The notes under the pieces were generated by a model, which did no database searches, was not told the DNA's origin, and saw only the letters and a list, made by a program, of their open reading frames with translations. A stretch of 64,000 nucleotides of DNA from Neobacillus massiliamazoniensis (GTDB lineage: Bacteria; Bacillota; Bacilli; Bacillales; Cytobacillaceae). The DNA is taken from assembly GCF_001048695.1 (NCBI RefSeq), contig NZ_CVRB01000004.1:124001-188000 (forward strand). Reading direction: 5' to 3'. Position 1 is the stretch's first letter; each line of letters starts with the position of its first letter. A program made the position numbers and the translations under genes. This document shows positions 1 through 64,000 of this stretch, piece by piece.

Positions 1-1245
1 GGGAAAAGGTCGGAGCAATGGCTTAAATATAAGAATTGGAAATTTGTTAGCTGCTTTGTTACCTCTTATGATAAAACCAATGGGTACTTTTTTGTGGGGG
101 TCTATAATGGAAATAAGATTCAGGGAATTGGACAGGTGCTTTTCGGGTTTAAACCTGACGAGAAACAGGCATTGCAGCAAACTTTGAAACAAAACAAGGT
201 CAGTGAAGATGCTCAATTCATCTATGTGAATCCGGCAATTTGCCTAGAAGTAAAGTATTTAGAACTGTATGATGAGCAGCTACGTGAACCGCATTTTGAC
301 CGGTTTCGATTTGATTTAGAACCGATTGAATGTACATTTGAACGTTTTATGTTTCAGCAAAAAAATCTGCCACCAGACTTAGAAATAACGCACCCTGATA
401 AACAGCTCTGGAAAAATCACGATATTCAAAAGGCAGATTATATCCTATATTTGAGGGAATTATCACCATATATGCTCCCATTTTTAACAAATCGCTTATT
501 AACTGTCATCCGTTTCCCGCATGGAATGTTTGGTGAGCCCTTTTATCAAAAAAATTGTCCCGACTATGCCCCTTCATTTGTTCAAACGTTTAAGAGTGAA
601 GAAATCGATTATATATTATGTAATAATCTTAAAACACTCATTTGGCTTGGCAATCAATTGGCCATTGAATTTCATATTCCATTCCAGACCATTAACAGCA
701 AAGGACCTAGTGAAATTGTCTTCGACTTGGACCCCCCGTCTATAGAAAATTTCCATTTAGCCGTCAAAGCAGCCTTACTAATAAAAGAAGTGCTCGATCA
801 ATTACATTTAATCGGCTTCATTAAAACATCCGGAAACAAAGGCTTGCAGATTTATCTACCACTTCCTGAAAATGTATATACATATGATGATACAAGGCTT
901 TTTACAAGTTTTATTGCTGAATACCTTATCACACGTGATCCTGATTCGTTTACCATAGAAAGAATGAAAAAGAATCGAGGAAACAGGCTGTATGTTGACT
1001 ATATTCAGCACGGAGAAGGAAAAACCATTGTTGCCCCTTATTCATTAAGGGGAAATGATTACGCCGGAGTTGCTACACCACTGTTTTGGAAAGAAGTTGA
1101 TGAAAAGCTACGACCTGAATTTTTCACAATGCAAACTGTCTTGACCAGAGTTAAAAGTCAAGGTGATCCTTTTAAGAATTACTTTCAAACAAAAGAAATC
1201 CAACCCTTTGCACCTGTCCTTGAATTTTTAAAACAAAAAAAATGA
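1..1245 (+). CDS. ligD: DNA ligase D, C-terminal part (5' end outside window)
   Basis: ATP-dependent ligase/polymerase of bacterial non-homologous end joining, the partner of Ku. The reading frame is open from base 1, so the gene starts upstream. The first visible residues, RSEQWLKYK, match ligase motif V. After the end of the ligase domain (about residues 1-60) comes a primase-type polymerase domain with the metal-binding FDLDPPS motif and the family's C-terminal signature around VAPYSLRG. This ligase-then-polymerase order is that of Bacillus LigD (YkoU). A GTG at 94 is internal and is not the start. ku is not in view and would be expected upstream. The gene converges on dapF across a repeat array. 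Confidence 0.93.
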   Translation, partial: GKRSEQWLKYKNWKFVSCFVTSYDKTNGYFFVGVYNGNKIQGIGQVLFGFKPDEKQALQQTLKQNKVSEDAQFIYVNPAICLEVKYLELYDEQLREPHFDRFRFDLEPIECTFERFMFQQKNLPPDLEITHPDKQLWKNHDIQKADYILYLRELSPYMLPFLTNRLLTVIRFPHGMFGEPFYQKNCPDYAPSFVQTFKSEEIDYILCNNLKTLIWLGNQLAIEFHIPFQTINSKGPSEIVFDLDPPSIENFHLAVKAALLIKEVLDQLHLIGFIKTSGNKGLQIYLPLPENVYTYDDTRLFTSFIAEYLITRDPDSFTIERMKKNRGNRLYVDYIQHGEGKTIVAPYSLRGNDYAGVATPLFWKEVDEKLRPEFFTMQTVLTRVKSQGDPFKNYFQTKEIQPFAPVLEFLKQKK

Positions 1246-1258
1246 CGTTGGGTGGAAA

Positions 1259-1667
1259 ATAGTGCTCCGAATTTGTTAAAACAGCCTCTTTCGGGCACTA
1301 ATTTTCAAAATAGTGCCTCTAATCTTCTAAAACTTCCTCTCTCGGGCACTAATTTTCATAATAGTGCCCCTAATCTCCTAATACTGTCTCTCCCGGGCAC
1401 TGATTTTCATAATAGTGCCCCTAATCTCGTGAAACGGCCTCTCTCGGGCACTAATTATTAAAATAGTGCCCCTAATCTCCTAATACTGTCTCTCCCGGGC
1501 ACTAATTTTCAAAATAGTGCCCCTAATCTTCTAATACTTCCTCTCTCGGGCACTAATTTTCATAATAGTGCCCCTAATCTCCTAAAACTGTCTCTCCCGG
1601 GCACTGATTTTCAAAATAGTGCCCCCTAATCTCCTAAAACTTCCTCTCTCGGGCACTAATATAAAAA
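1259..1667. repeat. 51-bp tandem repeat array, 8 units
   Basis: Eight head-to-tail units begin at 1259, 1310, 1361, 1412, 1463, 1514, 1565 and 1616. The first seven are exactly 51 bp; the last has one extra C. Each unit carries AGTGCCC near its start and GGGCACT near its end, so each can fold on itself, and unit junctions (GGGCACTA...TAGTGCCC) can also pair. The array fills the gap between the convergent ligD and dapF genes. Units differ by a few substitutions, and alternating sub-types (CTTCC versus CTGTC) suggest expansion in pairs. Because 51 is a multiple of three, a spurious open frame runs through part of it. Confidence 0.95.
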
Positions 1668-1668
1668 A

Positions 1669-1707
1669 AGTGCTCTATACTAGAAAAAATCTTCTAATCA
1701 GAGCACT
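1669..1707 (-). terminator. dapF terminator, related to the repeat array
   Basis: Stem AGTGCTCT / AGAGCACT with a 23-nt loop, followed on the minus strand by seven T. It sits just after the dapF stop codon. Its stem is the same length and position as the AGTGCCC/GGGCACT stems of the adjacent 51-bp repeats, so the array may have arisen by amplification of a terminator-like hairpin (inference). Confidence 0.7.
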
Positions 1708-1725
1708 ATATTTGAAATGTTTCCC

Positions 1726-2709
1726 TTATACTTGTAATGCATCGGTTAAATATTCTTTAGATTTTTCTTGAAGCTTTTCATAGGCAGGTTGCTCCTGGAA
1801 ATCCTTTTTAGCTAGCAATGTGAACGATCCATTCTTAAGATTTACTTTTACTTGGGCTTCATAAAGGTAAGTAGCATTACCAATTAGGTCCATTGTATAA
1901 ACCCCAGCAGATTCATGAACAACACATTGAACCATGCCGCCATTATTATATACTTGAATTATTTTTTCAAAATCATTGAAACCATTTAAACAAGTTACAA
2001 GCGAGGATGCAGACATTGCTGTTCCACATGCATTAGTAAAACCAACACCACGCTCAAATGTCCTTACATAAATATTCCCCCGGTTCATCACTTTGACAAA
2101 ACTAACATTCACCCCGTCTGGAAACAAATCATTAGGACCATTAACTTTTTCACTTATTATCTTCTGAGTATCCGTTTGTAGGATATCCGACTCAATAAGT
2201 GAAATTAAATGCGGATTGGGAACTGCTAGTGCTGTAAACAAAAATTCAGCGGACAATTCCGGGAGTTTTTCATTAATCAATTCCGGCTTGTTTATTCTTA
2301 ATGGTAATTTTTCAAGTTCAAACAATACTGGAGAAATTTCCACTTGATATGTCTCAACATTGGGAGATAGCTCAACTTTTTTCCCCACCTTCAAGTCTGC
2401 TTTCATTGTTTCAATAACAGCTGTCTCAAGCTTATATTTTTCACAAATAGTTCTAGCCACTAGACGCAGACCATTTCCACACATCGAAGCCTCAGATCCA
2501 TCAGCGTTAAAAACTCGCATTCTTCCCTCTGCAAGATCACTTTTCATGACAAAGAGAATCCCATCCGCCCCTAACTCCGTTTCCCGATTACATAATAACC
2601 GGGCAAGTTCAGCTCGCTGATTTTCCGTGAACGAATAATCATGAGATATTTCATCAATGATTAGAAAATCATTTCCAGACCCATGTCCTTTGATTAAGTC
2701 AATTTGCAC
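1726..2709 (-). CDS. dapF: diaminopimelate epimerase-like protein
   Basis: Interconverts LL- and meso-diaminopimelate for lysine and peptidoglycan synthesis. Both catalytic cysteine motifs are present (MCGNGLR and NACGTAMS), as is the N-terminal GSGNDF. I start at GTG 2709 because GGGAGGGG lies 5 nt upstream and this puts GNDF at the usual distance; an ATG at 2745 would add an unsupported 12 residues. At 327 aa it is about 40-50 aa longer than typical DapF, with a C-terminal extension after the normal end. The second motif reads GVGFTNACGT rather than the usual GxGET-ACGT form, so it may be a divergent paralogue. Confidence 0.85.
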   Translation of the reverse strand: MQIDLIKGHGSGNDFLIIDEISHDYSFTENQRAELARLLCNRETELGADGILFVMKSDLAEGRMRVFNADGSEASMCGNGLRLVARTICEKYKLETAVIETMKADLKVGKKVELSPNVETYQVEISPVLFELEKLPLRINKPELINEKLPELSAEFLFTALAVPNPHLISLIESDILQTDTQKIISEKVNGPNDLFPDGVNVSFVKVMNRGNIYVRTFERGVGFTNACGTAMSASSLVTCLNGFNDFEKIIQVYNNGGMVQCVVHESAGVYTMDLIGNATYLYEAQVKVNLKNGSFTLLAKKDFQEQPAYEKLQEKSKEYLTDALQV

Positions 2710-2783
2710 TTTAGCCCCTCCCATGAAAGATAACCATTTTTTCATTTATTCTAACAAATAATAATCATGAATAAAATCAATAG

Positions 2784-3563
2784 TTACCTTTCAATAAAAA
2801 ATTCATGAATTAAAAATGAAATTCTTAACAGCTTGTCCTTTTTAGATATCCCTCCTGCAAAAGTTAGGACAGGGGTATTGGCTTCGGGAAATCGACTACT
2901 CCACTCTAGTGGCATCCAGCCTCGCCTTAGTCGTCCAATTTGAAGTTTTGATTTATCGATTACTTGTTCGTCCATAAACATTTTTGATCCCTCGACACTG
3001 CCAATAAACCTGCCAGATGCATTTAATAATTCCTTCTTATACCTTAACCAGTCAATTCTCTTTTTTTCATAGCAACCCAAATATTCCATGTTGATGCTAA
3101 ATACCTCTATTTTTAAATGTCTCTTCTTCTTAATCCGATAGTAACTAATAATTCGATTATCTGAATTATATAAGGCATAGACTTTTGAAAATATCCCCAA
3201 TTCTTTTTTTCGACATCTTTTTATGAAACCTGCCTGAAAGCCGTCCGGAAAAAAAAGCATTAACCTTGATGCTTGGATGTTTAAATACATAATAAGCAAG
3301 TGGCTTGCATCGAAGATTGAATGATAGCCTCGCTTTGATTTGACAATATTTCTACCAATAGAAATGGACTGACGCTTTTTAAAAAGATAGATTTGAAAAC
3401 TGAAAAAACTGTAAACAAAAAATGGAATGGTGAGTAGCATGATTTCTTTATTTTGTATAAATGATAGATTTCCGCCTATAATGAAAACTGCAGGAAATAA
3501 TGCTGCAATACTGCCATTTAGCCATATATTTGCGGTTTCTTGATAATATTCATTTATTTTCAT
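2784..3563 (-). CDS. hypothetical membrane-anchored protein
   Basis: Not recognised. The 259-aa protein starts with two hydrophobic segments (about residues 15-35 and 41-60) joined by a very short turn, followed by a basic cytoplasmic domain with a KKRQS/KKKRH-rich surface and a Trp-rich stretch near residue 215. A GGGAG ribosome site lies 9 nt before the ATG. It stands alone between dapF and the ABC transporter operon, all on the minus strand. The C-terminal layout is faintly like tubby-type (YxjI-like) domains, but I cannot support that assignment. Confidence 0.7.
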   Translation of the reverse strand: MKINEYYQETANIWLNGSIAALFPAVFIIGGNLSFIQNKEIMLLTIPFFVYSFFSFQIYLFKKRQSISIGRNIVKSKRGYHSIFDASHLLIMYLNIQASRLMLFFPDGFQAGFIKRCRKKELGIFSKVYALYNSDNRIISYYRIKKKRHLKIEVFSINMEYLGCYEKKRIDWLRYKKELLNASGRFIGSVEGSKMFMDEQVIDKSKLQIGRLRRGWMPLEWSSRFPEANTPVLTFAGGISKKDKLLRISFLIHEFFIER

Positions 3564-3655
3564 GATAGAAACTCCCTTGTCCAGTCCTCTTATACTAGTT
3601 TATGGAGATATCTCAAAAAAATGATAGGAGATTATTCTCCGCCAAAGATCGGCAT

Positions 3656-3683
3656 AAAAAAAGTGGCCAAAACAGCCACTTTT
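3656..3683 (-). terminator. terminator of the yxlEFG-like operon
   Basis: Stem AAGTGGC / GCCACTT followed on the minus strand by seven T, about 48 bp after the permease stop codon. Confidence 0.8.
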
Positions 3684-3730
3684 CGTTAAATATTCTTTTA
3701 TTCATTTTTCGCTATTTATACTTTTTGCCT

Positions 3731-4510
3731 TTAAGTAGCAAGCTCTTTTTTTCTAAAGATAACGATACTAAGTACTAGTAGAATAACAAGCAACAATCCT
3801 GCTAAAAGGCTCGTTGGTAATAGGTAGTCTGAAATTCCCTTTGATAAGAGAATTTCGCTAGCATAAGTACCTAATTGAGCCGGACTCCATTCAAGCCAAT
3901 GTGAAAGTGAACTAGTAACAAGACTTAATACAATAATTACGGCCAATGAAACGAAACCGGCGATTCCAGGAGACAATAAAACAGCACTAAAAAATACCGT
4001 AATCGTTAAAATGACTGTCAGCCATAAGCCGTATATGAAAAATGATTGAAAAAAATCCCCGGCGGGAACCCATTTAAATAATATTCCGGTATAATACCAT
4101 GTCGCAGCATAACCGATAAAAAACGAGAACCACATTAATATAAGACTACCGAACCATTTGGCTATCAAATAGGAACGATAAGAAACCGCCTTCACTAATA
4201 TCATTGCAGCTACACCGCTTTTTCTCTCAGCTGCAATAATACCCATTGTTGAAAGAACAATGATTAGTACACCAATGGTTGTATATTGCCCTAGGCTTTG
4301 AACAAGAACCTCGCCAGCTGATGGTGTCGGTATTTTTATAACAGCCCCTTTTGGCATTTCTCCTAAGGAATCAATAATTTGTGGTAAATAGTAATCCGTT
4401 ATTGGCTGTTGGACACCAATTAAAATAAACGTAATCGGCACCCAGATCCATTTGAAATTCCGCCAGTTTTCTAACATTTCTTTTTGTAACAATGTCAGCC
4501 ATTGGCTCAT
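3731..4510 (-). CDS. yxlG: ABC-2 type transporter permease (YxlG-like)
   Basis: Membrane subunit of an ABC exporter. It has about six hydrophobic spans, and the loop after span two carries AAERKSG, typical of ABC-2 permeases. The gene overlaps the ATPase gene upstream by 4 bp, so the two are translationally coupled. In B. subtilis the yxlE-yxlF-yxlG set lies in the sigY operon, where the transporter-like proteins affect SigY activity; that role is inferred here from gene order. The substrate is unknown. Confidence 0.85.
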   Translation of the reverse strand: MSQWLTLLQKEMLENWRNFKWIWVPITFILIGVQQPITDYYLPQIIDSLGEMPKGAVIKIPTPSAGEVLVQSLGQYTTIGVLIIVLSTMGIIAAERKSGVAAMILVKAVSYRSYLIAKWFGSLILMWFSFFIGYAATWYYTGILFKWVPAGDFFQSFFIYGLWLTVILTITVFFSAVLLSPGIAGFVSLAVIIVLSLVTSSLSHWLEWSPAQLGTYASEILLSKGISDYLLPTSLLAGLLLVILLVLSIVIFRKKELAT

Positions 4511-5415
4511 AATCCCACCACCTTCATAAACACATCCTCCAATGTCATACCACTAATCTCGAATTTTTCTAATGGCATATTTTTATCGGCAATGATTTTT
4601 AAAAAGTCCCTTCTTGCAAGATTTACGTCTTCTACAAAAACACTAAGTCTCTTCCCTTCAGTCAGTACTGACTGAGTTAATTTATTAGCAGAGAATGAAG
4701 CAGCAAACAAATCTGCCTTTTCACTGAAAAAGAAATTGATTTTTGCCTGCTGGTATTTCCCACGTAATTCCTCCATTGTACCTGATTCAACAATACTACC
4801 GTTATGAAGAAATAAAATCTCATCACAAACTTCTTCTGCATCACTTAAAATATGAGTTGAAAAAATGATGGTTGTCTCTTTTTTTAAACCTTCTAGAAGG
4901 TCAAGCACTTCCCTTCTGCCAATCGGGTCCAGTGCAGAAACTGGTTCATCGAGCATAATGAGCTGTGGTTGATGAATGAGGGCTTGAGCGATTCCTAATC
5001 TTTGCTTCATCCCACCGGAATATTTCCCAATTCTTCGATTCTTAGCATCTAAGATTCCTACTAAACGTAACAGCTCTAAAGATCGTTCCTTTGCCTCTTT
5101 AGTTTTGAAACCGGCCAGCTTTCCTACATATGTTAAAAATTCTAAGCCTGACATCCAATCGTAGAATACTGGAAACTGAGGAAGATATCCGATTAAATCG
5201 CGAATATCCTCACCTTTTTTTGCATCTGTAAAGATTATCGTACCTTCTGATGGTTCCATAAGGCCTGATAGCATCCTTAATGTCGTCGTTTTACCAGAAC
5301 CATTTGGTCCTATCAAAGCAATACATTTTCCTTTCTCCAGATTAAAATCAAGTCCCTTAATCACTTCATTACCTTGGAAACTTTTTTTCAATCTACTTAT
5401 CTGTATGAGGGACAT
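4507..5415 (-). CDS. yxlF: ABC transporter ATP-binding protein (YxlF-like)
   Basis: Cytoplasmic ATPase partner of the downstream permease. Walker A is GPNGSGKTT (about residue 36), the signature is YSGGMKQR, and Walker B is LIMLDEP followed by an H-loop TH. A roughly 80-residue C-terminal extension typical of ABC-2 drug/antibiotic-type ATPases ends at TLEDVFMKVVG. It shares one base with the upstream small membrane-protein gene and overlaps the permease gene by 4 bp, making a tight three-gene operon. Confidence 0.92.
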   Translation of the reverse strand: MSLIQISRLKKSFQGNEVIKGLDFNLEKGKCIALIGPNGSGKTTTLRMLSGLMEPSEGTIIFTDAKKGEDIRDLIGYLPQFPVFYDWMSGLEFLTYVGKLAGFKTKEAKERSLELLRLVGILDAKNRRIGKYSGGMKQRLGIAQALIHQPQLIMLDEPVSALDPIGRREVLDLLEGLKKETTIIFSTHILSDAEEVCDEILFLHNGSIVESGTMEELRGKYQQAKINFFFSEKADLFAASFSANKLTQSVLTEGKRLSVFVEDVNLARRDFLKIIADKNMPLEKFEISGMTLEDVFMKVVGL

Positions 5416-5606
5416 CAGTTATTTCTCCTTCCCATGACAAAATAGAGAATTGGACCAATTACACTAATAAATAAAATAACTAAAGTCCAAAGCCATTTCG
5501 GACCATTGGTTTCTTCGATCCTAACTAAATCCACAAGTGCGACAACTAACAAAATCAATTCAATTACAGCAATAGGTAGAAGCAAGGCTAAATTTATATT
5601 CCCCAT
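5415..5606 (-). CDS. yxlE: small PLDc_N membrane protein (YxlE-like)
   Basis: 63-aa protein with two transmembrane segments separated by the short motif RIEETNGPKWLW, matching the PLDc_N family and YxlE of B. subtilis. YxlE is thought to act as a negative regulator in the SigY system; here it is the first gene of the transporter operon. A GGGGGAAA ribosome site precedes ATG 5606. No sigma factor or YxlC/YxlD gene lies next to it, which differs from the B. subtilis arrangement. Confidence 0.85.
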   Translation of the reverse strand: MGNINLALLLPIAVIELILLVVALVDLVRIEETNGPKWLWTLVILFISVIGPILYFVMGRRNN

Positions 5607-5640
5607 GTTATTTCCCCCTTGTTTTCTTTTTCATTCATAT

Positions 5641-5665
5641 GACGTTCGAACGGTCAAAACGTTCA
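5641..5665 (-). promoter_or_regulatory. ECF-type promoter of the yxlEFG-like operon
   Basis: On the minus strand TGAACG is followed after 15 nt by CGTC (AAC to CGTC is 16 nt), the geometry of ECF sigma promoters, and close to the SigY site as I recall it. CGTC lies 34 nt before the yxlE start codon. The spacer contains the 10-bp palindrome CGTTCGAACG (5643-5652). Confidence 0.6.
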
Positions 5666-5669
5666 AAAA

Positions 5670-5690
5670 CCCGGCAAATTTTTTGCCGGG
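5670..5690 (-). terminator. terminator after the DUF4870 gene
   Basis: Perfect stem CCCGGCAAA / TTTGCCGGG with a 3-nt loop followed by five T on the minus strand. It separates the DUF4870 gene from the ECF promoter of the next operon. Confidence 0.85.
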
Positions 5691-5706
5691 CTAATTTGAA
5701 TTAAAT

Positions 5707-6030
5707 TTATTTAATAAATCTAAAAATCCACGGAAATCGATATTCGGCTCCTTCAAAAGCTTTAACTGCAGCGATAATGGTAAATACGAACACCATTATT
5801 CCGATTATTGCCAAGCCAATAAAGCCTATTAAGATAATACACAGGACCCAGCAAACACAAGTATAAATAAAATAAGAAATAATAAAATTAAAATATTCTT
5901 TTCCGTGATAATCGATAAATGACGATTCATCCTTTTTAATTAACCAAATGATGAGCGGCCCTAAAACTGGGAAAAATAAACTTAACACATAGATGGCAGC
6001 AGCAAGCGTTTTTTCCTCACTTTTTACCAT
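5707..6030 (-). CDS. DUF4870 family membrane protein
   Basis: 107 aa with three to four hydrophobic spans. The pattern KDESSFIDYHGKEYFNF between spans one and two is characteristic of the DUF4870 (Tic20-like) family. Function is unknown; members are small integral membrane proteins often near transporters. GGGGG lies 8 nt before the ATG. It is monocistronic, with its own terminator, and diverges from the amidohydrolase gene. Confidence 0.85.
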   Translation of the reverse strand: MVKSEEKTLAAAIYVLSLFFPVLGPLIIWLIKKDESSFIDYHGKEYFNFIISYFIYTCVCWVLCIILIGFIGLAIIGIMVFVFTIIAAVKAFEGAEYRFPWIFRFIK

Positions 6031-6200
6031 ATCTTTATACCCCCATGAAAAATATTTTAATTTACCCTACCATATACGCAGGACCGATTAATATGTTTCA
6101 TATTATTAAAAAAATTTATCGACTGTATTCACATTCAATAAAAATCCTGATAAATTGATAAAATAAACAAAATAATTTTATTAATGAAAAGAAAGGTTTT

Positions 6201-7331
6201 ATGATGTCAAAAATACTTTTAAAAAACGCAACGGTATACCCAATTACAGCAAAACCATTTAAGAATGGGGAGGTATTAATAGAAAACGGAAAAATCACAA
6301 ATGTAGGAAAAAATATTGCCACTGAAACAGATGTTAAAATGATCGACTGCGGCGGACAATATCTGTTCCCAGGATTTATTGATGTCCATACACACCTTGG
6401 GCTTTATGATGAAGGCACAGGCTGGGCAGGTGATGATGCTAACGAAACGTCGGAAACATTAACGCCGCATGTAAGGGCTATTGATGGAGTTTATCCATTA
6501 GATCCAGCTTTTATGGATGCCGTAAAAAGTGGCATTACAACCGCACATATCATGCCGGGAAGTGCCAATGTGATTGGTGGAACTACAGCTGTCATCAAAA
6601 CATCAGGAAAAAACATAAAAAAAATGATAGCCCAAGAAATAGCCGGGTTAAAAATGGCTTTAGGAGAAAATCCTAAAAAATTTCACAGTCATGGAAATGC
6701 CAATTCGATTACCAGAATGGGAATAATGGGAAAACTACGTGAAGCGTTTTACCAAGCCATGCATTGCGATAATCCTGATGATTTAAGAGTTGCACCGCTT
6801 GTTATGGCTTTAAAACGGGAAATTCCGGTAAGAATCCATGCCCATCGTGCTGACGATATCATTACAGCAATCCGGTTTGCCGAGGAATTTAATCTTGATG
6901 TAAGAATTGAGCACTGTACTGAAGGACATTTAATCGCTAGTGAGCTAGAAGGGCTGAATTTGAAGGTTTCCGTTGGACCCACATTGACTAGACGCTCGAA
7001 GGTTGAATTAAAAAATAAGACGTGGAAAACCTATCAGGAATTGTCGAATCATGGAGTAGAAGTGTCTATCACGACAGACCATCCTTATACACCGATTCAA
7101 TATTTAAATATATGCGCAGCTATTGCCGTACGCGAAGGTCTCCCTGAACAAAAGGCATTGGAGGGAATTACGATTAACCCTGCAAGAAATTTAAGATTAG
7201 ATCATCGCCTTGGAAGTATTGAAGTCGGTAAAGAGGCTGACTTAGTATTGTGGAGTCACCATCCATTTCATTATGTTGCAAAACCAAAATGGACAATGAT
7301 CGGTGGCGAAATGGTCTACTCGGACTTGTAG
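6201..7331 (+). CDS. amidohydrolase (imidazolonepropionase-like)
   Basis: Metal-dependent hydrolase of the amidohydrolase superfamily, cytoplasmic. The visible ligands are HTH (residues 63-65) after PGFIDV, HAH near 213, a further His in RIEHCTEG and the TTDHP Asp near 297. The C-terminal LGSIEVGKEADLVLW closes the beta-sandwich domain, as in dihydroorotase/HutI-like enzymes. Tandem ATGs occur at 6201 and 6204; GAAAGG gives slightly better spacing to the second. No carboxylated Lys motif was identified. The substrate cannot be named from sequence, and no pathway genes adjoin it. Confidence 0.88.
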   Translation: MMSKILLKNATVYPITAKPFKNGEVLIENGKITNVGKNIATETDVKMIDCGGQYLFPGFIDVHTHLGLYDEGTGWAGDDANETSETLTPHVRAIDGVYPLDPAFMDAVKSGITTAHIMPGSANVIGGTTAVIKTSGKNIKKMIAQEIAGLKMALGENPKKFHSHGNANSITRMGIMGKLREAFYQAMHCDNPDDLRVAPLVMALKREIPVRIHAHRADDIITAIRFAEEFNLDVRIEHCTEGHLIASELEGLNLKVSVGPTLTRRSKVELKNKTWKTYQELSNHGVEVSITTDHPYTPIQYLNICAAIAVREGLPEQKALEGITINPARNLRLDHRLGSIEVGKEADLVLWSHHPFHYVAKPKWTMIGGEMVYSDL

Positions 7332-7409
7332 AATGATGTTGAAATTTGGGAATAAAAATTTACAAAAAATCAACAAAAATCTATTTCTTTTTTAGCTTTT
7401 TTTTTGTAT

Positions 7410-7633
7410 TATACTCTCAGATAAACTATTTTTGACCAGAGAGAAGCTGGAGGGTTAACGGACATATTAGTTACAAAAAAACGATATAGGGAAGGCAAAT
7501 GGTGCGCCACCAGTTAACTGGTTCTAGTGGGTTCGATTCCCACCCCGAAATTTTTTAGCAATAATATAAAAAATTTCGAGGGTGGGCCGCTTCTTTTGAC
7601 ATGGAATCGGATTGCCCTAATGGAGGGATATTC
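7410..7633 (+). ncRNA. structured 5' leader with T-arm-like hairpin (putative switch)
   Basis: A -10 box TATACT at 7410-7415 would start a leader of about 210 nt before the acetyltransferase ATG. It contains three successive hairpins: GGTG-CGC-CACC, CCAG-TTAA-CTGG and GTGGG-TTCGATT-CCCAC. The last has the exact stem, loop length and loop sequence of a tRNA T arm. Its 3' strand CCCACCCC can instead pair with GGGTGGG about 40 nt later, extending a 12-bp CGAAATTTTTTA/TAAAAAATTTCG stem to roughly 19 bp. The two folds exclude each other, as in a riboswitch or RNA-responsive leader. AGGGTGGGCCGC resembles a degraded T-box core, but no standard T-box Stem I could be confirmed. Confidence 0.55.
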
Positions 7634-8194
7634 ATGCTAAAGAAACGTGATCTTCATGACAGCCACGAATTATACGAATTAATGACGCATCCAGATGTCT
7701 TCCCTTTTGTACGTCAAAAAGCCTATTCCTATGAAGAATTCTTATTTATTACTAAACAGACCCTTGAAGCAGAAGAACGCGGCGAAGTAATTTCACGTAC
7801 CATTCTTGATGAATGGGGCTCGCCGATTGGAACCATCAATTTGTATGATATTGAAGATAAGGCAGGATTTTTGGGTACTTGGATTGGGAAGCCATTTCAT
7901 GGTAAAGGCTACAATGTTCCAGCAAAGGACGCTTTTTTTCAAGAGCTTTTTTATGAAATTGGAATTGAGACGGTTTTTATGCGCATTAGAAAAGTGAACA
8001 TTCGTTCTATAAAAGCTGCTGAGAAGCTCCCTTATGTAGTTAAGGCCAATGAAACAAGAGAATCAATCTATGAGCAATTGAATGCAGATGGTGAAGTATA
8101 TGATCTATATGAAATTCCGAAAGATTTATATTCCCTTCACTATATGCGAAATGGCTCCGTGCAAGATGATTCGTCACAATTGCTTGAAGCATAA
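7634..8194 (+). CDS. GNAT family N-acetyltransferase
   Basis: Acetyl-CoA-dependent acetyltransferase of the RimJ/RimL type. IGTINLYDIE and GTWIGKPFHGKGYN form the core strands and the acetyl-CoA pyrophosphate loop. I start at ATG 7634 because GGAGGG lies 6 nt upstream; an ATG at 7601 has no ribosome site and sits in the leader RNA. The resulting protein is 186 aa. It is monocistronic between its leader and a strong terminator. The substrate is unknown; the RNA leader suggests dedicated control. Confidence 0.85.
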   Translation: MLKKRDLHDSHELYELMTHPDVFPFVRQKAYSYEEFLFITKQTLEAEERGEVISRTILDEWGSPIGTINLYDIEDKAGFLGTWIGKPFHGKGYNVPAKDAFFQELFYEIGIETVFMRIRKVNIRSIKAAEKLPYVVKANETRESIYEQLNADGEVYDLYEIPKDLYSLHYMRNGSVQDDSSQLLEA

Positions 8195-8200
8195 AAGAAG

Positions 8201-8230
8201 GCAATCGGTTTTTGACCGATTGCTTTTTTT
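8201..8230 (+). terminator. terminator of the acetyltransferase gene
   Basis: Perfect 9-bp stem GCAATCGGT / ACCGATTGC with a 5-nt loop followed by seven T. The last eight bases before 8234 double as the left target duplication of the adjacent MITE, so the element inserted into the terminator's T-tract. Confidence 0.92.
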
Positions 8231-8233
8231 ATA

Positions 8234-8474
8234 GGCTGTTAAACTTGCCTGTTGATTTGCGCTCAAGAAGCGAGCATCCGCGGGCGTTCCGGGGAGCCTC
8301 CTCGGCGCTTAAGTGCCTGTGGGGTCTCCCCTGCCCCATACTCCCGCAGTACATTGAATTACATCCTTGAATCCGCCCACGCAAGAAGGAAATGCGATAG
8401 CATTTTCGAGGATCTCTCGCCTTCCGCTCCAATCAACATAGTTTCAAAAATCAACAATGGCCTTTAACACAGCC
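8234..8474 (+). mobile_element. MITE copy 1 (long form, 241 bp)
   Basis: Member of the ten-copy element family. Ends are GGCTGTTAAA (two bases lost) and TTTAACACAGCC. It is flanked by the perfect 8-bp duplication TTTTTATA (8226-8233, 8475-8482). The centre is GC-rich and self-complementary (GGGGAG...CTCCCC around GGCGCTTAA). It is non-coding; the open frames inside it are not conserved among copies. Confidence 0.92.
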
Positions 8475-8565
8475 TTTTTATAAGATAGAAAAGTATAAAA
8501 TTCGATTTCGAGATTTGTCCAGCAATAGGCGGTCGCCTTGCTCTTTTCTAAAAAGGATAACATTA

Positions 8566-8724
8566 TTATTCCATTACGTTCTGTTCTATTGATTCATCCA
8601 CTTCACTAAGACCCATTTGGAGCAAAAATTCTTCTAATTCCTCATTTGTTAACGTTTCAAAACGGCCATCATGAAAAAATACTTGGGTTTGATTTGGATT
8701 TATTCGATTAAGATTAAAACTCAT
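8566..8724 (-). CDS. hypothetical 52-aa acidic protein
   Basis: Small frame with a good ribosome site (AAAGGAG, 9 nt before ATG 8724). The product is acidic, with a Gln/Asn-rich start and the helical segment NEELEEFLLQMG. No signal peptide or membrane span. The family is not recognised. The clear initiation signals and codon use like the neighbours' support it being real. It stands alone between MITE copy 1 and the SDR terminator. Confidence 0.6.
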   Translation of the reverse strand: MSFNLNRINPNQTQVFFHDGRFETLTNEELEEFLLQMGLSEVDESIEQNVME

Positions 8725-8845
8725 TTCTCTTTGCTCCTTTCCACAGATGATTACTTATTACTATTAACAGAAGATTACGTTTTCATACTACAAAATCAAA
8801 TTATTGTATAGGCCATATAGATTTTATGTAAATAAAGAGAAAATA

Positions 8846-8898
8846 ATCAAAAGGATGTCCCTAAAGTGACAGTCACTTTAAGGACATCCTCTTGATTT
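8846..8898 (-). terminator. long inverted-repeat terminator after the SDR gene
   Basis: A nearly perfect 50-bp hairpin: TCAA, AGGATGTCC, TAAAGTGAC and their complements around a single-base loop. It carries the AGGATGTCCC core of the second dispersed repeat family in this window (see 10855, 15287, 32456, 48485). Confidence 0.75.
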
Positions 8899-8901
8899 TG
8901 T

Positions 8902-9675
8902 TTACAGCTTATTTATCTTCCCGAGAACATCCTTTCCCCCTGTAACTGGGATAATGCTCCCCGTAATAAAGCTTGATTTTTCATCAACAAGAAATGATAT
9001 CATTCTGGCAACATCTTCTCCTGTTCCGGGTCTGATTACACAAGATTCTTCATCAACACTACCTAACGTATCCGCAATATTTTTTTCTTTCCATTCTTTA
9101 ACGATATCCCCAGGGCAGACCATATTAGCCGTAATGCCATATTCCGCTTCCTCAATGGCAATTGTCCTCGTTAATGATGCTAGCCCAGTTTTAGCCGCTG
9201 CAAAAACAGAACGATAAACCCACCCCGGTGCCGTTTCCACTCTGTCGAACCCCATTGTAATAATCCTGCCCCAGTTTTGTTTTCTCATAATTGGGATTAC
9301 GAGCTTTGACAAATAAAAAACAGCACTTAAATTTCCATCCATTAAATACCTCCATTCGTCAAAGGAATAATCTGTTAGCCTTTTCCGTTCATGGATATAG
9401 GGACCTGCATTATGAATTAAAATATCAATTGAAGGATACAACGAAAGAGCCTCTTCAAAGATTTGAATACATTCATCTAAATTTGAAACATCACCTTGAA
9501 TTGCGATGTTTTTTGTTCCATAGGTGTTGTTTAATTCGTTCACTAAATTGACGGCTTCTATTTCACTATTTCGATAGTTAATCACAAGTTCAAAGCCTTT
9601 TTCTGCAAGCTGATAGGCAGTCATTTTTCCTAGACCAGCAGCTCCACCAGTAATCAATGCCGTTTTTTTCGTCAC
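8902..9675 (-). CDS. SDR family protein with altered catalytic residues
   Basis: Short-chain dehydrogenase/reductase fold, 257 aa, close in layout to FabG-like proteins. The NAD(P) motif TGGAAGLG (9-16), NAG (about 89-91) and the conserved Asn114 are present. The catalytic YxxxK is FAAAK here (Phe158 in place of Tyr, Lys162 kept), and the segment that normally holds the catalytic Ser reads ITMGFDR. It may therefore be a non-catalytic or differently acting SDR, or use Tyr154. It is single-gene, with its own strong terminator. The base sequence around codon 158 is unambiguous. Confidence 0.85.
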   Translation of the reverse strand: MTKKTALITGGAAGLGKMTAYQLAEKGFELVINYRNSEIEAVNLVNELNNTYGTKNIAIQGDVSNLDECIQIFEEALSLYPSIDILIHNAGPYIHERKRLTDYSFDEWRYLMDGNLSAVFYLSKLVIPIMRKQNWGRIITMGFDRVETAPGWVYRSVFAAAKTGLASLTRTIAIEEAEYGITANMVCPGDIVKEWKEKNIADTLGSVDEESCVIRPGTGEDVARMISFLVDEKSSFITGSIIPVTGGKDVLGKINKL

Positions 9676-9835
9676 AGATTCTTACCTCACTATTACTTGA
9701 ATTATCCTTTTTACTATATGTTAAAAAGAATTGTTTCTATATGCAAATTTTAAAGTTTGTTCCCAGTATTTTTGTTTTAACGGATGGGCAGGTGTTCGCA
9801 TACGATGTGGTATTAATGAAAAAGGATTTTTATTC

Positions 9836-10330
9836 ATGAGAGGATGGAGAAAAATGTTTCCCTTTAATATGTTCCCCTTTAATAAAGATATGAAGGAATC
9901 ATTACAAAATATGAAACCTGATGAAATATCCAATTATGTTCAGGACATTATCACTAAAGTCATGCCTGGTAATATGAAAGGAATGATGAATCCACAGGAC
10001 TTTCAAAACAATTTTCAATCAGGCCAAGCTAGGCAACCTGAAAATTCAAATGGTATATCTTCGACGGCTTATGAAACACATGATTTTGTTTTTGTCAGGA
10101 TTTCAATCAAATCAGAAGAATGGGTAAGAAAACTGCGTCTCTACCATACTTCTAATCAACTTATTATCGAACATATCCCCCAGCATGAAGATAAACATAT
10201 CATTACCCTACCTGCAATTGTAAAAAAGAAAGGGGCTGCTGCAAATTATAAGGATGGCACCCTTGAGGTAAGAATACCAAAAAACATTGATATGCAGTAT
10301 TCGCAAATTGATGTAACTGAAATTATGTAG
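9836..10330 (+). CDS. Hsp20/GerT-like spore protein
   Basis: Alpha-crystallin-type protein of 164 aa. The C-terminal half (from about ETHDFVFVRISIK) is a degenerate small heat-shock domain ending in DGTLEVRIPKN. The N-terminal half has a Met/Phe-rich start MFPFNMFPF and a KPDEISNYVQDII helix, as in Bacillus spore-coat/germination proteins of the GerT/CotM type. ATG 9836 has AAAGGA 9 nt upstream; ATG 9854 is an alternative with GGAG only 4 nt away and would begin MFPFN, as many relatives do. It is followed 58 bp later by a second Hsp20 gene, which suggests a pair expressed in sporulation. Confidence 0.75.
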   Translation: MRGWRKMFPFNMFPFNKDMKESLQNMKPDEISNYVQDIITKVMPGNMKGMMNPQDFQNNFQSGQARQPENSNGISSTAYETHDFVFVRISIKSEEWVRKLRLYHTSNQLIIEHIPQHEDKHIITLPAIVKKKGAAANYKDGTLEVRIPKNIDMQYSQIDVTEIM

Positions 10331-10388
10331 CTGTCATACTTTCACATGTTTTGTTCACTGGAAAAATAATGGTTCAAGGGAGGTTCAA

Positions 10389-10841
10389 ATGGAAGTAAAT
10401 CAGTTCAGTAAGTGGCTCGATGTTGCCCAACAATTTCAAGCAGAGCAATTTTGGAATCAATTTTTTGATAGTAAAAATGCCCAACAATTCTCAAACAGCC
10501 ATTCCTTCACAGCCATAAACGAATATGTTCCAAAATGTGATCTGTATGAAAAGGATACAAAACTAATTGTTGAAGCTGAGGTGCCTGGATTAGGAAAGGA
10601 GAATCTTCAGATCTCCATCCATCAGCAGATCTTAACAATTACAGGAGAATTTAAATCATTAACTCCAAATTGTCAATATTATTTAAAAGAACGAGTGAAT
10701 CGCAGATTTAAAAAAGAAATTACGCTACCATTCCCAGTAAATATTCATAAAGTCAGAACAGAAATAAATAAAGGAATTTTAGTCATCAGCATGCCAATTA
10801 ATCGTGAAGAAGTTGAGGACATTCCTATTAAAGTCGATTAG
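10389..10841 (+). CDS. Hsp20/alpha-crystallin family protein
   Basis: 150-aa small heat-shock protein, an ATP-independent holdase or spore-coat component. The alpha-crystallin domain spans about residues 50-145, with VEAEVPGL, the beta-strand ITGEF and the closing GILVISMP that matches the A-x-x-x-n-G-v-L signature. A GGGAGG ribosome site lies 5 nt upstream. It lies downstream of the GerT-like gene in the same orientation. It lacks the C-terminal IxI extension, which argues for CotM-like coat proteins rather than oligomeric cytosolic sHSPs (inference). Confidence 0.85.
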   Translation: MEVNQFSKWLDVAQQFQAEQFWNQFFDSKNAQQFSNSHSFTAINEYVPKCDLYEKDTKLIVEAEVPGLGKENLQISIHQQILTITGEFKSLTPNCQYYLKERVNRRFKKEITLPFPVNIHKVRTEINKGILVISMPINREEVEDIPIKVD

Positions 10842-10854
10842 CTTTATTAGAATA

Positions 10855-10905
10855 TGAAGAGGATGTCCCTAAACAAAATGTCAGACCCGTTTGGGACACC
10901 TTCTT
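10855..10905 (+). terminator. dispersed inverted repeat acting as terminator
   Basis: GAAGAGGATGTCCCTAAAC pairs imperfectly with GTTTGGGACACCTTCTTC. It belongs to the AGGATGTCCC repeat family and lies between the convergent Hsp20 gene and YtkA-like lipoprotein gene. There is no strong T-tract, so termination strength is uncertain. Confidence 0.5.
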
Positions 10906-10916
10906 CCGGTTATGAT

Positions 10917-11411
10917 TTAATGGCCATCTTTGGATGGGCTTTGGTGATCTTTGTCTTTTTGATCACCCATGTTCATTCCATTCATCGAATTATTTGCTTT
11001 TGGATCTTCTGGTTCACTCGGGGTTCCGACAATAAACTCTTTCTTAGGCATATTATGCATCCCTCTTGCGGTAACATGGGAGATAATATAATAGGTCCCT
11101 TCTTGTGAAAAAGTTTTCTTAAGCTGATAGATCCCGTTTTTTGGGTGTTTTATTGCGATTTTTTCATGTTGTTGGTCTTTTGCCCGCCAAATCTCAAATT
11201 GCACTTCATCTGCATCATTAACTCGATCATTCCCTTGAGTAACCTTTGCTTCAAATGTGATGGGCTGACCTACTTTCCCTTGTTCCGGTTTTACCGCTAA
11301 TTCTACATTCAACATTTGCGGTTGACCATTGGAATTGGTTTTACTGCTGCCACATGAAGATAACATCACAAGCAACAAAATGGAAACAACCAGGTACATC
11401 ACCTTTTTCAT
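10917..11411 (-). CDS. YtkA-like domain lipoprotein
   Basis: Exported lipoprotein of 164 aa. It has a lipobox LSSC with lipid attachment at about Cys20, then a YtkA/FixH-like beta-sandwich (about residues 32-130, VGQPITFEAKV and GIYQLKKTF). The His/Met/Asp-rich tail (NGMNMGD, KDKDHQ) could bind metal. YtkA-like proteins are linked to copper handling or cytochrome oxidase assembly in other bacteria; that role is inference here. The start overlaps the upstream gene by 4 bp (ATGA), so the two are cotranslated. Confidence 0.85.
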   Translation of the reverse strand: MKKVMYLVVSILLLVMLSSCGSSKTNSNGQPQMLNVELAVKPEQGKVGQPITFEAKVTQGNDRVNDADEVQFEIWRAKDQQHEKIAIKHPKNGIYQLKKTFSQEGTYYIISHVTARGMHNMPKKEFIVGTPSEPEDPKANNSMNGMNMGDQKDKDHQSPSKDGH

Positions 11412-11701
11412 GTTTCTCTCTCCTCACTTAATTGATCCATGATTTCATTATGTAGCCCTATTAGTTGTAATTTCGCATCGAGAGATATAGAGGAATTAGT
11501 TATTCTTTTAACCGCTGAATAATACTTTTCAAATCGATTTTTACGTATTCTAGGATGTGAGTTTTCGTCTAACAATTCTCTTTTTATTGCCTCACATAAT
11601 ATAACCTCACTATTTCTCTCATCCATAGCTAACCGTCGATTATTCCAAATTAAACGATATTCTGCCAATAAACTATCAAAGTGATTATTTTTATTTTTCA
11701 A
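11408..11701 (-). CDS. hypothetical 97-aa protein
   Basis: Soluble, helical, charged protein with no recognised domain. It is coupled by a 4-bp overlap to the YtkA-like lipoprotein gene downstream, and a GGGGTG ribosome site precedes the ATG. Features are a basic middle (RIRKNRFEKYY) and a single Cys. The genomic link to a metal/respiration-type lipoprotein is the only clue to its role. Confidence 0.65.
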   Translation of the reverse strand: MKNKNNHFDSLLAEYRLIWNNRRLAMDERNSEVILCEAIKRELLDENSHPRIRKNRFEKYYSAVKRITNSSISLDAKLQLIGLHNEIMDQLSEERET

Positions 11702-11798
11702 ATTATTTCACCCCCTACTCCCCTCACAAGCAATGTTACATATTATCTAACATGATTGCAAAAAATATTTTTTAACAATCCATAGAAAGGAGAAAGGT

Positions 11799-12044
11799 AT
11801 GCCAACACCTTATCGTTGTCCAAATTGTAAAACGAATCGAAGCAGGTTCAATATTATTGACCAAGTTGCGCATTCGGTAAAACTCGACCCGCAATCTGGC
11901 GTTGTCATTCATGAATATAGTTCAGGTGAATTAGAGCCCTTTCATATCCCTTATAGCGGCCCAGAATATCGTGTCCAGTGTGCTGTTTGCGGACTTATCG
12001 AGGACGAGCGTACTTTTATCAAATTTGGCGAACAACCTATTTAG
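11799..12044 (+). CDS. small zinc-ribbon-like protein
   Basis: 81 aa with two CxxC knuckles, CPNC at residues 7-10 and CAVC near 63-66, the spacing of a zinc ribbon interrupted by a beta-rich insert. A GGAGAAAGGT ribosome site precedes the ATG. The function is not known. It is monocistronic and followed within 14 bp by MITE copy 2. Confidence 0.75.
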   Translation: MPTPYRCPNCKTNRSRFNIIDQVAHSVKLDPQSGVVIHEYSSGELEPFHIPYSGPEYRVQCAVCGLIEDERTFIKFGEQPI

Positions 12045-12057
12045 TTTTTAACCAAAA

Positions 12058-12300
12058 GGCTGTGTTAAAGGTCATTGTTGATTTTTGAAACAATGTTGAT
12101 TGGAGCGGAAGGCGCGAGATCCTCGAAAATGCTATCGCATTTACTTCGTGCGGTGTTGATTCAAGGATGTTTATTCAACCTCCTGCGGGAGTACGGGACA
12201 GGGGAGCCCCCACAGGCGCTTAAGCGCCGAGAAGGCTCCCCGGAACGCCCGCGGATGCTCTCTTCTTGAGCGCAAATCAACAGGCAAGTTTAACACAGCC
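12058..12300 (-). mobile_element. MITE copy 2 (long form, 243 bp, inverted)
   Basis: Same element as copy 1 in the opposite orientation, with ends GGCTGTGTTAAA and TTTAACACAGCC. It is flanked by the perfect 8-bp duplication AACCAAAA (12050-12057 and 12301-12308). Its central GGCGCTTAAGCGCC palindrome is intact. Confidence 0.95.
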
Positions 12301-12307
12301 AACCAAA

Positions 12308-12352
12308 AATAACACCTTTATAAATGGATAACCATTTGTAAAGGTGTTATTT
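12308..12352 (-). terminator. bidirectional terminator
   Basis: AATAACACCTTTA / TAAAGGTGTTATT stem with an extra AAATGG/CCATTT pairing near the loop, and T-rich on both sides. It ends the minus-strand gene at 12356 and can also stop readthrough from the zinc-ribbon gene. Confidence 0.85.
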
Positions 12353-12355
12353 TCG

Positions 12356-13174
12356 TTAAAAATGATTTTCTTTTAAAAAAGTTTTAGAATCCACTTTCCA
12401 AGCATCTAGTGGAGAAAAGCGAACTAAATGGATTTCACCTTTGAAAACTTGCCTTCCTTTGTTACTAATGTGCCAATCGATTTCAATTGGAATATCGAGA
12501 TTAATTTCTTCAATTAAATCTTCAGCTGGTAATAAAGGCATCCGTGATATTTTCACATTTTCAATTTGAGGTAATATCGGCCTCCATCTTACCCTTTGTA
12601 AAGACGCTAAAGCCAATATTCCTTGGTCCTGCTGCTTCAGCCCTGTAACATAAGCATTTACAACCTCATATGGGTTTGCCCCTGCTAAATAATCATCTAA
12701 TTTTCCTGCTGCTTTCATTACCATCAGCATATGGGAGAAGTCCATTGATTTTGTTCTATGAGTTGTACTGCCATAAAAATGGATACAAAAATGGCCGGGA
12801 AAATTATTTTTTAGCGCACCTGCACCATGCGGCATCCCATGCATGGAAGCACCAATCCACTGGTCTTTAAAAATAACTATAATCGCTCGACGTTTCCAGC
12901 TCCATTTTCCTCCATAAATCTTTTTCATAATTTTCGTATCCTTTGACGTAAGAGGCTGCACATCTGCATGGTTACTGCCGGCCCGTCTTTGAACTTTAAA
13001 CCTTTTTCCTGTTTCAACATCCATTACAACAAATTTACTGTATTTTGGTAATAGCTTATTTACTTCCGTCCATGGAAGCATCTCTACCTTATAGCTGATA
13101 TTAGTAGCGGCATAAGCCAATTGGGCGTTTAGGAGGATAAGAAAAATCATTAATAACACCGTTATCTTCTTCAT
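12356..13174 (-). CDS. hypothetical secreted protein
   Basis: 272 aa with a clear signal peptide (MKKITVLLMIFLILL...AYAA, cleavage near residue 22). The mature part has MDVETGKRFKVQRR followed by a conserved-looking His-rich core (ASMHGMPHGAG, GHFCIHFYGS) reminiscent of a catalytic or metal site. The MDVETGKxF start resembles the first strand of L,D-transpeptidase-like folds, and the HFCIHFYGS context is also similar (a Cys between two His), but I cannot confirm YkuD homology. It sits just downstream of a small exported protein gene. Confidence 0.7.
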   Translation of the reverse strand: MKKITVLLMIFLILLNAQLAYAATNISYKVEMLPWTEVNKLLPKYSKFVVMDVETGKRFKVQRRAGSNHADVQPLTSKDTKIMKKIYGGKWSWKRRAIIVIFKDQWIGASMHGMPHGAGALKNNFPGHFCIHFYGSTTHRTKSMDFSHMLMVMKAAGKLDDYLAGANPYEVVNAYVTGLKQQDQGILALASLQRVRWRPILPQIENVKISRMPLLPAEDLIEEINLDIPIEIDWHISNKGRQVFKGEIHLVRFSPLDAWKVDSKTFLKENHF

Positions 13175-13232
13175 CTAATCCCCCTCTTTTTTTCACTACA
13201 TTAAAAGAGTTACCTGAAGAGAAAATAATCAT

Positions 13233-13430
13233 TCATTTTTCCACTATCTTTTTAAAATCATTAAAAAGAACTTGAACAATCTTCCATTGTTCTCCCAACT
13301 GTTCCGTTTTATCTTTTAAATTCTGACTGATTTCCTTTTCTTTTATTTCGAAATTACTATGAAAAAATGACTGTAATGGACCATATCCAAGAAAGGAAAA
13401 TACCATTACAGCAAGACACAGTTTTCTCAT
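13233..13430 (-). CDS. small exported or membrane-anchored protein
   Basis: 65 aa starting at ATG 13430, which has AAAGGTGG 8 nt upstream; the frame upstream to a GTG at 13442 overlaps that ribosome site. It has an N-terminal hydrophobic segment (about residues 3-20), then a charged amphipathic helix rich in Lys/Glu/Gln. The family is not recognised. It lies 58 bp before the secreted hypothetical gene and may be cotranscribed with it. Confidence 0.6.
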   Translation of the reverse strand: MRKLCLAVMVFSFLGYGPLQSFFHSNFEIKEKEISQNLKDKTEQLGEQWKIVQVLFNDFKKIVEK

Positions 13431-13509
13431 CAAAACAACCACCTTTTCCCATGTTATTTTTCATTTTGGAAAAGATGGATAAGAAATATACTATTTACGA
13501 TATATAAAA

Positions 13510-13541
13510 AGCCTGAAACCTATTTATAAAGGTTTCAGGCT
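13510..13541 (-). terminator. terminator of the Ctp protease gene
   Basis: Perfect 12-bp stem AGCCTGAAACCT / AGGTTTCAGGCT with an 8-nt loop and T-tract on the minus strand. Confidence 0.92.
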
Positions 13542-13562
13542 CAATTTTTCTAGCTTTTATTG

Positions 13563-15113
13563 TTACTTCATTCTTGTCTTTAAAACTTCGACCGCTTTTT
13601 GTAGTTGGGTATCATTCGTTTTAATTTTATCTCTGATTTGCTCCATTAGCTTTAAGGTTGAATCCCCTTTTAAGACACCATCTTCAGGTAGGTTTTGGGC
13701 TTTTTCAAAAGCCATAACAGCCTCCTTCGTCTTTTCGTCAAAAAATCCGTCTTCTCTGCCTGGGTCGTATCCAAGCGCTTTAAGCATCTTCTGTGCTGAT
13801 ATAACATCAGCTGATGAGCTTGAAAGGGAAAGCGGCTTATCGGGATTAATGATTGGCAATGACGCATAATCTGGAAGGGACACTTCTACATCCGGTTTAA
13901 TCCCTTTTTTATGAATCCAGTTTCCGTCTGGAGTTAACCATTTTGCTATCGTATATTTAAGGTCGGAACCATCAGAAAAATCAGCAGTTGTTTGAACAGT
14001 TCCTTTTCCAAATGACTTTTCACCAACAAGCGGAACGCCAGCCGATTCTTTTAAAGCAGCTGCCGTTATTTCTGATGCACTCGCACTTCCTGAATCAATA
14101 AGTACAACCAAAGGAAGATCTGGACTTCCACTATTTTGTGAATAAACCTCTTTAATCTTACCATCGCGGTCCTGTTCTTTTACAATTACTTTTCCTTTAG
14201 GAACAAACATACTAGAAATAGTGATGGCTTGATCCAATAATCCACCAGGATTTTGACGCAAGTCTAAAACTAGTCCTTTCATTCCCTTCTTTTGTAAATC
14301 GTTTAAAGTCGTCACAAGCTCCTTCGAGGTATTACTAGAAAAACTAGTAATTTGAACTTTGGCAATTCCATCTCCTACCATTTCCCCATAAACAGTTTCA
14401 ATCGGAATCGTATCCCGGATGATCGATGTTTTAACAGGTGTATCCGAGCCCGCGCGTTGAATGGTCAACTCCACCTTTGTCCCTTTTTTCCCGCGGATTA
14501 AGGTCACAGCTTGCGTCGAACTCATACCTTGAAGGCTCTTTCCGTCTACAGCCAAAATCATATCATTTGGTTTAAGTCCCGCCTTCTCAGCCGGAGACCC
14601 TTTAATCGGTGATACAATTAGAATATGTCCATCCTTCTCTTGGATTTCGGCACCAATTCCTTCAAAGGATGACGAGATCGTGCTTTTGAAGTTTTTAGCT
14701 TCATCACTACTCATATAATCTGAATAAGGATCATCAAGTGATGTTACCATTCCATTAATGGCCCCATTAATAAGCTTTTGTTGATCTACTTTTTTATAGT
14801 AACCATTATTTAATGTATCATAGGCATCATAAAACTTTTTAAATTCAGATCTATCTGGTCCAACTGACACCACTTTATCTTTTCCAAATGCAAGAGCAAA
14901 TGTAGTTATCCCAGCAGATAGAAAGACAACAACAAACAAAAGCATAATAAAATGAAATCTCTTTAATCGAACATACCCTGTTTTGTTTTCCGAAGCTTTC
15001 TCTTGTTCAACTTTTTCTTCATCCAAAGCCTTCACCACTTTCATAACCATAAATAAGAAATACTTTAAGCACACACTTAAAAGAGCAGGTACTTTCCGAA
15101 CATAATAAATCAT
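13563..15113 (-). CDS. ctpB: S41 carboxy-terminal processing protease (CtpB-like)
   Basis: Membrane-anchored serine protease. Order: transmembrane anchor (about residues 50-75), N-terminal helical cap, PDZ domain (about 130-215), S41 catalytic core with the Ser in SGSASASEI and the Lys in GEKSFGKG, then a peptidoglycan-binding-like domain (GYDPGREDGFF). This architecture matches B. subtilis CtpB, which cleaves SpoIVFA to trigger SigK activation in sporulation. The start is uncertain: the first ATG lacks a good ribosome site and later ATG/GTG codons before the anchor are possible. Confidence 0.88.
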   Translation of the reverse strand: MIYYVRKVPALLSVCLKYFLFMVMKVVKALDEEKVEQEKASENKTGYVRLKRFHFIMLLFVVVFLSAGITTFALAFGKDKVVSVGPDRSEFKKFYDAYDTLNNGYYKKVDQQKLINGAINGMVTSLDDPYSDYMSSDEAKNFKSTISSSFEGIGAEIQEKDGHILIVSPIKGSPAEKAGLKPNDMILAVDGKSLQGMSSTQAVTLIRGKKGTKVELTIQRAGSDTPVKTSIIRDTIPIETVYGEMVGDGIAKVQITSFSSNTSKELVTTLNDLQKKGMKGLVLDLRQNPGGLLDQAITISSMFVPKGKVIVKEQDRDGKIKEVYSQNSGSPDLPLVVLIDSGSASASEITAAALKESAGVPLVGEKSFGKGTVQTTADFSDGSDLKYTIAKWLTPDGNWIHKKGIKPDVEVSLPDYASLPIINPDKPLSLSSSSADVISAQKMLKALGYDPGREDGFFDEKTKEAVMAFEKAQNLPEDGVLKGDSTLKLMEQIRDKIKTNDTQLQKAVEVLKTRMK

Positions 15114-15362
15114 TTTTTCTGTTTTCTAAAGTATTTGTAAAATAATTTAGCCCTTAGTGTTTAGAATAACATCTTTTCTATAAAATTAACAAAGAAAAGT
15201 TAATAAATAAAGGTGAAAACCATTATTTTTTCATTACTTTGTATAATAATAATTAGCGGCACAAATTGAAGAATACGTGCCGTTACACATAAAGAGACAG
15301 GCACATCCATCAGTGTTAGCCCCTTTTAAGACATCCTCTTTTTAAATTTTTTCTTTTCTACA
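15114..15362. other. intergenic stretch with a degenerate repeat
   Basis: No gene seen. An AT-rich stretch is followed at 15287-15348 by a decayed member of the dispersed GTGTCAGGCACC/AGGATGTCCC repeat (GACAGGCACATCC ... GACATCCTCTTT). MITE copy 3 follows. Confidence 0.6.
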
Positions 15363-15440
15363 GGCTGTGTTAAACTTGCCTGTTGATTTACGCTCCAATC
15401 AACATAGTTTCAAAAATCAACAATGACCTTTAACACTGCC
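15363..15440 (+). mobile_element. MITE copy 3 (short form, 78 bp)
   Basis: Only the two terminal arms remain, with the GC-rich centre deleted at the CGCTCC motif shared by both arms. Flanking 8-mers TTTCTACA and TTTCTAAA match at 7 of 8. Confidence 0.9.
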
Positions 15441-15445
15441 TTTCT

Positions 15446-15481
15446 AAAAAAAGAAACCCCCTTCCTGAGGAAGAGGAAAAG
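15446..15481 (-). terminator. possible deoD terminator
   Basis: On the minus strand CTTCC-TCA-GGAAG followed by GGGGG and a TTTCTTTTTT tract. The stem is short, so this is tentative. Confidence 0.45.
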
Positions 15482-15488
15482 AAAAAGT

Positions 15489-16196
15489 TTATTCTTTAAT
15501 AGCTGCTTCTAATGCAACTTCTATCATATCATTGAATGTTAATTGTCTTTCTTCTGCTGTTGTTTCCTCACCTGTTAGGATATGGTCACTAACTGTTAAG
15601 ATAGATAGTGCTTTACGGCCGTATTTAGCAGCTAACGTGTAAAGGGCACTAGTTTCCATCTCAATAGCAAGAATTTGATATTGAGCCAATTTTTCAAGAT
15701 CAGAATAATCATTATAAAACATATCAGCCGTAAACACATTTCCTGCTTTTAAGTTAAGACCCTTTTCTAATCCAGCATCATATGCATTCTTTAACAAGTC
15801 AAAATTCGCTGTAGGAGCAAAATCAATTCCACCCCCAAAGATTATGCGATTTATATTGGAATCGGTTGAACTCGACATAGCCAAAATAACATCACGCACA
15901 TGTACATCTTTTTGAATCGCTCCACATGTACCGACACGAATGAGGTTTTGTACATTATAGCTTTGCATTAGCTCATTCACATAAATAGAAATGGAAGGAA
16001 CCCCCATTCCTGTACCTTGGACAGAAATCCGCTTTCCTTTATATGTACCGGTAAAACCAAACATGTTTCGAACTTCATTATAGCATTTGGCATCTTGCAA
16101 AAAATTGGTCGCAATGTATTTGGCACGAAGCGGGTCACCTGGAAGCAATACCGTTTCCGCAATTTCATTTTCTTTTGCAGCAATATGTATACTCAT
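15489..16196 (-). CDS. deoD: purine-nucleoside phosphorylase DeoD
   Basis: Hexameric-type phosphorylase that splits (deoxy)purine nucleosides into base and (deoxy)ribose-1-phosphate in salvage. The start [27 protein letters not shown] is diagnostic up to the phosphate-binding [15 protein letters not shown] and the EMETSALY nucleoside-binding motif follow, with the catalytic Asp in TVSDHI. I use ATG 16196 because GGAGG lies 7 nt upstream; the frame's earlier ATG overlaps that site. At 235 aa it is full length for the DeoD family. Confidence 0.96.
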
Positions 16197-16351
16197 TTTA
16201 ATTCCTCCAGTCAATATATGTGATAGTTAGTAGCCTATACCATAGACAATATATCATAACCATTTTACAAAATGAAACCATTCATTTAAAAGGATATGTT
16301 TTTTTAATTTGTGGGAAGCTATATATTGATGATCCTAAGGAGGGAAAACAA

Positions 16352-16480
16352 ATGCCAGAAGGAAAAATGAGTAAGAAGCTTGAGCAGGCGGTTGAATATG
16401 CGAACAACACGAACCCCTCAGCAAAAACGAATAATAAACCAAATACATCAAAAAGTGACCGTGAACGCCGAAAAAAATAG
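16352..16480 (+). CDS. small hydrophilic protein, 42 aa
   Basis: Asn/Lys/Ser-rich protein ending in SDRERRKK, with an excellent ribosome site (AAGGAGGG, 7 nt before the ATG). It forms a two-gene unit with the next small gene, 11 bp away, and a shared terminator. Size and composition are like the minor small acid-soluble spore proteins of Bacillus, but I do not recognise a named family. Confidence 0.7.
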   Translation: MPEGKMSKKLEQAVEYANNTNPSAKTNNKPNTSKSDRERRKK

Positions 16481-16491
16481 GGGGGTTAATA

Positions 16492-16629
16492 ATGGGTAAA
16501 AAACATCGAGCACGAATTAATTCACCAAAGAAAAACAATCATATTCCAGCTGAAACCATTGTGGCAGAACACGAGGCCCATGCTAAGGAACATCAGGCAT
16601 CCAGCGGGAGAAAAAATAATCAGCAGTAA
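16492..16629 (+). CDS. small basic hydrophilic protein, 45 aa
   Basis: Starts MGKKHRARINSPKKN and ends in a His/Gln/Asn-rich tail. A GGGGGGTTAATA spacer and ribosome site overlap the stop of the upstream gene. A spore-type small protein is plausible from size, composition and pairing; it is not assigned to a family. Confidence 0.7.
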   Translation: MGKKHRARINSPKKNNHIPAETIVAEHEAHAKEHQASSGRKNNQQ

Positions 16630-16630
16630 A

Positions 16631-16656
16631 AACCTAAGGGAGCTCCTTAGGTTTTT
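16631..16656 (+). terminator. terminator of the small-protein pair
   Basis: AACCTAAGG / CCTTAGGTT stem with loop GAGCT followed by TTTTT, starting at the stop codon of the second small gene. Confidence 0.92.
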
Positions 16657-16661
16657 CTTAT

Positions 16662-16699
16662 TGTCTAGCTTCAGCGCCCCTGACCAAGGCGCTTCCGCT
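16662..16699. repeat. fragment of a common Bacillus intergenic repeat
   Basis: TGTCTAGCTTCAGCGCC ... GGCGCTTCCGCT matches, from memory, the two ends of a dispersed repeat seen in many Bacillus genomes, here with its middle deleted. The arms GCGCC/GGCGC can pair. Confidence 0.5.
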
Positions 16700-16700
16700 A

Positions 16701-17009
16701 CTATAATAAATTAATCCGATTAATAGGGACCCAGCCTCCTGGCTTTAGTTGATAATAATATTGGCCTCCTCTCCCTTCATCGATAAAAATGATATCCCCG
16801 GTTGAAAGGAATCTCCCTTTATAATTTTCTGGGATTCGATCAGTAACATTAAAGATACTAAAGGTTTCCTTCAAACAATTTTCACGGTTAACAGCCTTTA
16901 CGGTTGTTCGATAAACCGCCATATGCCCTTTATTTTCCCGGCGCTTTGGAGTTTGAAAGATCGTGACATCATATTGAACACATGCTCTTTTTGTTAACAC
17001 TTTGATCAT
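16701..17009 (-). CDS. yodL: YodL-like protein
   Basis: About 102 aa. It matches the B. subtilis YodL domain type (MAVYRTTVKAVNRENCLKETFSIFN in part) and lies in the same place, at the edge of the yozD-yodN-yozE-yokU-kamA run. In B. subtilis YodL overproduction disturbs cell shape through MreB; a similar role is only inferred. Tandem ATGs occur at 17012/17009 behind GGAGGG; the second has the better spacing. A 33-residue upstream extension of the frame has no ribosome site and is excluded. Confidence 0.8.
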   Translation of the reverse strand: MIKVLTKRACVQYDVTIFQTPKRRENKGHMAVYRTTVKAVNRENCLKETFSIFNVTDRIPENYKGRFLSTGDIIFIDEGRGGQYYYQLKPGGWVPINRINLL

Positions 17010-17158
17010 CATAATCCCTCCAATTAATTGTTTAAATTTCTTTGTTATATTAATTAAAGAAGGAAGTAGTCGAATCCTTTGTTGAAAAGGTTCTAATTTT
17101 GTCGAAAACAAAAAAAAGAACCCATTTGGCTCCTTAGGTAAAAATCAATCAATTTTTT

Positions 17159-17255
17159 GGCTCTGTTAAAATTGCTTGTTGATTTCCGCTCCAGGCGAGC
17201 GCCTTCCGCTCCAATCAACATAGTGGCAAAATCAACAATGAGCTTTAACATAGGC
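17159..17255 (+). mobile_element. MITE copy 4 (short form, 97 bp)
   Basis: Ends GGCTCTGTTAAA and TTTAACATAGGC; centre deleted. Perfect 8-bp flanking duplication AATTTTTT (17151-17158, 17256-17263). It separates yodL from yozD. Confidence 0.93.
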
Positions 17256-17326
17256 AATTTTTTTTATATTTCTCCAAAAAGATATTCCTATCTTTGTAAA
17301 AGAATCTATTAAATAGTTCTATCTTG

Positions 17327-17500
17327 TTATTCGTCCTCTACTTCTTCATCAATAATACTTTTTTCAATTAAATATTCGAAGGTGATATCAGCGATTTCCT
17401 CTAATTCCACTTCAGTGGGAACGAATCCCCTTTTTACAAGCTCATGAAAGAAAAATTCCGCAATTTCTTCCGTATCAATAAATACTTCAATTTCTCTCAT
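17327..17500 (-). CDS. yozD: YozD family protein
   Basis: 57-aa acidic protein beginning MREIEVFIDTEEIAEFFFHE, which I recognise as the YozD family. A GGGGGCG ribosome site lies 6 nt before ATG 17500. It is conserved beside yodL and yodN in Bacillus. Function unknown. Confidence 0.85.
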   Translation of the reverse strand: MREIEVFIDTEEIAEFFFHELVKRGFVPTEVELEEIADITFEYLIEKSIIDEEVEDE

Positions 17501-17580
17501 AATATCGCCCCCTTTATAACTGAATGTATGATGATTTAGGCTTTTTCATGCTTATTACTTAGGAAGCGACTACTGATCAC

Positions 17581-18276
17581 TCAAACATGACTTTTTCCAT
17601 CATTATTGGCGAGACTTTCTAATTTCCTAACAATAACCCTCATCACTTGGTAATATTCCTGGTCTGAAAAAAGTTCATAAAGAATTCTGTAGTCATTATA
17701 AATGTCCAAAAGGTTGTCAATTAATTGTTTTCTCTCTTTTTTTCGCTCGATTACTTCCCATTCATCCTTTCTCAATATCTTCTTCGATAACGGTTTGCTC
17801 CCTGTTTTATCCTGCTTATTTACTAAGTATAGGAGACCAAGTTTTTGAATAAACGTATCGGCACTTTCAGCATCCGCAACAAGTGTTAGCTCCTCTTCCC
17901 CTGCTTCCAGCCATTCCCCGTCACTTACCCTTGATAGCTCGTAAATTACATCTTCCCATGCATCCTCTTTGTAGCGCCAAATTTCTGTACGAAAACCTAC
18001 AACTTTGAACAAATCTGCGCCATATCCGCTCACTTGAACTAGGTCACCAATAAAATATTTATATTCAATATCAATTTGCTCCTGCTCCATCACGGTTCCA
18101 TCATATTCTGAAAGAATTTGCAATCCTGATTCGAGAAATAGACCATCACTTTTATTCACTTCATAAACATACTTTCCATCAAGCCATTTTACATCTGTGA
18201 TTCTGCCGACAGTACCATACATCGTAATCACGACCGTATCCCCGATCTTATATTTCGGTTTTTTCCTTCTCGCCAT
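17581..18276 (-). CDS. yodN: YodN-like protein
   Basis: 231 aa from ATG 18276 (AAGGGG 9 nt upstream; the in-frame ATG at 18285 overlaps that site). It contains two SH3-like beta repeats (about residues 6-55, IGDTVVITMYGTVGRI, and 75-125, IGDLVQVSGYGADLF) and a charged helical C-terminus. It matches YodN by neighbourhood. Function unknown; KOW/SH3-like barrels often bind RNA or protein. Confidence 0.8.
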   Translation of the reverse strand: MARRKKPKYKIGDTVVITMYGTVGRITDVKWLDGKYVYEVNKSDGLFLESGLQILSEYDGTVMEQEQIDIEYKYFIGDLVQVSGYGADLFKVVGFRTEIWRYKEDAWEDVIYELSRVSDGEWLEAGEEELTLVADAESADTFIQKLGLLYLVNKQDKTGSKPLSKKILRKDEWEVIERKKERKQLIDNLLDIYNDYRILYELFSDQEYYQVMRVIVRKLESLANNDGKSHV

Positions 18277-18370
18277 GTCCTCCATCCCCTTAAGTGTTAG
18301 TCGTGAATTTTTAATTACAATAGTATATGCGCTGCCATAAAATATCGCTATCCATGTTTAAAAAATGAAA

Positions 18371-18400
18371 AAATCGCCTTTTCCGAATAAAAAGGCGATT
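18371..18400 (-). terminator. terminator of the kamA-yokU-yozE unit
   Basis: AATCGCCTTTT / AAAAAGGCGATT stem followed by T-rich sequence on the minus strand, 19 bp after the yozE stop. Confidence 0.85.
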
Positions 18401-18418
18401 GCGATCATATGGCTGCTA

Positions 18419-18643
18419 TTATTTTGTCTCTGAAATAAGATATAACTGCCATGCTTCATCAAAAATAGACATGGAATTTAAATAATGGCCATTCATTTCT
18501 AAATAGGAACTAAGCTCGTGGTAGTCTTCAGAAATTTTAGGAAAGCTATGGTCTAAATAGACATCATTGGCAAATTGACTGATTTCATCCTTTGGAGCTG
18601 GATGCCTATATTTCATTAAAAAATGGTAAAATGATTTTATCAT
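18419..18643 (-). CDS. yozE: YozE family protein (UPF0346)
   Basis: 74 aa beginning MIKSFYHFLMKYRHPAPKDE, diagnostic of the YozE SAM-like fold family. I start at ATG 18643; the open frame upstream has no ribosome site. It is conserved next to yokU and kamA in Bacillus. Role unknown. Confidence 0.92.
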   Translation of the reverse strand: MIKSFYHFLMKYRHPAPKDEISQFANDVYLDHSFPKISEDYHELSSYLEMNGHYLNSMSIFDEAWQLYLISETK

Positions 18644-18759
18644 CTCAAAAACGCCCTTCCAATCAGAATTCAAGGACAACCTACTCACTACTATAATGGA
18701 TGCTACTTTTGTCGTCCAGTTCTATAGAATTTGCAGTTCGATTTTTCAGGCGTTGTTCT

Positions 18760-19038
18760 TTATGATGTAAAATCGAAATAATTTTTCTTTAATAATCTCG
18801 GCATTTTTAATAATTCATTAAACGAAATAACTTTCCCTACTATTTTACTGTCTATTAAAAATAATTGATCCTCTATTTCTTTCACGACCCTCTCACACTG
18901 ATAGGTCATCAGACAGTCATTACAAATCACTGTGGGAGTTTCTGTAATTTCAATTGCTCGCGAACCATCCGGTAATTCCCAAAAAACTGATTCTGTTTTG
19001 GATACAATTTTAGTGCTGCTGCACCACTCACATTCCAT
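18760..19038 (-). CDS. yokU: YokU family zinc-finger protein
   Basis: 92 aa with CEWC at residues 3-6 and CNDC near 38-41, a YgiT/MqsA-type zinc finger, then a short helical tail. It lies 14 bp after kamA and is likely cotranscribed with it. No toxin partner is adjacent, so it is not treated as an antitoxin. Confidence 0.88.
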   Translation of the reverse strand: MECEWCSSTKIVSKTESVFWELPDGSRAIEITETPTVICNDCLMTYQCERVVKEIEDQLFLIDSKIVGKVISFNELLKMPRLLKKNYFDFTS

Positions 19039-19052
19039 TATTTCCTCCCCCC

Positions 19053-20492
19053 TTATTCTTTCACCGCTTCTGACTGATCAACACTATTCTTACTTGGACT
19101 ACTTTCATTTTCCTTTTGCGATAATGCCTTAAATTTCTTTTCCTTTAACTCATCTCGCTTGCCTCTTTTATCCTTTAAAGAGGCATGTGCTGGATCTTCA
19201 TTATATTCCTTGCGGCGATTTAACCGCGTTAATCCTTCCGGGACAAGATTAAATTGATAATCATTCATAATTCCTGCAATTCCGTCAAGTGACTTTTTCT
19301 CATCCATATCAGGATATATTTCTTTATAATAATCCTCTGCTTTCCCTGGTATATAGTTTTCAGGCTCTGGGTATGAGGTAATGACTCCCTCGAAGTTACG
19401 TAGAACCACCTTCTCTGGGCTTTGCGAAATCAAATAATTCGGCTGCAGCGCGATTTTCCCCCCGCCTCCAGGAGCATCAATGACAAAGGTCGGCACGGCA
19501 TATCCACTTGTATGTCCGCGCAGTCCTTCGATAATTTCTAACCCCTTGGATACTGGAGCACGGAAATGCCCAATGCCCTCTGAAAGGTCACATTGATAAA
19601 TATAATATGGACGAACACGAATTTTCACTAAGTCATGCATCAGTCTTTTCATGATCGGTACACTGTCATTGATCCCTGCTAGAATAACAGACTGATTTCC
19701 AACAGGAACACCAGCATTTGCTAGCATTTCACATGCCTTTTTTGAATCCTCGGTTATCTCAATGGACGTATTAAAATGAGTGTTCAACCATATGGGATGA
19801 TATTTTTTCAAAATATTGCAGAGGTTTTCTGTAATTCGCTGTGGAAATACAACAGGTGCCCTTGTTCCAATTCGAATAATTTCCACATGATCAATTTCTC
19901 GTAAATGTTTTAGAATATATTCTAGAATATTATCGTTGATTAATAGTCCGTCCCCGCCTGAAATTAAGACATCTCGCACTTGCGGTGTCTCACGGATATA
20001 AGAAATAGCTAAATCCAGTTGTTTTTTAGGAACACCCATCCCAATCTGCCCTGAAAAACGCCTTCTCGTGCAGTACCGGCAATACATCGAGCATTGGTTG
20101 GTTACGAGGAAGAGAACGCGGTCGGGATAGCGATGTGTTAAACCTGGTGAAGGCGAGTCCTCATCTTCATACAAAGGATCCTCTAAATCATATTTCGTCT
20201 TATATATCTCTTTAGAAACAGGGACTGATTGCATCCGGATAGGGCATCTTGGGTCAACAGGGTTCATGAGGGAAGCATAATATGGTGTGATATTTAAAGG
20301 AATCGTTTTAGTAGAAATTCTAACGCCCTCTTCTTCATCAGGTGTGAGCTTGATGACCTTTTTTAAGTCCTCTAAAGTCCGAACGGTATTGGTTAACTGC
20401 CAGAGCCAGTCGTTCCATTGTTCTTCTGTCACGTCTTTCCAAAGCTCTATATCCTTCCAATGCCTTTTTGGCTTATATAAAAAAGATTTCAT
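19053..20492 (-). CDS. kamA: lysine 2,3-aminomutase
   Basis: Radical-SAM, PLP-dependent enzyme that converts L-lysine to L-beta-lysine. The iron-sulfur motif CSMYCRYC has Cys134, Cys138 and Cys141; the SAM motif GGDGLL follows and the PLP Lys lies in the late GGGGKIALQPNY region. I start at ATG 20492 (GGAGG 8 nt upstream). It has an extended charged C-terminus, as in Bacillus KamA. Transcription is predicted from the sigma-54 promoter just upstream, activated by the neighbouring KamR. Confidence 0.96.
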   Translation of the reverse strand: MKSFLYKPKRHWKDIELWKDVTEEQWNDWLWQLTNTVRTLEDLKKVIKLTPDEEEGVRISTKTIPLNITPYYASLMNPVDPRCPIRMQSVPVSKEIYKTKYDLEDPLYEDEDSPSPGLTHRYPDRVLFLVTNQCSMYCRYCTRRRFSGQIGMGVPKKQLDLAISYIRETPQVRDVLISGGDGLLINDNILEYILKHLREIDHVEIIRIGTRAPVVFPQRITENLCNILKKYHPIWLNTHFNTSIEITEDSKKACEMLANAGVPVGNQSVILAGINDSVPIMKRLMHDLVKIRVRPYYIYQCDLSEGIGHFRAPVSKGLEIIEGLRGHTSGYAVPTFVIDAPGGGGKIALQPNYLISQSPEKVVLRNFEGVITSYPEPENYIPGKAEDYYKEIYPDMDEKKSLDGIAGIMNDYQFNLVPEGLTRLNRRKEYNEDPAHASLKDKRGKRDELKEKKFKALSQKENESSPSKNSVDQSEAVKE

Positions 20493-20527
20493 CCATAATT
20501 CCTCCAATCCAGCTTTATTTTAAAATA

Positions 20528-20543
20528 TGCAAGAATCGTGCCA
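20528..20543 (-). promoter_or_regulatory. sigma-54 (SigL) promoter of kamA
   Basis: Minus strand reads TGGCACGATTCTTGCA: GG at -24 and GC at -12 with the exact 10-bp separation. It lies about 36 nt before kamA and directly downstream of the gene for a sigma-54 activator. Confidence 0.92.
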
Positions 20544-20595
20544 ATTCTATATTGCTGGAATAAGAAGGCTTCCACTCGTTTCTTGTCTGTTTAGC

Positions 20596-20625
20596 CAAAA
20601 AAAAAGTGCCTGAAATTTGGCACTT
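20596..20625 (-). terminator. kamR terminator
   Basis: AAGTGCC / GGCACTT stem with 8-nt loop and nine T on the minus strand, starting at the kamR stop. It isolates kamA transcription from the upstream genes. Confidence 0.85.
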
Positions 20626-22016
20626 CATTTCCTTGATTTTTTTAGTTTATATTGCAAAGTTTGCCTTGGAATCTCTAAAAGCTTAGCAGCTTTGTTTATA
20701 TTTCCACTAGCCTTTAAAAGAGCCTCATGAATAAGCTGGTTCTCAAATTCTTCGACATTTCCACGCAATGATAAAGTTTTATGAATTCCCGCTTCTTTTG
20801 TCAGTTGTGGTGTAAGTTGTTTTAACATGATGGGGAGGTCCTCTTCTTTTAACAAAGTTGTTTCGCAAATATTCATCATATATTCGATTGTGTGTTTTAA
20901 TTCACGGACATTCCCAGGCCAATGATATTCAATGAAGAAAATTTCTAGGTTTTTCTCCATTCCACTGATGTCCTTATGCAACTTATGATTAAAAATTCGA
21001 ATAAAATAATTTGTTAAGTAAAGAATATCATCTTTTCTCTCTCTTAATGGGAGAAGGGAAAAAGTAAAGACATTTAAACGATAAAAAAGGTCAGAGCGTA
21101 GCTTATTGTCACGGAGTGCCTCCATTGGATGCACATTCATGGCTGCAATAACCCGGACATTAACGGAAATGTTTTCTGAGCTTCCTACCCTTCTAACCAT
21201 GCCATCCTCTAACACCCTTAACAGCTTTGCCTGTAGTACAATGGGCATTGTATGAAGTTCATCAAGGAAAAGTGTGCCCTCGTCAGCCAATTCAAATAAC
21301 CCCTTCCGCTCAACAGCACCGGTATAACTTCCTTTCGAAGTGCCAAAAAGGATGCTTTCCAGTAATGTTTCCGGAATAGCTGCACAATTTTGCGTAATAA
21401 ATGGTCCATTTGCACGATTTGATTCATGGTGAATTCCTTGGACAAATAATTCCTTTCCCGTACCACTCTCACCATAAACAAGAATGGAAGCATCGTATTT
21501 TGCTAATTTTTTCGCTTCGTTTTTTAGGCGAATAAACTCGGGATGAAGGGTCATTAAATCGTTCAATGTGTACCTGACATTGTTCAATATCTTTTTATTA
21601 CCTTTATTTTGAAATTTTTGTAGATCAAGAAGCCTTTCAGCAAGAAGCTTCATTCGTGAATAATCTTTGGCAATTTCGACTGCTCCGACCATCTCACCTT
21701 CGAGAATTAAAGGTAATGTGGTATTGATTGTATCAATTCTTGTCCCATGTAAATTGACGTATTCTTGTGTCTGGTGATAAATTGGTTTCCCGGTTTTCAT
21801 TACCTGTAGTAAGGTACTAGATTCCTCAGTAAGTGATGGAAAGGAAGCAAATAAATGCTTTCCAAGTACTTCCTTCACATTCATACCATCATGCCTAGCG
21901 GCCACCTCATTGTAAAATATCGTTTCGCCATTTGTATTTACTACATGAATTCCTTCATCAATACTTTTTAGAATTGCGGTTAAAACTTCTTCTGTTAATG
22001 TCGTAAAATGAACCAA
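20625..22016 (-). CDS. kamR: sigma-54-dependent activator of the kam locus
   Basis: 463 aa. PAS sensor domain (about 8-110), AAA+ sigma-54 interaction domain (about 150-380) with Walker A GESGTGKEL, the sigma-54 contact loop GSYTGA and LFLDE, then a Fis-type helix-turn-helix (about 420-460, NINKAAKLLEIPRQTLQYKL). It has no response-regulator receiver domain, so it probably senses a ligand through PAS. Its place between yodP and kamA and the sigma-54 promoter before kamA fit the KamR regulator reported for the Bacillus kam locus. Confidence 0.9.
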   Translation of the reverse strand: MVHFTTLTEEVLTAILKSIDEGIHVVNTNGETIFYNEVAARHDGMNVKEVLGKHLFASFPSLTEESSTLLQVMKTGKPIYHQTQEYVNLHGTRIDTINTTLPLILEGEMVGAVEIAKDYSRMKLLAERLLDLQKFQNKGNKKILNNVRYTLNDLMTLHPEFIRLKNEAKKLAKYDASILVYGESGTGKELFVQGIHHESNRANGPFITQNCAAIPETLLESILFGTSKGSYTGAVERKGLFELADEGTLFLDELHTMPIVLQAKLLRVLEDGMVRRVGSSENISVNVRVIAAMNVHPMEALRDNKLRSDLFYRLNVFTFSLLPLRERKDDILYLTNYFIRIFNHKLHKDISGMEKNLEIFFIEYHWPGNVRELKHTIEYMMNICETTLLKEEDLPIMLKQLTPQLTKEAGIHKTLSLRGNVEEFENQLIHEALLKASGNINKAAKLLEIPRQTLQYKLKKSRK

Positions 22017-22081
22017 TCCTACACCTCCCCACCATCACTATATGAAGAGATGCCGAAAAATTGTCACCATAAGCTAAAAAG

Positions 22082-22936
22082 TTAGCAGTTTGCCAGATTC
22101 TTCACCCACATATTCATATTTTCCAGCTTGTCATAAATATAGCAATTATTCATTAACCTTCCTCGATAGTGATAACCAAGCTGAAAAAGAACTGCATTCA
22201 TGCCAAAGGATAATGACCTTGCAATCGAATAAGCACAAAAAATCCCGTTTTGTCTCAGTTCTTCCTCGAGCTTTTGAAGAATTATTTTCATTAATCCATA
22301 TTTTCGATGTTCCGGAAGTGTTGCACAATCAGTTAGTTCCGCATTTTTATAAAATGAATTGATTTCTGCCGAAGCAGCACTTACGATTTTACCCTGGTAA
22401 AAAAAGACGTAATAGATGGTTCCATCCTTCATCGTCTTTTTCACATATTCTGAATCATGAAGTGGTGTTGGATAAATTTGAAAAACCTGACGATACAGCA
22501 TTGAAAGCTCTTCAGCACAATTCTGATCGGCCTTTACTATCCTATACTCCTTTGGAGGATCGATTTTTTCATTGGTAGGTTTCAATTGATAAATGCTACT
22601 GATCATCCCATCCTCGGTAATCCAATGATCATTTTTCTTCCGCTCGAGTGTGTAAAACTTTGAAAAAAAGTGGGCATTCGAGCCCAGAAAATAGCGATCT
22701 ATGATGGCTTCAGGCTGAAAACCGATTTCATAGAAGGAAAGTAAATCCTCAGATCGCCCTTTTATGATCAACTTTTCCGTATGATATTGATGGGCAAGCT
22801 CATCAGCCTTTTGTAGCAGTAAATTTATATTTCCGCGATAATCGTCGATTCTGATACGTTTATTAAAAGGATCTAGATATACTTCTAAGTAGAAGCAGGG
22901 TTCATCGAAAATGATTGTTGAGGCTGATTGGTTCAT
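22082..22936 (-). CDS. ablB: beta-lysine N6-acetyltransferase (YodP/AblB)
   Basis: 284 aa. The GNAT domain in the C-terminal half (about 130-280) contains DCATLPEHRKYGLMKIIL, the acetyl-CoA loop region. Paired with KamA in archaea and bacilli, AblB makes N6-acetyl-beta-lysine, an osmolyte or a lysine-degradation intermediate. AAGGAG lies 7 nt before the ATG. It is separated from kamR by 65 bp, and a terminator-like hairpin lies between it and yodQ, suggesting partial uncoupling. Confidence 0.9.
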   Translation of the reverse strand: MNQSASTIIFDEPCFYLEVYLDPFNKRIRIDDYRGNINLLLQKADELAHQYHTEKLIIKGRSEDLLSFYEIGFQPEAIIDRYFLGSNAHFFSKFYTLERKKNDHWITEDGMISSIYQLKPTNEKIDPPKEYRIVKADQNCAEELSMLYRQVFQIYPTPLHDSEYVKKTMKDGTIYYVFFYQGKIVSAASAEINSFYKNAELTDCATLPEHRKYGLMKIILQKLEEELRQNGIFCAYSIARSLSFGMNAVLFQLGYHYRGRLMNNCYIYDKLENMNMWVKNLANC

Positions 22937-22963
22937 GCGTTTCGCTCCTTATAATGCTATTGT

Positions 22964-22996
22964 TAAAAAATGCCTGACCAAGACGGCCAGACATTT
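22964..22996 (-). terminator. internal terminator between yodQ and yodP
   Basis: On the minus-strand RNA a 12-bp stem (AAAUGUCUGGCC with GGUCAGGCAUUU, two G-U pairs) is followed by six U. It may attenuate transcription into yodP-kamR. Confidence 0.7.
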
Positions 22997-23019
22997 CCTT
23001 TTATTCCTGAACTCCGTAC

Positions 23020-24297
23020 TTACTCACTTATTTCACACCATCTCATCAATGTCAAGGCAATAACCTCACTTGCTACAAAAACATCCTCCAACTGAATATA
23101 TTCGTTGGCATCATGAGCCATCTCCGTAATACCCGGTCCAAAAATAACGACTGGAGTGTTTCCAACTGTTGACAGAATTCCACCATCCGTTCCCCACGGG
23201 CTTGCTTCAATTATCGGTGATTTTTCTAAAACTTCTACAAAACTATTGGAAAGTTCAGTCATTAGCGCATGGTCAACTTCCAAACTTCCAGGCAGCCAGC
23301 GACCTCCAAACCATTCAATGGCTAAAGGGTGTTCGCGGAACCACTCATCCTGTTCATTCATTTCCTGTAAACAAGCTTCCATTTCCTTTTGAGCTGCTTG
23401 AATAGATTCATCCGGTGATACACCCATTCGTCCTTCAATCGTTGCAAGATCAGGTACTGAAGATGGCCATTGACCGCTTGAGACCTTCCCGATATTAATC
23501 GGAATGGGAATTGGGATTTTCGCAAACAGCGGGTCAGTAATTTTTGCATTTCTATCTTTCTCTAATTTTTGCAATCTTTCTATCACCATAACTGATTTTT
23601 CGATTGCACTGACCCCTTCGTACCGGGTACCGCCATGGGCGGCCCTACCAATTACAGTAATTCTAAACCACATCGACCCTTGCTGCTTTGGAAATACTTT
23701 CATATTGGTTGGTTCAGGAATAATAGCCCCATCTGCTCGGTATCCTCTTAATACTGCCGCAAGCGTGCCAGCACCACCGCTTTCTTCTTCGATAACGCTT
23801 TGAAAAATACAATCTCCTTTCAGCTTTATCCCGCATGCAATTAATGACTCGATGGCCATTAACATCGCTGCGATGCCACCCTTCATATCGGTTGACCCTC
23901 TGCCAAATAGCTTGCCGCATTCTATTTTCCCACTAAACGCATCATGCTCCCAACTTTTTTCGTCACCAACAGGCACAACATCAATATGTCCATTTAAAAT
24001 CATGGACTTCCCGCCACCCGTTCCTTTTAAAACCGCAACAAGGTTTGGGCTACCCTCGAAGCTTTGGCGGTCACAGCAATAAGCTGGATGATTTTTCAAC
24101 TCTTCCGCGTCGATTTCCCAAATATCTAAGTCTAGGCCAAGCTGCCGACATTTTTCAATAAGAATGGCTTGCGTACTGCTTTCATTTCCCCTAGTACTAT
24201 TCTCACGTACAAGTATTTGCAGAAGTCTTGCCCCTCTTGCTCGATTCTCCTTTAGCCATTGTCTGATTCGAATAATGTTTTTCTCCAACAGATTCAC
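23020..24297 (-). CDS. yodQ: M20 family deacylase (YodQ)
   Basis: 425-aa metallohydrolase of the ArgE/DapE group. Zinc ligands lie in NGHIDVVP and GSTDMKGG, the catalytic Glu pair in IEEESGG, and the last His in DANEY-containing MAHDANEY. The dimerisation lid lies between about 200 and 310. In the kam cluster it could deacylate an acyl-amino acid intermediate of lysine breakdown. It is the fourth gene of the yodT-S-R-Q run. Confidence 0.9.
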   Translation of the reverse strand: MNLLEKNIIRIRQWLKENRARGARLLQILVRENSTRGNESSTQAILIEKCRQLGLDLDIWEIDAEELKNHPAYCCDRQSFEGSPNLVAVLKGTGGGKSMILNGHIDVVPVGDEKSWEHDAFSGKIECGKLFGRGSTDMKGGIAAMLMAIESLIACGIKLKGDCIFQSVIEEESGGAGTLAAVLRGYRADGAIIPEPTNMKVFPKQQGSMWFRITVIGRAAHGGTRYEGVSAIEKSVMVIERLQKLEKDRNAKITDPLFAKIPIPIPINIGKVSSGQWPSSVPDLATIEGRMGVSPDESIQAAQKEMEACLQEMNEQDEWFREHPLAIEWFGGRWLPGSLEVDHALMTELSNSFVEVLEKSPIIEASPWGTDGGILSTVGNTPVVIFGPGITEMAHDANEYIQLEDVFVASEVIALTLMRWCEISE

Positions 24298-24320
24298 TCC
24301 TTTAGGGCACGATGGGTGTA

Positions 24321-24986
24321 TTAAAACGATATTTTTCGAACATATTCACTGACAGCAAATTCACCCTCAGTTTTATTCTTAACTGCCTCGATATCATAGG
24401 GTGCAAACAATTCTGTTAATAGCAGCTCGTTTTCCGTTACACGGAATACAGCTAATTCTGTAACAATAAGGTTGACACACGCTTTCGTTGTTAGCGGCAA
24501 AGTACACTCTTTTACAATTTTGGGATTTCCGAATTTATCTGTATGATTCATTAATACAATCACTTTTTTTGCCTTTTGCGCTAGCTCCATTCCCCCGCCC
24601 ATACCCGGCACTTTTTTTCCCGGAACAATCCAATTTGCAAGGTCACCCTTTTGGCTGACTTGGAGTGAGCCAAGAATAGTTACATCCACTCTTCCACTAC
24701 GAATCATTGCAAAACTGGTGGCACTATCGCAATAGGAACCGCAGCTGTTCAATGTGACGGGAAAACCGCCGGCATTACATAAATTTTCATCCTCATCCCC
24801 TTTATTTGGGCTTGATCCCATCCCTACAATTCCATTTTCCGCATGAAACATGACTTGGATTCCGCTTGATAGATGGTTAGGAACAAGAGATGGAATTCCG
24901 ATACCGAGATTAACGACCATTCCAGTTTGAATCTCTTCCGCTGCCCTTTTTGCCATTTGATTACGAATATCTATTCCCATGCCCAT
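24321..24986 (-). CDS. yodR: CoA-transferase subunit B (YodR)
   Basis: 221 aa. The beta subunit of a 3-oxoacid-type CoA-transferase, with the catalytic Glu in FHAENGIVGMG and GGGMELAQKAK. It starts 16 bp inside yodS, with GGGGGTG 8 nt before the ATG, so it is coupled to subunit A. Together with YodS it probably transfers CoA onto a carboxylate from lysine degradation (inference). Confidence 0.92.
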   Translation of the reverse strand: MGMGIDIRNQMAKRAAEEIQTGMVVNLGIGIPSLVPNHLSSGIQVMFHAENGIVGMGSSPNKGDEDENLCNAGGFPVTLNSCGSYCDSATSFAMIRSGRVDVTILGSLQVSQKGDLANWIVPGKKVPGMGGGMELAQKAKKVIVLMNHTDKFGNPKIVKECTLPLTTKACVNLIVTELAVFRVTENELLLTELFAPYDIEAVKNKTEGEFAVSEYVRKISF

Positions 24987-25663
24987 TTCCAGTTCACCCC
25001 CTTAGATTGGATAATATAATCAACGAATACACCAGGGGTAATGATTTCTTCAGGATTCAGACTTCCCATGGGGACAATTTCTTCTACTTCTGCAATCGTT
25101 ACATTTCCTGCCATTGCCACAAGAGGATTCGTATTGCGAGCACTTTTGTCATAAATTAAATTGCCATATGGGTCGGCTTTTTTGGCATAGACGATGGCTA
25201 CTTCAGCGGTTAAAGCAGTTTCAATAAGGTAATCCTTCCCATCTAACTGATAGTGGGGTTTATTTGCGGCTACGATTTCATTGTCCACTCCAATATCAGA
25301 GAGAATAGCAGCAAGCCCGACACCTCCGGCACGAATTCTTTCTGCCAAGATTCCTTGAGGGGAAAAATCGACCTCCAGCTTTCCGCGATTCATGAGCTGT
25401 CCGGCAACTGGATTTGAACCGATATGCGAGGCTATTACTTTTTTAGCCCTTTCCTGACTAATGATTTTCCCAATTCCAATATGAGGAAATCCAGTATCAT
25501 TTCCAATTAGCGTGATATTTCGAACCCCTTTCTCCAGGATGCCATCAATAACAGTTGGAGGGGAACCAACTCCACCAAAGCCGCCGAACATTAAGGTCAT
25601 TTCGTCATGAAAAAATTCCAATACCCTTTCTAATGTAGTTATTTTCCCATAAGGATTTTCCAT
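24971..25663 (-). CDS. yodS: CoA-transferase subunit A (YodS)
   Basis: 230 aa. The alpha subunit, with the N-terminal GGFGGVGSP nucleotide-binding signature and LIGNDTGF. It abuts yodT (stop and start adjacent) and overlaps yodR by 16 bp. Confidence 0.93.
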   Translation of the reverse strand: MENPYGKITTLERVLEFFHDEMTLMFGGFGGVGSPPTVIDGILEKGVRNITLIGNDTGFPHIGIGKIISQERAKKVIASHIGSNPVAGQLMNRGKLEVDFSPQGILAERIRAGGVGLAAILSDIGVDNEIVAANKPHYQLDGKDYLIETALTAEVAIVYAKKADPYGNLIYDKSARNTNPLVAMAGNVTIAEVEEIVPMGSLNPEEIITPGVFVDYIIQSKGVNWKWAWE

Positions 25664-27010
25664 TTATTGTCCTCCATATTCGATTTGAACCTTAAGTAAA
25701 TCGAGTGTTTCTTTTAATAAAAAAATCAATTCTTTAATCTCCAGTTTTGTAATGGTAAGCGGGGGAGAAATAATAATGGCATCACCATTTACACCATCAA
25801 TTCCGGCACATGCCGGATACACCAATAAACCTTTTTCTTTTGCAATGGAAACAATTTTTTGCGTAATCATCGCTGTTCTTGAAAACGGGGTTTTGCTTTC
25901 CTGATCCTTGACGAATTCAATTCCAAGCAATAATCCTCTCCCACGGACATCACCGACAAACGGAAACATGCCCTTTAGTTTTTCAAGCTCGTTTTGCAAA
26001 TAGACGGCTTTACATTCGACTTCATTCATAATTTTGTTTTTCTCCAAGTATTCCAGCACTGCTAAGGAAACTGCACATGATTGAGGATTGGCACTTAGTG
26101 TATGACCGCTCATCACTGATTTCGACCCAGCCAAAATGGGCTCCATCACTTTTTCACTAGCAACTGTTGCAGCAATGGGAGCATACCCTGCACCCATCCC
26201 TTTTCCTAAGGCAACAATATCAGGTATCACATCCCATTGTTCACAGGCTAGCATGGTTCCGGTACGTCCAAACCCAGTCATGACTTCATCAGCGATAAAA
26301 AGAATATCATGGTCGTCACAGATTTTTTTGATCACTTTAAAATAATCTTTTGGCGGCGTGATTGCACCACCTGCTGCACCTATGACAGGTTCGGCAATAA
26401 AGGCAGCGATTTTTTCAGCGCCAATCCGATTAACAGCCACTTTTAGATCCTGAGCACACAAATAGTTACAACCCGGAGCTTCAAGCTTATAGGGACAGCG
26501 GTAACAATAGGGGGGATGAATGACGGGAAAATCCTCTAACAGCGGAGCAAATCTTGCCCTTCTGCCCGGATGACCTGACATGGAGAGCGCACCTAATGTA
26601 ATGCCATGGTAGCTTACCCATCTTGATAGGATTTTTGTTTTTGTTTGAATCCCCTTTTCCTGCCAGTACTGAATCGCCATTTTCATTGCGGTCTCCGTAG
26701 CTTCTGAGCCACTATTCACAAAAAAGCACCAATTCAGTTCACCTAGTGTCATTTTAGCAATTTTCCCAGCAAGCTTTTCTGCAGCTTCACTGGTAAATTG
26801 TGAACGGTACACAAATGAAACCTTTTTTGCTTGTTCGTGCATTGCTTCAATAATTTCCTGTACTCCATGACCAATATTGGCGGTAACAGCACCTGAAGCA
26901 GCATCGAGGTATTTTTTTCCTTTCACATCATATAAATAGACTCCCTTGCCATAATCAATGACTGGGTATTCTTCGTCTAGCATCGGCTTTATTAGAAATG
27001 ACTTTTCCAC
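25664..27010 (-). CDS. yodT: class III aminotransferase (YodT)
   Basis: 448-aa PLP enzyme of the acetylornithine/omega-amino-acid group. It has GSEATETAMKMA for cofactor phosphate, FIADEVMTGFGRTG with the PLP-stacking Asp, and LGKGMGAGYAPI with the Schiff-base Lys. It also has an unusual four-Cys stretch (YCYRCPYKLEAPGCNYLC, about 165-185). It starts with GTG after AAGGAAGTGG and is the first gene of yodTSRQP. It probably removes an amino group from a beta-lysine-derived intermediate. Confidence 0.92.
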   Translation of the reverse strand: MEKSFLIKPMLDEEYPVIDYGKGVYLYDVKGKKYLDAASGAVTANIGHGVQEIIEAMHEQAKKVSFVYRSQFTSEAAEKLAGKIAKMTLGELNWCFFVNSGSEATETAMKMAIQYWQEKGIQTKTKILSRWVSYHGITLGALSMSGHPGRRARFAPLLEDFPVIHPPYCYRCPYKLEAPGCNYLCAQDLKVAVNRIGAEKIAAFIAEPVIGAAGGAITPPKDYFKVIKKICDDHDILFIADEVMTGFGRTGTMLACEQWDVIPDIVALGKGMGAGYAPIAATVASEKVMEPILAGSKSVMSGHTLSANPQSCAVSLAVLEYLEKNKIMNEVECKAVYLQNELEKLKGMFPFVGDVRGRGLLLGIEFVKDQESKTPFSRTAMITQKIVSIAKEKGLLVYPACAGIDGVNGDAIIISPPLTITKLEIKELIFLLKETLDLLKVQIEYGGQ

Positions 27011-27052
27011 TGGGCTACCACTTCCTTATCCAAATAAGTCAGGCCTTAGTAG

Positions 27053-27060
27053 ATTGTATG
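27053..27060 (-). promoter_or_regulatory. possible SigE -10 element of the yodTSRQP operon
   Basis: CATACAAT on the minus strand, 43 nt before the yodT start, matches the -10 consensus of the mother-cell factor SigE. No convincing -35 was found. From memory the B. subtilis operon is a SigE target. Confidence 0.4.
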
Positions 27061-27110
27061 AATCATTATTTTGATTCTTTCATCATATTTTAAAAGGTTG
27101 TTAGGAAAAG

Positions 27111-27137
27111 AAAAAAGTCCGCTACTTTAGCGGACTT
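27111..27137 (-). terminator. terminator of the FAD-oxidoreductase gene
   Basis: AAGTCCGCTA / TAGCGGACTT with a 3-nt loop, then TTTTTTC on the minus strand. The stem begins at the stop codon. Confidence 0.9.
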
Positions 27138-28602
27138 AAACCATAATCTTTTCCTCTTGCCTTATCGTGGTTGTTTTTTCAATAATATCTCTTGCAATCC
27201 ACACGCCACATGCACTTGCCTGTGCAAGCCCGCGTGTGATGCCGGCACCGTCTCCACCTACATAAAGTCCGCTTATTTCTGTTTCAAAGCGGTCATTTAA
27301 TTTAGGCCGAGCGGAATAAAATTTTGCTTCAACACCATAGAACAACGTGTGCTCGGAGGCAAGCCCTGGCGTCACTTGATTCAAAGCTTCAGTCATCTCT
27401 ATTAAACTTTTTAACGTATTATATGGAAGAACTAAACCGAGATCACCTGGTACTGCTTCTTTTAATGTCGGTTCGATAAAACCTTCTTTAATTCGCTTTT
27501 CAGTTGATCTTCTTCCTTTTAATAAATCACCGTACCTCTGAACAATTAAACCACCGTTTGAAAGGCTATTAGCAAGGCGTGAAATTTCATGTGCAAATTC
27601 ATTCGGCTTATCAAACGGTTCAGAAAATGTATGGGAGACGAGCAGGGCAAAATTCGTATTCGGGCTGCCTAGTTTAGGATCCTTAAAGGCATGCCCATTT
27701 GCTAGCATAATTCCTGAATGATTCTCAACCACGACATGTCCGGACGGGTTGCTGCAAAACGTTCTTACCCTTGTTCCTACTGATGTATTAAAAATAAATT
27801 TTCCTTCATATAAATGCTCATTAATTTCTTGCATCACAATATTTGATGTTTCCACTCGTACACCGATGTCAACTTGATTGTTGATCATCCGAAGACGACG
27901 TGATTTCAATATGTCAGTAAGCCATTTAGAGCCATCCCGACCCGGTGTGATGACAATTTTGTCAGCATAGATCAATTGGTCTCCGTTTAGCTTTATTCCC
28001 TTAACGATGTGACCATCAGAAGTTTTTTCGGTTACTATATCTTCAACCTCTTTTTTAAAGGCCACTTCAATTTTTGATTTCAAGTATTCAAATATACTTT
28101 TCAAGATTTCTAGATTTTGTTCTGTTCCTAAATGCCGAACCTGTGCGCGTAAAAGCTTTAATCCAGCTGCATAGGCACGGCGCTCAATATCCTTTACTTG
28201 ATCGGTTAACGGGTCGGTAATATTCCTTGTTGCCCCGTGCTGCAAATTAATTTCATCCACGTAATGAATGAGTTCTAACACTTGGGAATCTGTTAAATAA
28301 TCAGTCATCCAGCCGCCGAATTCACTTGTAATGTTAAATTTCCCATCAGAATAAGCCCCGGCACCGCCGAAGCCATTGGTGATTGAGCAGGCAGGCAGAC
28401 ACCCTGCAAAATCCTTTCTTCCCGAGGCTGGCGGACATTTTTTAATTTTCTTTTGTAAAATTGGACAATTTCGCAGATAAATATCATGTCCTTTATCTAC
28501 TAATAAAACCTTTGCGTTTGGCATTTTTAGCGTTAGCTCATAGCAGGCAAAAATCCCTGCAGGACCAGCACCTACTACTATCACATCATATTTTGTGTTC
28601 AT
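27136..28602 (-). CDS. NAD(P)/FAD-dependent oxidoreductase
   Basis: 488 aa from ATG 28602 (GGGGG 9 nt upstream). Rossmann FAD motif VGAGPAGIFACYEL near the N-terminus, a Cys-rich segment (about 45-75, CPILQKKIKKCPP and GCLPACS) that could bind a metal or cluster, GGFGG-A-YSDGK, and a C-terminal FAD-contact YVGGDGAGITRG. This family resembles the C-terminal half of large uncharacterised flavoproteins annotated as FAD-dependent dehydrogenases. Substrate unknown. It is a single gene with a candidate operator upstream. Confidence 0.88.
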   Translation of the reverse strand: MNTKYDVIVVGAGPAGIFACYELTLKMPNAKVLLVDKGHDIYLRNCPILQKKIKKCPPASGRKDFAGCLPACSITNGFGGAGAYSDGKFNITSEFGGWMTDYLTDSQVLELIHYVDEINLQHGATRNITDPLTDQVKDIERRAYAAGLKLLRAQVRHLGTEQNLEILKSIFEYLKSKIEVAFKKEVEDIVTEKTSDGHIVKGIKLNGDQLIYADKIVITPGRDGSKWLTDILKSRRLRMINNQVDIGVRVETSNIVMQEINEHLYEGKFIFNTSVGTRVRTFCSNPSGHVVVENHSGIMLANGHAFKDPKLGSPNTNFALLVSHTFSEPFDKPNEFAHEISRLANSLSNGGLIVQRYGDLLKGRRSTEKRIKEGFIEPTLKEAVPGDLGLVLPYNTLKSLIEMTEALNQVTPGLASEHTLFYGVEAKFYSARPKLNDRFETEISGLYVGGDGAGITRGLAQASACGVWIARDIIEKTTTIRQEEKIMV

Positions 28603-28630
28603 TGCCAAAAACCCCCAAATTGTTTTTAAC

Positions 28631-28645
28631 TTTACCATTGGTAAA
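28631..28645 (-). promoter_or_regulatory. candidate operator before the FAD-oxidoreductase
   Basis: Perfect inverted repeat TTTACCA-T-TGGTAAA, 29 bp before the start codon, where a repressor would block initiation. A second looser pair (ACGAAC ... GTTCGT) lies at 28681-28716. No regulator gene adjoins. Confidence 0.5.
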
Positions 28646-28756
28646 TATATCAGAATTAGAGGTATCCGTCAACGTTATAAACGAACTATATTGCAAACCA
28701 TTAAACAATCGTTCGTGTTTTAGATTTTTTTTATGAAAATAATGATAATTTTAAAA

Positions 28757-28795
28757 AAGAAACAGCTGACTCCCTAACAGAGTCAGCTGTTTCTT
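28757..28795 (-). terminator. terminator of the YjcZ-type gene
   Basis: AAGAAACAGCTGACTC paired with GAGTCAGCTGTTTCTT, loop of 7, T-rich minus-strand tail; 9 bp after the stop codon. Confidence 0.92.
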
Positions 28796-28803
28796 ATTCT
28801 AAA

Positions 28804-28965
28804 TTAATAGACCCAGCTTGCGCCAATAATAATTAACAAAATAAACAATACGACAATTAACGCAAAGCCGCCGAAGCCGTAGCCAAAACCGCCGCCGAAG
28901 CCTCCGCCATAGCCATATCCTGGAAAACAGCAGCCACCATAGCCATATCCAAATCCACCATCCAT
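28804..28965 (-). CDS. YjcZ family sporulation peptide
   Basis: 53 aa: a Gly/Tyr/Phe-rich N-terminal half (repeats of GYG and GGG) with a CC pair, then one transmembrane helix [17 protein letters not shown]. This composition is diagnostic of the YjcZ family, small membrane proteins made in sporulating Bacillus. GGAG lies 11 nt before the ATG. It is monocistronic with a strong terminator. Confidence 0.9.
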
Positions 28966-29089
28966 GCTTCTATTCACTCCTCGATAATTTGTTTCTGTTC
29001 ATTTTTACATTATGTAGTAGGTACTTGACCTGCATGTGCATTCGCCCAAATTATTAGAAATAGCCATAAAAAAAGCAGCCACCGGCTGC

Positions 29090-29527
29090 TTATTTTTTAA
29101 ATAAATGGAGAAATTCACCATAACCCTCTTCTTTTAGCTTTTCTTTCGGGATAAACTTAAGTGAAGCGGAATTGATACAGTAACGTAATCCAGTCGGACC
29201 TGGACCATCATTGAACACATGACCTAAATGGGAATCTGCAGATTTGCTCCTCACCTCAGTTCGAATCATGAAATGACTGAGATCGGATTTTTCCACAATC
29301 TCATCCTCTTCAATCGGTTTTGTAAAGCTTGGCCAGCCACAACCAGCATCAAATTTATCAAGCGAACTGAACAATGGTTGCCTAGACACGATATCAACGT
29401 AAATTCCCTCACGCTTTTCATTCCAATATTCATTTTTAAAGGGTGGCTCCGTTGCATTGTTTTGTGTTACTTCAAATTGGGTGGGTGTCAATTCCTTTTT
29501 TAATTGGGCTAAATCTTTATTTTTCAC
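29090..29527 (-). CDS. msrB: peptide-methionine (R)-S-oxide reductase
   Basis: Repairs methionine-R-sulfoxide. It has CGWPSF with a resolving-type Cys, RTEVRS and the catalytic Cys in RYCINSASL. The two CxxC zinc motifs of other MsrBs are absent, as in B. subtilis MsrB. I start at GTG 29527, 11 nt inside msrA, with GGGGG 7 nt upstream, giving 145 aa. The longer frame upstream merely re-reads msrA in another frame. Confidence 0.95.
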
Positions 29528-30059
29528 GTTTCTGCCCCCAATGCCTTTGGATGAAATCAGCACGACCAGAACCAATATGATAGGATTCATAGTGCGCAGG
29601 ATTTTTCTTATAGTATTGCTGATGGTACTCTTCTGCCGGATAGAATTCACTGGCAGGAAGGATTGGTGTGACAATTGGTTTGTTAAAACGTTTACTTTCT
29701 TCCAATATCTTTTTAGATTCTTCTGCAAGCCTTTTTTGGGTTTCATTATGGTAAAATATCGCTGTTTGATAGGATTGTCCTCGGTCATAAAATTGCCCGC
29801 TTGGGTCGGTGGGATCAATTTGCTGCCAAAATAATTCAAGTAGTTTTTCATAAGGAAAAAGGTCAGGATTGTAGGTTATTTGAACAGCTTCAAAATGTCC
29901 GGTAGTGTCCGAACAAACTTGTTGATATGTGGGGTTTTCCACTTTTCCTCCTGTATAACCGGAAATCACGCTGATGATGCCGGGTTGTTCATCGAATGGT
30001 TTCGTCATGCACCAAAAACACCCTCCGGCAAAGGTTGCTAATTGATTTGCTTTTTCCAT
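29517..30059 (-). CDS. msrA: peptide-methionine (S)-S-oxide reductase
   Basis: 180 aa. The catalytic GGCFWC motif near residue 14, then GYTGG and the conserved [11 protein letters not shown] tail. Tandem ATGs occur at 30062/30059; GGAG is better spaced to the second. It forms an overlapping two-gene operon with msrB so both sulfoxide stereoisomers are reduced, using thioredoxin. Confidence 0.96.
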
Positions 30060-30158
30060 CATATCACTCCTTCTTTACCCTTATATCCAAGTATACAGAA
30101 TGATAATTCAAAAATAAAATAATGTAAGATTTTTGATAACATCATTCCTATATATATA

Positions 30159-30233
30159 GGCTGTGTTAATGACTGTTGATTTGCGCTCCAATCAACATTG
30201 TTTCAAAAATCAACAATGACCTTTAACACAGCC
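30159..30233 (+). mobile_element. MITE copy 5 (short form, 75 bp)
   Basis: Ends GGCTGTGTTAA and TTAACACAGCC; centre deleted at the CGCTCC motif. Flanking 8-mers TATATATA and TATATAAA match at 7 of 8. Confidence 0.9.
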
Positions 30234-30287
30234 TATATAAAAAAGTCGATTGAGTAATCAGTAATACCCATTCGACTTAAAATGCAT

Positions 30288-31358
30288 TTAATAAACGTTT
30301 CGTTTATGCTTCATTTGTTTATTAATATTTTTCCAATGTTTTTTCTCTTCAGACTGAGCCCGTTTGTCTGTTTTTCTTTCAATATAGGCAAGCTCTTTTT
30401 GTAGCTTGTTGTAGCTAATCAGCCTTTCAACATCAAGGAGCCCCTCATCAATTGCTTTAATCACCGCACAGCCAGGTTCATCCTTATGCTGACAATCACG
30501 AAATCGGCATTTCTCAGCAAGTTCCACGATCTCTGAAAAGGTTTCAGTTAATCCTTCTGAGCTTTCCCACAGCTGTAATTCCCTCATTCCGGGAGTATCA
30601 ATTAATATACTTCCGTTCTGAAGCATAATAAGTTCGCGATGGGTAGTTGTATGTCTCCCTTTATCATCCGCTTCACGGATCTTTTGGACTAATTGCTTTT
30701 CTTCACCTAATAATCGATTCGTTAAAGTTGATTTACCAACACCAGAAGAACCAAGTAATGCGATTGTCTGTCCAGGCTGCAAAAAGGGCTGTAGCTTTTC
30801 GAACCCGTGCATCGTTTCTGAGCTGATGGGGATGATGGGAACACTTCCAAACGCGATTGCTTCTACTTCGGCCATTTTTTCAGACAGATCATCACAAAGA
30901 TCCGCTTTACTTAAAATAATAACTGGATTGGCACCACTTTCCCAAGTGAGTAATAAGTAACGCTCAATTCTTCTTAAATTTAAATCTTCATTTAATGAAT
31001 TGACAAGAAAAACGGTATCAATATTTGTAGCAACAATTTGCTCTTCTGCCGTTTGACCAGCAGCTTTTCTTGAAAATTTACTTTTTCTAGGCAATATTGA
31101 ATATATCGTTCCTTTTCCTTCGTCCAATCTAGGCTTTAATACTACCCAATCTCCGACAGCAGGATAATCCTCCCTATTAATTGTCTCGAAGCTAAACTTT
31201 CCTGAGACCTCACACAATATTTCCCCATGCTCAGTCCAAACGCGGTACATTCGCTTATGCTCAAGAGCAACTCTACCAAGAATCAAATTATCTCTATTCT
31301 TTAATGCTTCAAAATCACTTTTAATGGTTTCTGTTAATCCAAAATTACTTAAATTCAC
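30288..31358 (-). CDS. rsgA: RsgA-type ribosome assembly GTPase (paralogue)
   Basis: 356-aa circularly permuted GTPase acting in late 30S maturation. Order: OB-fold (about 25-100), G4 LSKAD (149-153), G1 GSSGVGKS (203-210), G3 DTPG (254-257), then a C-terminal zinc site CRFRDCQHKDEPGC. It is longer than the B. subtilis housekeeping RsgA/CpgA (about 298 aa), with a Lys-rich tail that could bind RNA, so it is probably a second copy. GTG start behind GGAGG (8 nt). It is preceded by a leader-peptide/attenuator region. Confidence 0.92.
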   Translation of the reverse strand: MNLSNFGLTETIKSDFEALKNRDNLILGRVALEHKRMYRVWTEHGEILCEVSGKFSFETINREDYPAVGDWVVLKPRLDEGKGTIYSILPRKSKFSRKAAGQTAEEQIVATNIDTVFLVNSLNEDLNLRRIERYLLLTWESGANPVIILSKADLCDDLSEKMAEVEAIAFGSVPIIPISSETMHGFEKLQPFLQPGQTIALLGSSGVGKSTLTNRLLGEEKQLVQKIREADDKGRHTTTHRELIMLQNGSILIDTPGMRELQLWESSEGLTETFSEIVELAEKCRFRDCQHKDEPGCAVIKAIDEGLLDVERLISYNKLQKELAYIERKTDKRAQSEEKKHWKNINKQMKHKRNVY

Positions 31359-31383
31359 TTTTTATTCCTCCAATGTATATAAT

Positions 31384-31415
31384 AAAAAACCATAGGCATC
31401 ACAGCCCATGGTTTT
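31384..31415 (-). promoter_or_regulatory. attenuator hairpin in the rsgA leader
   Basis: On the minus strand AAAACCAT / ATGGTTTT with inner GGC/GCC pairing, followed by TTTTTT: an intrinsic terminator 26 bp before rsgA. Its loop-side TGGGCTGTG (31400-31408) is exactly complementary to CACAGCCCA in the leader peptide gene (31464-31472), giving a 9-bp antiterminator that excludes the terminator. Confidence 0.75.
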
Positions 31416-31447
31416 ACATACATTGTGGAATAACAGGTATGTAGACC

Positions 31448-31519
31448 CTAATAACAAAATCCTTGGGCTGTGCAATTACTATTCAAATGACGGTTTAAGT
31501 TAATATAAACAATGCTCAT
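31448..31519 (-). CDS. 23-aa leader peptide of rsgA
   Basis: ATG 31519 to TAG 31448, beginning MSIVYINLNRHLN and ending CTAQGFCY. It lies between a sigma-A promoter and the attenuator. Codons 16-18 (Cys-Thr-Ala) contain the antiterminator strand, so ribosome position on this frame would decide which hairpin forms. The ribosome site is weak (GGTGAAG). Reality depends on the regulatory model; no homology could be checked. Confidence 0.55.
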   Translation of the reverse strand: MSIVYINLNRHLNSNCTAQGFCY

Positions 31520-31553
31520 TGCACTTCACCCACTTTCATCATTATTTGTTTTT

Positions 31554-31582
31554 AGTATATGCAGAAATTAACCATTTGTAAA
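31554..31582 (-). promoter_or_regulatory. sigma-A promoter of the rsgA leader
   Basis: TTTACA - 17 bp - TATACT on the minus strand, placing transcription start near 31547, about 28 nt before the leader peptide and 190 nt before rsgA. Confidence 0.8.
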
Positions 31583-31682
31583 GTAAAAATCCAAATATTC
31601 CAATTTAAGGGCTCAATATAGGCACCTACCTATTTATTGTTGAATAAATTAATTTGTAAACGAAAGAATAGGAGCGGATTGT

Positions 31683-32462
31683 ATGTCTGAAAAGAGAACT
31701 TATTCAGATTATCTTCAAAAAGCAGCATTATATGATTTACTTGGCCAATTTAATAAATATTCAAATCCAAACCTGCACATGAAATACTATTGGAAGCATT
31801 TAAAATATATGAATAAAGCCAATCGATCGATGCGCATTTTGGCCCAATCAATGCAGGAAGAAGCGAAGGTACGTTTTCTCCATACCTCATACGATGCCCC
31901 TAATATAGATATCTATATAAATGGGAATCGAATGGTTAAAGACTTGCCATTTAAACAAGTTAGTAATGTGTTACCTTTTAAACCAGGAAAGTATCATATT
32001 GATATTTATCCAACCGGCAACATGACGGATAGTTTCCTAAATAAAAATATCTCCGTTGAACCGGGTAAATCCTATACATTCGCTGCTATTGATCATGTTA
32101 AGAAAATGCGGCTGCTCAGTTTTCAAGATCAACCCGGCGTACCAATAAATGAAGCAAAGCTACGTTTTATCCATTTATCACCAGACTCAAATGCCATCGA
32201 TATCGCAGTAAAGGATCGTGATGTTTTCTTCCCTAATGTCCCCTACAAAAGAGCAACTGACTATTTAGGAGTAACCCCAATGACCGTGGACCTTGAAGTT
32301 CGTGAATCAGGAACGAAAAACGTCATTCTTCCATTACCTAAAATCCGTTTCAAAGCGAATGAGACTTACTCCATCGTACTCGTCGGCCTAAATAAAGAAA
32401 AACCAAAACTTCAAGCCATCATACTCATCAACCCCTCCACCGGTTCCTCAAATGGTGCCTGA
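31683..32462 (+). CDS. DUF4397 domain protein
   Basis: 259 aa. A helical N-terminus (about 1-58) is followed by two beta-sandwich DUF4397 repeats, each opening with a similar strand: VRFLHTSYDAPNIDIYING (about 63) and LRFIHLSPDSNAIDIAV (about 161). No signal peptide, unlike most exported DUF4397 proteins. GGAGCGG precedes the ATG. Function unknown; cell-surface or spore location is typical of the family. It is divergent from the rsgA leader and monocistronic. Confidence 0.85.
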   Translation: MSEKRTYSDYLQKAALYDLLGQFNKYSNPNLHMKYYWKHLKYMNKANRSMRILAQSMQEEAKVRFLHTSYDAPNIDIYINGNRMVKDLPFKQVSNVLPFKPGKYHIDIYPTGNMTDSFLNKNISVEPGKSYTFAAIDHVKKMRLLSFQDQPGVPINEAKLRFIHLSPDSNAIDIAVKDRDVFFPNVPYKRATDYLGVTPMTVDLEVRESGTKNVILPLPKIRFKANETYSIVLVGLNKEKPKLQAIILINPSTGSSNGA

Positions 32463-32562
32463 CACCCTTCGAGGACATATGTCCTTCTGCAGTGGACACT
32501 TGAAAAAAATGAGGATGTCTCCCCAAAAAGTGTCAGACCCCTCAACCAAGTGAGGGGTCTGA
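32456..32562 (+). terminator. terminator embedded in a dispersed inverted repeat
   Basis: Contains GGTGCCTGACACC, GGACATATGTCC and, at 32533-32562, a strong hairpin TCAGACCCCTCA / TGAGGGGTCTGA followed by TATTTTAT. It lies between the convergent DUF4397 gene and ypmS and can serve both. Confidence 0.75.
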
Positions 32563-32578
32563 TATTTTATGGACATCT

Positions 32579-33157
32579 TTATTTTATTGGAACTAACAAT
32601 GTAAAATCAATGTTATCATTTTTCAAATCAAATTGATCCACTTTTATTTTTATATCACTATTAAGCTTCAATTGCTGCATATTGATATAGACCAGCTTAT
32701 CATCAGGCCGAATGTCTACTCCTTGTGGAAGTTTATAGGTTTCACTAATAAATTTCAGGACGTATGAAACAGGGAGAGGTAAACTGCCGACGTTGATAGA
32801 CTTTTGTTTTAAAACTAAATCGCCATTAGAAAGTGCGTCAGGCTCAAAGGTCAGCTTCATATTTATTTTTTCACTAAAAAGTGGTAATGTCCCATATAGT
32901 TCTACTTCATCACCCAATACGACTTGATAGGCAATTGGAGAATCAGCAGCCTCTTTTTTCAAATAGTGATTGATCAACATGTTTAAATCATTTTTGTTTG
33001 ATTTTACATTAAAGGAGACACTGTCCCCACTCTGTACATTCTGTTTGCTTGATTGTTTACTACCTGTTGGTGTCAATAACAACGAAAATATAACAATCAA
33101 AATCAAAAGGTTTAGTCCCAATAAAATAAGGAACGCCTTTTTCCATTTATTTTTCAT
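32579..33157 (-). CDS. ypmS: YpmS family protein (DUF2140)
   Basis: 192 aa with one N-terminal membrane anchor (about 8-28) and an extracytoplasmic domain ending in DFTLLVPIK. The match to YpmS is by sequence and order (ypmQ-ypmR-ypmS). Function unknown. It begins 6 bp after ypmR, so the genes are cotranscribed. Confidence 0.88.
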   Translation of the reverse strand: MKNKWKKAFLILLGLNLLILIVIFSLLLTPTGSKQSSKQNVQSGDSVSFNVKSNKNDLNMLINHYLKKEAADSPIAYQVVLGDEVELYGTLPLFSEKINMKLTFEPDALSNGDLVLKQKSINVGSLPLPVSYVLKFISETYKLPQGVDIRPDDKLVYINMQQLKLNSDIKIKVDQFDLKNDNIDFTLLVPIK

Positions 33158-33163
33158 AAAATC

Positions 33164-33988
33164 CTAATTCTCCTCTTTACTAACCATATACGATTTCTTT
33201 TCCAAATCTGGAACAGTGCGTTTCTCCAAGGTCTCATTTAATCTCCCTGCAATCAGTTCATACCCTTTGTCGTTTGGATGAAAATTATCAGTAAATAAAA
33301 GGTTTTCATTCGTGTTTTGAAAAATGTCTTGAATATCAACAAAATACGCATTTGGATAGCTAGTTACGACCGTCTGACCTGCCTGATTCCAATCCGAAAC
33401 AATTTGATCCATTTCCTTAATATTCGAAAACCACTTTGAAAAAGGATTATATAAACCAATCATGACAATAGACACTTGAGGATTTTCTGCAATAATCGCG
33501 TCCATAATTTGCTGCAAATGAACTATGTATGATTCCTTTTCTTTTGTAAAATCTGATAGTTGAAGGTTAGAAATATGATCCTTCACTACTTTCATAATAT
33601 CATTTCCGCCAATTGTCAGAATCACTAAGTCCGCTTTACGCAGTGCTGTTTTCATCTCTTGCGATTGCAGTCTTTTTAATAATTGCGTCGTTCGATTACC
33701 CGTTACGCCATAATTATAAAAATCAACCTCATTAATTCCTTTTTCTTTTTCAAGCATCGTTTTTATATAGGGGATGTAGCCGCCATGGCCGGTACTATCA
33801 CCCACCCCTTCAGTTAAAGAATCACCTGCCGTAACTACCGTTAATTTTCGTGGTAGGAAATCAGCCGGAATTGGCTTATAAACCTGAATTGCAGCTTCTT
33901 TTACAGGGAGTAATGCCGATTGGTGCGATTGACTGCATGAGGTCATTAAGAAAATAAAGAGAATTAGAAGGGTGAAAAGCTTTTTCAT
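33164..33988 (-). CDS. ypmR: GDSL/SGNH-hydrolase lipoprotein (YpmR)
   Basis: 274 aa from ATG 33988 (AGGTGA 6 nt upstream). Lipobox MTSC, then SGNH hydrolase blocks: GDSLTEG with the nucleophile Ser, YNYGVTGN, GGND and the C-terminal DNFHPND dyad. Predicted extracellular membrane-anchored esterase or lipase. Middle gene of the ypmQRS unit. Confidence 0.92.
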   Translation of the reverse strand: MKKLFTLLILFIFLMTSCSQSHQSALLPVKEAAIQVYKPIPADFLPRKLTVVTAGDSLTEGVGDSTGHGGYIPYIKTMLEKEKGINEVDFYNYGVTGNRTTQLLKRLQSQEMKTALRKADLVILTIGGNDIMKVVKDHISNLQLSDFTKEKESYIVHLQQIMDAIIAENPQVSIVMIGLYNPFSKWFSNIKEMDQIVSDWNQAGQTVVTSYPNAYFVDIQDIFQNTNENLLFTDNFHPNDKGYELIAGRLNETLEKRTVPDLEKKSYMVSKEEN

Positions 33989-34096
33989 ATCATTCACCTG
34001 CCCTCTAAACTAATGTTATTATAACACGACGGGAATATTTCAAAACATAACCTCCTATATTCTATTCGGGATAAAAAAAATAGACCTGTAATAGGC

Positions 34097-34675
34097 CTAT
34101 TGCAACGCTTTGATATCATGAATGATTTCATCATAAGGAACATTGTTAAATCCATTATATGATTTTCTAATATGTCCCTTTTGATCGATTAAATAAAGAT
34201 AGGTTTGATGAATCACTTGACTGCCTTCATCTGGTTTTTTGACGAAAGCCTTATAATTTGTCATTGCGTAGTTTTCAATAAACTGTTGAGTATATCCTGT
34301 TAAAAAGGTCCAATTTGTAAAATCCGCTTGAAACTGCTTTGCATAACGGGCAAGTCCTTCTGGAGAATCCACTGATGGATCCACACTAAACGATACAAAT
34401 TCAACATTCTTTAATCCGTTATCTTTAACCATCTTTTGCAGTTTGGCAACGTGTTGGGTCATTGGAGGACATACATCCGCACAGCTTGTAAAAATGAAGT
34501 CTGAAATCCAAACCTTCCCCTTTAGATCCTTTAATCCAAATGATTTATTATCTTGGTTTGTTGCCGAAAAATCCTTTATTGGCCAATCGACAGCATTTTT
34601 AATTTCTTTCTTCCCGCATGCAGACAGTAATAAAATAGTAATAACCAACATAATGACAGTAAAACGAAATTTCAT
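34097..34675 (-). CDS. ypmQ: SCO1/SenC family copper chaperone (YpmQ)
   Basis: 192 aa from ATG 34675 (AGGTGA 7 nt upstream). Lipobox LLSAC, thioredoxin-like fold with the copper-binding CADVC motif and the distal His in QVIHQTYLY. In B. subtilis the orthologue (BsSCO) is needed for CuA assembly in cytochrome c oxidase caa3. It lies upstream of ypmR. Confidence 0.93.
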   Translation of the reverse strand: MKFRFTVIMLVITILLLSACGKKEIKNAVDWPIKDFSATNQDNKSFGLKDLKGKVWISDFIFTSCADVCPPMTQHVAKLQKMVKDNGLKNVEFVSFSVDPSVDSPEGLARYAKQFQADFTNWTFLTGYTQQFIENYAMTNYKAFVKKPDEGSQVIHQTYLYLIDQKGHIRKSYNGFNNVPYDEIIHDIKALQ

Positions 34676-34771
34676 AAAATCACCTGCAACTTTCACCTAT
34701 TCATCGTCAATAATATTAGCAAAGTTATGAAAAAGAAGGAAGTAAACCGCTTTCAAGTCAATCACTCTCAT

Positions 34772-34798
34772 TCTAGAGGGTGTCAGGCACCGACCAGT
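34772..34798. repeat. dispersed repeat, GTGTCAGGCACC type
   Basis: AGGGTGTCAGGCACCGACC: another copy of the short inverted repeat seen at 32456 and 48563, between the kinase stop codon and ypmQ. Its GGTGCC-type arms may help terminate the kinase transcript. Confidence 0.55.
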
Positions 34799-36433
34799 TT
34801 ACGGCATTTCTTCGCTCCATAAAGGAACATATATTCTAAAGGTAGTTCCTTCTCCTTTAATGCTCTTTACATCAATATGTCCTCTCATTTTATCTACAAT
34901 TTGATAGCAGACCATTAGTCCGATTCCTGTTCCCTTTTCCTTAAGAGAGTAAAACGCTGTTCCTAATCGACACAATTCATCAGAAGACATGCCAATCCCA
35001 GTATCTGAAATTTCAAACAATCCAAACTCTCCACTTTTTTTCACTTTAAGGGATAGAATGCCTCCAGATTTCATGGCTTCAATTCCATTCTTTACAATAT
35101 TAATCAATACCTGTTTTAATTCACCCTGGTTCCCTTTTACATATACATCTTCATCCAAAACCATTTGTAAAGTAATGTTTTTTGACATTAAAGCAAAGGT
35201 ATTCATTAAGTCCATCACTTTTGAAGCTATTTCACTTGCTGTCACTTTTTCGATTTGATCAAGATCTGGCTTTGCTAATGACAGATAGTCGTTAATGATC
35301 ATCTCTGCCCGGTTTAATTCTTCAATCATTAATTGAATGTAGGTTATTTCATCCTTACTCATATGTTCACTTACTAAAAAGATTTGTAAAAAGCCTCTAA
35401 CCACTGTCATTGGGTTTCTAATTTCATGGGCCACTGATGCAGCGAGCTGCCCGATTGCATTCATTTTTTCCGCCCTTTGCAATTCCTTTTGAATTCTTGT
35501 TTTTGCAATTATTTTATCCATTTCATCAATTGCATCCTCAAAAAAATGGGTGTTTCCCAGATTCACAGTTATCGAGCCAAATTCTTTATATGTATCGGAA
35601 AGACGTTCAAATAGAAGAGCTAAATGATCGGTCATTTGATTAAAGTTTTCGCCCAACTTCGCCAAATCTGATTGATCAGAAATATGTAATTTCACGTTAA
35701 AGTTTCCCGCACTAACAGCATTAATACCCGAAATGATCTCATGAACAGGTTCAAAAACCTTTTTAAGACCCCATCTTAATGTAAAGTAAACGATCGTTGT
35801 AACAAAAAAAATAGAAATAAATAGGTAGAGTCCCATCTTCGATTTATAGGATGTAACACTTGATGCATTGACATTGGCTGCAAAAATGGCAATTATTTTT
35901 CCATGATGATCGTAAATGGGCTGAAAAGCAGTTATCCACATACCATTTTGGTCGCGATATATCTGACTGGTAGTTAAATTATTGGTTTCTACTGCCTTGT
36001 TATACCCAATAAGGAACTCTTTTCCCGCAGAGTAGGTGCTGAAATTGTCAAGTTCGTATGCACCATCCCTCTTTTTAGCAGTAATAAATGTGAATTTATT
36101 TAATTGTATTTTTTTAGTAACGACAACATATCCATTAAAAAATCTGGAATTTTTTTTCATTAGTCTTGCTAAAATCTCATTTAGATTTTTATTTGTATTA
36201 GAGTTTTCACTCTTTTTATCAATTACATCTTGAATTACCACTTCGGGAATAGAATCGAACCACAAGGTGGCAATTCCCTTTGCCCGTTCCGTCAATTGAT
36301 TCTCCATCTGATTTAACTGATAGAAAAGAACAGTACCCGCAGTTGAGACAACGACCAAGAAGGCTATTAAAAAAGAAAATATGAACACCTTTCGATATAA
36401 AGGCAATTCCTTCTCATGTTCATTATATGTCAT
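34799..36433 (-). CDS. sporulation-type orphan sensor histidine kinase
   Basis: 544 aa: transmembrane helix (about 14-36), extracellular dCache-like sensor (about 37-205), second helix (about 206-228), HAMP (about 230-283), HisKA with AHEIRNPMTVVRGFLQ (phospho-His) and HATPase_c with N, G1 (DTGIGM) and G2 (GTGIGL) boxes. The H-box type matches the KinA-E sporulation kinases, and there is no response regulator nearby, so it may feed the Spo0F phosphorelay (inference). AAAGGG lies 8 nt before the ATG. It lies between ypmQ and degV. Confidence 0.9.
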   Translation of the reverse strand: MTYNEHEKELPLYRKVFIFSFLIAFLVVVSTAGTVLFYQLNQMENQLTERAKGIATLWFDSIPEVVIQDVIDKKSENSNTNKNLNEILARLMKKNSRFFNGYVVVTKKIQLNKFTFITAKKRDGAYELDNFSTYSAGKEFLIGYNKAVETNNLTTSQIYRDQNGMWITAFQPIYDHHGKIIAIFAANVNASSVTSYKSKMGLYLFISIFFVTTIVYFTLRWGLKKVFEPVHEIISGINAVSAGNFNVKLHISDQSDLAKLGENFNQMTDHLALLFERLSDTYKEFGSITVNLGNTHFFEDAIDEMDKIIAKTRIQKELQRAEKMNAIGQLAASVAHEIRNPMTVVRGFLQIFLVSEHMSKDEITYIQLMIEELNRAEMIINDYLSLAKPDLDQIEKVTASEIASKVMDLMNTFALMSKNITLQMVLDEDVYVKGNQGELKQVLINIVKNGIEAMKSGGILSLKVKKSGEFGLFEISDTGIGMSSDELCRLGTAFYSLKEKGTGIGLMVCYQIVDKMRGHIDVKSIKGEGTTFRIYVPLWSEEMP

Positions 36434-36451
36434 ACAAAGATCCCTTTCGCG

Positions 36452-36480
36452 TTCTACATGATGTAAAAATTCTACATGAT
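36452..36480 (-). promoter_or_regulatory. 11-bp direct repeats before the kinase gene
   Basis: ATCATGTAGAA occurs twice on the minus strand, 18 bp apart (36452-36462 and 36470-36480), about 20 bp upstream of the kinase start. A candidate activator or repressor site; no factor can be named. Confidence 0.4.
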
Positions 36481-36534
36481 AGGTGGAAATTCCTTTTTCA
36501 TAACAGAAAATTGAAATAATTAGTTTATAAAGTC

Positions 36535-36563
36535 AAAAACCTCTAAATCTTTTAGTTTAGAGG
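36535..36563 (-). terminator. degV terminator
   Basis: CCTCTAAA / TTTAGAGG with an 8-nt loop and T-tract on the minus strand. Confidence 0.85.
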
Positions 36564-36575
36564 CTTTTCGACTTA

Positions 36576-37418
36576 TTAATCATAATAATACATTAAAGCA
36601 ATGGCTCCTGCTCCTGTATGGGTAATGATGGTTGGATTTGTATAATCAATTTCTACATCATTAAATCCTGTCAGTTCATAAATACTTTCTTGTATTCTTA
36701 TGGCAAGCTCGTAAGCTCCTGCATGGGCAATGCCAACACCACGGATGGTTCTTCCAGAAATATCTTCAGCAAATTGCTTCACTAAAAATTTTACTACTTG
36801 TGAATGGCTTCGAACCTTTGTTACGGGTGTATATTCTGCACCCTCCAGTGAAGCAATTGGTTTAATGTTTAACAAAGAACCAATGAATGCTTTCCCCTTC
36901 CCAATTCGTCCACCTTTAACAAGATTTTCTAACGTGTCAACCATGACGTATAGCTTAGTATGATTGGAAATAGTTTCTAACCGCTCCAGAATTTCTTCGA
37001 CACTCTTCCCCTTCATGGCGAGTGTAGAAGCTTCTTTCACTTGAAAAGAGAGTGCCTTTGAAATAAACTTTGAATCCACAACTGTTACCTTCGTATTCGT
37101 CATTTGAGCAGCACACTCGGCGGACCGAACAGTTCCACTCATTTTCCCTGACATATGGATCGATAACACTTCATACCCTTCTGCTCCAAGCTGGTCATAC
37201 ACTTGAAGAAAAGCACCTGTAGATGGTTGAGAACTTTTTGGTAATTCTTCAGATTTATTCATAAGTTTGATAAATTCAACAGGATTTAAATCTACACGGT
37301 CTAAATAAGTTTTGCCATTTATGGTTACTGTCAAAGGCACGACCACAATGTCAAGATTTTCAATTACTTCTGTAGACAAATCTAATGTTGAATCGGTTAC
37401 AATTTTTATTTTGTTCAT
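36576..37418 (-). CDS. DegV family fatty-acid-binding protein
   Basis: 280 aa. The DegV fold signature is present: VTDSTLDLS at the start, SQPSTGAF, HMSGKMSGT and GRIGKGKAF. DegV/FakB proteins hold a fatty acid for phosphorylation by FakA. The paralogue number in this genome is unknown, so no gene name is given. Single gene flanked by a terminator and MITE copy 6. Confidence 0.93.
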   Translation of the reverse strand: MNKIKIVTDSTLDLSTEVIENLDIVVVPLTVTINGKTYLDRVDLNPVEFIKLMNKSEELPKSSQPSTGAFLQVYDQLGAEGYEVLSIHMSGKMSGTVRSAECAAQMTNTKVTVVDSKFISKALSFQVKEASTLAMKGKSVEEILERLETISNHTKLYVMVDTLENLVKGGRIGKGKAFIGSLLNIKPIASLEGAEYTPVTKVRSHSQVVKFLVKQFAEDISGRTIRGVGIAHAGAYELAIRIQESIYELTGFNDVEIDYTNPTIITHTGAGAIALMYYYD

Positions 37419-37511
37419 TAATTCACATCCCTACCAATACTCCTATGTATTATACAGGTTACTCCCTCTTAAATAAATAAAATCTCCCATTTTCTTAAGT
37501 TTTTATTAAAA

Positions 37512-37693
37512 TGCTCTGTTAAACTTTCCTGTTGATTTCCGTTCAAGAAGCTCGCTTTCCGAGGGCGGTTCGGGAGCCTCCTCAAGCAGTAAGCCTGCGG
37601 GGTCTCCCTTGACCCGTTTTTCCCGCAAGAGTCTCGCGCCTTCCACTCCAATCAACATAGTGGCAAAATCAACAATGAACTTTTAATATAGCC
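37512..37693 (+). mobile_element. MITE copy 6 (decayed, 182 bp)
   Basis: Left end TGCTCTGTTAAAC (first G mutated), right end TTTTAATATAGCC. The centre is partly deleted and more diverged than in other copies. Flanking 8-mers TATTAAAA and TATAAAAA match at 7 of 8, consistent with an older insertion. Confidence 0.85.
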
Positions 37694-37737
37694 TATAAAA
37701 AACAAAAGAGCACCGGTTTCCCGATGCCCAACTTCCC

Positions 37738-37989
37738 TTATGCATTATTTTTAAGTTCGCCAACTTTAAATAGTTGTTCGTAATCCGGCCATTTCATAAC
37801 CTTTTTTAAATAATCTTTAAAGGAGTAGCATTTTTTGGGCTTATTTTCCTTATAAATGGACGTTATTAGCGTCTGTAAACGGACTTGGATCATAAAACGA
37901 TAGGTGCTATCTTCCTCCAATACAGGAATATCCATGACTTTAACCTTCTGTCCAACAACATTTTTGAACTCTAGGCTTTTGAATAACAA
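37738..37989 (-). CDS. ypmP: DUF2535 family protein (YpmP)
   Basis: 83 aa. The core SLEFKN-VGQKVKV and YLKKVMKWPDYEQLF match YpmP as I recall it. I choose TTG 37989, which has AGAGG 10 nt upstream and gives the expected MLFKSLEFKN start; an upstream TTG at 37998 overlaps the ribosome site. It marks the left edge of the backbone next to the hydrogenase operon. Confidence 0.8.
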   Translation of the reverse strand: MLFKSLEFKNVVGQKVKVMDIPVLEEDSTYRFMIQVRLQTLITSIYKENKPKKCYSFKDYLKKVMKWPDYEQLFKVGELKNNA

Positions 37990-38154
37990 AATAATCAATC
38001 CTCTTTTTCACCCGTTTGAATCTATTATACACCACTCATCCCTCGAAATGTGTCTATTTCTGCTTGGCATTTTAAAATATTTGTGAATTATTTACACTTG
38101 ATAAGTTGAAAAAGAAAAAACAGGTGATGTTACCCAAGAGGGTATTTTACCGTC

Positions 38155-39156
38155 TTAGCATATTCGTGGAAACATCGTTCCTGACAGTCTATTTAATAAT
38201 CTATTTGAGCCGAGTGGTGTTTCAAGTAATAATTGGCCTTTTCCTTTACCGATAATAGAACCAATGACAACGGCATCGTGGCCTTCTGGGAATCCACGTA
38301 ATATTTCTATAACTCTATCTTTATCTTTATTAGCAACAATAATAATCGCTTTTCCTTCGTTTGCTAAATAAAGCGGGTCAAAGCCTAATAGATCACAAAC
38401 TCCATGGACTTCTTCCTTCACAGGAAGGGAAGATTCATTAATTTTCATTGTTAGATGAAAATCCTCGGCTATTTCTACAAGAGTAGTTGCCAGCCCACCC
38501 CTTGTTGGATCACGCATGATGCGGACTCCATTAGTAGACGTTAGGACCTCACTAAGCATTTGATTTAAGGAAGCACAATCGCTTTTGGTTGGAACTGTGA
38601 TGCCTAATTCTCCTCGTGCAGCTAACACGGCAATCCCGTGATCACCAATGGTGCCTGACACCACGATAGCATCACCTTCTTCAAATTCAAGGCTGCAGCC
38701 AATTCCTTGTTCATAAATTCCTATGCCGGTCGTATTAATATACACTCCGTCAGCACTGCCTCGTTCGACTACCTTTGTATCTCCTGCAACAATCGTAACA
38801 CCTGTTTTTTTAGCTTCATTTGCCATGTCGGAAACAATTCTCTTCAAATCTGAAATAGAAAAGCCTTCTTCAATAACAAAGCCACATGTTAAGTAAAGAG
38901 GCATCGCTCCACTTACTGAGAGGTCATTTACCGTTCCAGCTACTGCCAATTTACCGATGGAACCACCCGGAAAGAAAATAGGCTTGATAACAAAAGAGTC
39001 CGTTGTGACCGCAATTTTGCTGCCAGTGATATTCAAGGATGCAGCATCAAACATTGCGGCATTGCCATCCCCGAAAGCTTCCACAAAGATTTCACGGATT
39101 AAACGGTGGCTTAATTCGCCGCCATCTCCGTGTGCTAGGCTGATATATTTCTCCAT
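38155..39156 (-). CDS. hypE: hydrogenase maturation protein HypE
   Basis: 333 aa. It dehydrates a thiocarbamate to thiocyanate on its C-terminal Cys for the [NiFe] CN ligands. It ends in PRIC, the required terminal cysteine, and has the PurM-like ATP-binding segments DSFVIKP and VAGDTKVV. It shares one base with hypD and is the last gene of the hydrogenase operon. Confidence 0.97.
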   Translation of the reverse strand: MEKYISLAHGDGGELSHRLIREIFVEAFGDGNAAMFDAASLNITGSKIAVTTDSFVIKPIFFPGGSIGKLAVAGTVNDLSVSGAMPLYLTCGFVIEEGFSISDLKRIVSDMANEAKKTGVTIVAGDTKVVERGSADGVYINTTGIGIYEQGIGCSLEFEEGDAIVVSGTIGDHGIAVLAARGELGITVPTKSDCASLNQMLSEVLTSTNGVRIMRDPTRGGLATTLVEIAEDFHLTMKINESSLPVKEEVHGVCDLLGFDPLYLANEGKAIIIVANKDKDRVIEILRGFPEGHDAVVIGSIIGKGKGQLLLETPLGSNRLLNRLSGTMFPRIC

Positions 39157-40268
39157 TAGAAACTCTCCCTCATGTAATGATAATAAGCAGCACAGCTTCC
39201 TTCAGCCGATACCATGCACGGTCCTATAGGGTTCATAGGGTTACAGGCTTTTCCAAACAATGGGCATTCTTTTGGGGAAATCAAGCCGCGGATCACTTCA
39301 CCACAGCGACATTTAGTTTTTCTTGGTTCGCCAACTTTAACCGTAAATCTTTTCTTTGCATTAAACTGGTCGTATTCCGATTTAAAATCTAGCCCACTAT
39401 TTGGAATAACACCAATTCCGCGCCATGCTTCTTCACATGGAGTTAAATATTTATTAAGCCACTGGTGGATAACTTGATTTCCCGTTTTACTTACAATAGA
39501 TTGAAGATTGTTTTCAATTGCAACCTTGCCATTTACAGCTAAATCAATCAATTTATAAATTCCGGAGAGCAGATCGGCTGTCTCGAAGCCGGTAATCACA
39601 CCGGAAATATGATAATCATCGACTAAATACTGATAAGAATCTTCGCCTATAACAATGGAAACATGACCCGGAAGCAAAAAGCCATCTAAATGGACCTCGC
39701 CTGAATCCAATAAATAACGGAGTATCGGTTCTACTAACTTGGTTGCCATCCAAATCGAAAAATTCTTAATACCGCGATTTTCTGCTTCGCCTATCATGAG
39801 TGTTAAAATCGGAATTGTCGTTTCGAAGCCAATACCGAGAAAAATGACTTCCTTATCAGGATTTTCTTCCGCCACTTTAACAGCATCTACAGGAGAATAT
39901 AATACCCGGATATCTTTTCCAGAAATCTTGGAATCTAACAATGTTTTATTAGAACCGGGAACCCTCATCATATCACCAAACGTGCAGATAATCCGATTCT
40001 CACCTTCCGCCAAAGCAATCATGGCATCAATCGATTTTTGGTCAGTCACGCAAACCGGGCAACCTGGACCGGAAATCAAGTTGACATCCTCCATTATGAG
40101 TGATTTTACCCCTGTCCGTGCTAGAGACATCGTATGTGAGCCGCACACTTCCATGAATGCGGGCTTGCGTCCAAATTTATGCTGGAACTCTTTTGCTTTT
40201 TGAATGACTGCCTCGGCAAGCGGTTTGCAGATTTCCGGATTATTTGACTGCTTCAGAATTTCTAGCAT
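39156..40268 (-). CDS. hypD: hydrogenase maturation protein HypD
   Basis: 370 aa from ATG 40268 (GGAGG 10 nt upstream). An iron-sulfur scaffold that, with HypC, holds Fe while CN and CO are attached. It has MEVCGSHT, GPGCPVCVT and FLGIGFETT, and C-terminal cluster Cys in CRCGEVIRG and CPLFGKAC. It overlaps hypC by 29 bp. Confidence 0.97.
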   Translation of the reverse strand: MLEILKQSNNPEICKPLAEAVIQKAKEFQHKFGRKPAFMEVCGSHTMSLARTGVKSLIMEDVNLISGPGCPVCVTDQKSIDAMIALAEGENRIICTFGDMMRVPGSNKTLLDSKISGKDIRVLYSPVDAVKVAEENPDKEVIFLGIGFETTIPILTLMIGEAENRGIKNFSIWMATKLVEPILRYLLDSGEVHLDGFLLPGHVSIVIGEDSYQYLVDDYHISGVITGFETADLLSGIYKLIDLAVNGKVAIENNLQSIVSKTGNQVIHQWLNKYLTPCEEAWRGIGVIPNSGLDFKSEYDQFNAKKRFTVKVGEPRKTKCRCGEVIRGLISPKECPLFGKACNPMNPIGPCMVSAEGSCAAYYHYMRESF

Positions 40269-40476
40269 GAATAAGCTTCCTCCATTCTTCCACACTTTGT
40301 CTGGCATAGTTTTCATCAACAATACTCATCGCCTGGCCGGCATGAACAATTACAAAATCCCCCAGTTTTATTTCAGGAACAAAAATGGTTCCTACGGTCG
40401 TTTGTGACCCCATCACATCAACCACTGCACTATATTCCATCATTTTGACTACTTTAGCTGGTACTCCTACACACAT
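40240..40476 (-). CDS. hypC: hydrogenase maturation chaperone HypC
   Basis: 78 aa starting MCVGVPAKV, with the essential Cys2 that binds Fe with HypD, and the GDFVIVHAGQAMS barrel motif. It overlaps hypF by 10 bp and hypD by 29 bp. Confidence 0.96.
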   Translation of the reverse strand: MCVGVPAKVVKMMEYSAVVDVMGSQTTVGTIFVPEIKLGDFVIVHAGQAMSIVDENYARQSVEEWRKLIHARNSEAVK

Positions 40477-42758
40477 GATAAAGACCTCCTTTTTGCTGCG
40501 GCAACAACCAATTGCCCGTAAGATAATCCTCCGTCATTACATGGTACCTTTACAGGCAGATAGACATTAAACCCTAATCTAGTTAATTCTGTATTGAGCC
40601 TTTTTCTTAAATACCGATTATGGATACTTCCTCCTGATAAAACAACTGTTTTTTCCGTTTCAGGAGCTATACTTTGTAAATGCGACATGGCCGAAACAAT
40701 TGCCTGAACGACAGTTTCATGGAATCGCCCGCTTATCTCAGAAATGTCCTTATTTTCAATAATATCCTCAGCAATTTCTAAAATTGTTTTAGAAAAATGA
40801 ATAGATAAAATTTCTTCATTCCTTAAATCAAAAGGGTAAGGAAGATAAACTTTCCGATCATCCGCCAGTTCGGCTAATTTAATCGCTGCTTCCCCGTCAT
40901 AGGTAGACATTTTCGCCACCCCACATAGCGCACTAACGGCATCAAACAGCCTACCGCATGTTCCTGCCATAACGGTGTTTATGTTCTTCTCAATCATTAC
41001 TTTTAAAATATCAATCTCTGGTAATTTATCAGCAAAAATCTCCTTCGCCAATTCTATTCCCTTTTTTCCATGTAACGATATTAACATGGCAGTTGCATTA
41101 CGCCATGGCTCACGTATACACTTTTCACTGCCTGGAAGAGGAGTATAGTGTAAATGGGACATACGCTCGAATTCAGATGCATCACCGTAGAAGATTTCAA
41201 ACCCCCAAATGCTTCCATCAAATCCATATCCCGTTCCATCTAAAATAATTCCATATGCTTTTCCAGCAATCTGATGTTCCTCTAAGCAAGCTGCCATATG
41301 GGCATGATGATGCTGTACTTCTAACACTTCTGCAAATCCATATTCTTTTACTAGATTTTTTACTTGATAGCCCGGGTGGGCATCAATAACTGCTGTTGTT
41401 TTAGGTGTATCAATCCATTTTAAAAGATGTTCTAATTCACGTTGATAATGATGGATCGTTTCAATATTCTCTAAATCTCCGATATGGGGACCAATAAAAA
41501 TTTGTTCATTACGACCAATCGTAAAGGTCGTTTTTTGCTGGCCACCAAAAGAGACAATCCCTGACACATCTTTATCTGTTAATATAGGGTCTGGAACAAA
41601 TCCTCTTGACCTTCGCAATAAGTCAAGTTTTCCATCATTAATTTGAACAACAGAATCATCGACTGGATGGAGAATCTCACGATTATGAATGAGATAATAA
41701 TCTGCAATTCCATCAAGATATTGAAAGGCTTCTTCATCTTTAAATAGAATCGGCATTCCAGAAGGATTGGCACTCGTCATGACAAGGCAAGTAAGTTCAG
41801 GGTCGGCCAAGATCAAATGGTGCAGCGGTGTATATGGGAGCATGGCTCCAATTGTTCTCATTCCGGGGGCCAATGCATCTGCCAGCCCGTAGTATCCATT
41901 TTTCTTCATTACGACGATAGGGGATTCCGGACTTTTCAAAACTTCTGCTTCAGCATTATTAAAATCTGCAAATTTCTCAATTTCAGATATGGAAGCAGCC
42001 ATCACTGCTAATGGTCTTAATGGTCGTTTTTTCCTTTTTCTTAATGTTACAACCGCCTGCTCATTCCTCGCATCACAACTAAGGTGATAACCTCCCAGCC
42101 CTTTAATAGCAACAATTTTCCCCTCTTTTAAATGCTTGATGGTAGCTTTAATAGGATTCTCTAATTCTATCTCCAAACCTTGAGAATTTAACAAACGCAC
42201 TTTTGGACCACAGTTTGGACATGCTATCGGCTGGGCATGATGGCGCCTATTTCTCGGATCTTCATATTCCCTACGGCAATCTTCACACATCGGAAATTCC
42301 TTCATGGACGTATAGGGACGATCATAGGGTAATTCCTCAATAATGGTATAACGCGGCCCACATTGTGTACAATTGATGAAAGGATATTGGTAACGAAAAT
42401 CTGACGGATCGTTCATTTCCGTTAAACAATCATCACAAACAGCTGAATCAATTGGGATAACTAACATGGAAGTGCCGCTCCGTTCGCTTTCTATAATAGA
42501 AAAATCAACTGCATGTTGCACCTTGGTATCATGTACCAAAATCTCATTTATTTTCGAGAGTCTCGGAGCTTTCGTCTTTAAGTCTGAAAGAAACGCTTCT
42601 ATTGAAGTGGGGTTTCCTTCGAGATGAATCTTGACACCATCCATATTATTTTGCACAGTACCCACTAATTTGTGGATGTCAGCAAGCTGAAATACAAATG
42701 GCCGGAAACCGACACCTTGTACTCTGCCGCGAACAGATACTTTTACTGCTGTACGCAT
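40467..42758 (-). CDS. hypF: carbamoyltransferase HypF
   Basis: 763 aa. It makes the thiocarbamate on HypE from carbamoyl phosphate. Order: acylphosphatase domain (about 1-90, VRGRVQGVGFRPFVF), paired zinc fingers (CDDC, CTQC, CEDC, CPNC, about 110-185), YrdC-like domain (about 200-385) and Kae1-like domain with HHHAHMAAC. Complete. It overlaps hypB by 16 bp. Confidence 0.97.
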   Translation of the reverse strand: MRTAVKVSVRGRVQGVGFRPFVFQLADIHKLVGTVQNNMDGVKIHLEGNPTSIEAFLSDLKTKAPRLSKINEILVHDTKVQHAVDFSIIESERSGTSMLVIPIDSAVCDDCLTEMNDPSDFRYQYPFINCTQCGPRYTIIEELPYDRPYTSMKEFPMCEDCRREYEDPRNRRHHAQPIACPNCGPKVRLLNSQGLEIELENPIKATIKHLKEGKIVAIKGLGGYHLSCDARNEQAVVTLRKRKKRPLRPLAVMAASISEIEKFADFNNAEAEVLKSPESPIVVMKKNGYYGLADALAPGMRTIGAMLPYTPLHHLILADPELTCLVMTSANPSGMPILFKDEEAFQYLDGIADYYLIHNREILHPVDDSVVQINDGKLDLLRRSRGFVPDPILTDKDVSGIVSFGGQQKTTFTIGRNEQIFIGPHIGDLENIETIHHYQRELEHLLKWIDTPKTTAVIDAHPGYQVKNLVKEYGFAEVLEVQHHHAHMAACLEEHQIAGKAYGIILDGTGYGFDGSIWGFEIFYGDASEFERMSHLHYTPLPGSEKCIREPWRNATAMLISLHGKKGIELAKEIFADKLPEIDILKVMIEKNINTVMAGTCGRLFDAVSALCGVAKMSTYDGEAAIKLAELADDRKVYLPYPFDLRNEEILSIHFSKTILEIAEDIIENKDISEISGRFHETVVQAIVSAMSHLQSIAPETEKTVVLSGGSIHNRYLRKRLNTELTRLGFNVYLPVKVPCNDGGLSYGQLVVAAAKRRSLSCV

Positions 42759-43405
42759 CGATCGAATGCTCCTTCAATCCAGGAGAACCATTCATTCAGC
42801 CCTTCTTTTGTTCTTGCAGAAAGTGAAATTAATGTTGATTCAGGGTTAATTTCAATTAAGTCCCTTCTTGCTTCTTCAACACTAAAATCAAGATATGGTA
42901 ATAAATCAATTTTATTTAGTAAAACGAGTTCAGTCCTCATGAACATTTGCGGGTATTTCGGAATCTTGTCATTTCCTTCTGGCACACTTAGGACAGCTAC
43001 CTTATGATTTTGCCCGAGGTCATAACCCGATGGACAAACGAGATTGCCAACATTTTCAATAAACAATATATCGATTTCATCAAGGTCAAATTCTCCTAAT
43101 GAAGCTGCAACCATTCTTGCATCAAGGTGACAGCCGCCATGCGTATTAATTTGAACGGCTTTTGCCCCCGTTGCCCGAATCCGATCCGCATCTCTTTCTG
43201 TGGCTAAATCGCCCTCAATAACAGCAATCCGATATTTTTCCGATAAAATCCTTACGGTTTCTTCTAATAATGTTGTTTTTCCTGCTCCAGGTGAACTCAT
43301 GAGATTTATCACTAAGGTATTAGTTCGTTCAAACAGTTCACGATTAAACTCTGCAGCCTTATTGTTATTTGTTAATACATCTGTTCTTAACATAACCTTC
43401 ATCAT
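42743..43405 (-). CDS. hypB: hydrogenase nickel-insertion GTPase HypB
   Basis: 220 aa. P-loop SSPGAGKTT (about 37-45), the CHLDA-type nickel/zinc site in THGGCHLDA, and NKIDLL. The N-terminal His-rich Ni-storage stretch and CxxCGC motif of some HypBs are absent, so it is the minimal GTPase form. It overlaps hypA by 4 bp. Confidence 0.96.
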   Translation of the reverse strand: MMKVMLRTDVLTNNNKAAEFNRELFERTNTLVINLMSSPGAGKTTLLEETVRILSEKYRIAVIEGDLATERDADRIRATGAKAVQINTHGGCHLDARMVAASLGEFDLDEIDILFIENVGNLVCPSGYDLGQNHKVAVLSVPEGNDKIPKYPQMFMRTELVLLNKIDLLPYLDFSVEEARRDLIEINPESTLISLSARTKEGLNEWFSWIEGAFDRCVQQ

Positions 43406-43758
43406 TCATGACTCCCTTCATATGATAAAACTTGAAAAGTCTCTCCTGTCAGAATTTTACCTGATGGAATTTGACAGTTAGGGCAAAGCGCTATTTTTTG
43501 AGTAGGCTGGTACTGTACGCCACAAATTACACATTCCGCCTTCGCTTCTTCAAGATGAATGATTAACTCAGCTTCCTTATGGAAAAGGTGCAAATTTTGA
43601 TCACGAAAAATATCAAAAGCCATTCTTAATGCATCAGGCATCGCGTTCGATATTTCTCCGACGATCAATTCAACCTTGGAAATATTGTTAATTCTTTTCT
43701 CTAATGCATCTTCTTGAACAAGTTGAAGAATATCTCCCATTAACGACATTTCATGCAT
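43402..43758 (-). CDS. hypA: hydrogenase nickel-insertion protein HypA
   Basis: 118 aa. I start at ATG 43758 with AAGGTG 6 nt upstream, giving the invariant MHE nickel-binding start; a longer frame upstream overlaps the preceding gene. Zinc site CVIC ... CPNC. It works with HypB. Confidence 0.96.
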   Translation of the reverse strand: MHEMSLMGDILQLVQEDALEKRINNISKVELIVGEISNAMPDALRMAFDIFRDQNLHLFHKEAELIIHLEEAKAECVICGVQYQPTQKIALCPNCQIPSGKILTGETFQVLSYEGSHE

Positions 43759-43768
43759 CGTATTCACC

Positions 43769-44194
43769 TTATTTCTTAAACCTATGGAGACCAACAAAAT
43801 ATATATGATCTTTGATTTTGGTTGGTAGCAAGTCAAGTTGCAAATCGCCGGACATTGTTTTAAAATTGAATTCTTTTTGACAATTCAAACATTTCCCACT
43901 TGAATATAGTGTTGACAGGATAATAATATTCGAACATACAGGACACACTCCATCAAATGCCTGCATGTTCGTTCCATTTCGTGATATAATAATTGGTTTT
44001 CTTGCGATAAATTTTATTTCAAGATCTGAGGATAACTCATCTTCGTTCATTAATGGCATCCATGTGATGCCAAGGGCTCTGTCTGCCGCTTCCCCAACCT
44101 TTTCTATATCCTCTTGAATGAATGGCTCGTAGACTGATTTTACAGTTTGAAATAGGCTGTTCCCCAATTCCTTTAAAAAATCGCCACGTTTCAT
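43769..44194 (-). CDS. hydrogenase-operon protein with two CxxC motifs
   Basis: 141 aa, not recognised. Helical N-terminus (about 1-55), then a beta-rich half with CPVC (about 90) and CLNC (about 110), 17 residues apart, which could bind zinc or form a rubredoxin- or Rieske-like site. The ligand spacing does not match HoxR/HupI rubredoxins (CxxCG) or Rieske CxH. It sits between the maturation protease and hypA with a 4-bp overlap, so a role in assembly of, or electron transfer from, this hydrogenase is likely. Confidence 0.75.
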   Translation of the reverse strand: MKRGDFLKELGNSLFQTVKSVYEPFIQEDIEKVGEAADRALGITWMPLMNEDELSSDLEIKFIARKPIIISRNGTNMQAFDGVCPVCSNIIILSTLYSSGKCLNCQKEFNFKTMSGDLQLDLLPTKIKDHIYFVGLHRFKK

Positions 44195-44676
44195 GATGCA
44201 TCTCTCCAGCGATTTACTTGGTTAATGACCTCCTTTGCAAGCTCTCGTAATCTTCCCCGGTTTGTTTCACTTAGTTCAACACCTAATTCCAACGATGTTG
44301 GTTGCATTCCAAACATGATGATTTGATCCGGATATCGCTCTCGCATTTTTGCGGCAAACAACACTTCCTGGAATCCAATCTGATGAATGGACATCTTGAT
44401 TCCAAAGTAAGCAGGGATTTCATCCCCTTCCAGTTTAATAATGGTGCCCCCTTCCTTACCGGCATTTATGGCATCAATAATGATTAAGTTTTGAGCATCT
44501 TCAACAGGGCCAAGCAATTTCATCCCATCGGTTTGACCGTCAATAATCTCAATATTTTCATAATCCCGCATCGCTTCTTCTAAGAGAGGTAAAAGGTGAA
44601 TGCCAACACCCTCATCTGAGAAGAGGGTGTTGCCAATTCCTAAAATAGTAATCTTTTTGTCGGTATCTCTATTCAT
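44191..44676 (-). CDS. hyaD: hydrogenase maturation endopeptidase (HyaD/HupD type)
   Basis: 161 aa. It removes the C-terminal tail of the large subunit after nickel insertion. The N-terminal ILGIGNTLFSDEGVG carries the Ni-sensing Glu/Asp, a further Asp lies in DAINAG and a His in SIHQIGFQE. It overlaps the cytochrome b gene by 8 bp. Confidence 0.94.
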   Translation of the reverse strand: MNRDTDKKITILGIGNTLFSDEGVGIHLLPLLEEAMRDYENIEIIDGQTDGMKLLGPVEDAQNLIIIDAINAGKEGGTIIKLEGDEIPAYFGIKMSIHQIGFQEVLFAAKMRERYPDQIIMFGMQPTSLELGVELSETNRGRLRELAKEVINQVNRWRDAS

Positions 44677-45466
44677 TTAATTTTCCACCTACAGCTTTTT
44701 TTGGTTCTGTCTTATAGCCAGTTACCATGGATGAAATCGATCCATTCCGTTCTAGATAATCATCGCGGAATGCCATATAAACGTGAATTACGATAAATAA
44801 CATAATTCCCCAAGCCATTAAGTGATGCCAAGAACGTACAGTGTAACTGTCATTACCAAATAGATACGGAACCCAAGAAAACAATTTTCCCCAGATGGAC
44901 TCTGGTTGTGGCTCAAAATACATGTAATATCCGGTCAGCATCAAAATCCAAGAACCGAAGAAGATAAATATCCAATAGCTTAATTGTGCCAACGGATTAT
45001 GTCCCACATAATGAGGCTTCTTATTTTTTAGGAACAAATAGAATTTAATGGTTTCCCATACTTCTTTCCAAAATATCCATCTAAACGGGTTAGATTTAGA
45101 ATATTTGTTTCCGATGGCAGCCCAAAACAAACGATATAAGAGATTGATGGTAAACAGAAAGGCTGCAAAAAAGTGAATATATCTCATCCACCCCATCATG
45201 TTTGAGTAATAAGCTTCACCGGGAATCCCCGCAGAAGCAAACGGTTTTCCAATATAAATCCCCGTCACCATTAAGAGAATGATGGCCAGCATGTTCATCC
45301 AGTGAAAAATCCTTACAGGCAATTCCCAAACATAAACCTTTACTTCATCTTTCACCGGTTTGTAGTGAATTGGCAGTTGAGGATGAAAGGAATTTTCACT
45401 ATTGATCCCCACATTCTGATCCGAGACAGAGCCTGGAGTTTTAGTTGGTAACTTTGGCGCACCCAT
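44669..45466 (-). CDS. hyaC: Ni/Fe-hydrogenase b-type cytochrome subunit
   Basis: 265 aa with four transmembrane helices. Haem-ligand His candidates lie in VRIFHWMNM, YIHFFAAF and RSWHHLMAW. It anchors the hydrogenase to the outer face of the membrane and passes electrons to quinone. The N-terminal roughly 40 residues are a Pro-rich, soluble extension. It lies 11 bp after the large subunit. Confidence 0.94.
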   Translation of the reverse strand: MGAPKLPTKTPGSVSDQNVGINSENSFHPQLPIHYKPVKDEVKVYVWELPVRIFHWMNMLAIILLMVTGIYIGKPFASAGIPGEAYYSNMMGWMRYIHFFAAFLFTINLLYRLFWAAIGNKYSKSNPFRWIFWKEVWETIKFYLFLKNKKPHYVGHNPLAQLSYWIFIFFGSWILMLTGYYMYFEPQPESIWGKLFSWVPYLFGNDSYTVRSWHHLMAWGIMLFIVIHVYMAFRDDYLERNGSISSMVTGYKTEPKKAVGGKLNE

Positions 45467-45477
45467 TTGTCACACCC

Positions 45478-47196
45478 CTAACCTAAACGAATTTCCGTCG
45501 TGTTTTTGGTCTCCAAATCTGTTAAATGAACGGCACATGCAAGACATGGGTCAAAGGAATGAATAATCCTCAATATTTCAAGAGGCTGTTCTTTGTTTAA
45601 CATTGGTGTACCTTTTAGAGCTGCCTCGTAGGCACCAATATTATTTTTGTGATCACGTGGTGATGCATTCCAAGTTGTCGGCACTACTGCTTGATAGTTT
45701 TTCGTTTTTCCGTTTTCAATGTCAATCCAATGGCCAAGAGCTCCACGCGGCGCTTCCATCCAGCCCACACCTTTTGCACTCTTAGGCCATGTACTTGGTT
45801 CCCATTTGGTCCGATCAAAGGTCACTTGGTCACCGTTTTTAATATTTTTAAGCAAGTCATCCATGTCATTGCGGAGCCAGCCTGAAATCAATACTGATTC
45901 AATTCCACGCGCAACCGTACGCCCAAGAGCGGATTGTAAGGCTGACATAGGTAAATTAAGCTTTTTCAATGTGTCGTTGACAATGTTAACAATTTCATCT
46001 TTACCAGAAGCATATCCAACCATCATCCTTGCAAGAGGACCAGTTTCCATCGGATGATCTTTCCATCTTGGTGCTTTCAGCCAGCTATATTCCTTGTTTG
46101 TATCCAATTGTTTAAATGGTGCTTTTGGTCCAGTGTAATGGAAGGTGGTTTCACCCTCAAAAGGATGCTTTCCGCCTCCTTGCTTTCCGTCATATGTATA
46201 CCAAGAGTGATCAATAAATTCCTTCACCTGATTAGGGTCTTTAAGGTCTACATCAAGCACTTCGTTTAAATTACCATTAAGTATTATCCCGCGAGGCATT
46301 CTGTAATTTTTATAGTCATAAACAGATCCGGTTGAAAAATCACCATAACATAAATAGTTATTTAAGCCACCGCCGTATGTCCAATCCTTATAGTATGAAC
46401 CGATAGCAAGTAAATCCGGAATATATACTTGATTCACAAAATCCCGTGCTTGGTCAATTAGTTGTGATACATGCATCAATCTTTCAGCATTGATAGCGTT
46501 ATCGCTGTCAATATCAAGCGGTGTCGCCATACCGCCAACTACGTAATGTGGATGCGGGTTTTTGCCGCCGAAAATGGTGTGAATTTTGACGATTTCCTTT
46601 TGCCAATCTAACGCTTCCAAATAGTGCGCAACTGCGAGCAAATTCACTTCTGGTGGGAGCTTATATGCTTGATGGCCCCAATAACCATTGGCGAAGATGC
46701 CAAGCTGTCCACTTGAAATCAGTTTTTTCACTTTATTTTGTACGTCAGTGAAATAGCCAGGTGAGGACTTCGGCCAGCTTGATATGGATTGAGCAATTCT
46801 AGATGTTTCTGCTGGGTTAGCTTTTGTTGCACTGACAACATCCACCCAGTCTAATGCATGCAAATGATAAAAGTGAACCACATGGTCATGAAGAAAAATC
46901 GTTTCGTTCATAATTTCACGAATCAAATGGGCATTTCGTGGTATTGTTATATTTAAGGCATCTTCGACTGAACGAATGGATGCAAGTGCATGAACAGTTG
47001 TACAAACACCACAAATTCTTTGAATATAGGCCCAAACATCACGTGGATCACGATCTTTTACAATCAGCTCTAATCCACGAACAGCAGTTCCTGAACTAAA
47101 TGCGTCTTTTATGACGCCATTTTCATCAATATCTACTTCTACTCGAAGGTGACCCTCAATTCTTGTTATTGGATCTACAACAATTCGTTCACTCAT
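45478..47196 (-). CDS. hyaB: [NiFe] hydrogenase large subunit
   Basis: 572-aa catalytic subunit. Active-site cysteines are in RICGVC (Cys62, Cys65) and DPCLACAVH (Cys551, Cys554). A 15-residue C-terminal tail after His557 is the substrate of the maturation protease. Other group 1 signatures are TRIEGHLRVE at the start and HLHALDW. It shares one base with the small-subunit gene. Confidence 0.97.
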   Translation of the reverse strand: MSERIVVDPITRIEGHLRVEVDIDENGVIKDAFSSGTAVRGLELIVKDRDPRDVWAYIQRICGVCTTVHALASIRSVEDALNITIPRNAHLIREIMNETIFLHDHVVHFYHLHALDWVDVVSATKANPAETSRIAQSISSWPKSSPGYFTDVQNKVKKLISSGQLGIFANGYWGHQAYKLPPEVNLLAVAHYLEALDWQKEIVKIHTIFGGKNPHPHYVVGGMATPLDIDSDNAINAERLMHVSQLIDQARDFVNQVYIPDLLAIGSYYKDWTYGGGLNNYLCYGDFSTGSVYDYKNYRMPRGIILNGNLNEVLDVDLKDPNQVKEFIDHSWYTYDGKQGGGKHPFEGETTFHYTGPKAPFKQLDTNKEYSWLKAPRWKDHPMETGPLARMMVGYASGKDEIVNIVNDTLKKLNLPMSALQSALGRTVARGIESVLISGWLRNDMDDLLKNIKNGDQVTFDRTKWEPSTWPKSAKGVGWMEAPRGALGHWIDIENGKTKNYQAVVPTTWNASPRDHKNNIGAYEAALKGTPMLNKEQPLEILRIIHSFDPCLACAVHLTDLETKNTTEIRLG

Positions 47197-48272
47197 TATT
47201 CTTCACCTCGTTGTTTATCGTCTCTTTTCTTCTGAATTACTGTTCCAGTTGCATGAACAGCAATACTTGCCGTTGTTAAGCCGACTGCAGCCAAACCTAT
47301 AGTGTCTGGTGAAATGGTTGTTTGTGTTCCTGGAATTTTGGCTCTCCTTGTGTAGAGCGGACCATTATCCCAGAAATCTTTCTCGGAACAGCCGATGCAA
47401 GGATTTCCAGATTGAATCGGGTAGCTTACACCGCCATTCCAGCGCATTTCTGCACAAGCGTTATAGGTGGTTGGGCCTTTACAGCCAACTTTGTATAAGC
47501 AATAACCTTGTTTTGCACCCTCATCATCAAAATTTTCGACAAACAAGCCGGCATCAAAATAGGCGCGGCGATTACATTTATCATGGATACGATGACGATA
47601 AAATGCTGTTGGACGACCGTGTTGATCCAATTCAGGCAGTTTTCCGAAGGTGATGATATGAGCAATGACACCTGTCATAACTTCAGCAATAGGCGGACAG
47701 CCTGGAACACGAATGACAGGGGTATTTTTCACAAAGCTAGTAACTGGTTTTGCTCCGGTTGGATTCGGATATGCCGCAGGGATTCCCCCCCAGGAAGAAC
47801 ATGATCCATAGGCAATGATCGCTTTTGCATCTGCAGCCATTTGCTGCAATGTATCTATTTGTGATTTACCACCGACAGTCAAGAAGGCACTATCGCTTGG
47901 TATACTCCCCTCAACCGCAAGAACATACTCACCTTTATAATCCTTTAATACTTGTTCCATAGAAGCCTCAACTTGGTATCCTGATGCTGCTGACAGCACT
48001 TCAGAATATTCAAGTGAAATCATTTGAAGTAAAACGTTTTCAGTTTTTGGTTGTGATGAACGGATAAATGATTCGGAACATCCAGTGCAATCCTGGAATT
48101 GCAGCCAAACCACCGGCACTCTTGAGTTCATCTCCATTGCTTTTACCACTTTATTAGATTGTGTAAACTCAAGCCCAAGTGTTGCTGCTAGAGCAGTACA
48201 CATCTTTAAGAAGTCACGACGACTAAATCCATGTTCAATCGCTGCTTCATAAACTGTTTTGTTTGTCTTCAT
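47196..48272 (-). CDS. hyaA: [NiFe] hydrogenase small subunit (Tat-exported)
   Basis: 358 aa from ATG 48272 (GGAGGGGAAAGGG upstream). The twin-arginine signal SRRDFLK (17-23) directs export of the folded heterodimer. The proximal [4Fe-4S] motif is CTGCSESF and a later one GSCSSWGG. These are the ordinary forms: the extra cysteines that mark oxygen-tolerant enzymes (CTCC) are absent. A C-terminal helix (about 325-345) anchors it next to the cytochrome b. First gene of the operon. Confidence 0.97.
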   Translation of the reverse strand: MKTNKTVYEAAIEHGFSRRDFLKMCTALAATLGLEFTQSNKVVKAMEMNSRVPVVWLQFQDCTGCSESFIRSSQPKTENVLLQMISLEYSEVLSAASGYQVEASMEQVLKDYKGEYVLAVEGSIPSDSAFLTVGGKSQIDTLQQMAADAKAIIAYGSCSSWGGIPAAYPNPTGAKPVTSFVKNTPVIRVPGCPPIAEVMTGVIAHIITFGKLPELDQHGRPTAFYRHRIHDKCNRRAYFDAGLFVENFDDEGAKQGYCLYKVGCKGPTTYNACAEMRWNGGVSYPIQSGNPCIGCSEKDFWDNGPLYTRRAKIPGTQTTISPDTIGLAAVGLTTASIAVHATGTVIQKKRDDKQRGEE

Positions 48273-48307
48273 CCCTTTCCCCTCCACATAACATGAATAC
48301 GAAAAAA

Positions 48308-48362
48308 CAAGACCTCATAAAAATTTTAGTACACTCATAGGTCTTTCGTCTTGAATTTTCAA
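48308..48362 (-). promoter_or_regulatory. inverted repeats in the hydrogenase promoter region
   Basis: AAGACCT (48308-48314) is inverted as AGGTCTT (48339-48345), and a 12-bp palindrome TTGAA-TT-TTCAA lies at 48351-48362. Both are within 90 bp of the small-subunit start. The rest of 48363-48484 is AT-rich with no gene. No confident -35/-10 pair was found, as expected for an activator-dependent promoter. Confidence 0.35.
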
Positions 48363-48484
48363 AAAAGGACACAAAGAGTTCTTAATTACATCTCTATGGT
48401 GAAAAAATTGAAAAAAAAAATCTAATTTCCAATCAAACTCTTTTAGTCGACAAGGAAAAGAAGGACATTTATAGGAAAAAAGAA

Positions 48485-48590
48485 AAAAGAGGGTGTCCCA
48501 AAAGAATTTACTTTTAGGATCCCTCTTTTTATTAATGGTCTGTTAAAATTTGTAAATATAGTGGTGCCTGTCCCCTTTTGGGACAGCCTC
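48485..48590 (-). terminator. tatA terminator made of dispersed repeats
   Basis: CTGTCCC-AAAA-GGGGACAG directly follows the tatA stop (about 48563-48590). A second hairpin, AGAGGG..CCCAAAAG with CTTTTAGG..CCCTCT, lies at 48489-48532 with T-rich flanks. Both carry the GGTGCCTGTCCC/GGGTGTCCC repeat core. Confidence 0.7.
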
Positions 48591-48785
48591 TTATTTAGTC
48601 AATTTATTCTTTTCTACTTCATTGTCACCCATTACATCTTCTGTTAGTTCACGAGTGGATTTTTTAAACTCTTTTAATGTTTGTCCAAAGGCTTTACCAA
48701 TTTCAGGTAATTTTTTCGGTCCAAAGATAATAAGTGCTAATGTTAAAATTAAAATTAATCCAGGAATGCCGATATTTGATAACAA
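48591..48785 (-). CDS. tatA: twin-arginine translocase subunit TatA
   Basis: 64 aa: N-terminal transmembrane helix, the [14 protein letters not shown] hinge and amphipathic helix, and an acidic tail. TTG start 9 nt after AAGGGG. No tatC is adjacent. Its place immediately upstream of the Tat-dependent hydrogenase small subunit suggests a dedicated pore subunit for hydrogenase export. Confidence 0.95.
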
Positions 48786-48823
48786 GATTTACACCCCTTT
48801 AATTGTTATATATTACTATTCTA

Positions 48824-48884
48824 ATTATAGTATCCAATCCTCATTTTGCATTAAATATTTAGGATTATTCATAGTTTATTCACA
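48824..48884 (-). promoter_or_regulatory. tatA promoter with possible Fnr-like half site
   Basis: -10 TATAAT (48824-48829) without a good -35; TGTGA-N6-TATGA at 48869-48884 is centred about 60 bp before the predicted start. Only the first half matches the Fnr/CRP TGTGA-N6-TCACA consensus. Confidence 0.35.
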
Positions 48885-48992
48885 ATATTTAACAAAACAA
48901 ACAGATATAGGACTTTGGTAGTAAGCATTTCCAATATATCCACTGAAGTCAATGTCCAACAACCATATGAGAGATCTTTCAACTATTAATTA

Positions 48993-49481
48993 TTAAAATT
49001 TTCGTTCATAAATCCTAAATTCATAATCGTAAGGATTTTTGTCATCCTTTGGTCCTTTTTTGGATGACAGTAGTTGCCACTGGGAAAAATCGAATTCCGG
49101 AAAATATGTATCTCCCTCAAAATCTTCATGAATAAAAGTAATATATAATCTGTCAGCATAAGCAAACGTTTCTTTAAATATTTCTGCACCACCGATGACA
49201 AAAATTTCATCGTTTTGGTTTTGACAGTAGCTTATAAAATCCTTAATTGAGGAAAAAACTGTACATCCTTCACACTGATAATTATTTTGGCGTGTAATAA
49301 CAATATTTTCTCTTCCAGGAAGGATTCGGCCAATCGATTCATGGGTTTTTCTTCCCATCGCAATTGGATGACCCATTGTGACTTTTTTAAAGAATTTCAA
49401 GTCCTCCGGTAAATGCCAAGGTAGTTGATTATCCTTACCAATTAATCTCTTTTCATCCATAGCTACTAAAAAAGAGATCAT
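48993..49481 (-). CDS. folA: dihydrofolate reductase
   Basis: 162 aa. [32 protein letters not shown] holds the substrate Asp/Glu region, [10 protein letters not shown] binds NADPH, and FVIGGAEIF follows. It regenerates tetrahydrofolate consumed by ThyA. It overlaps thyA by 4 bp. B. subtilis calls the gene dfrA. Confidence 0.97.
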
Positions 49482-50272
49482 ACGCTGACCACTCCTTTAA
49501 TATGTGGATGCGGATCATAGCCTACTAACTCAAAATCCTCATATTTAAATGAAAAGATATTTTTCACTGCCGGATTAATAATTAATTTAGGTAATGAACG
49601 TGGTTCTCTTTCCATTTGTAGCTTTACCTGTTCAATGTGATTTTGATAAATATGAACATCACCAAAAGTATGAATAAATTCACCCGGCTTTAAGCCGCTG
49701 ACTTGTGCAATCATTAATGTCAGAATTGCATATGAAGCGATATTAAACGGAACACCAAGGAATACATCAGCAGAGCGCTGATATAATTGACAGGAAAGCT
49801 TTCCGTCTACCACATAAAATTGAAACATACAGTGACATGGCGGCAAAGCCATTTTGTCTATTTCTGCTACATTCCAGGCATTGACAATAAGCCTTCTTGA
49901 ATCCGGATTCGTTTTTAATTGCTCAATCAGTTCGCTGATTTGGTCGATTGTTTTTCCATCAGCTCCTGTCCAGGAACGCCATTGATGGCCATAAACAGGA
50001 CCTAATTCCCCGTCTTCATCAGCCCATTCGTTCCAAATGCGCACCCCATTTTCCTGTAGATAACGAATATTTGTATCACCTGTTAAAAACCAAAGCAATT
50101 CGTAAATAATCGATTTTAAGTGAAGTTTTTTGGTTGTTAAAAGAGGAAACCCTTCTTCTAAATTAAATCTCATCTGATAACCAAAGTTGCTGATGGTTCC
50201 GGTACCTGTCCGATCACCTTTGATTTGACCGTTTTCCAAAATATGTTTACAAAGATCCAAATATTGCTTCAA
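49478..50272 (-). CDS. thyA: thymidylate synthase ThyA/ThyB
   Basis: 264 aa when started at TTG 50272, which has AAGGAAG 8 nt upstream and gives [10 protein letters not shown] as in B. subtilis ThyB; an ATG 30 bp earlier has no ribosome site. Catalytic Cys in [21 protein letters not shown] for dUMP, and a PHPHIKG end. It forms dTMP from dUMP with methylene-tetrahydrofolate. Confidence 0.96.
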
Positions 50273-50367
50273 TGATGTCACTTCCTTACCTGCATTCTTC
50301 ATATTTGTTCATTTTATCATATTGTTATAAGAAAAAGCCGCCGGAGACAGCAGCTTTTAAAAATTAT

Positions 50368-50946
50368 TTAGACTTCTAATCCAAAGTTACGGCAAAGGGA
50401 AGCAAGTCCACCCGCAAAGCCGCTGCCAATGGCATTGAATTTCCAGTCTCCATTATGCCGGTAAAGTTCACAGATGACAACTGCAGTTTCGACAGAAAAA
50501 TCTTCCCCAAGGTCAAAACGGAGAATTTCATTTTCAGTTTGTTCATCAACAACGCGAACAAAAGCGTTGGAAACTTGACCAAAGTTTTGGCTTCTGGCTT
50601 CTGCATCATGAATGGTTACCGTGATCGCAATGCGCTCAATATGGGATGGAACCTTACTAAAGTTAATTTTAATTTGCTCATCGTCACCTTCACCTTCTCC
50701 TGTACGATTATCTCCAGTATGCTCAACGGCACCAGAAGGGTGAATTAGGTTATTGTAGAAAATAAAATCAACATCTTGGACCACTCTGTTGTTAGCGTCT
50801 GTAAGAAAAGCAGATGCGTCCAAATCAAAGTCGTGTCCACCATGATAACGGTTCGTATCCCACCCAAGACCGACTATTGCCTTAGTTAGTCCTGGATTGG
50901 TTTTCGTTAAATCGATTCGTTGACCTTTTGATAAATTAATCGACAT
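50368..50946 (-). CDS. TerD family stress protein
   Basis: 192 aa. Full TerD domain with the calcium-binding acidic motifs FDLDASAFL and GEGDDEQI and the typical DNRTGEG. It is paralogous to the products at 50975 and 60576. Last gene of the yceG-telA-terD-terD unit. B. subtilis relatives are YceC/D/E. Confidence 0.94.
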
Positions 50947-50974
50947 ATGATCACCTCATTTTAAACTGTTTTCC

Positions 50975-51580
50975 TTAAGAAAATGAACGAACAACTTCAC
51001 CTAAGCTTGCTGCATTTGTTCCATTTCCAATGGCGGCAAATTTCCACTCCGTTCCATTGCGGTACATTTCACTGACAATCAGGCATGTATTTCCACTATA
51101 ATTATCAGTTAAATTGTAATGAACCAATTCCTGGTTGCTTGTAGGATTGACAACCCTGATATAAGCATTGCGAATCATCCCAAAATGCTGCCTTCTTTTT
51201 ACACAATCATAAATAGTTACAACAAAAACAAGTTTTTGAATGTCTGAAGGCACTCTGCTTAAGTCGACGATAATTTGTTCATCATCACCGTCTCCATCAC
51301 CGGTTAAATTGTCACCTGTGTGCTGCACACTTCCGTTAGTGCTTTTTAAGTTTCCAAAATAAATAACATCCCTATTGCTCTGTAATCGATCATTTGCGTC
51401 GAGCATGATTACAGATGCATCACAGTCAAAATTAGCTTGCGTGCTTCCAAATAGTGAACTGAAAAAGCCCCCTCCACCGCTTTGAATAGGGTCCCAGCCT
51501 AAACCAACCATAATTTTCGAAAGCCCGGGGTTGCTTTTTGTTAAATCTATTCTTTGTCCCTTTTGCAAATTAATCGCCAT
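50975..51580 (-). CDS. TerD family protein with loop insertion
   Basis: 201 aa from ATG 51580 (GAGGTG 6 nt upstream). The TerD core is like its neighbours but has a Gly/Phe-rich insertion (GGGGFFSSLFGS, about 37-48) between strand one and the calcium motif FDCDASVIM, and lacks part of the C-terminal end. It is the most diverged of the three TerD copies here, resembling YceE-type proteins. Confidence 0.92.
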   Translation of the reverse strand: MAINLQKGQRIDLTKSNPGLSKIMVGLGWDPIQSGGGGFFSSLFGSTQANFDCDASVIMLDANDRLQSNRDVIYFGNLKSTNGSVQHTGDNLTGDGDGDDEQIIVDLSRVPSDIQKLVFVVTIYDCVKRRQHFGMIRNAYIRVVNPTSNQELVHYNLTDNYSGNTCLIVSEMYRNGTEWKFAAIGNGTNAASLGEVVRSFS

Positions 51581-51603
51581 TTTTTTCACCTCATTAGTTT
51601 TTA

Positions 51604-52707
51604 TTATGCTTGTTTCATTTTTCTAAAGTTGTCTTGGAGCTGTTCTAAACGTTTTGTACCCTCTTCGCGCATACGCTTATTTTCCTCTTCAATCGCTCTT
51701 GTTTCCTGCATTCCTTTTATGATGACATTCCATGATTCTTCAATCGTCTCGATTTTAATGCTCGGAGAGCCGGCAAGTCTGGCAATTTCTGTACTCTGCT
51801 GGGATATGTTTTGTGCATTTCGCAACAGCATTTCATTTGTTCTACGATCAAGCTCACTCATTGAATCTGCCACAAGCTTTTGTCTTTTTGCTGCTACAGC
51901 TTGAATTAATCCATTTTTAAAAATCGGAATGGTGGTGACAAAAGCAGAATTGATTTTTCCAATCAGCTTTGTATTTCCTCGTTGAAGCAAACGAATTTGC
52001 GGAGCAGTTTGCAATGAAACCATTTTTGCCATTTCCAAATCATATATTCTTTGCTCAAGTACCTCAATAGCATTTTTAAGTGAATCTAATTGCATTGTGG
52101 CAATCTGGTCCCCGGATTGAGCACGAGATTCAAGCTGAGGAAGTTGGCTATTTTTTAGTTCATCAACCTTTATTTCTCCCGCAACAACATATTTTTCAAG
52201 CGTCATATAGTATTGGTAATTTTGATCATACATATTTTCAAGCATATTGGTCGAATCGACCATCTCTTTTTGATATTTTGAAATTTCTACATATACTTTG
52301 TCAATTTCCTGGCCCATCGTTTGGTACTTGCCAAATAGCCTTTCAATCGCTTTTCCGCCTTTTTTAAACAACTTTCCAAAAAATCCTTCGGATGTTTTTT
52401 CAAAGTCCTTTGCATCAAATTTATCCATAATGTGGCCCAAGGTTTTAAGAAGCTCGCCAGAATCTTCTACTTTGGTTGTCCGCATATTCCCTAAAATTTG
52501 ATCTGAGAAACGGGAGATTTGAACGGCTGGCTCTTTTCCAAACTCTAGGATTTTAATTTGATCTCGTTCATCGATTGTCCGTGCTAGGTTCTGTACTTCT
52601 GGTTCTTTCCTAAGCATCAGCTTTATGTCAGATACTTTTGTTTCGGTAAGCAAGTCATCTGGATTCGTTGTCATTAATTCTGGTGATAGATTCGATTGTT
52701 GATTCAT
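51604..52707 (-). CDS. yceH: TelA/KlaA toxic-anion resistance protein (YceH)
   Basis: 367-aa, almost entirely helical soluble protein with long coiled coils (about 120-340), typical of TelA. It is the regular partner of YceG and TerD proteins. Mechanism unknown; associated with tellurite and antimicrobial stress resistance. It is 3 bp from yceG. Confidence 0.94.
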   Translation of the reverse strand: MNQQSNLSPELMTTNPDDLLTETKVSDIKLMLRKEPEVQNLARTIDERDQIKILEFGKEPAVQISRFSDQILGNMRTTKVEDSGELLKTLGHIMDKFDAKDFEKTSEGFFGKLFKKGGKAIERLFGKYQTMGQEIDKVYVEISKYQKEMVDSTNMLENMYDQNYQYYMTLEKYVVAGEIKVDELKNSQLPQLESRAQSGDQIATMQLDSLKNAIEVLEQRIYDLEMAKMVSLQTAPQIRLLQRGNTKLIGKINSAFVTTIPIFKNGLIQAVAAKRQKLVADSMSELDRRTNEMLLRNAQNISQQSTEIARLAGSPSIKIETIEESWNVIIKGMQETRAIEEENKRMREEGTKRLEQLQDNFRKMKQA

Positions 52708-52710
52708 CTG

Positions 52711-54348
52711 TTAATCTCCCCTTAAATTTTTTAAGATTCCTTGAAAAAGGACTTTTTTCAAAATTGAAGGCTCTTTATAATCCAAGTCAAAAACAACATC
52801 ATCAAGCCAATGTTTATCAAAAAGACTTTCATCGAGGTAAGTTTCAATATCATTATGACCGGGAGGATTATAAATAATGATATCTATTCCAAATTGATTC
52901 AAAAGCAGTAACATCGCTGCATCCGATCTTGAAAGCATCCCTGTCTTTTCATTATTATAAAGGACTAATTTTGGTATTTGCTGTGAATAGTCAAACCTCT
53001 CTAATGACTGGATAATATTTTTAGGCAAATACATTGCTTGAGTAAACAAGAAAATTTTTACTTCTTCCAAGCTTTCCGCAGGCAATGGTTTTAACCCTGG
53101 CTTTTCGCAAATTCTTCTTACGGCACCTGCAATGCCTTTTTGTAAGCCGGAAGCTAAGAAAGAGTATGGCCAATAGTGAGCCGTCATCATTTTCTCAGGA
53201 TTTAAAAGATCATCCTGTCCAAGCGCATTACGATAATGAAAGCGAAAATCGCTGGTGTTAGGAAACGTTAATGGAAGATTTCGAACGAGCAGGCAATTTT
53301 CCAATTCCGAAAGTGCGTGAAGTCGATCCCAATATTCCTTTCGATTTTTACTAACACCTTGTATTTTGGCAAAAAGGGACGGGATCTTGACTTGACCGTT
53401 CCCAACTTCAAAATCAGGTCGAATCATCGCCATTTCTTTACTAAGGATGAACAACTCATCATACGTTGTTTTTAACGTAATGGATGAAGGAGTATAGTCC
53501 CTTAATTGCCACGGTTTGTATAGACCTGACCCTTCTTGATTAAGGATTCCCTCAATCTCTTTGGAAGCACGGTAGGCAACTGTTGTTTTCCTGTTCACCT
53601 TTTCTTTTGGGAAGGGTTCAGCTGGTTGGGTCGCTTGAAAACGATGGATGAAGATCGTCTCTATTTGAAATCCAGCTAGAATATCCTTACCTTCAGGATG
53701 AAATATGATGACATCACAACCAAGATTGATTAGGTAGTATAAAAAATACTGATGACTTTTTTTCCCGTCACCATACCATAAAAACTTCGGCATTTCCCTT
53801 GCCGGATCTGCGTTTTCCAACGGTGGCTGTAAATGGTTGATCGACCATTTAACAATATCAACGAGAACCCTTCTAAGTTCTTGGTTCCTTAAGCCTTCCG
53901 ATTCCTTTTCTGCAAACAATTCGAGGGTTGCAATCATAGCCTCTCTTAATTTGCGATGGATGGCAGGCTCGTTTGACCTAAGCAAAAGCTGTTCGCCATC
54001 TAGAAACGCAGTAAAGCGGTTGATGGAAAGCTTTTGTTCATGATGAATATTAATGACCTTTTGAATCGCTTGAAAGTGAGTATTATTGATTGATTTATCA
54101 ATGGATTCCTCACTTAGAAGATTTAAATTCAATTCGGGGCTATGGACATAATCAAATAGCTGATTATAGTATTCATCTGTATCTACGGGGATTCCAAGAA
54201 ACTCCCCAACGATTTGCCCAATGTGAATGATCCCCTTTTCCATTGAAAATTCCGGTCGCTCCGAAAGAGGCTTTGTCAGCAAACCGAGCCAATTTTCAAA
54301 TGAAAGGGATATTTTTTTTACAATTAATTGATTATATGGCAAAACCAT
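52711..54348 (-). CDS. yceG: YceG-type component of the Ter biosynthetic module
   Basis: 545 aa from ATG 54348 (GGGAAGGG 6 nt upstream). The protein has two similar halves, each with a Rossmann-like segment ending in a DVIIFHPEGKD / DIIIYNPPGHND type motif (about 210 and 505). Pfam lists this family (YceG_bac) as a putative part of a biosynthetic module linked to Ter proteins. It is the first gene of the sigma-W-type unit with telA and two terD. Confidence 0.88.
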   Translation of the reverse strand: MVLPYNQLIVKKISLSFENWLGLLTKPLSERPEFSMEKGIIHIGQIVGEFLGIPVDTDEYYNQLFDYVHSPELNLNLLSEESIDKSINNTHFQAIQKVINIHHEQKLSINRFTAFLDGEQLLLRSNEPAIHRKLREAMIATLELFAEKESEGLRNQELRRVLVDIVKWSINHLQPPLENADPAREMPKFLWYGDGKKSHQYFLYYLINLGCDVIIFHPEGKDILAGFQIETIFIHRFQATQPAEPFPKEKVNRKTTVAYRASKEIEGILNQEGSGLYKPWQLRDYTPSSITLKTTYDELFILSKEMAMIRPDFEVGNGQVKIPSLFAKIQGVSKNRKEYWDRLHALSELENCLLVRNLPLTFPNTSDFRFHYRNALGQDDLLNPEKMMTAHYWPYSFLASGLQKGIAGAVRRICEKPGLKPLPAESLEEVKIFLFTQAMYLPKNIIQSLERFDYSQQIPKLVLYNNEKTGMLSRSDAAMLLLLNQFGIDIIIYNPPGHNDIETYLDESLFDKHWLDDVVFDLDYKEPSILKKVLFQGILKNLRGD

Positions 54349-54450
54349 TTTTATCCCTTCCCTCTGATAGCGAAAGATTTTTTTATACAATATTTATAAA
54401 TAAGTTACCATTTCATCATATCATAGATAATAAAATGGTTCATTTCTTAA

Positions 54451-54477
54451 TACGAAAAGGAATCGAAAAATGTTTCA
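54451..54477 (-). promoter_or_regulatory. sigma-W-type promoter of yceG-telA-terD-terD
   Basis: TGAAAC - 17 bp - CGTA on the minus strand, about 100 nt before yceG. Confidence 0.75.
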
Positions 54478-54554
54478 TATTTAACTCCTCTTCTTTCACC
54501 TTTTACATTACTATGACATATATTTGAGTACCTATATTAAAGAAGGTGACTCAA

Positions 54555-54809
54555 ATGAGATTTCTAAATAAGCGGCCAAAAATAGATGAAGTTCGTGATG
54601 AATTAAATACAGTAATGGAGGTCATGGAGTCAGATTATTTTGTTGTGCTGGACCTATTATTGTTTAGCATTATTTTCACTCTACTTCTCTCCCCATCAAT
54701 TCAATCTTTAAAGCTATCGGTTCTTATTTTTTGCGGTAACTTTGGGATTTTTACTGGACTTTACTTCTTTATTGTTAACCGCTTTTTTAAAAATAAGATA
54801 TATTTTTAG
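54555..54809 (+). CDS. small two-span membrane protein
   Basis: 84 aa from ATG 54555 (AAGGTG 6 nt upstream). An acidic N-terminus (RPKIDEVRDELNTV) is followed by two hydrophobic helices (about 30-50 and 55-78). It is the only plus-strand gene in the 34-64 kb part. It diverges from yceG and its end overlaps the 3' end of the HAD gene by 23 bp. Family not recognised. Confidence 0.7.
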   Translation: MRFLNKRPKIDEVRDELNTVMEVMESDYFVVLDLLLFSIIFTLLLSPSIQSLKLSVLIFCGNFGIFTGLYFFIVNRFFKNKIYF

Positions 54810-55602
54810 ATTTCAGCAAGGTCAAAAAGCCTAAAAGTATTTCTTCTCCTGCAGCTACACCAGCGTTATTGGTCATGGTAACTTTCGTCCCCTTTATTTC
54901 ATTAGCGAGTTCACCATGCCTGGGGACAAACTGATAACGGCAGTTTTGCAGAAAATCCAAGTCAAGCAGTGAATCACCCGCTCCGGCGAATGCTTCCATT
55001 CCTTCACGCCTGCAAATGAATTCAAGGGCAGCCCCTTTACTAATCGCTGTTGGGATAAAATAAAGCTTCCTGCCCTGTAACGAAATTCTCCATCCATATT
55101 CTGCAACAAAATTCTGCAATGCCGCTTTCACTTCCGGTGAAGGCGGTGTATTTAAAATATAATAGTAAAATAGATTGTCAACTTGTCTTATTTTACCATC
55201 AAATTGATATCCTTCCTTATTCAAAATTGACAATAATGTTATTTGTGTAATCGATTCATTTTGAATTTTGCTTGTCATATATATAGTCCACTCATGAAGC
55301 GTTTTGCCCTTATGCAAAATTTCAGCTCCATTTAAAGTAATGGCGTATGTTAATGGAAAATTTCCATGATTGAATAGTTCAAAGCGGTTAAATTGCTCTG
55401 TAGTTCTAGTGGTTACCGGTATAAATAAATGATATTTACAAAGATCTGATAACGCATTAAAGGCTCGCTCTGTCATAAAAGCAACCCAATTCCCATCTTT
55501 TTTTTCTACTGGAATTAAAGGAATTTGTGGTGAACATCCAAGCTCATTAAGTGCTCTTTTTGAGTAAACCAATGTACGGTCAAGGTCTGAGGCAACAATC
55601 AT
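54787..55602 (-). CDS. HAD family hydrolase of the Ter module
   Basis: 271 aa. HAD motifs: DLDRTL (I), TTRT (II), SKG with Lys (III) and GDSLLD (IV); cap domain between II and III, of the Cof/sucrose-phosphatase type. It overlaps the StiP-type gene by 4 bp, so it acts in the same pathway, presumably removing a phosphate from the nucleoside-like product. Confidence 0.9.
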   Translation of the reverse strand: MIVASDLDRTLVYSKRALNELGCSPQIPLIPVEKKDGNWVAFMTERAFNALSDLCKYHLFIPVTTRTTEQFNRFELFNHGNFPLTYAITLNGAEILHKGKTLHEWTIYMTSKIQNESITQITLLSILNKEGYQFDGKIRQVDNLFYYYILNTPPSPEVKAALQNFVAEYGWRISLQGRKLYFIPTAISKGAALEFICRREGMEAFAGAGDSLLDLDFLQNCRYQFVPRHGELANEIKGTKVTMTNNAGVAAGEEILLGFLTLLKSKNISYF

Positions 55603-56720
55603 TTATCTATCTCCTTAACCGATTTAATTAAGCCGCAGCATAAGTATTGTAAATTGGGATATTCGACTATCTCGACCCCTTTTTCCCTCGCTAACATCAG
55701 GATATGCTGAACAAATGGACTTGAGGCATCACGTAAAAGAATTTTCCAAGGAACCCTGCGGAGGAGGACCCTCGTTGTTTCGCCCACACCCGGCTTTATA
55801 TAATGGGTGTTATTGATGCCAAAATCTGCTTGTATGCTCTCAACATTCATCATCCCATAAAACCCTGTATCGATTTCCTCATTCCTTCTTTTTGTCGAAA
55901 TTTCATCAGCCTTTGTAAATATAGATGCAAACTCAGCAGTAATTACATCAATATATTCATTTGAAACATCTGCTGAAATGAGCTCTCGGTAAAACTTTGC
56001 ACCATGAAAATCATTTTTCCCGATATACTTTTCATTTAAGACGGTTCTACTGACAAGTCCTGAAACGGTAGAGTTTAAACAGGCACTTGGAATTAAAAAA
56101 TCCTCTCTTGTCCCAAAAAAGGTTGTACAGTAACCCGGATCTGCAATTACTGCTAGAGTATCATCAAGCTTCCTTCCGTACTTATCCTCAAACTCTTTAC
56201 AGGCCTTTGTTAATTCGAGGGAAATGGCCCCTTTTCCCGTCCAACCATCTACAAACTGGATTTTCCCTTCCGAATGTTCGGACATAATATAATTGAGAGC
56301 GTTTTCATCTATTCCACGATCGCGGATGATCGAGACACTGTAATGTGGAAGAGACACTTCGTAGCGCAGCTTGATATATCTCTTAATCAAAATCCCGACA
56401 GGCGTACCGGCACGTGCTAGAGAAACTAGCACTGCCTGCTTTCCCTTTAATTGATAGATTTGCTCTGCAACTACACCTATACACAATGCCACCTTTTGTT
56501 TATACTCCATTACCATTTTCCAAAATAACTCAACGTATTCCTGTGGCGGTTGATATTCGATTGGTAGCGATTCACTGTAATGGGTTCCGGATTGAATCTT
56601 TCTTTCACGATTAATCGTAGAATCCTCGAGCTTAGTATCACTTAAATCTTTTAATAGAAAAAGGACATCTTCTTCCTTATAGGTTCCTATTTTTATATGT
56701 TTTTTCACCATCTTGTGCAC
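55599..56720 (-). CDS. StiP/PRTase-1 type protein of the Ter module
   Basis: 373 aa. The middle part has VLVSLARAGTPVGILIKRY and a PDPGYC-like IADPGYCTT, seen in the family annotated as cysteine protease StiP or PRTase_1 in Ter-linked operons. GTG start with GGGGGTG 5 nt upstream, 16 bp inside the preceding gene. Proposed to act on a phosphoribosyl-type intermediate. Confidence 0.85.
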   Translation of the reverse strand: MHKMVKKHIKIGTYKEEDVLFLLKDLSDTKLEDSTINRERKIQSGTHYSESLPIEYQPPQEYVELFWKMVMEYKQKVALCIGVVAEQIYQLKGKQAVLVSLARAGTPVGILIKRYIKLRYEVSLPHYSVSIIRDRGIDENALNYIMSEHSEGKIQFVDGWTGKGAISLELTKACKEFEDKYGRKLDDTLAVIADPGYCTTFFGTREDFLIPSACLNSTVSGLVSRTVLNEKYIGKNDFHGAKFYRELISADVSNEYIDVITAEFASIFTKADEISTKRRNEEIDTGFYGMMNVESIQADFGINNTHYIKPGVGETTRVLLRRVPWKILLRDASSPFVQHILMLAREKGVEIVEYPNLQYLCCGLIKSVKEIDK

Positions 56721-58075
56721 GGTGTCACCCCCTCAGAAAAAAAGACAAGCTTGACAGACTTTAGCTGCAGTCTGCCTATCTCCTTCAGTAATGGCTTCAA
56801 TTTTTCATCATCTACTATTCTTTCAAAAAAGATAAAGCAATCATCATACAAACCAGGTGGGATATTATATACATAATTAGTAATAAATTGATTTTCTGGA
56901 GAAGGAAATTCCAAACCATATTTAGCGCCATAGTTCTCGTAATTTCGAATATAAATCGGGCTTCTTGTAGTCGATTGGTAAGAAACGCCGCTGCCCATTT
57001 CTGCTGCTAATTTCATCGGTAAGTACATAAATTCCCCTGTTCCTAGGCAGAGAGTTTTTTTGCCGATTCTTTTTTGTTTAAGAAGGTGAGCTGCACTTGA
57101 AATTTTCTGATGTAGCACTTGATTTACTTCACTGCTAAGCCCAAAACGTCCTGTCTCTTGAATATAGGGTACCTGGTTAGGTTCGATGATGGAAGTCAAA
57201 GAAGAGGGTGTAAAATGTGTAGTTAACAAAATCTGTTCTAATGAAAAATCAACTTTTTTATTTTGCTTGTCTAAAACTGTTTCTTCCTTCATATTTTCCT
57301 GCTTTTTTATATGAAGTTTCCCTGCTAGTAATGAAACCACCTGGATGGTAATCCCTAGTTCTTTTTCAAGCAGCTTAAATTCTTGTTTATTTTTCTCTGA
57401 ACGCCAATCCAAAATGGAAACAACGGCATAGTGCTTTCTTGGAAATTTACGGTGAATAGACCGAATAATGTTTAGCGTTGTTTTTCCCGTCGTTATTTCG
57501 TCGTCGACAAGAATGATTTCACGGTGGTTATCTATTATTTCACATGGGATATAACATCGATGGGCAGTGGCATGGGAGTGCTCTTCCTCAAACGTTATCT
57601 CAGGAATTTTCCCTGGAATCTCTTCTCTTGTCGTATGAAAATAATTAGCCACTTCGAAGCAATCAAAAAATGCATGCCCTAGTGCAGTGGCTGTCTCTGC
57701 AAATCCGATAATAATCGGAGTTATTTCCTTTGATATAAAAGGATGGCTGCAATATGAAGGGTGCTCCTTCAAAAACAAGGATATAAGCATCTCTTTTTCA
57801 GGACGAACGTACCCCTTTACTTTTTCCATAAATCTAGCTGCTAAGAGGGCAGCTGTTAAAAGTCCTTTATTTGCATCAATAGGTATATGCTTTCCTAACA
57901 CTTTACTAACAAAAAGAAACGAACGTTTTTTATTGATTCTTGCCGCCATTGTAAACAGTTCATTTATTGAAAATTGAAATGGATTTTCAGTTATTTCAAT
58001 TTCACCATTGATAGAATCCAAAATATTAAACGTAAACTTCTCGTTTAATAAGGTCGATGGTCGTAAATTCTTCAT
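56705..58075 (-). CDS. phosphoribosyltransferase with C-terminal TRSP domain
   Basis: 456 aa. Type I PRTase fold with the PRPP-binding loop ILVDDEITTGKTT (188-200), followed by a TRSP domain whose name-giving residues are at 370-373. This PRTase_2-TRSP fusion is known from Ter-associated gene clusters. It overlaps the C-C lyase gene by 50 bp; GGGGTG lies before ATG 58075 within that gene. Confidence 0.9.
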   Translation of the reverse strand: MKNLRPSTLLNEKFTFNILDSINGEIEITENPFQFSINELFTMAARINKKRSFLFVSKVLGKHIPIDANKGLLTAALLAARFMEKVKGYVRPEKEMLISLFLKEHPSYCSHPFISKEITPIIIGFAETATALGHAFFDCFEVANYFHTTREEIPGKIPEITFEEEHSHATAHRCYIPCEIIDNHREIILVDDEITTGKTTLNIIRSIHRKFPRKHYAVVSILDWRSEKNKQEFKLLEKELGITIQVVSLLAGKLHIKKQENMKEETVLDKQNKKVDFSLEQILLTTHFTPSSLTSIIEPNQVPYIQETGRFGLSSEVNQVLHQKISSAAHLLKQKRIGKKTLCLGTGEFMYLPMKLAAEMGSGVSYQSTTRSPIYIRNYENYGAKYGLEFPSPENQFITNYVYNIPPGLYDDCFIFFERIVDDEKLKPLLKEIGRLQLKSVKLVFFSEGVTPCTRW

Positions 58076-59213
58076 TTAACACCCCGTATAGCTCTGACTT
58101 TAATACAATATTTTGCGCCCATTGATAGTGTGGTTTCATTTCGTTCATTTTGTTTGCAAATTCACTTTTTATCACACCAGCTTCATCAATAGACGACTGG
58201 ATAATATTACGGGCATCGATATATTCCTCATATGAAACTACATTTAGGGCTTGAACTGCTTTGATATGTGAAGGATGGATAATTGTCTTTCCCGTTAAAC
58301 CGTTCTCAATATCCAAATGGACTTCTCTTATCAACCCGTCCATACTTTGACCCAATGAATCCGCTCTCCATTTTAACCTATCTACATCAAACCGCTCACC
58401 AAAAGGCGGTTGCTTTACCTGTGGCTTTAGCCTTCTTTCTTTTGAGGAAAAGTATTCCCATACTGGTCCTGAAATAACATAAGAACTGTCGGCTCTTCGA
58501 AACATATTAACGATATCAGAAATGCAATCCCTTACAACACTTATTTCATAAACAGTTGTATCAGTGCTCCTTCTGATTCCATACAATCCACTAAAATCGG
58601 TTGCTCCAATTCGAATATTTAGGATGATATCTTTAAACCTATTCAAAAGGTTTTTTATTTTCAGTAATTCTTCTATTCTCGTCTCTTTATGGATTACTTC
58701 TGCTGTTTCTAAAATGGGCATCGCATAAAAAGGATGATGTTGTGAATGAATTCTTTGGACTTCTTTTAAAAGTTCCTCACCTGACTCTATCTTAAACTTT
58801 GGTAAAACCACACCAGTTAAAGTCTGCAGAGCATCTCCCAACTGCTCTTTGATCCGTTTCAGCTGTTCAAGGGTCCGAACACGTATAAAGAGCAATGGGA
58901 AATCCCCTACATTTAAAAATCCTTTATTAAATTCCTCATACAACTTTAATAGTTCCTTGATTACTAATGTTTCTGCTACACTCACGTCACAATCACCTAC
59001 AGCATCTTCAAGGTCGATAACGAGTGACGTGAGACCTTCATGTTTTTTTAAGAGAATCTCATTATGAATATTAGGACGAGTAGCAGGCATATAGAGCGTC
59101 GCACCTAGTCCATAAGCTAAGACTTTCTGGTTCGTATACTTATCGAAATATTGCGGCTTTTTTAAAAAAAATTGTTCAATCTCATCATTATAAAAATATG
59201 TAAAGAATTTCAC
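58026..59213 (-). CDS. HpcH/HpaI-type C-C bond lyase of the Ter module
   Basis: 395 aa. CitE-like TIM barrel with LVIDLEDAVGD (metal-binding Glu/Asp) and the catalytic Arg region PATRPNIH, plus IRIGATDFSGLYG. It matches the C-C_Bond_Lyase family of Ter operons rather than true citrate lyase: no CitF/CitD lie nearby. GTG start with AAGGAG 9 nt upstream. First gene of the lyase-PRTase-StiP-HAD unit. MITE copy 7 lies only 35 bp before it. Confidence 0.9.
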   Translation of the reverse strand: MKFFTYFYNDEIEQFFLKKPQYFDKYTNQKVLAYGLGATLYMPATRPNIHNEILLKKHEGLTSLVIDLEDAVGDCDVSVAETLVIKELLKLYEEFNKGFLNVGDFPLLFIRVRTLEQLKRIKEQLGDALQTLTGVVLPKFKIESGEELLKEVQRIHSQHHPFYAMPILETAEVIHKETRIEELLKIKNLLNRFKDIILNIRIGATDFSGLYGIRRSTDTTVYEISVVRDCISDIVNMFRRADSSYVISGPVWEYFSSKERRLKPQVKQPPFGERFDVDRLKWRADSLGQSMDGLIREVHLDIENGLTGKTIIHPSHIKAVQALNVVSYEEYIDARNIIQSSIDEAGVIKSEFANKMNEMKPHYQWAQNIVLKSELYGVLNEEFTTIDLIKREVYV

Positions 59214-59247
59214 TTAAGCCTTCTCCTTCCTTAAGATTTTATAAAAA

Positions 59248-59493
59248 GGCTGTGTTAAACTTGCCTATTGATTTGCGCTCCAGGCGCTTCGCTTTCCGCG
59301 GGCGTTCCGGGGAGCCTCCTCGGCGCTTATGCGCCTGTGGGGTCTCCCCTGCCCCGTACTCCCGCAGGACATTGAATTACATCCTTGAATCCGCCCACGC
59401 ACGAAGGAAATGCGATAGCATTTTCGAGGAGTCTCGCGCCTTCCGCTCCAATCAACATAGTTTCAAAAATCAACAATGACCTTTAACACAGCC
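59248..59493 (+). mobile_element. MITE copy 7 (longest form, 246 bp)
   Basis: Ends GGCTGTGTTAAA and TTTAACACAGCC, perfect 8-bp duplication TATAAAAA on both sides (59240-59247, 59494-59501). It lies between terC and the lyase gene, in the likely promoter region of the biosynthetic unit. Confidence 0.95.
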
Positions 59494-59500
59494 TATAAAA

Positions 59501-59527
59501 AAAGGGGAAGGACTTCCGTCAACTCCC
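59501..59527 (-). terminator. probable terC terminator
   Basis: GGGG(G)...CCCC with inner GGAAG/CTTCC, followed by seven T on the minus strand. The T-tract overlaps the MITE target duplication. Confidence 0.6.
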
Positions 59528-59560
59528 CCATAACTCAAATTTTAGAATAATATATTATTT

Positions 59561-60325
59561 TTATTTGCTAACTTCCTTTTTCGCATTTATGAAGTGGACA
59601 ATGAAGGTAGCTCCAAATGTAAACAATAAAATGATAAAGAAGTAAAGTGCCGGCATTTCATAGTGAAAAAACACTTCTAGGAACATTTTTATCGAGATAA
59701 TAAGAATTAAAATATAAGCAGTGGTCTCAAGCTCAGGAACACGGTCGATTAACGCCAAAAACACACCAGCTACACCACGCATCATCAACACTCCGAGCAT
59801 CCCGCCTATTAGCAGCACCCAAACCTCGTTGCTAACTCCAAAGGCAGCTAGGACGCTATCAACGGAGAAGGCCATGTCCATTAGCTCAACGGTTACCACT
59901 GTACCCCAGAAAACTCCAAACATCCGGACAAGAAGCCCGCTTTGGTTCATTCCTTTTGCTTCTTCATCTTCATCACCATTGTTTCGTTTATCAATAAAAT
60001 ATTTGATCGACAGCCACGCTAGATAGGCTGCACCAAGGGCCTTAATCCACCATAATTTGATTAGAAATACACCAAGGCCAATAGCAATAAAACGAAAAGC
60101 ATAAGCACCTAGTAAGCCATAAAAAAGGGCTTTCTTACGCTTTTCTGCAGGTAAATGTTTTACCATCACCGCTAAGACAAGGGCGTTATCAGAAGAGAGT
60201 AAACCTTCTAAAATAACTAAGGTGCCAATAAGACCCCAGCTTACTGGATCTGATAAAACCTTTACCCACATATTCCAATCAAAAAACTGTGCATATGTAT
60301 CTACAATTCCGTGTAAAACTGACAT
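59561..60325 (-). CDS. yceF: TerC family membrane protein (YceF-like)
   Basis: 254 aa with about seven membrane helices. The TerC signature acidic residues are in LLSSDNALVLAVMV and DMAFSVDSVLA. The family is linked to metal efflux (Mn) and co-translocational metalation of exoenzymes. GGAGG lies 10 nt before the ATG. It is downstream of terD but separated from it by a terminator and MITE copy 8. Confidence 0.95.
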   Translation of the reverse strand: MSVLHGIVDTYAQFFDWNMWVKVLSDPVSWGLIGTLVILEGLLSSDNALVLAVMVKHLPAEKRKKALFYGLLGAYAFRFIAIGLGVFLIKLWWIKALGAAYLAWLSIKYFIDKRNNGDEDEEAKGMNQSGLLVRMFGVFWGTVVTVELMDMAFSVDSVLAAFGVSNEVWVLLIGGMLGVLMMRGVAGVFLALIDRVPELETTAYILILIISIKMFLEVFFHYEMPALYFFIILLFTFGATFIVHFINAKKEVSK

Positions 60326-60361
60326 TAACTAAATTCCTCCAAAAATAAAATCTAAATTTTA

Positions 60362-60528
60362 GGCTCTGTTAAACTTGCCTGTTGATTTCCGCTCTAGTGG
60401 CGGTCCGGGGGAGCCTCCTCGGCGCTATTGCGCCTAGGGTCTCCCCTGTCCCGTACTCCTGCAGGAGTCGAGCGCCTTCCGCTCCAATCAACATCGTGGC
60501 AAAATAAACAATAAGCTTTAACATAGCC
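60362..60528 (+). mobile_element. MITE copy 8 (167 bp)
   Basis: Ends GGCTCTGTTAAA and TTTAACATAGCC; shortened centre. Perfect 8-bp duplication AAATTTTA (60354-60361, 60529-60536). Inserted between terD and terC. Confidence 0.95.
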
Positions 60529-60535
60529 AAATTTT

Positions 60536-60561
60536 AAAAAGACCCATTCAAGGATGGGTCT
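60536..60561 (-). terminator. terD terminator
   Basis: AGACCCAT(T)C / GGATGGGTCT stem with T5 on the minus strand, 15 bp after terD. Confidence 0.88.
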
Positions 60562-60575
60562 CAAAATCAACACCA

Positions 60576-61157
60576 TTAACCAACCTGTAAACCAAAATCT
60601 GTTGCTAATGAAGCCAAGCCACCTTGATAACCACTTCCGATTGCGCTGAATTTCCATTCACCGCTATGGCGGTACAATTCTCCTACAACGATTGCCGTTT
60701 CAATTGAGAAATCTTCACCTAGGTCGTAGCGAATCAACTCCTCGCCAGTCGCCTCATTTATAATGCGAGCAAATGCATTCGATACTTGACCGAAGTTCTG
60801 ACTTCTAGCAGCTGCATCATGAATGGTAATTGTAAAAGTGATACGATGAATGGATGCGGGTACCTTTGGCAAATTAATTTTAACTTGTTCATCATCCCCA
60901 TCACCTTCACCAGTACGATTATCACCGGTATGTACAACAGCACCATTTGCACCTTGTGGGTTATTATAGAAGACAAAGTCCGTATCCGTTGTCACCTTGC
61001 CATTTTCTCCCAAAAGGAACACAGATGCATCCAAATCAAAATCATAGCCGCCATCATATTTATTGGTATCCCAGCCTAATCCAACGACCACATTAGTTAA
61101 TCCAGGATTGGTTTTAGTTAAATCAACCTTTTGACCTTTTGATAAGCTAATTGCCAT
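60576..61157 (-). CDS. TerD family stress protein (YceD-like)
   Basis: 193 aa. Canonical TerD with [23 protein letters not shown] and a C-terminal [14 protein letters not shown]. Closest to the copy at 50368. Monocistronic, with a sigma-W-type promoter upstream and a terminator downstream. GGAGG lies 11 nt before the ATG. Confidence 0.94.
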
Positions 61158-61192
61158 CTTTCATCATTCCTCCATTTTGGTAATAGTCTATT

Positions 61193-61218
61193 TACGAGTT
61201 TATCTTAAAAAGGTTTCA
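61193..61218 (-). promoter_or_regulatory. sigma-W-type promoter of terD
   Basis: TGAAAC - 16 bp - CGTA on the minus strand, an exact match to the SigW consensus, ending 36 nt before the terD start. Confidence 0.85.
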
Positions 61219-61267
61219 CTATTATTATTAAATTATTTTCCTTCAAAACACAAATTCATACCACTTG

Positions 61268-61858
61268 CTAGGTCATCCATTTTGGTGGCGTATTCTTGGC
61301 CCAATAAATAGACCCAAGTTCATGATGGGTTTGAAACTCATCAAGATAAGTATGATAATGAAAATTAAACCAGTAACCGTCCTGTGGTGGGTTATCTCTT
61401 CTCACGTGAAACCTTAATACATCTTTGCCTGATAAACTATTTTTTATATGAAAGATTTTTTCAGAACGGCCTCCGCCAGGCTGTTCCGTGATAAACAGAT
61501 TCCTAAGATCTTCTTCCGGAAATTGAGCGGAAGTTTGATTAATCGCCGTTTCGATATTCGGAAGGATGACTTCACGAAACTCATTCTCTATGACAGGTTT
61601 AATTTTTGTACCGAATTTTTGATAGGATTGTAATTCTGCTTCGTTGATTAAACCTTCTAGGTGCTTATCCTTATCAAAATCTGAATGATTGTTGTATACA
61701 GAAGGCTGGTTATAGCTAGTTTCCGGTGCTAACGTTTCAAAAGCTTCATGGTCAAGTGGTTTTTCTGCATTAACATTTACAAATTGTGAAGGAGTAACAA
61801 GACCAAAGGTTAAGAAAGAAATCATTACGAAAAATGATTTACGAAGCCATTTATTCAT
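61268..61858 (-). CDS. ypjP: YpjP family secreted protein
   Basis: 196 aa with signal peptide (about 1-31, cleavage after VNA) and a conserved His/Trp/Tyr-rich core (DGYWFNFHYHTY, DEFQTHHELGSIYW) characteristic of YpjP. Function unknown. In B. subtilis it lies beside dfrA-thyB; here the Ter locus separates them. Confidence 0.9.
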   Translation of the reverse strand: MNKWLRKSFFVMISFLTFGLVTPSQFVNVNAEKPLDHEAFETLAPETSYNQPSVYNNHSDFDKDKHLEGLINEAELQSYQKFGTKIKPVIENEFREVILPNIETAINQTSAQFPEEDLRNLFITEQPGGGRSEKIFHIKNSLSGKDVLRFHVRRDNPPQDGYWFNFHYHTYLDEFQTHHELGSIYWAKNTPPKWMT

Positions 61859-61987
61859 CCTAGATCACCTATATTCGATAAATAATTTATCTATGTTACT
61901 TAAAAACTATTATACTTCTTTTCGAAAAAAAATGGAAAAAACAGTTTACTATTTTTTAAATAACCAGTGAAAATCTTCTAGAATTAT

Positions 61988-62767
61988 TTATTTTTGTTTT
62001 TCAATGAATGCAAAATGAAATTTAGCGGTTTTTCTACGGAGAACTTGAAAACCAAATTTTACGAATCGCGTGCTTTTATAATGATCCTTTAAAATGACAC
62101 GCTTTTTGGCAACTCTTACTGCTTCGCTCATGACTTCATCGTCCAAATCATCTCGAAGAGCAAAATGGCCCAATGTCTTAATTCCATCTGATTCAAGAAT
62201 ATTTTCTTCAAACATGGGATCAAAATATACGCAATCAACGGATGAGTTGGGTAAGTGTTTTAAATACTCCAGTGCTTTTGCATATTTCACTTTAATTCTT
62301 TTCATCGCGAAATTCATGGAAGAAAGACCGGAATCCCAAGACTTCAATCCATCATTAACAATAAACTCCAAGTATTTTTGGCCTTCTATTCCCGTTACGC
62401 TTCCTTCTTTCCCAACGAGGAAGCTTGCAACAATTGAGTCTGAGGCAAGACCTAGGGTGCAATCTAGAAGAGACATTCCTTTTGATAATTGTGCGGCTTC
62501 GGCAAATGGGTCATGTTCACCATTTAATAAACGCTTGATTCTAAACATAGCCGAATTTGGATGAAAGAAAAATGGGGTAGAGCAGCCATTTTGGAATAAT
62601 TCAAGCCGCTCTTTGCCGATGACAATGCAATCGCTGTTTAATTCCTCTTGCAAAAGCAGAATGGATTTCTTCCTTCGATCAATATAAGGCACTCCGAGTT
62701 GTATCGCTATTTCTTTTGCGCTCTCCATCATAAATGAATTTGTTCTGCCAGCTGTTGTTACAAACAT
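61988..62767 (-). CDS. ypiP: class I SAM-dependent methyltransferase (YpiP)
   Basis: 259 aa. LLDCTLGLASDSIVAS is motif I in RsmJ-like form, VDCVYFDPMFE the catalytic loop (DPMF). Close to RsmJ (16S rRNA G1516) but of the Bacillus YpiP type; the substrate is probably RNA (inference). Monocistronic. Confidence 0.88.
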   Translation of the reverse strand: MFVTTAGRTNSFMMESAKEIAIQLGVPYIDRRKKSILLLQEELNSDCIVIGKERLELFQNGCSTPFFFHPNSAMFRIKRLLNGEHDPFAEAAQLSKGMSLLDCTLGLASDSIVASFLVGKEGSVTGIEGQKYLEFIVNDGLKSWDSGLSSMNFAMKRIKVKYAKALEYLKHLPNSSVDCVYFDPMFEENILESDGIKTLGHFALRDDLDDEVMSEAVRVAKKRVILKDHYKSTRFVKFGFQVLRRKTAKFHFAFIEKQK

Positions 62768-62796
62768 ATGATCATCCTATCTAAATAGTAAAAGAA

Positions 62797-63039
62797 GGCT
62801 TTGTTAAACCTGCCTTTTGATTTGCGCTCAAGAAGCGAGCATCCGCGGGCGTTCCGGGGAGCCTCCTAGGCGCTTAAGCGCCTGTGGGGTCTCCCCTGCC
62901 CCGTACTCCCGCAGGACGTTGAATAAACATCCTTGAATTAACACCGCACGAAGGAAATGTGATAGCATTTTCGAGGATCTCGCGCCTTCCGCTCCAATCA
63001 ACATAGTTTCAAAAATCAACAATGACCTTTAACACAGGC
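62797..63039 (+). mobile_element. MITE copy 9 (long form, 243 bp)
   Basis: Ends GGCTTTGTTAAA and TTTAACACAGGC, perfect 8-bp duplication TAAAAGAA (62789-62796, 63040-63047). The central GGCGCTTAAGCGCC palindrome is intact. Between ypiP and brxA. Confidence 0.95.
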
Positions 63040-63067
63040 TAAAAGAAAAGGATGTTTTTTAACATCC

Positions 63068-63505
63068 TTAAGAGCAGTGTGCTGCAAATGCCGTTTTAAG
63101 ATTTTCCATAACAGCTTCCATTGTGTTTCCTTCAATATCATGGCGCGGGATAAAATGAACAACCTCTTTACCTTTTAATAAGGCCATAGATGGGCTAGAT
63201 GGCTCAATGCCTTTAAAGTACTCACGCATTTTGGCCGTTGCCTCTTTATCTTGACCTGCAAAAACTGTTACAAGTGAGTCCGGTTTTTTCTCGCTATTGA
63301 GGACAACCTGAGTTACTGCTGGGCGTGCCAACCCACCGGCACATCCACAGACGGAATTGACAACAACAAGAGTTGTGCCGTTTGTGTGTTCTATGAATTG
63401 TTCTACCTCTTCATCAGTAGTTAGCTCTTTAAACCCTGCATTAGTCAATTCCTGCCGCATCGGCAAGACCATTTGTTTCATAAATTCTTCGTATGCATTT
63501 GACAT
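63068..63505 (-). CDS. brxA: bacilliredoxin BrxA (YphP)
   Basis: 145 aa with the CGC active site in VVNSVCGCAGGLARPA. It removes bacillithiol from S-bacillithiolated proteins. The full-length match to BrxA is nearly co-linear. It places the organism among bacillithiol producers. Confidence 0.96.
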   Translation of the reverse strand: MSNAYEEFMKQMVLPMRQELTNAGFKELTTDEEVEQFIEHTNGTTLVVVNSVCGCAGGLARPAVTQVVLNSEKKPDSLVTVFAGQDKEATAKMREYFKGIEPSSPSMALLKGKEVVHFIPRHDIEGNTMEAVMENLKTAFAAHCS

Positions 63506-63542
63506 TCTAACATCACTCCGTATCTATAGTTTTTATTTTGTT

Positions 63543-63619
63543 GGCCCTGTTAAATATGGATGTTGATCTCAGCTCCAATCAACATAGTAAAAAAATCAAC
63601 AATGTTCTTTAACATATCC
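63543..63619 (+). mobile_element. MITE copy 10 (short form, 77 bp)
   Basis: Ends GGCCCTGTTAAAT and TTTAACATATCC; only the arms remain. Flanking 8-mers ATTTTGTT and ATTTTTTA match at 6 of 8, suggesting age. Confidence 0.8.
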
Positions 63620-63643
63620 ATTTTTTAAAAAAATTAATTTCAT

Positions 63644-64000
63644 TTACTCGTCTGTTTTTCTCAATTCAGTCATTTGCTTCCAAACCGATCCTTTTGCCTC
63701 TTCGCCCCCTTCAATTCGTTCAACTGCCATTTTTATTTGCATGCTAACTTCAAATTCTGAGTCATCTTCTGCCGCTTTTAAAGCAGGGAGTGCTTTTTCA
63801 TCGCCAACCTCGTATAAAAACATCGCTGCCCGCCAGCGCACCAATTTACTCTCATCCAATAAAGCCTCAACCATTTTGTCTTGTGCCTCTTTAAAGCCTA
63901 AATCTGATAAGCAATCTCCGGCCGTCCTGCGAACAGCTACGGTTTTGTCCTTTAATGCTTTGTACAAAAGTGGCAATACAGATGAATCTTTGATCATACC
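63644..64000 (-). CDS. ypgR: HEAT-repeat protein, YpgR/CvfC type (5' end outside window)
   Basis: The C-terminal 118 residues are visible; the frame continues past base 64000, so the ATG at 63997 is internal. It has two to three PBS-lyase/HEAT repeats ([34 protein letters not shown]). It matches the end of YpgR / conserved virulence factor C by content and by its place beside brxA. Confidence 0.82.

Follow-up and report, generated by a model that had tools for sequence, protein, structure and literature searches.

In Listeria, the GTPase homologue HflXr is placed under a ribosome-dependent attenuator and, according to the accessible part of the report, protects cells against lincomycin and erythromycin (PMC6310831). 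In E. coli, the short frame toiL senses several classes of drugs, and the accessible sections of its description place the action of tetracycline and retapamulin at the start codon (PMC12121999). In S. coelicolor, which has an RsgA/EngC pair (SCO6149 and SCO5211), one of the two is listed as a member of the WblC-activated, antibiotic-induced regulon in the available portion of PMC7157823. No description of an RsgA or YjeQ gene with a leader peptide, uORF or attenuator was found in the literature searched, with supplements and most subscription papers outside its reach, and no title in these searches announced a functional study of the RsgA paralogue discussed below. In particular, rsgA, engC, yjeQ and yloQ do not appear in the main text of an attenuator survey (PMC2965389), the available parts of PMC9290621, PMC7927858 and PMC7278804 contain nothing bearing on such a leader, and nothing useful was present among the best 10 of 232 matches for chloramphenicol and Bacillus cereus.

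A second rsgA gene (rsgA2) is found on the minus strand of a 64,000-nt stretch of a Neobacillus massiliamazoniensis contig (the window, whose numbering is used throughout). The original prediction held that a TTTACA-17-TATACT promoter, a 23-codon leader and a terminator precede this gene, and all three can be read directly on the minus strand. The promoter, rated sigma-A-like, consists of a -35 box (TTTACA, 31577..31582) and a -10 box (TATACT, 31554..31559) separated by a 17-nt spacer, as seen in the sequence and in a survey of promoter-like matches. The leader frame (31448..31519) runs from the ATG at 31519 to a TAG ending at 31448 and encodes the peptide MSIVYINLNRHLNSNCTAQGFCY. Segment 0 of the leader RNA is the Shine-Dalgarno (SD) region of the leader, GTGGGTGAAGTGCAA (31519..31533), which pairs with segment 1 in the minimum free energy (MFE) fold, in the covariation score (0/500 shuffles) and in an SD-leader duplex test. 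Segment 1, CACAGCCCA (31464..31472), lies within the late leader codons and emerges from the triple scan and from covariation; its complement, the antiterminator part of segment 2 (TGGGCTGTG, 31400..31408), is supported by the same two approaches and by a pattern search in the genus. Segment 2 also supplies the 5' arm of the terminator, AAAACCATGGGC (31404..31415), and segment 3 (31384..31397) is the 3' arm, GCCTATGGTTTT (31397-31386), running into a T6 tract (TTTTTT, 31384-31389) that lies partly inside the arm; both arms are recognised by covariation, MFE folding and sequence. The gene's own SD, GGAGG (31367..31371), and rsgA2 itself (30288..31358, stop included; GTG start at 31358) follow, both on the minus strand.

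The perfect complementarity claimed between leader codons and terminator holds, since CACAGCCCA and TGGGCTGTG match exactly over 9 nt and the window's own 1:2:3 triple reaches p = 0.020 (300 dinucleotide-preserving shuffles of the leader only). The terminator was also correctly recognised, but its stem has 12 bp with one G-U and not 8 bp, and the pairing scheme, right as far as it went, had overlooked the pairing of the leader SD with CACAGCCCA. Free leader RNA of the window folds as 0:1 plus 2:3 (MFE), with an energy of -44.2 kcal/mol (z -2.59) that is equalled by 3/200 shuffles. Directly downstream of rsgA2, a 17-nt perfect inverted repeat with a 53-nt gap (TATATAGGCTGTGTTAA at 30153-30169 and TTAACACAGCCTATATA at 30223-30239) contains the string GGCTGTG, also present in segment 2; it might represent a MITE-like insert or else a long terminator. 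Further downstream (29090-30062), there are two overlapping frames that, by eye, we take to resemble methionine sulfoxide reductases, with GCFWC in the 181-aa frame.

The 356-aa product of rsgA2 is an RsgA-family GTPase that matches PF03193 and TIGR00157, both above cut-off, and has the features of the family: the GTPase domain, the G1 and G3 motifs and the zinc-binding motif. In 228 RsgA2 sequences (repeats included), G1 is present in 227, G3 in 227 and the zinc motif in all. The top fold matches of its AlphaFold model (mean pLDDT 75.6), which is too weak for a comparison of 30S contacts, are RsgA/YjeQ/YloQ structures. The sole paralogue found in its own genome is the canonical RsgA1, which is 34% identical across residues 63-316, and in a tree of RsgA1 (n=30) and RsgA2 (n=46, the window protein and 45 random picks out of the 228), the two form separate groups with support 1.0. 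Canonical rsgA1 gives one match per genome in 41/41 genomes of the order. The distribution of rsgA2 is patchy: at E<=1e-60, a threshold that may take in other RsgA paralogues, it was detected in 38/61 genomes of the genus, 76/120 of the order, 62/299 of the phylum and 134/299 sampled genomes (51/118 genera) of the class, own genome included in each. Cytobacillus/Neobacillus-type rsgA2 loci also occur on contigs whose titles name Pseudomonas sp. ISL-84, Paenibacillus sp. BSR1-1 and Sporosarcina globispora (L028, L005 and L031), and these record names may be wrong. RsgA2 is inferred to guard 30S subunits, or to repair them or mature them anew, when translation is under stress. Against a role in resistance count findings on canonical RsgA, which, as far as the available part of PMC12441150 goes, is less abundant under chloramphenicol in E. 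faecium and whose deletion in S. aureus is cited there as raising resistance.

Within the genus, the leader is tied to rsgA2. Its DNA was matched in 38/61 genomes of the genus (own genome included), the same 38 that have rsgA2, and the pattern CACAGCCC-(40-70)-TGGGCTGTG has a single site, the rsgA2 leader, in each of 36/61; the reversed control pattern has no match in these 61 genomes. Other target genes were rejected because the pattern occurs only at the rsgA2 leader in the genus, and this search of 61 genomes revealed no other gene under the device. On a wider scale, 176 distinct rsgA2 upstreams were compared (from 190, after removal of upstreams that were short, filled with N or repeated another in their last 200 nt), with gene starts picked by an uncurated SD-score rule and a reach of 330 nt. 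A leader with an SD of -6 kcal/mol or better is present in 160 of them, and in 94 of these 160 an automatic score for the 1:2:3 triple is individually significant (p<=0.05; 300 shuffles of the leader only), with 8 expected; the loci share ancestry, so that such counts are not independent. Conservation of the leader frame and of the pairing in relatives, which the original prediction named as a check, is borne out by both surveys. The remaining 66/160 are not individually significant. Of the 94, 78 belong to type A, in which a terminator arm with T residues serves as segment 3, and 16 to type B, in which the rsgA2 SD itself takes this place; judged by their sequences, some lineages would sequester the SD of rsgA2 instead of terminating.

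This score had been revised once after the data were seen (a U-run rule, a mismatch penalty and 300 shuffles). The first version permitted loose, mismatched helices, missed the window terminator because of a stem that extends into the T tract, and gave 72/160 loci at p<=0.05 and p 0.218 for the window with 100 shuffles. The controls were run on the final version: 2/173 upstreams from the window's own genome pass, one of which is the rsgA2 locus, leaving 1/172 others, and 0/30 rsgA1 upstreams pass; a leader with an SD is present in 35/173 (rsgA2 locus included) and 9/30, respectively. A second set of rsgA2 loci from the order, some repeating earlier ones, passes in 15/20 cases. Outside the class, 17/20 loci have a leader and 2/20 pass, a comparison of low power with short, G-rich segments. 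Among the 180 loci whose leader SD is <=-8 kcal/mol, 104 have a promoter-like match (>=10/12, <=90 nt upstream of the leader start), compared with 5 after shuffling.

Sixteen of the 176 upstreams have no leader with an SD within 330 nt. Recognisable leaders are absent within this distance from the rsgA2 copies L036, L043 and L074; in the first two, terminator-like hairpins occur in tandem and sequence resembling the segments appears at the far limit of the scan, so that some of the absent leaders may be further upstream. The single other upstream of the own genome with a significant triple (L200:728-1585, minus strand; 12-codon leader, p 0.01) is a candidate attenuator of the gene there. Second RsgA paralogues in L187, L188 and L192 (Paenibacillus by guess) have a different, 10-codon leader about 250 nt upstream, with similar peptides (MAATYMVVSS, LATTYMVVSV and MATTYRVVWS), which is possibly a separate, peptide-specific attenuator.

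In upstream regions among two sets of 80 rsgA2 loci listed, segment 1 is complementary to both segment 0 and segment 2, and in this four-segment scheme of related genomes, pairing 1:2 is incompatible with both 0:1 and 2:3. The 0:1 duplex is significant (p<=0.05 against shuffles) in 54/145 leaders, with 7 expected, and overlaps segment 1 by at least 3 nt in 85/91 triple-bearing loci. In significant type-A loci, the commonest distance from the last base of segment 1 to the end of the stop codon downstream is 16 nt (41/87). Each of the three helices shows covariation, which is less clear for 0:1, in an alignment of 50 of the 77 type-A loci with p<=0.05 and an SD of <=-8 kcal/mol; its rows come from triple-positive loci, a choice that favours pairing, and one row (L175) is misaligned. 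In helix 1:2, 95.9% of cells are paired with two-sided changes in 6/10 pairs, and in 2:3, 95.5% with two-sided changes in 6/11 pairs, both reaching 0/500 shuffles on all five measures. In 0:1, 87.7% of cells are paired and 0/500 is reached on three of the five measures, including the score and the number of cells with two-sided changes; the number of two-sided pairs (193/500) and the pair types (46/500) do not clearly exceed shuffles. The triple, 0:1 and covariation tests together describe mutually exclusive RNA structures, one of which uses leader codons.

A conserved structure with an SD inside helix 0:1 would also suit a switch made of RNA only, such as a riboswitch, a thermosensor or a protein-binding leader, in which the frame is incidental. 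This appears very unlikely, as the frame itself is maintained. The leaders usually have 22-24 codons, exactly 23 in 28/35 leaders at the genus level, and among 77 leaders the alternative frames +1 and +2 are open in 0 and 9, respectively. The SD duplex is -8 kcal/mol or better in 180/216 loci, a total that holds repeats (L235, L237, L240 and L243 have the same leader peptides as L040, L053, L055 and L070). Moreover, an Rfam search of the leader returned three matches, all below the gathering score and all to miRNA or enterovirus families.

The peptide sequence, by comparison with its length, is not kept. Differences between 136 close pairs of 37 ungapped leaders are distributed over the three codon positions as 28/36/36%, so that selection on the peptide is undetectable by this measure, and the frame in which segment 1 is read varies by clade (CTAQ in Neobacillus, (A/S)QPS in Fictibacillus and others). 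These observations bear on a drug-specific arrest-peptide attenuator of the erm, cat or hflXr kind, in which one class of antibiotic stalls the ribosome on a particular nascent peptide; the overall layout is alike, and the 14-aa leader of HflXr contains RLR. Among 180 leaders, RLR is present in 2 and IFVI in none, and the codon-position and motif counts revealed no conserved arrest peptide. A subgroup of 11 leaders with 18 codons (L166, L174, L180, L219-L221, L223, L226, L228, L230 and L232), of which 8 come from outside the class, shares AEIVxKGEV-like residues; in these loci, segment 1 is mostly GGGGAGG, mimicking the rsgA2 SD, with CCTCCC in between. Their differences are distributed as 29/34/37% overall and as 25/34/42% in codons 6-11, where they lean to third positions, and in this subgroup a role of the peptide is conceivable. 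For the device as a whole, the arrest-peptide explanation has a small chance of being right: the layout of resistance-gene attenuators pointed out in the original prediction is indeed present, but a drug-specific arrest peptide does not fit a peptide whose sequence seems irrelevant. Still further from what is found is an attenuator specific for one amino acid, of the trp or his kind. It would have identical terminator/antiterminator logic; however, the product is not biosynthetic, and no run of cognate codons was seen in the 180 leaders, in which at least four of any one residue within residues 2-13 occur in at most 7 (Val) and three identical residues in a row in at most 2. This explanation is therefore regarded as highly improbable. 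Translation of the leader seems to matter, and its peptide sequence seems not to. The conserved length, the unconserved peptide and the varying frame argue for a sensor of ribosome position and not of one drug or amino acid.

The consequences of ribosome position were modelled by masking a 30-nt ribosome footprint along the leader at 77 type-A loci. In full-length RNA at equilibrium, the mean probabilities of 1:2 and 2:3 are 0.50 and 0.45 when the ribosome occupies codon 1, 0.00 and 0.93 when it occupies the last codon, and 0.04 and 0.89 for RNA free of ribosomes; P(1:2) stays about 0.5 for the first two codons and drops to about 0.1 beyond roughly codon 6. In transcripts that end before segment 3, an early ribosome gives a P(1:2) of 0.9, and one on any of the last ten codons a P(1:2) of <=0.2. 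The folding thus points to readthrough after an early stall, especially at the start codon, and to termination after completed translation. The predicted switch is partial at equilibrium; in the window RNA, the terminator prevails even when a ribosome occupies codon 1 (P(2:3) 0.59, P(1:2) 0.35). Ribosome-free RNA also favours 1:2 before segment 3 is made (0.98 for the window, 0.77 on average), which implies that kinetics matter and that a ribosome-free transcript might read through; in these models, the outcome of a mid-leader stall and of a ribosome-free transcript depends on kinetics. At the type-B loci (n=13), completed translation likewise abolishes 1:2, but P(1:2) is already 0.45 in the free RNA.

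It is proposed that the leader is a ribosome-mediated attenuator that senses the place of the ribosome on the 23 codons. Without a ribosome, segments 0:1 and 2:3 would pair, forming the terminator (OFF). A ribosome that reaches the stop codon would cover segment 1, again allowing 2:3 to form (OFF). A ribosome held at the start or first codons would cover segment 0 and free segment 1 for segment 2; with 1:2 formed, the terminator would be absent or, in other lineages, the SD freed (ON). The fourth segment, the leader SD, thus makes early stalls, including those at the start codon, the predicted inducing event, and since the peptide is not conserved, any early stall should trigger the device. 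The output would be a distinct RsgA-family GTPase that presumably acts on the 30S subunit under translation stress. Conservation, covariation, the controls and footprint folding all support the architecture originally put forward, in which an attenuator upstream of a second rsgA reads ribosome position.

The same components could also form a homeostatic loop, in which slow maturation of 30S subunits delays clearance of the leader start codon and raises RsgA2, which in turn matures 30S, with no need for an antibiotic. Since segment 0 is the leader SD, initiation events would be read out, and the product comes from a family of 30S-maturation GTPases. However, canonical rsgA1, present in all 41 genomes, lacks the device (0/30 upstreams), and immature 30S may not bind the leader at all, the empty leader being predicted OFF at equilibrium. 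A loop of this kind is considered rather unlikely. The best reading, which is quite probable, is that the rsgA2 leader is a broad sensor of early stalls that would switch in vivo to induce RsgA2 as a ribosome-stress GTPase. A bolder version is plausible but falls somewhat short of probable: throughout the Bacilli and possibly the whole phylum, a gauge of early translation that is indifferent to sequence would read how quickly the ribosome departs from a strong start site, whatever the cause of a delay, and dose RsgA2, an unrecognised 30S stress and resistance GTPase, its output having been rewired repeatedly between transcription and translation.

Such a reading offers a concrete, testable function for a widespread RsgA paralogue (51/118 genera and 134/299 genomes of the class) and extends to the small subunit the idea, known from HflXr, of a spare ribosome GTPase as a stress factor. 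The loci also form a natural series of attenuators in which control of transcription and of translation interchange on an unchanged four-segment logic. If it works without an arrest peptide, such a leader would sense translation stress in general and be useful in screens for ribosome inhibitors.

The vmlR, cplR and vga(A) leaders control ABC-F resistance proteins and not RsgA. As described in the available sections of PMC12121999, the uORFs of these genes are induced by inhibitors thought to stall ribosomes at start codons. The toiL-topAI uORF resembles the proposed role of the rsgA2 leader in responding to several classes of antibiotics, in start-codon stalls and in a change of RNA structure; in the same accessible text, toiL acts through translation repression and Rho termination of a toxin-antitoxin transcript (PMC12121999). 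The rsgA2 leader, unlike toiL, precedes an RsgA paralogue, has an intrinsic terminator or a sequestered SD, and is found in many genera. The RsgA pair of S. coelicolor is similar in that one of two paralogues is linked to antibiotics and differs in its control by a transcription factor and in its phylum, as judged from the accessible part of PMC7157823. Like rsgA2, hflXr of L. monocytogenes (lmo0762, with rli80) encodes a homologue of a housekeeping ribosome GTPase and is preceded by an attenuator with a small ORF and alternative structures, and its genome also holds a second homologue (lmo1296), according to the available part of PMC6310831. As far as that text goes, the two differ in GTPase family and ribosomal subunit, and the 14-aa leader of hflXr with its RLR motif contrasts with an rsgA2 leader that is usually 22-24 codons long, has no conserved peptide and includes its own SD in the switch.
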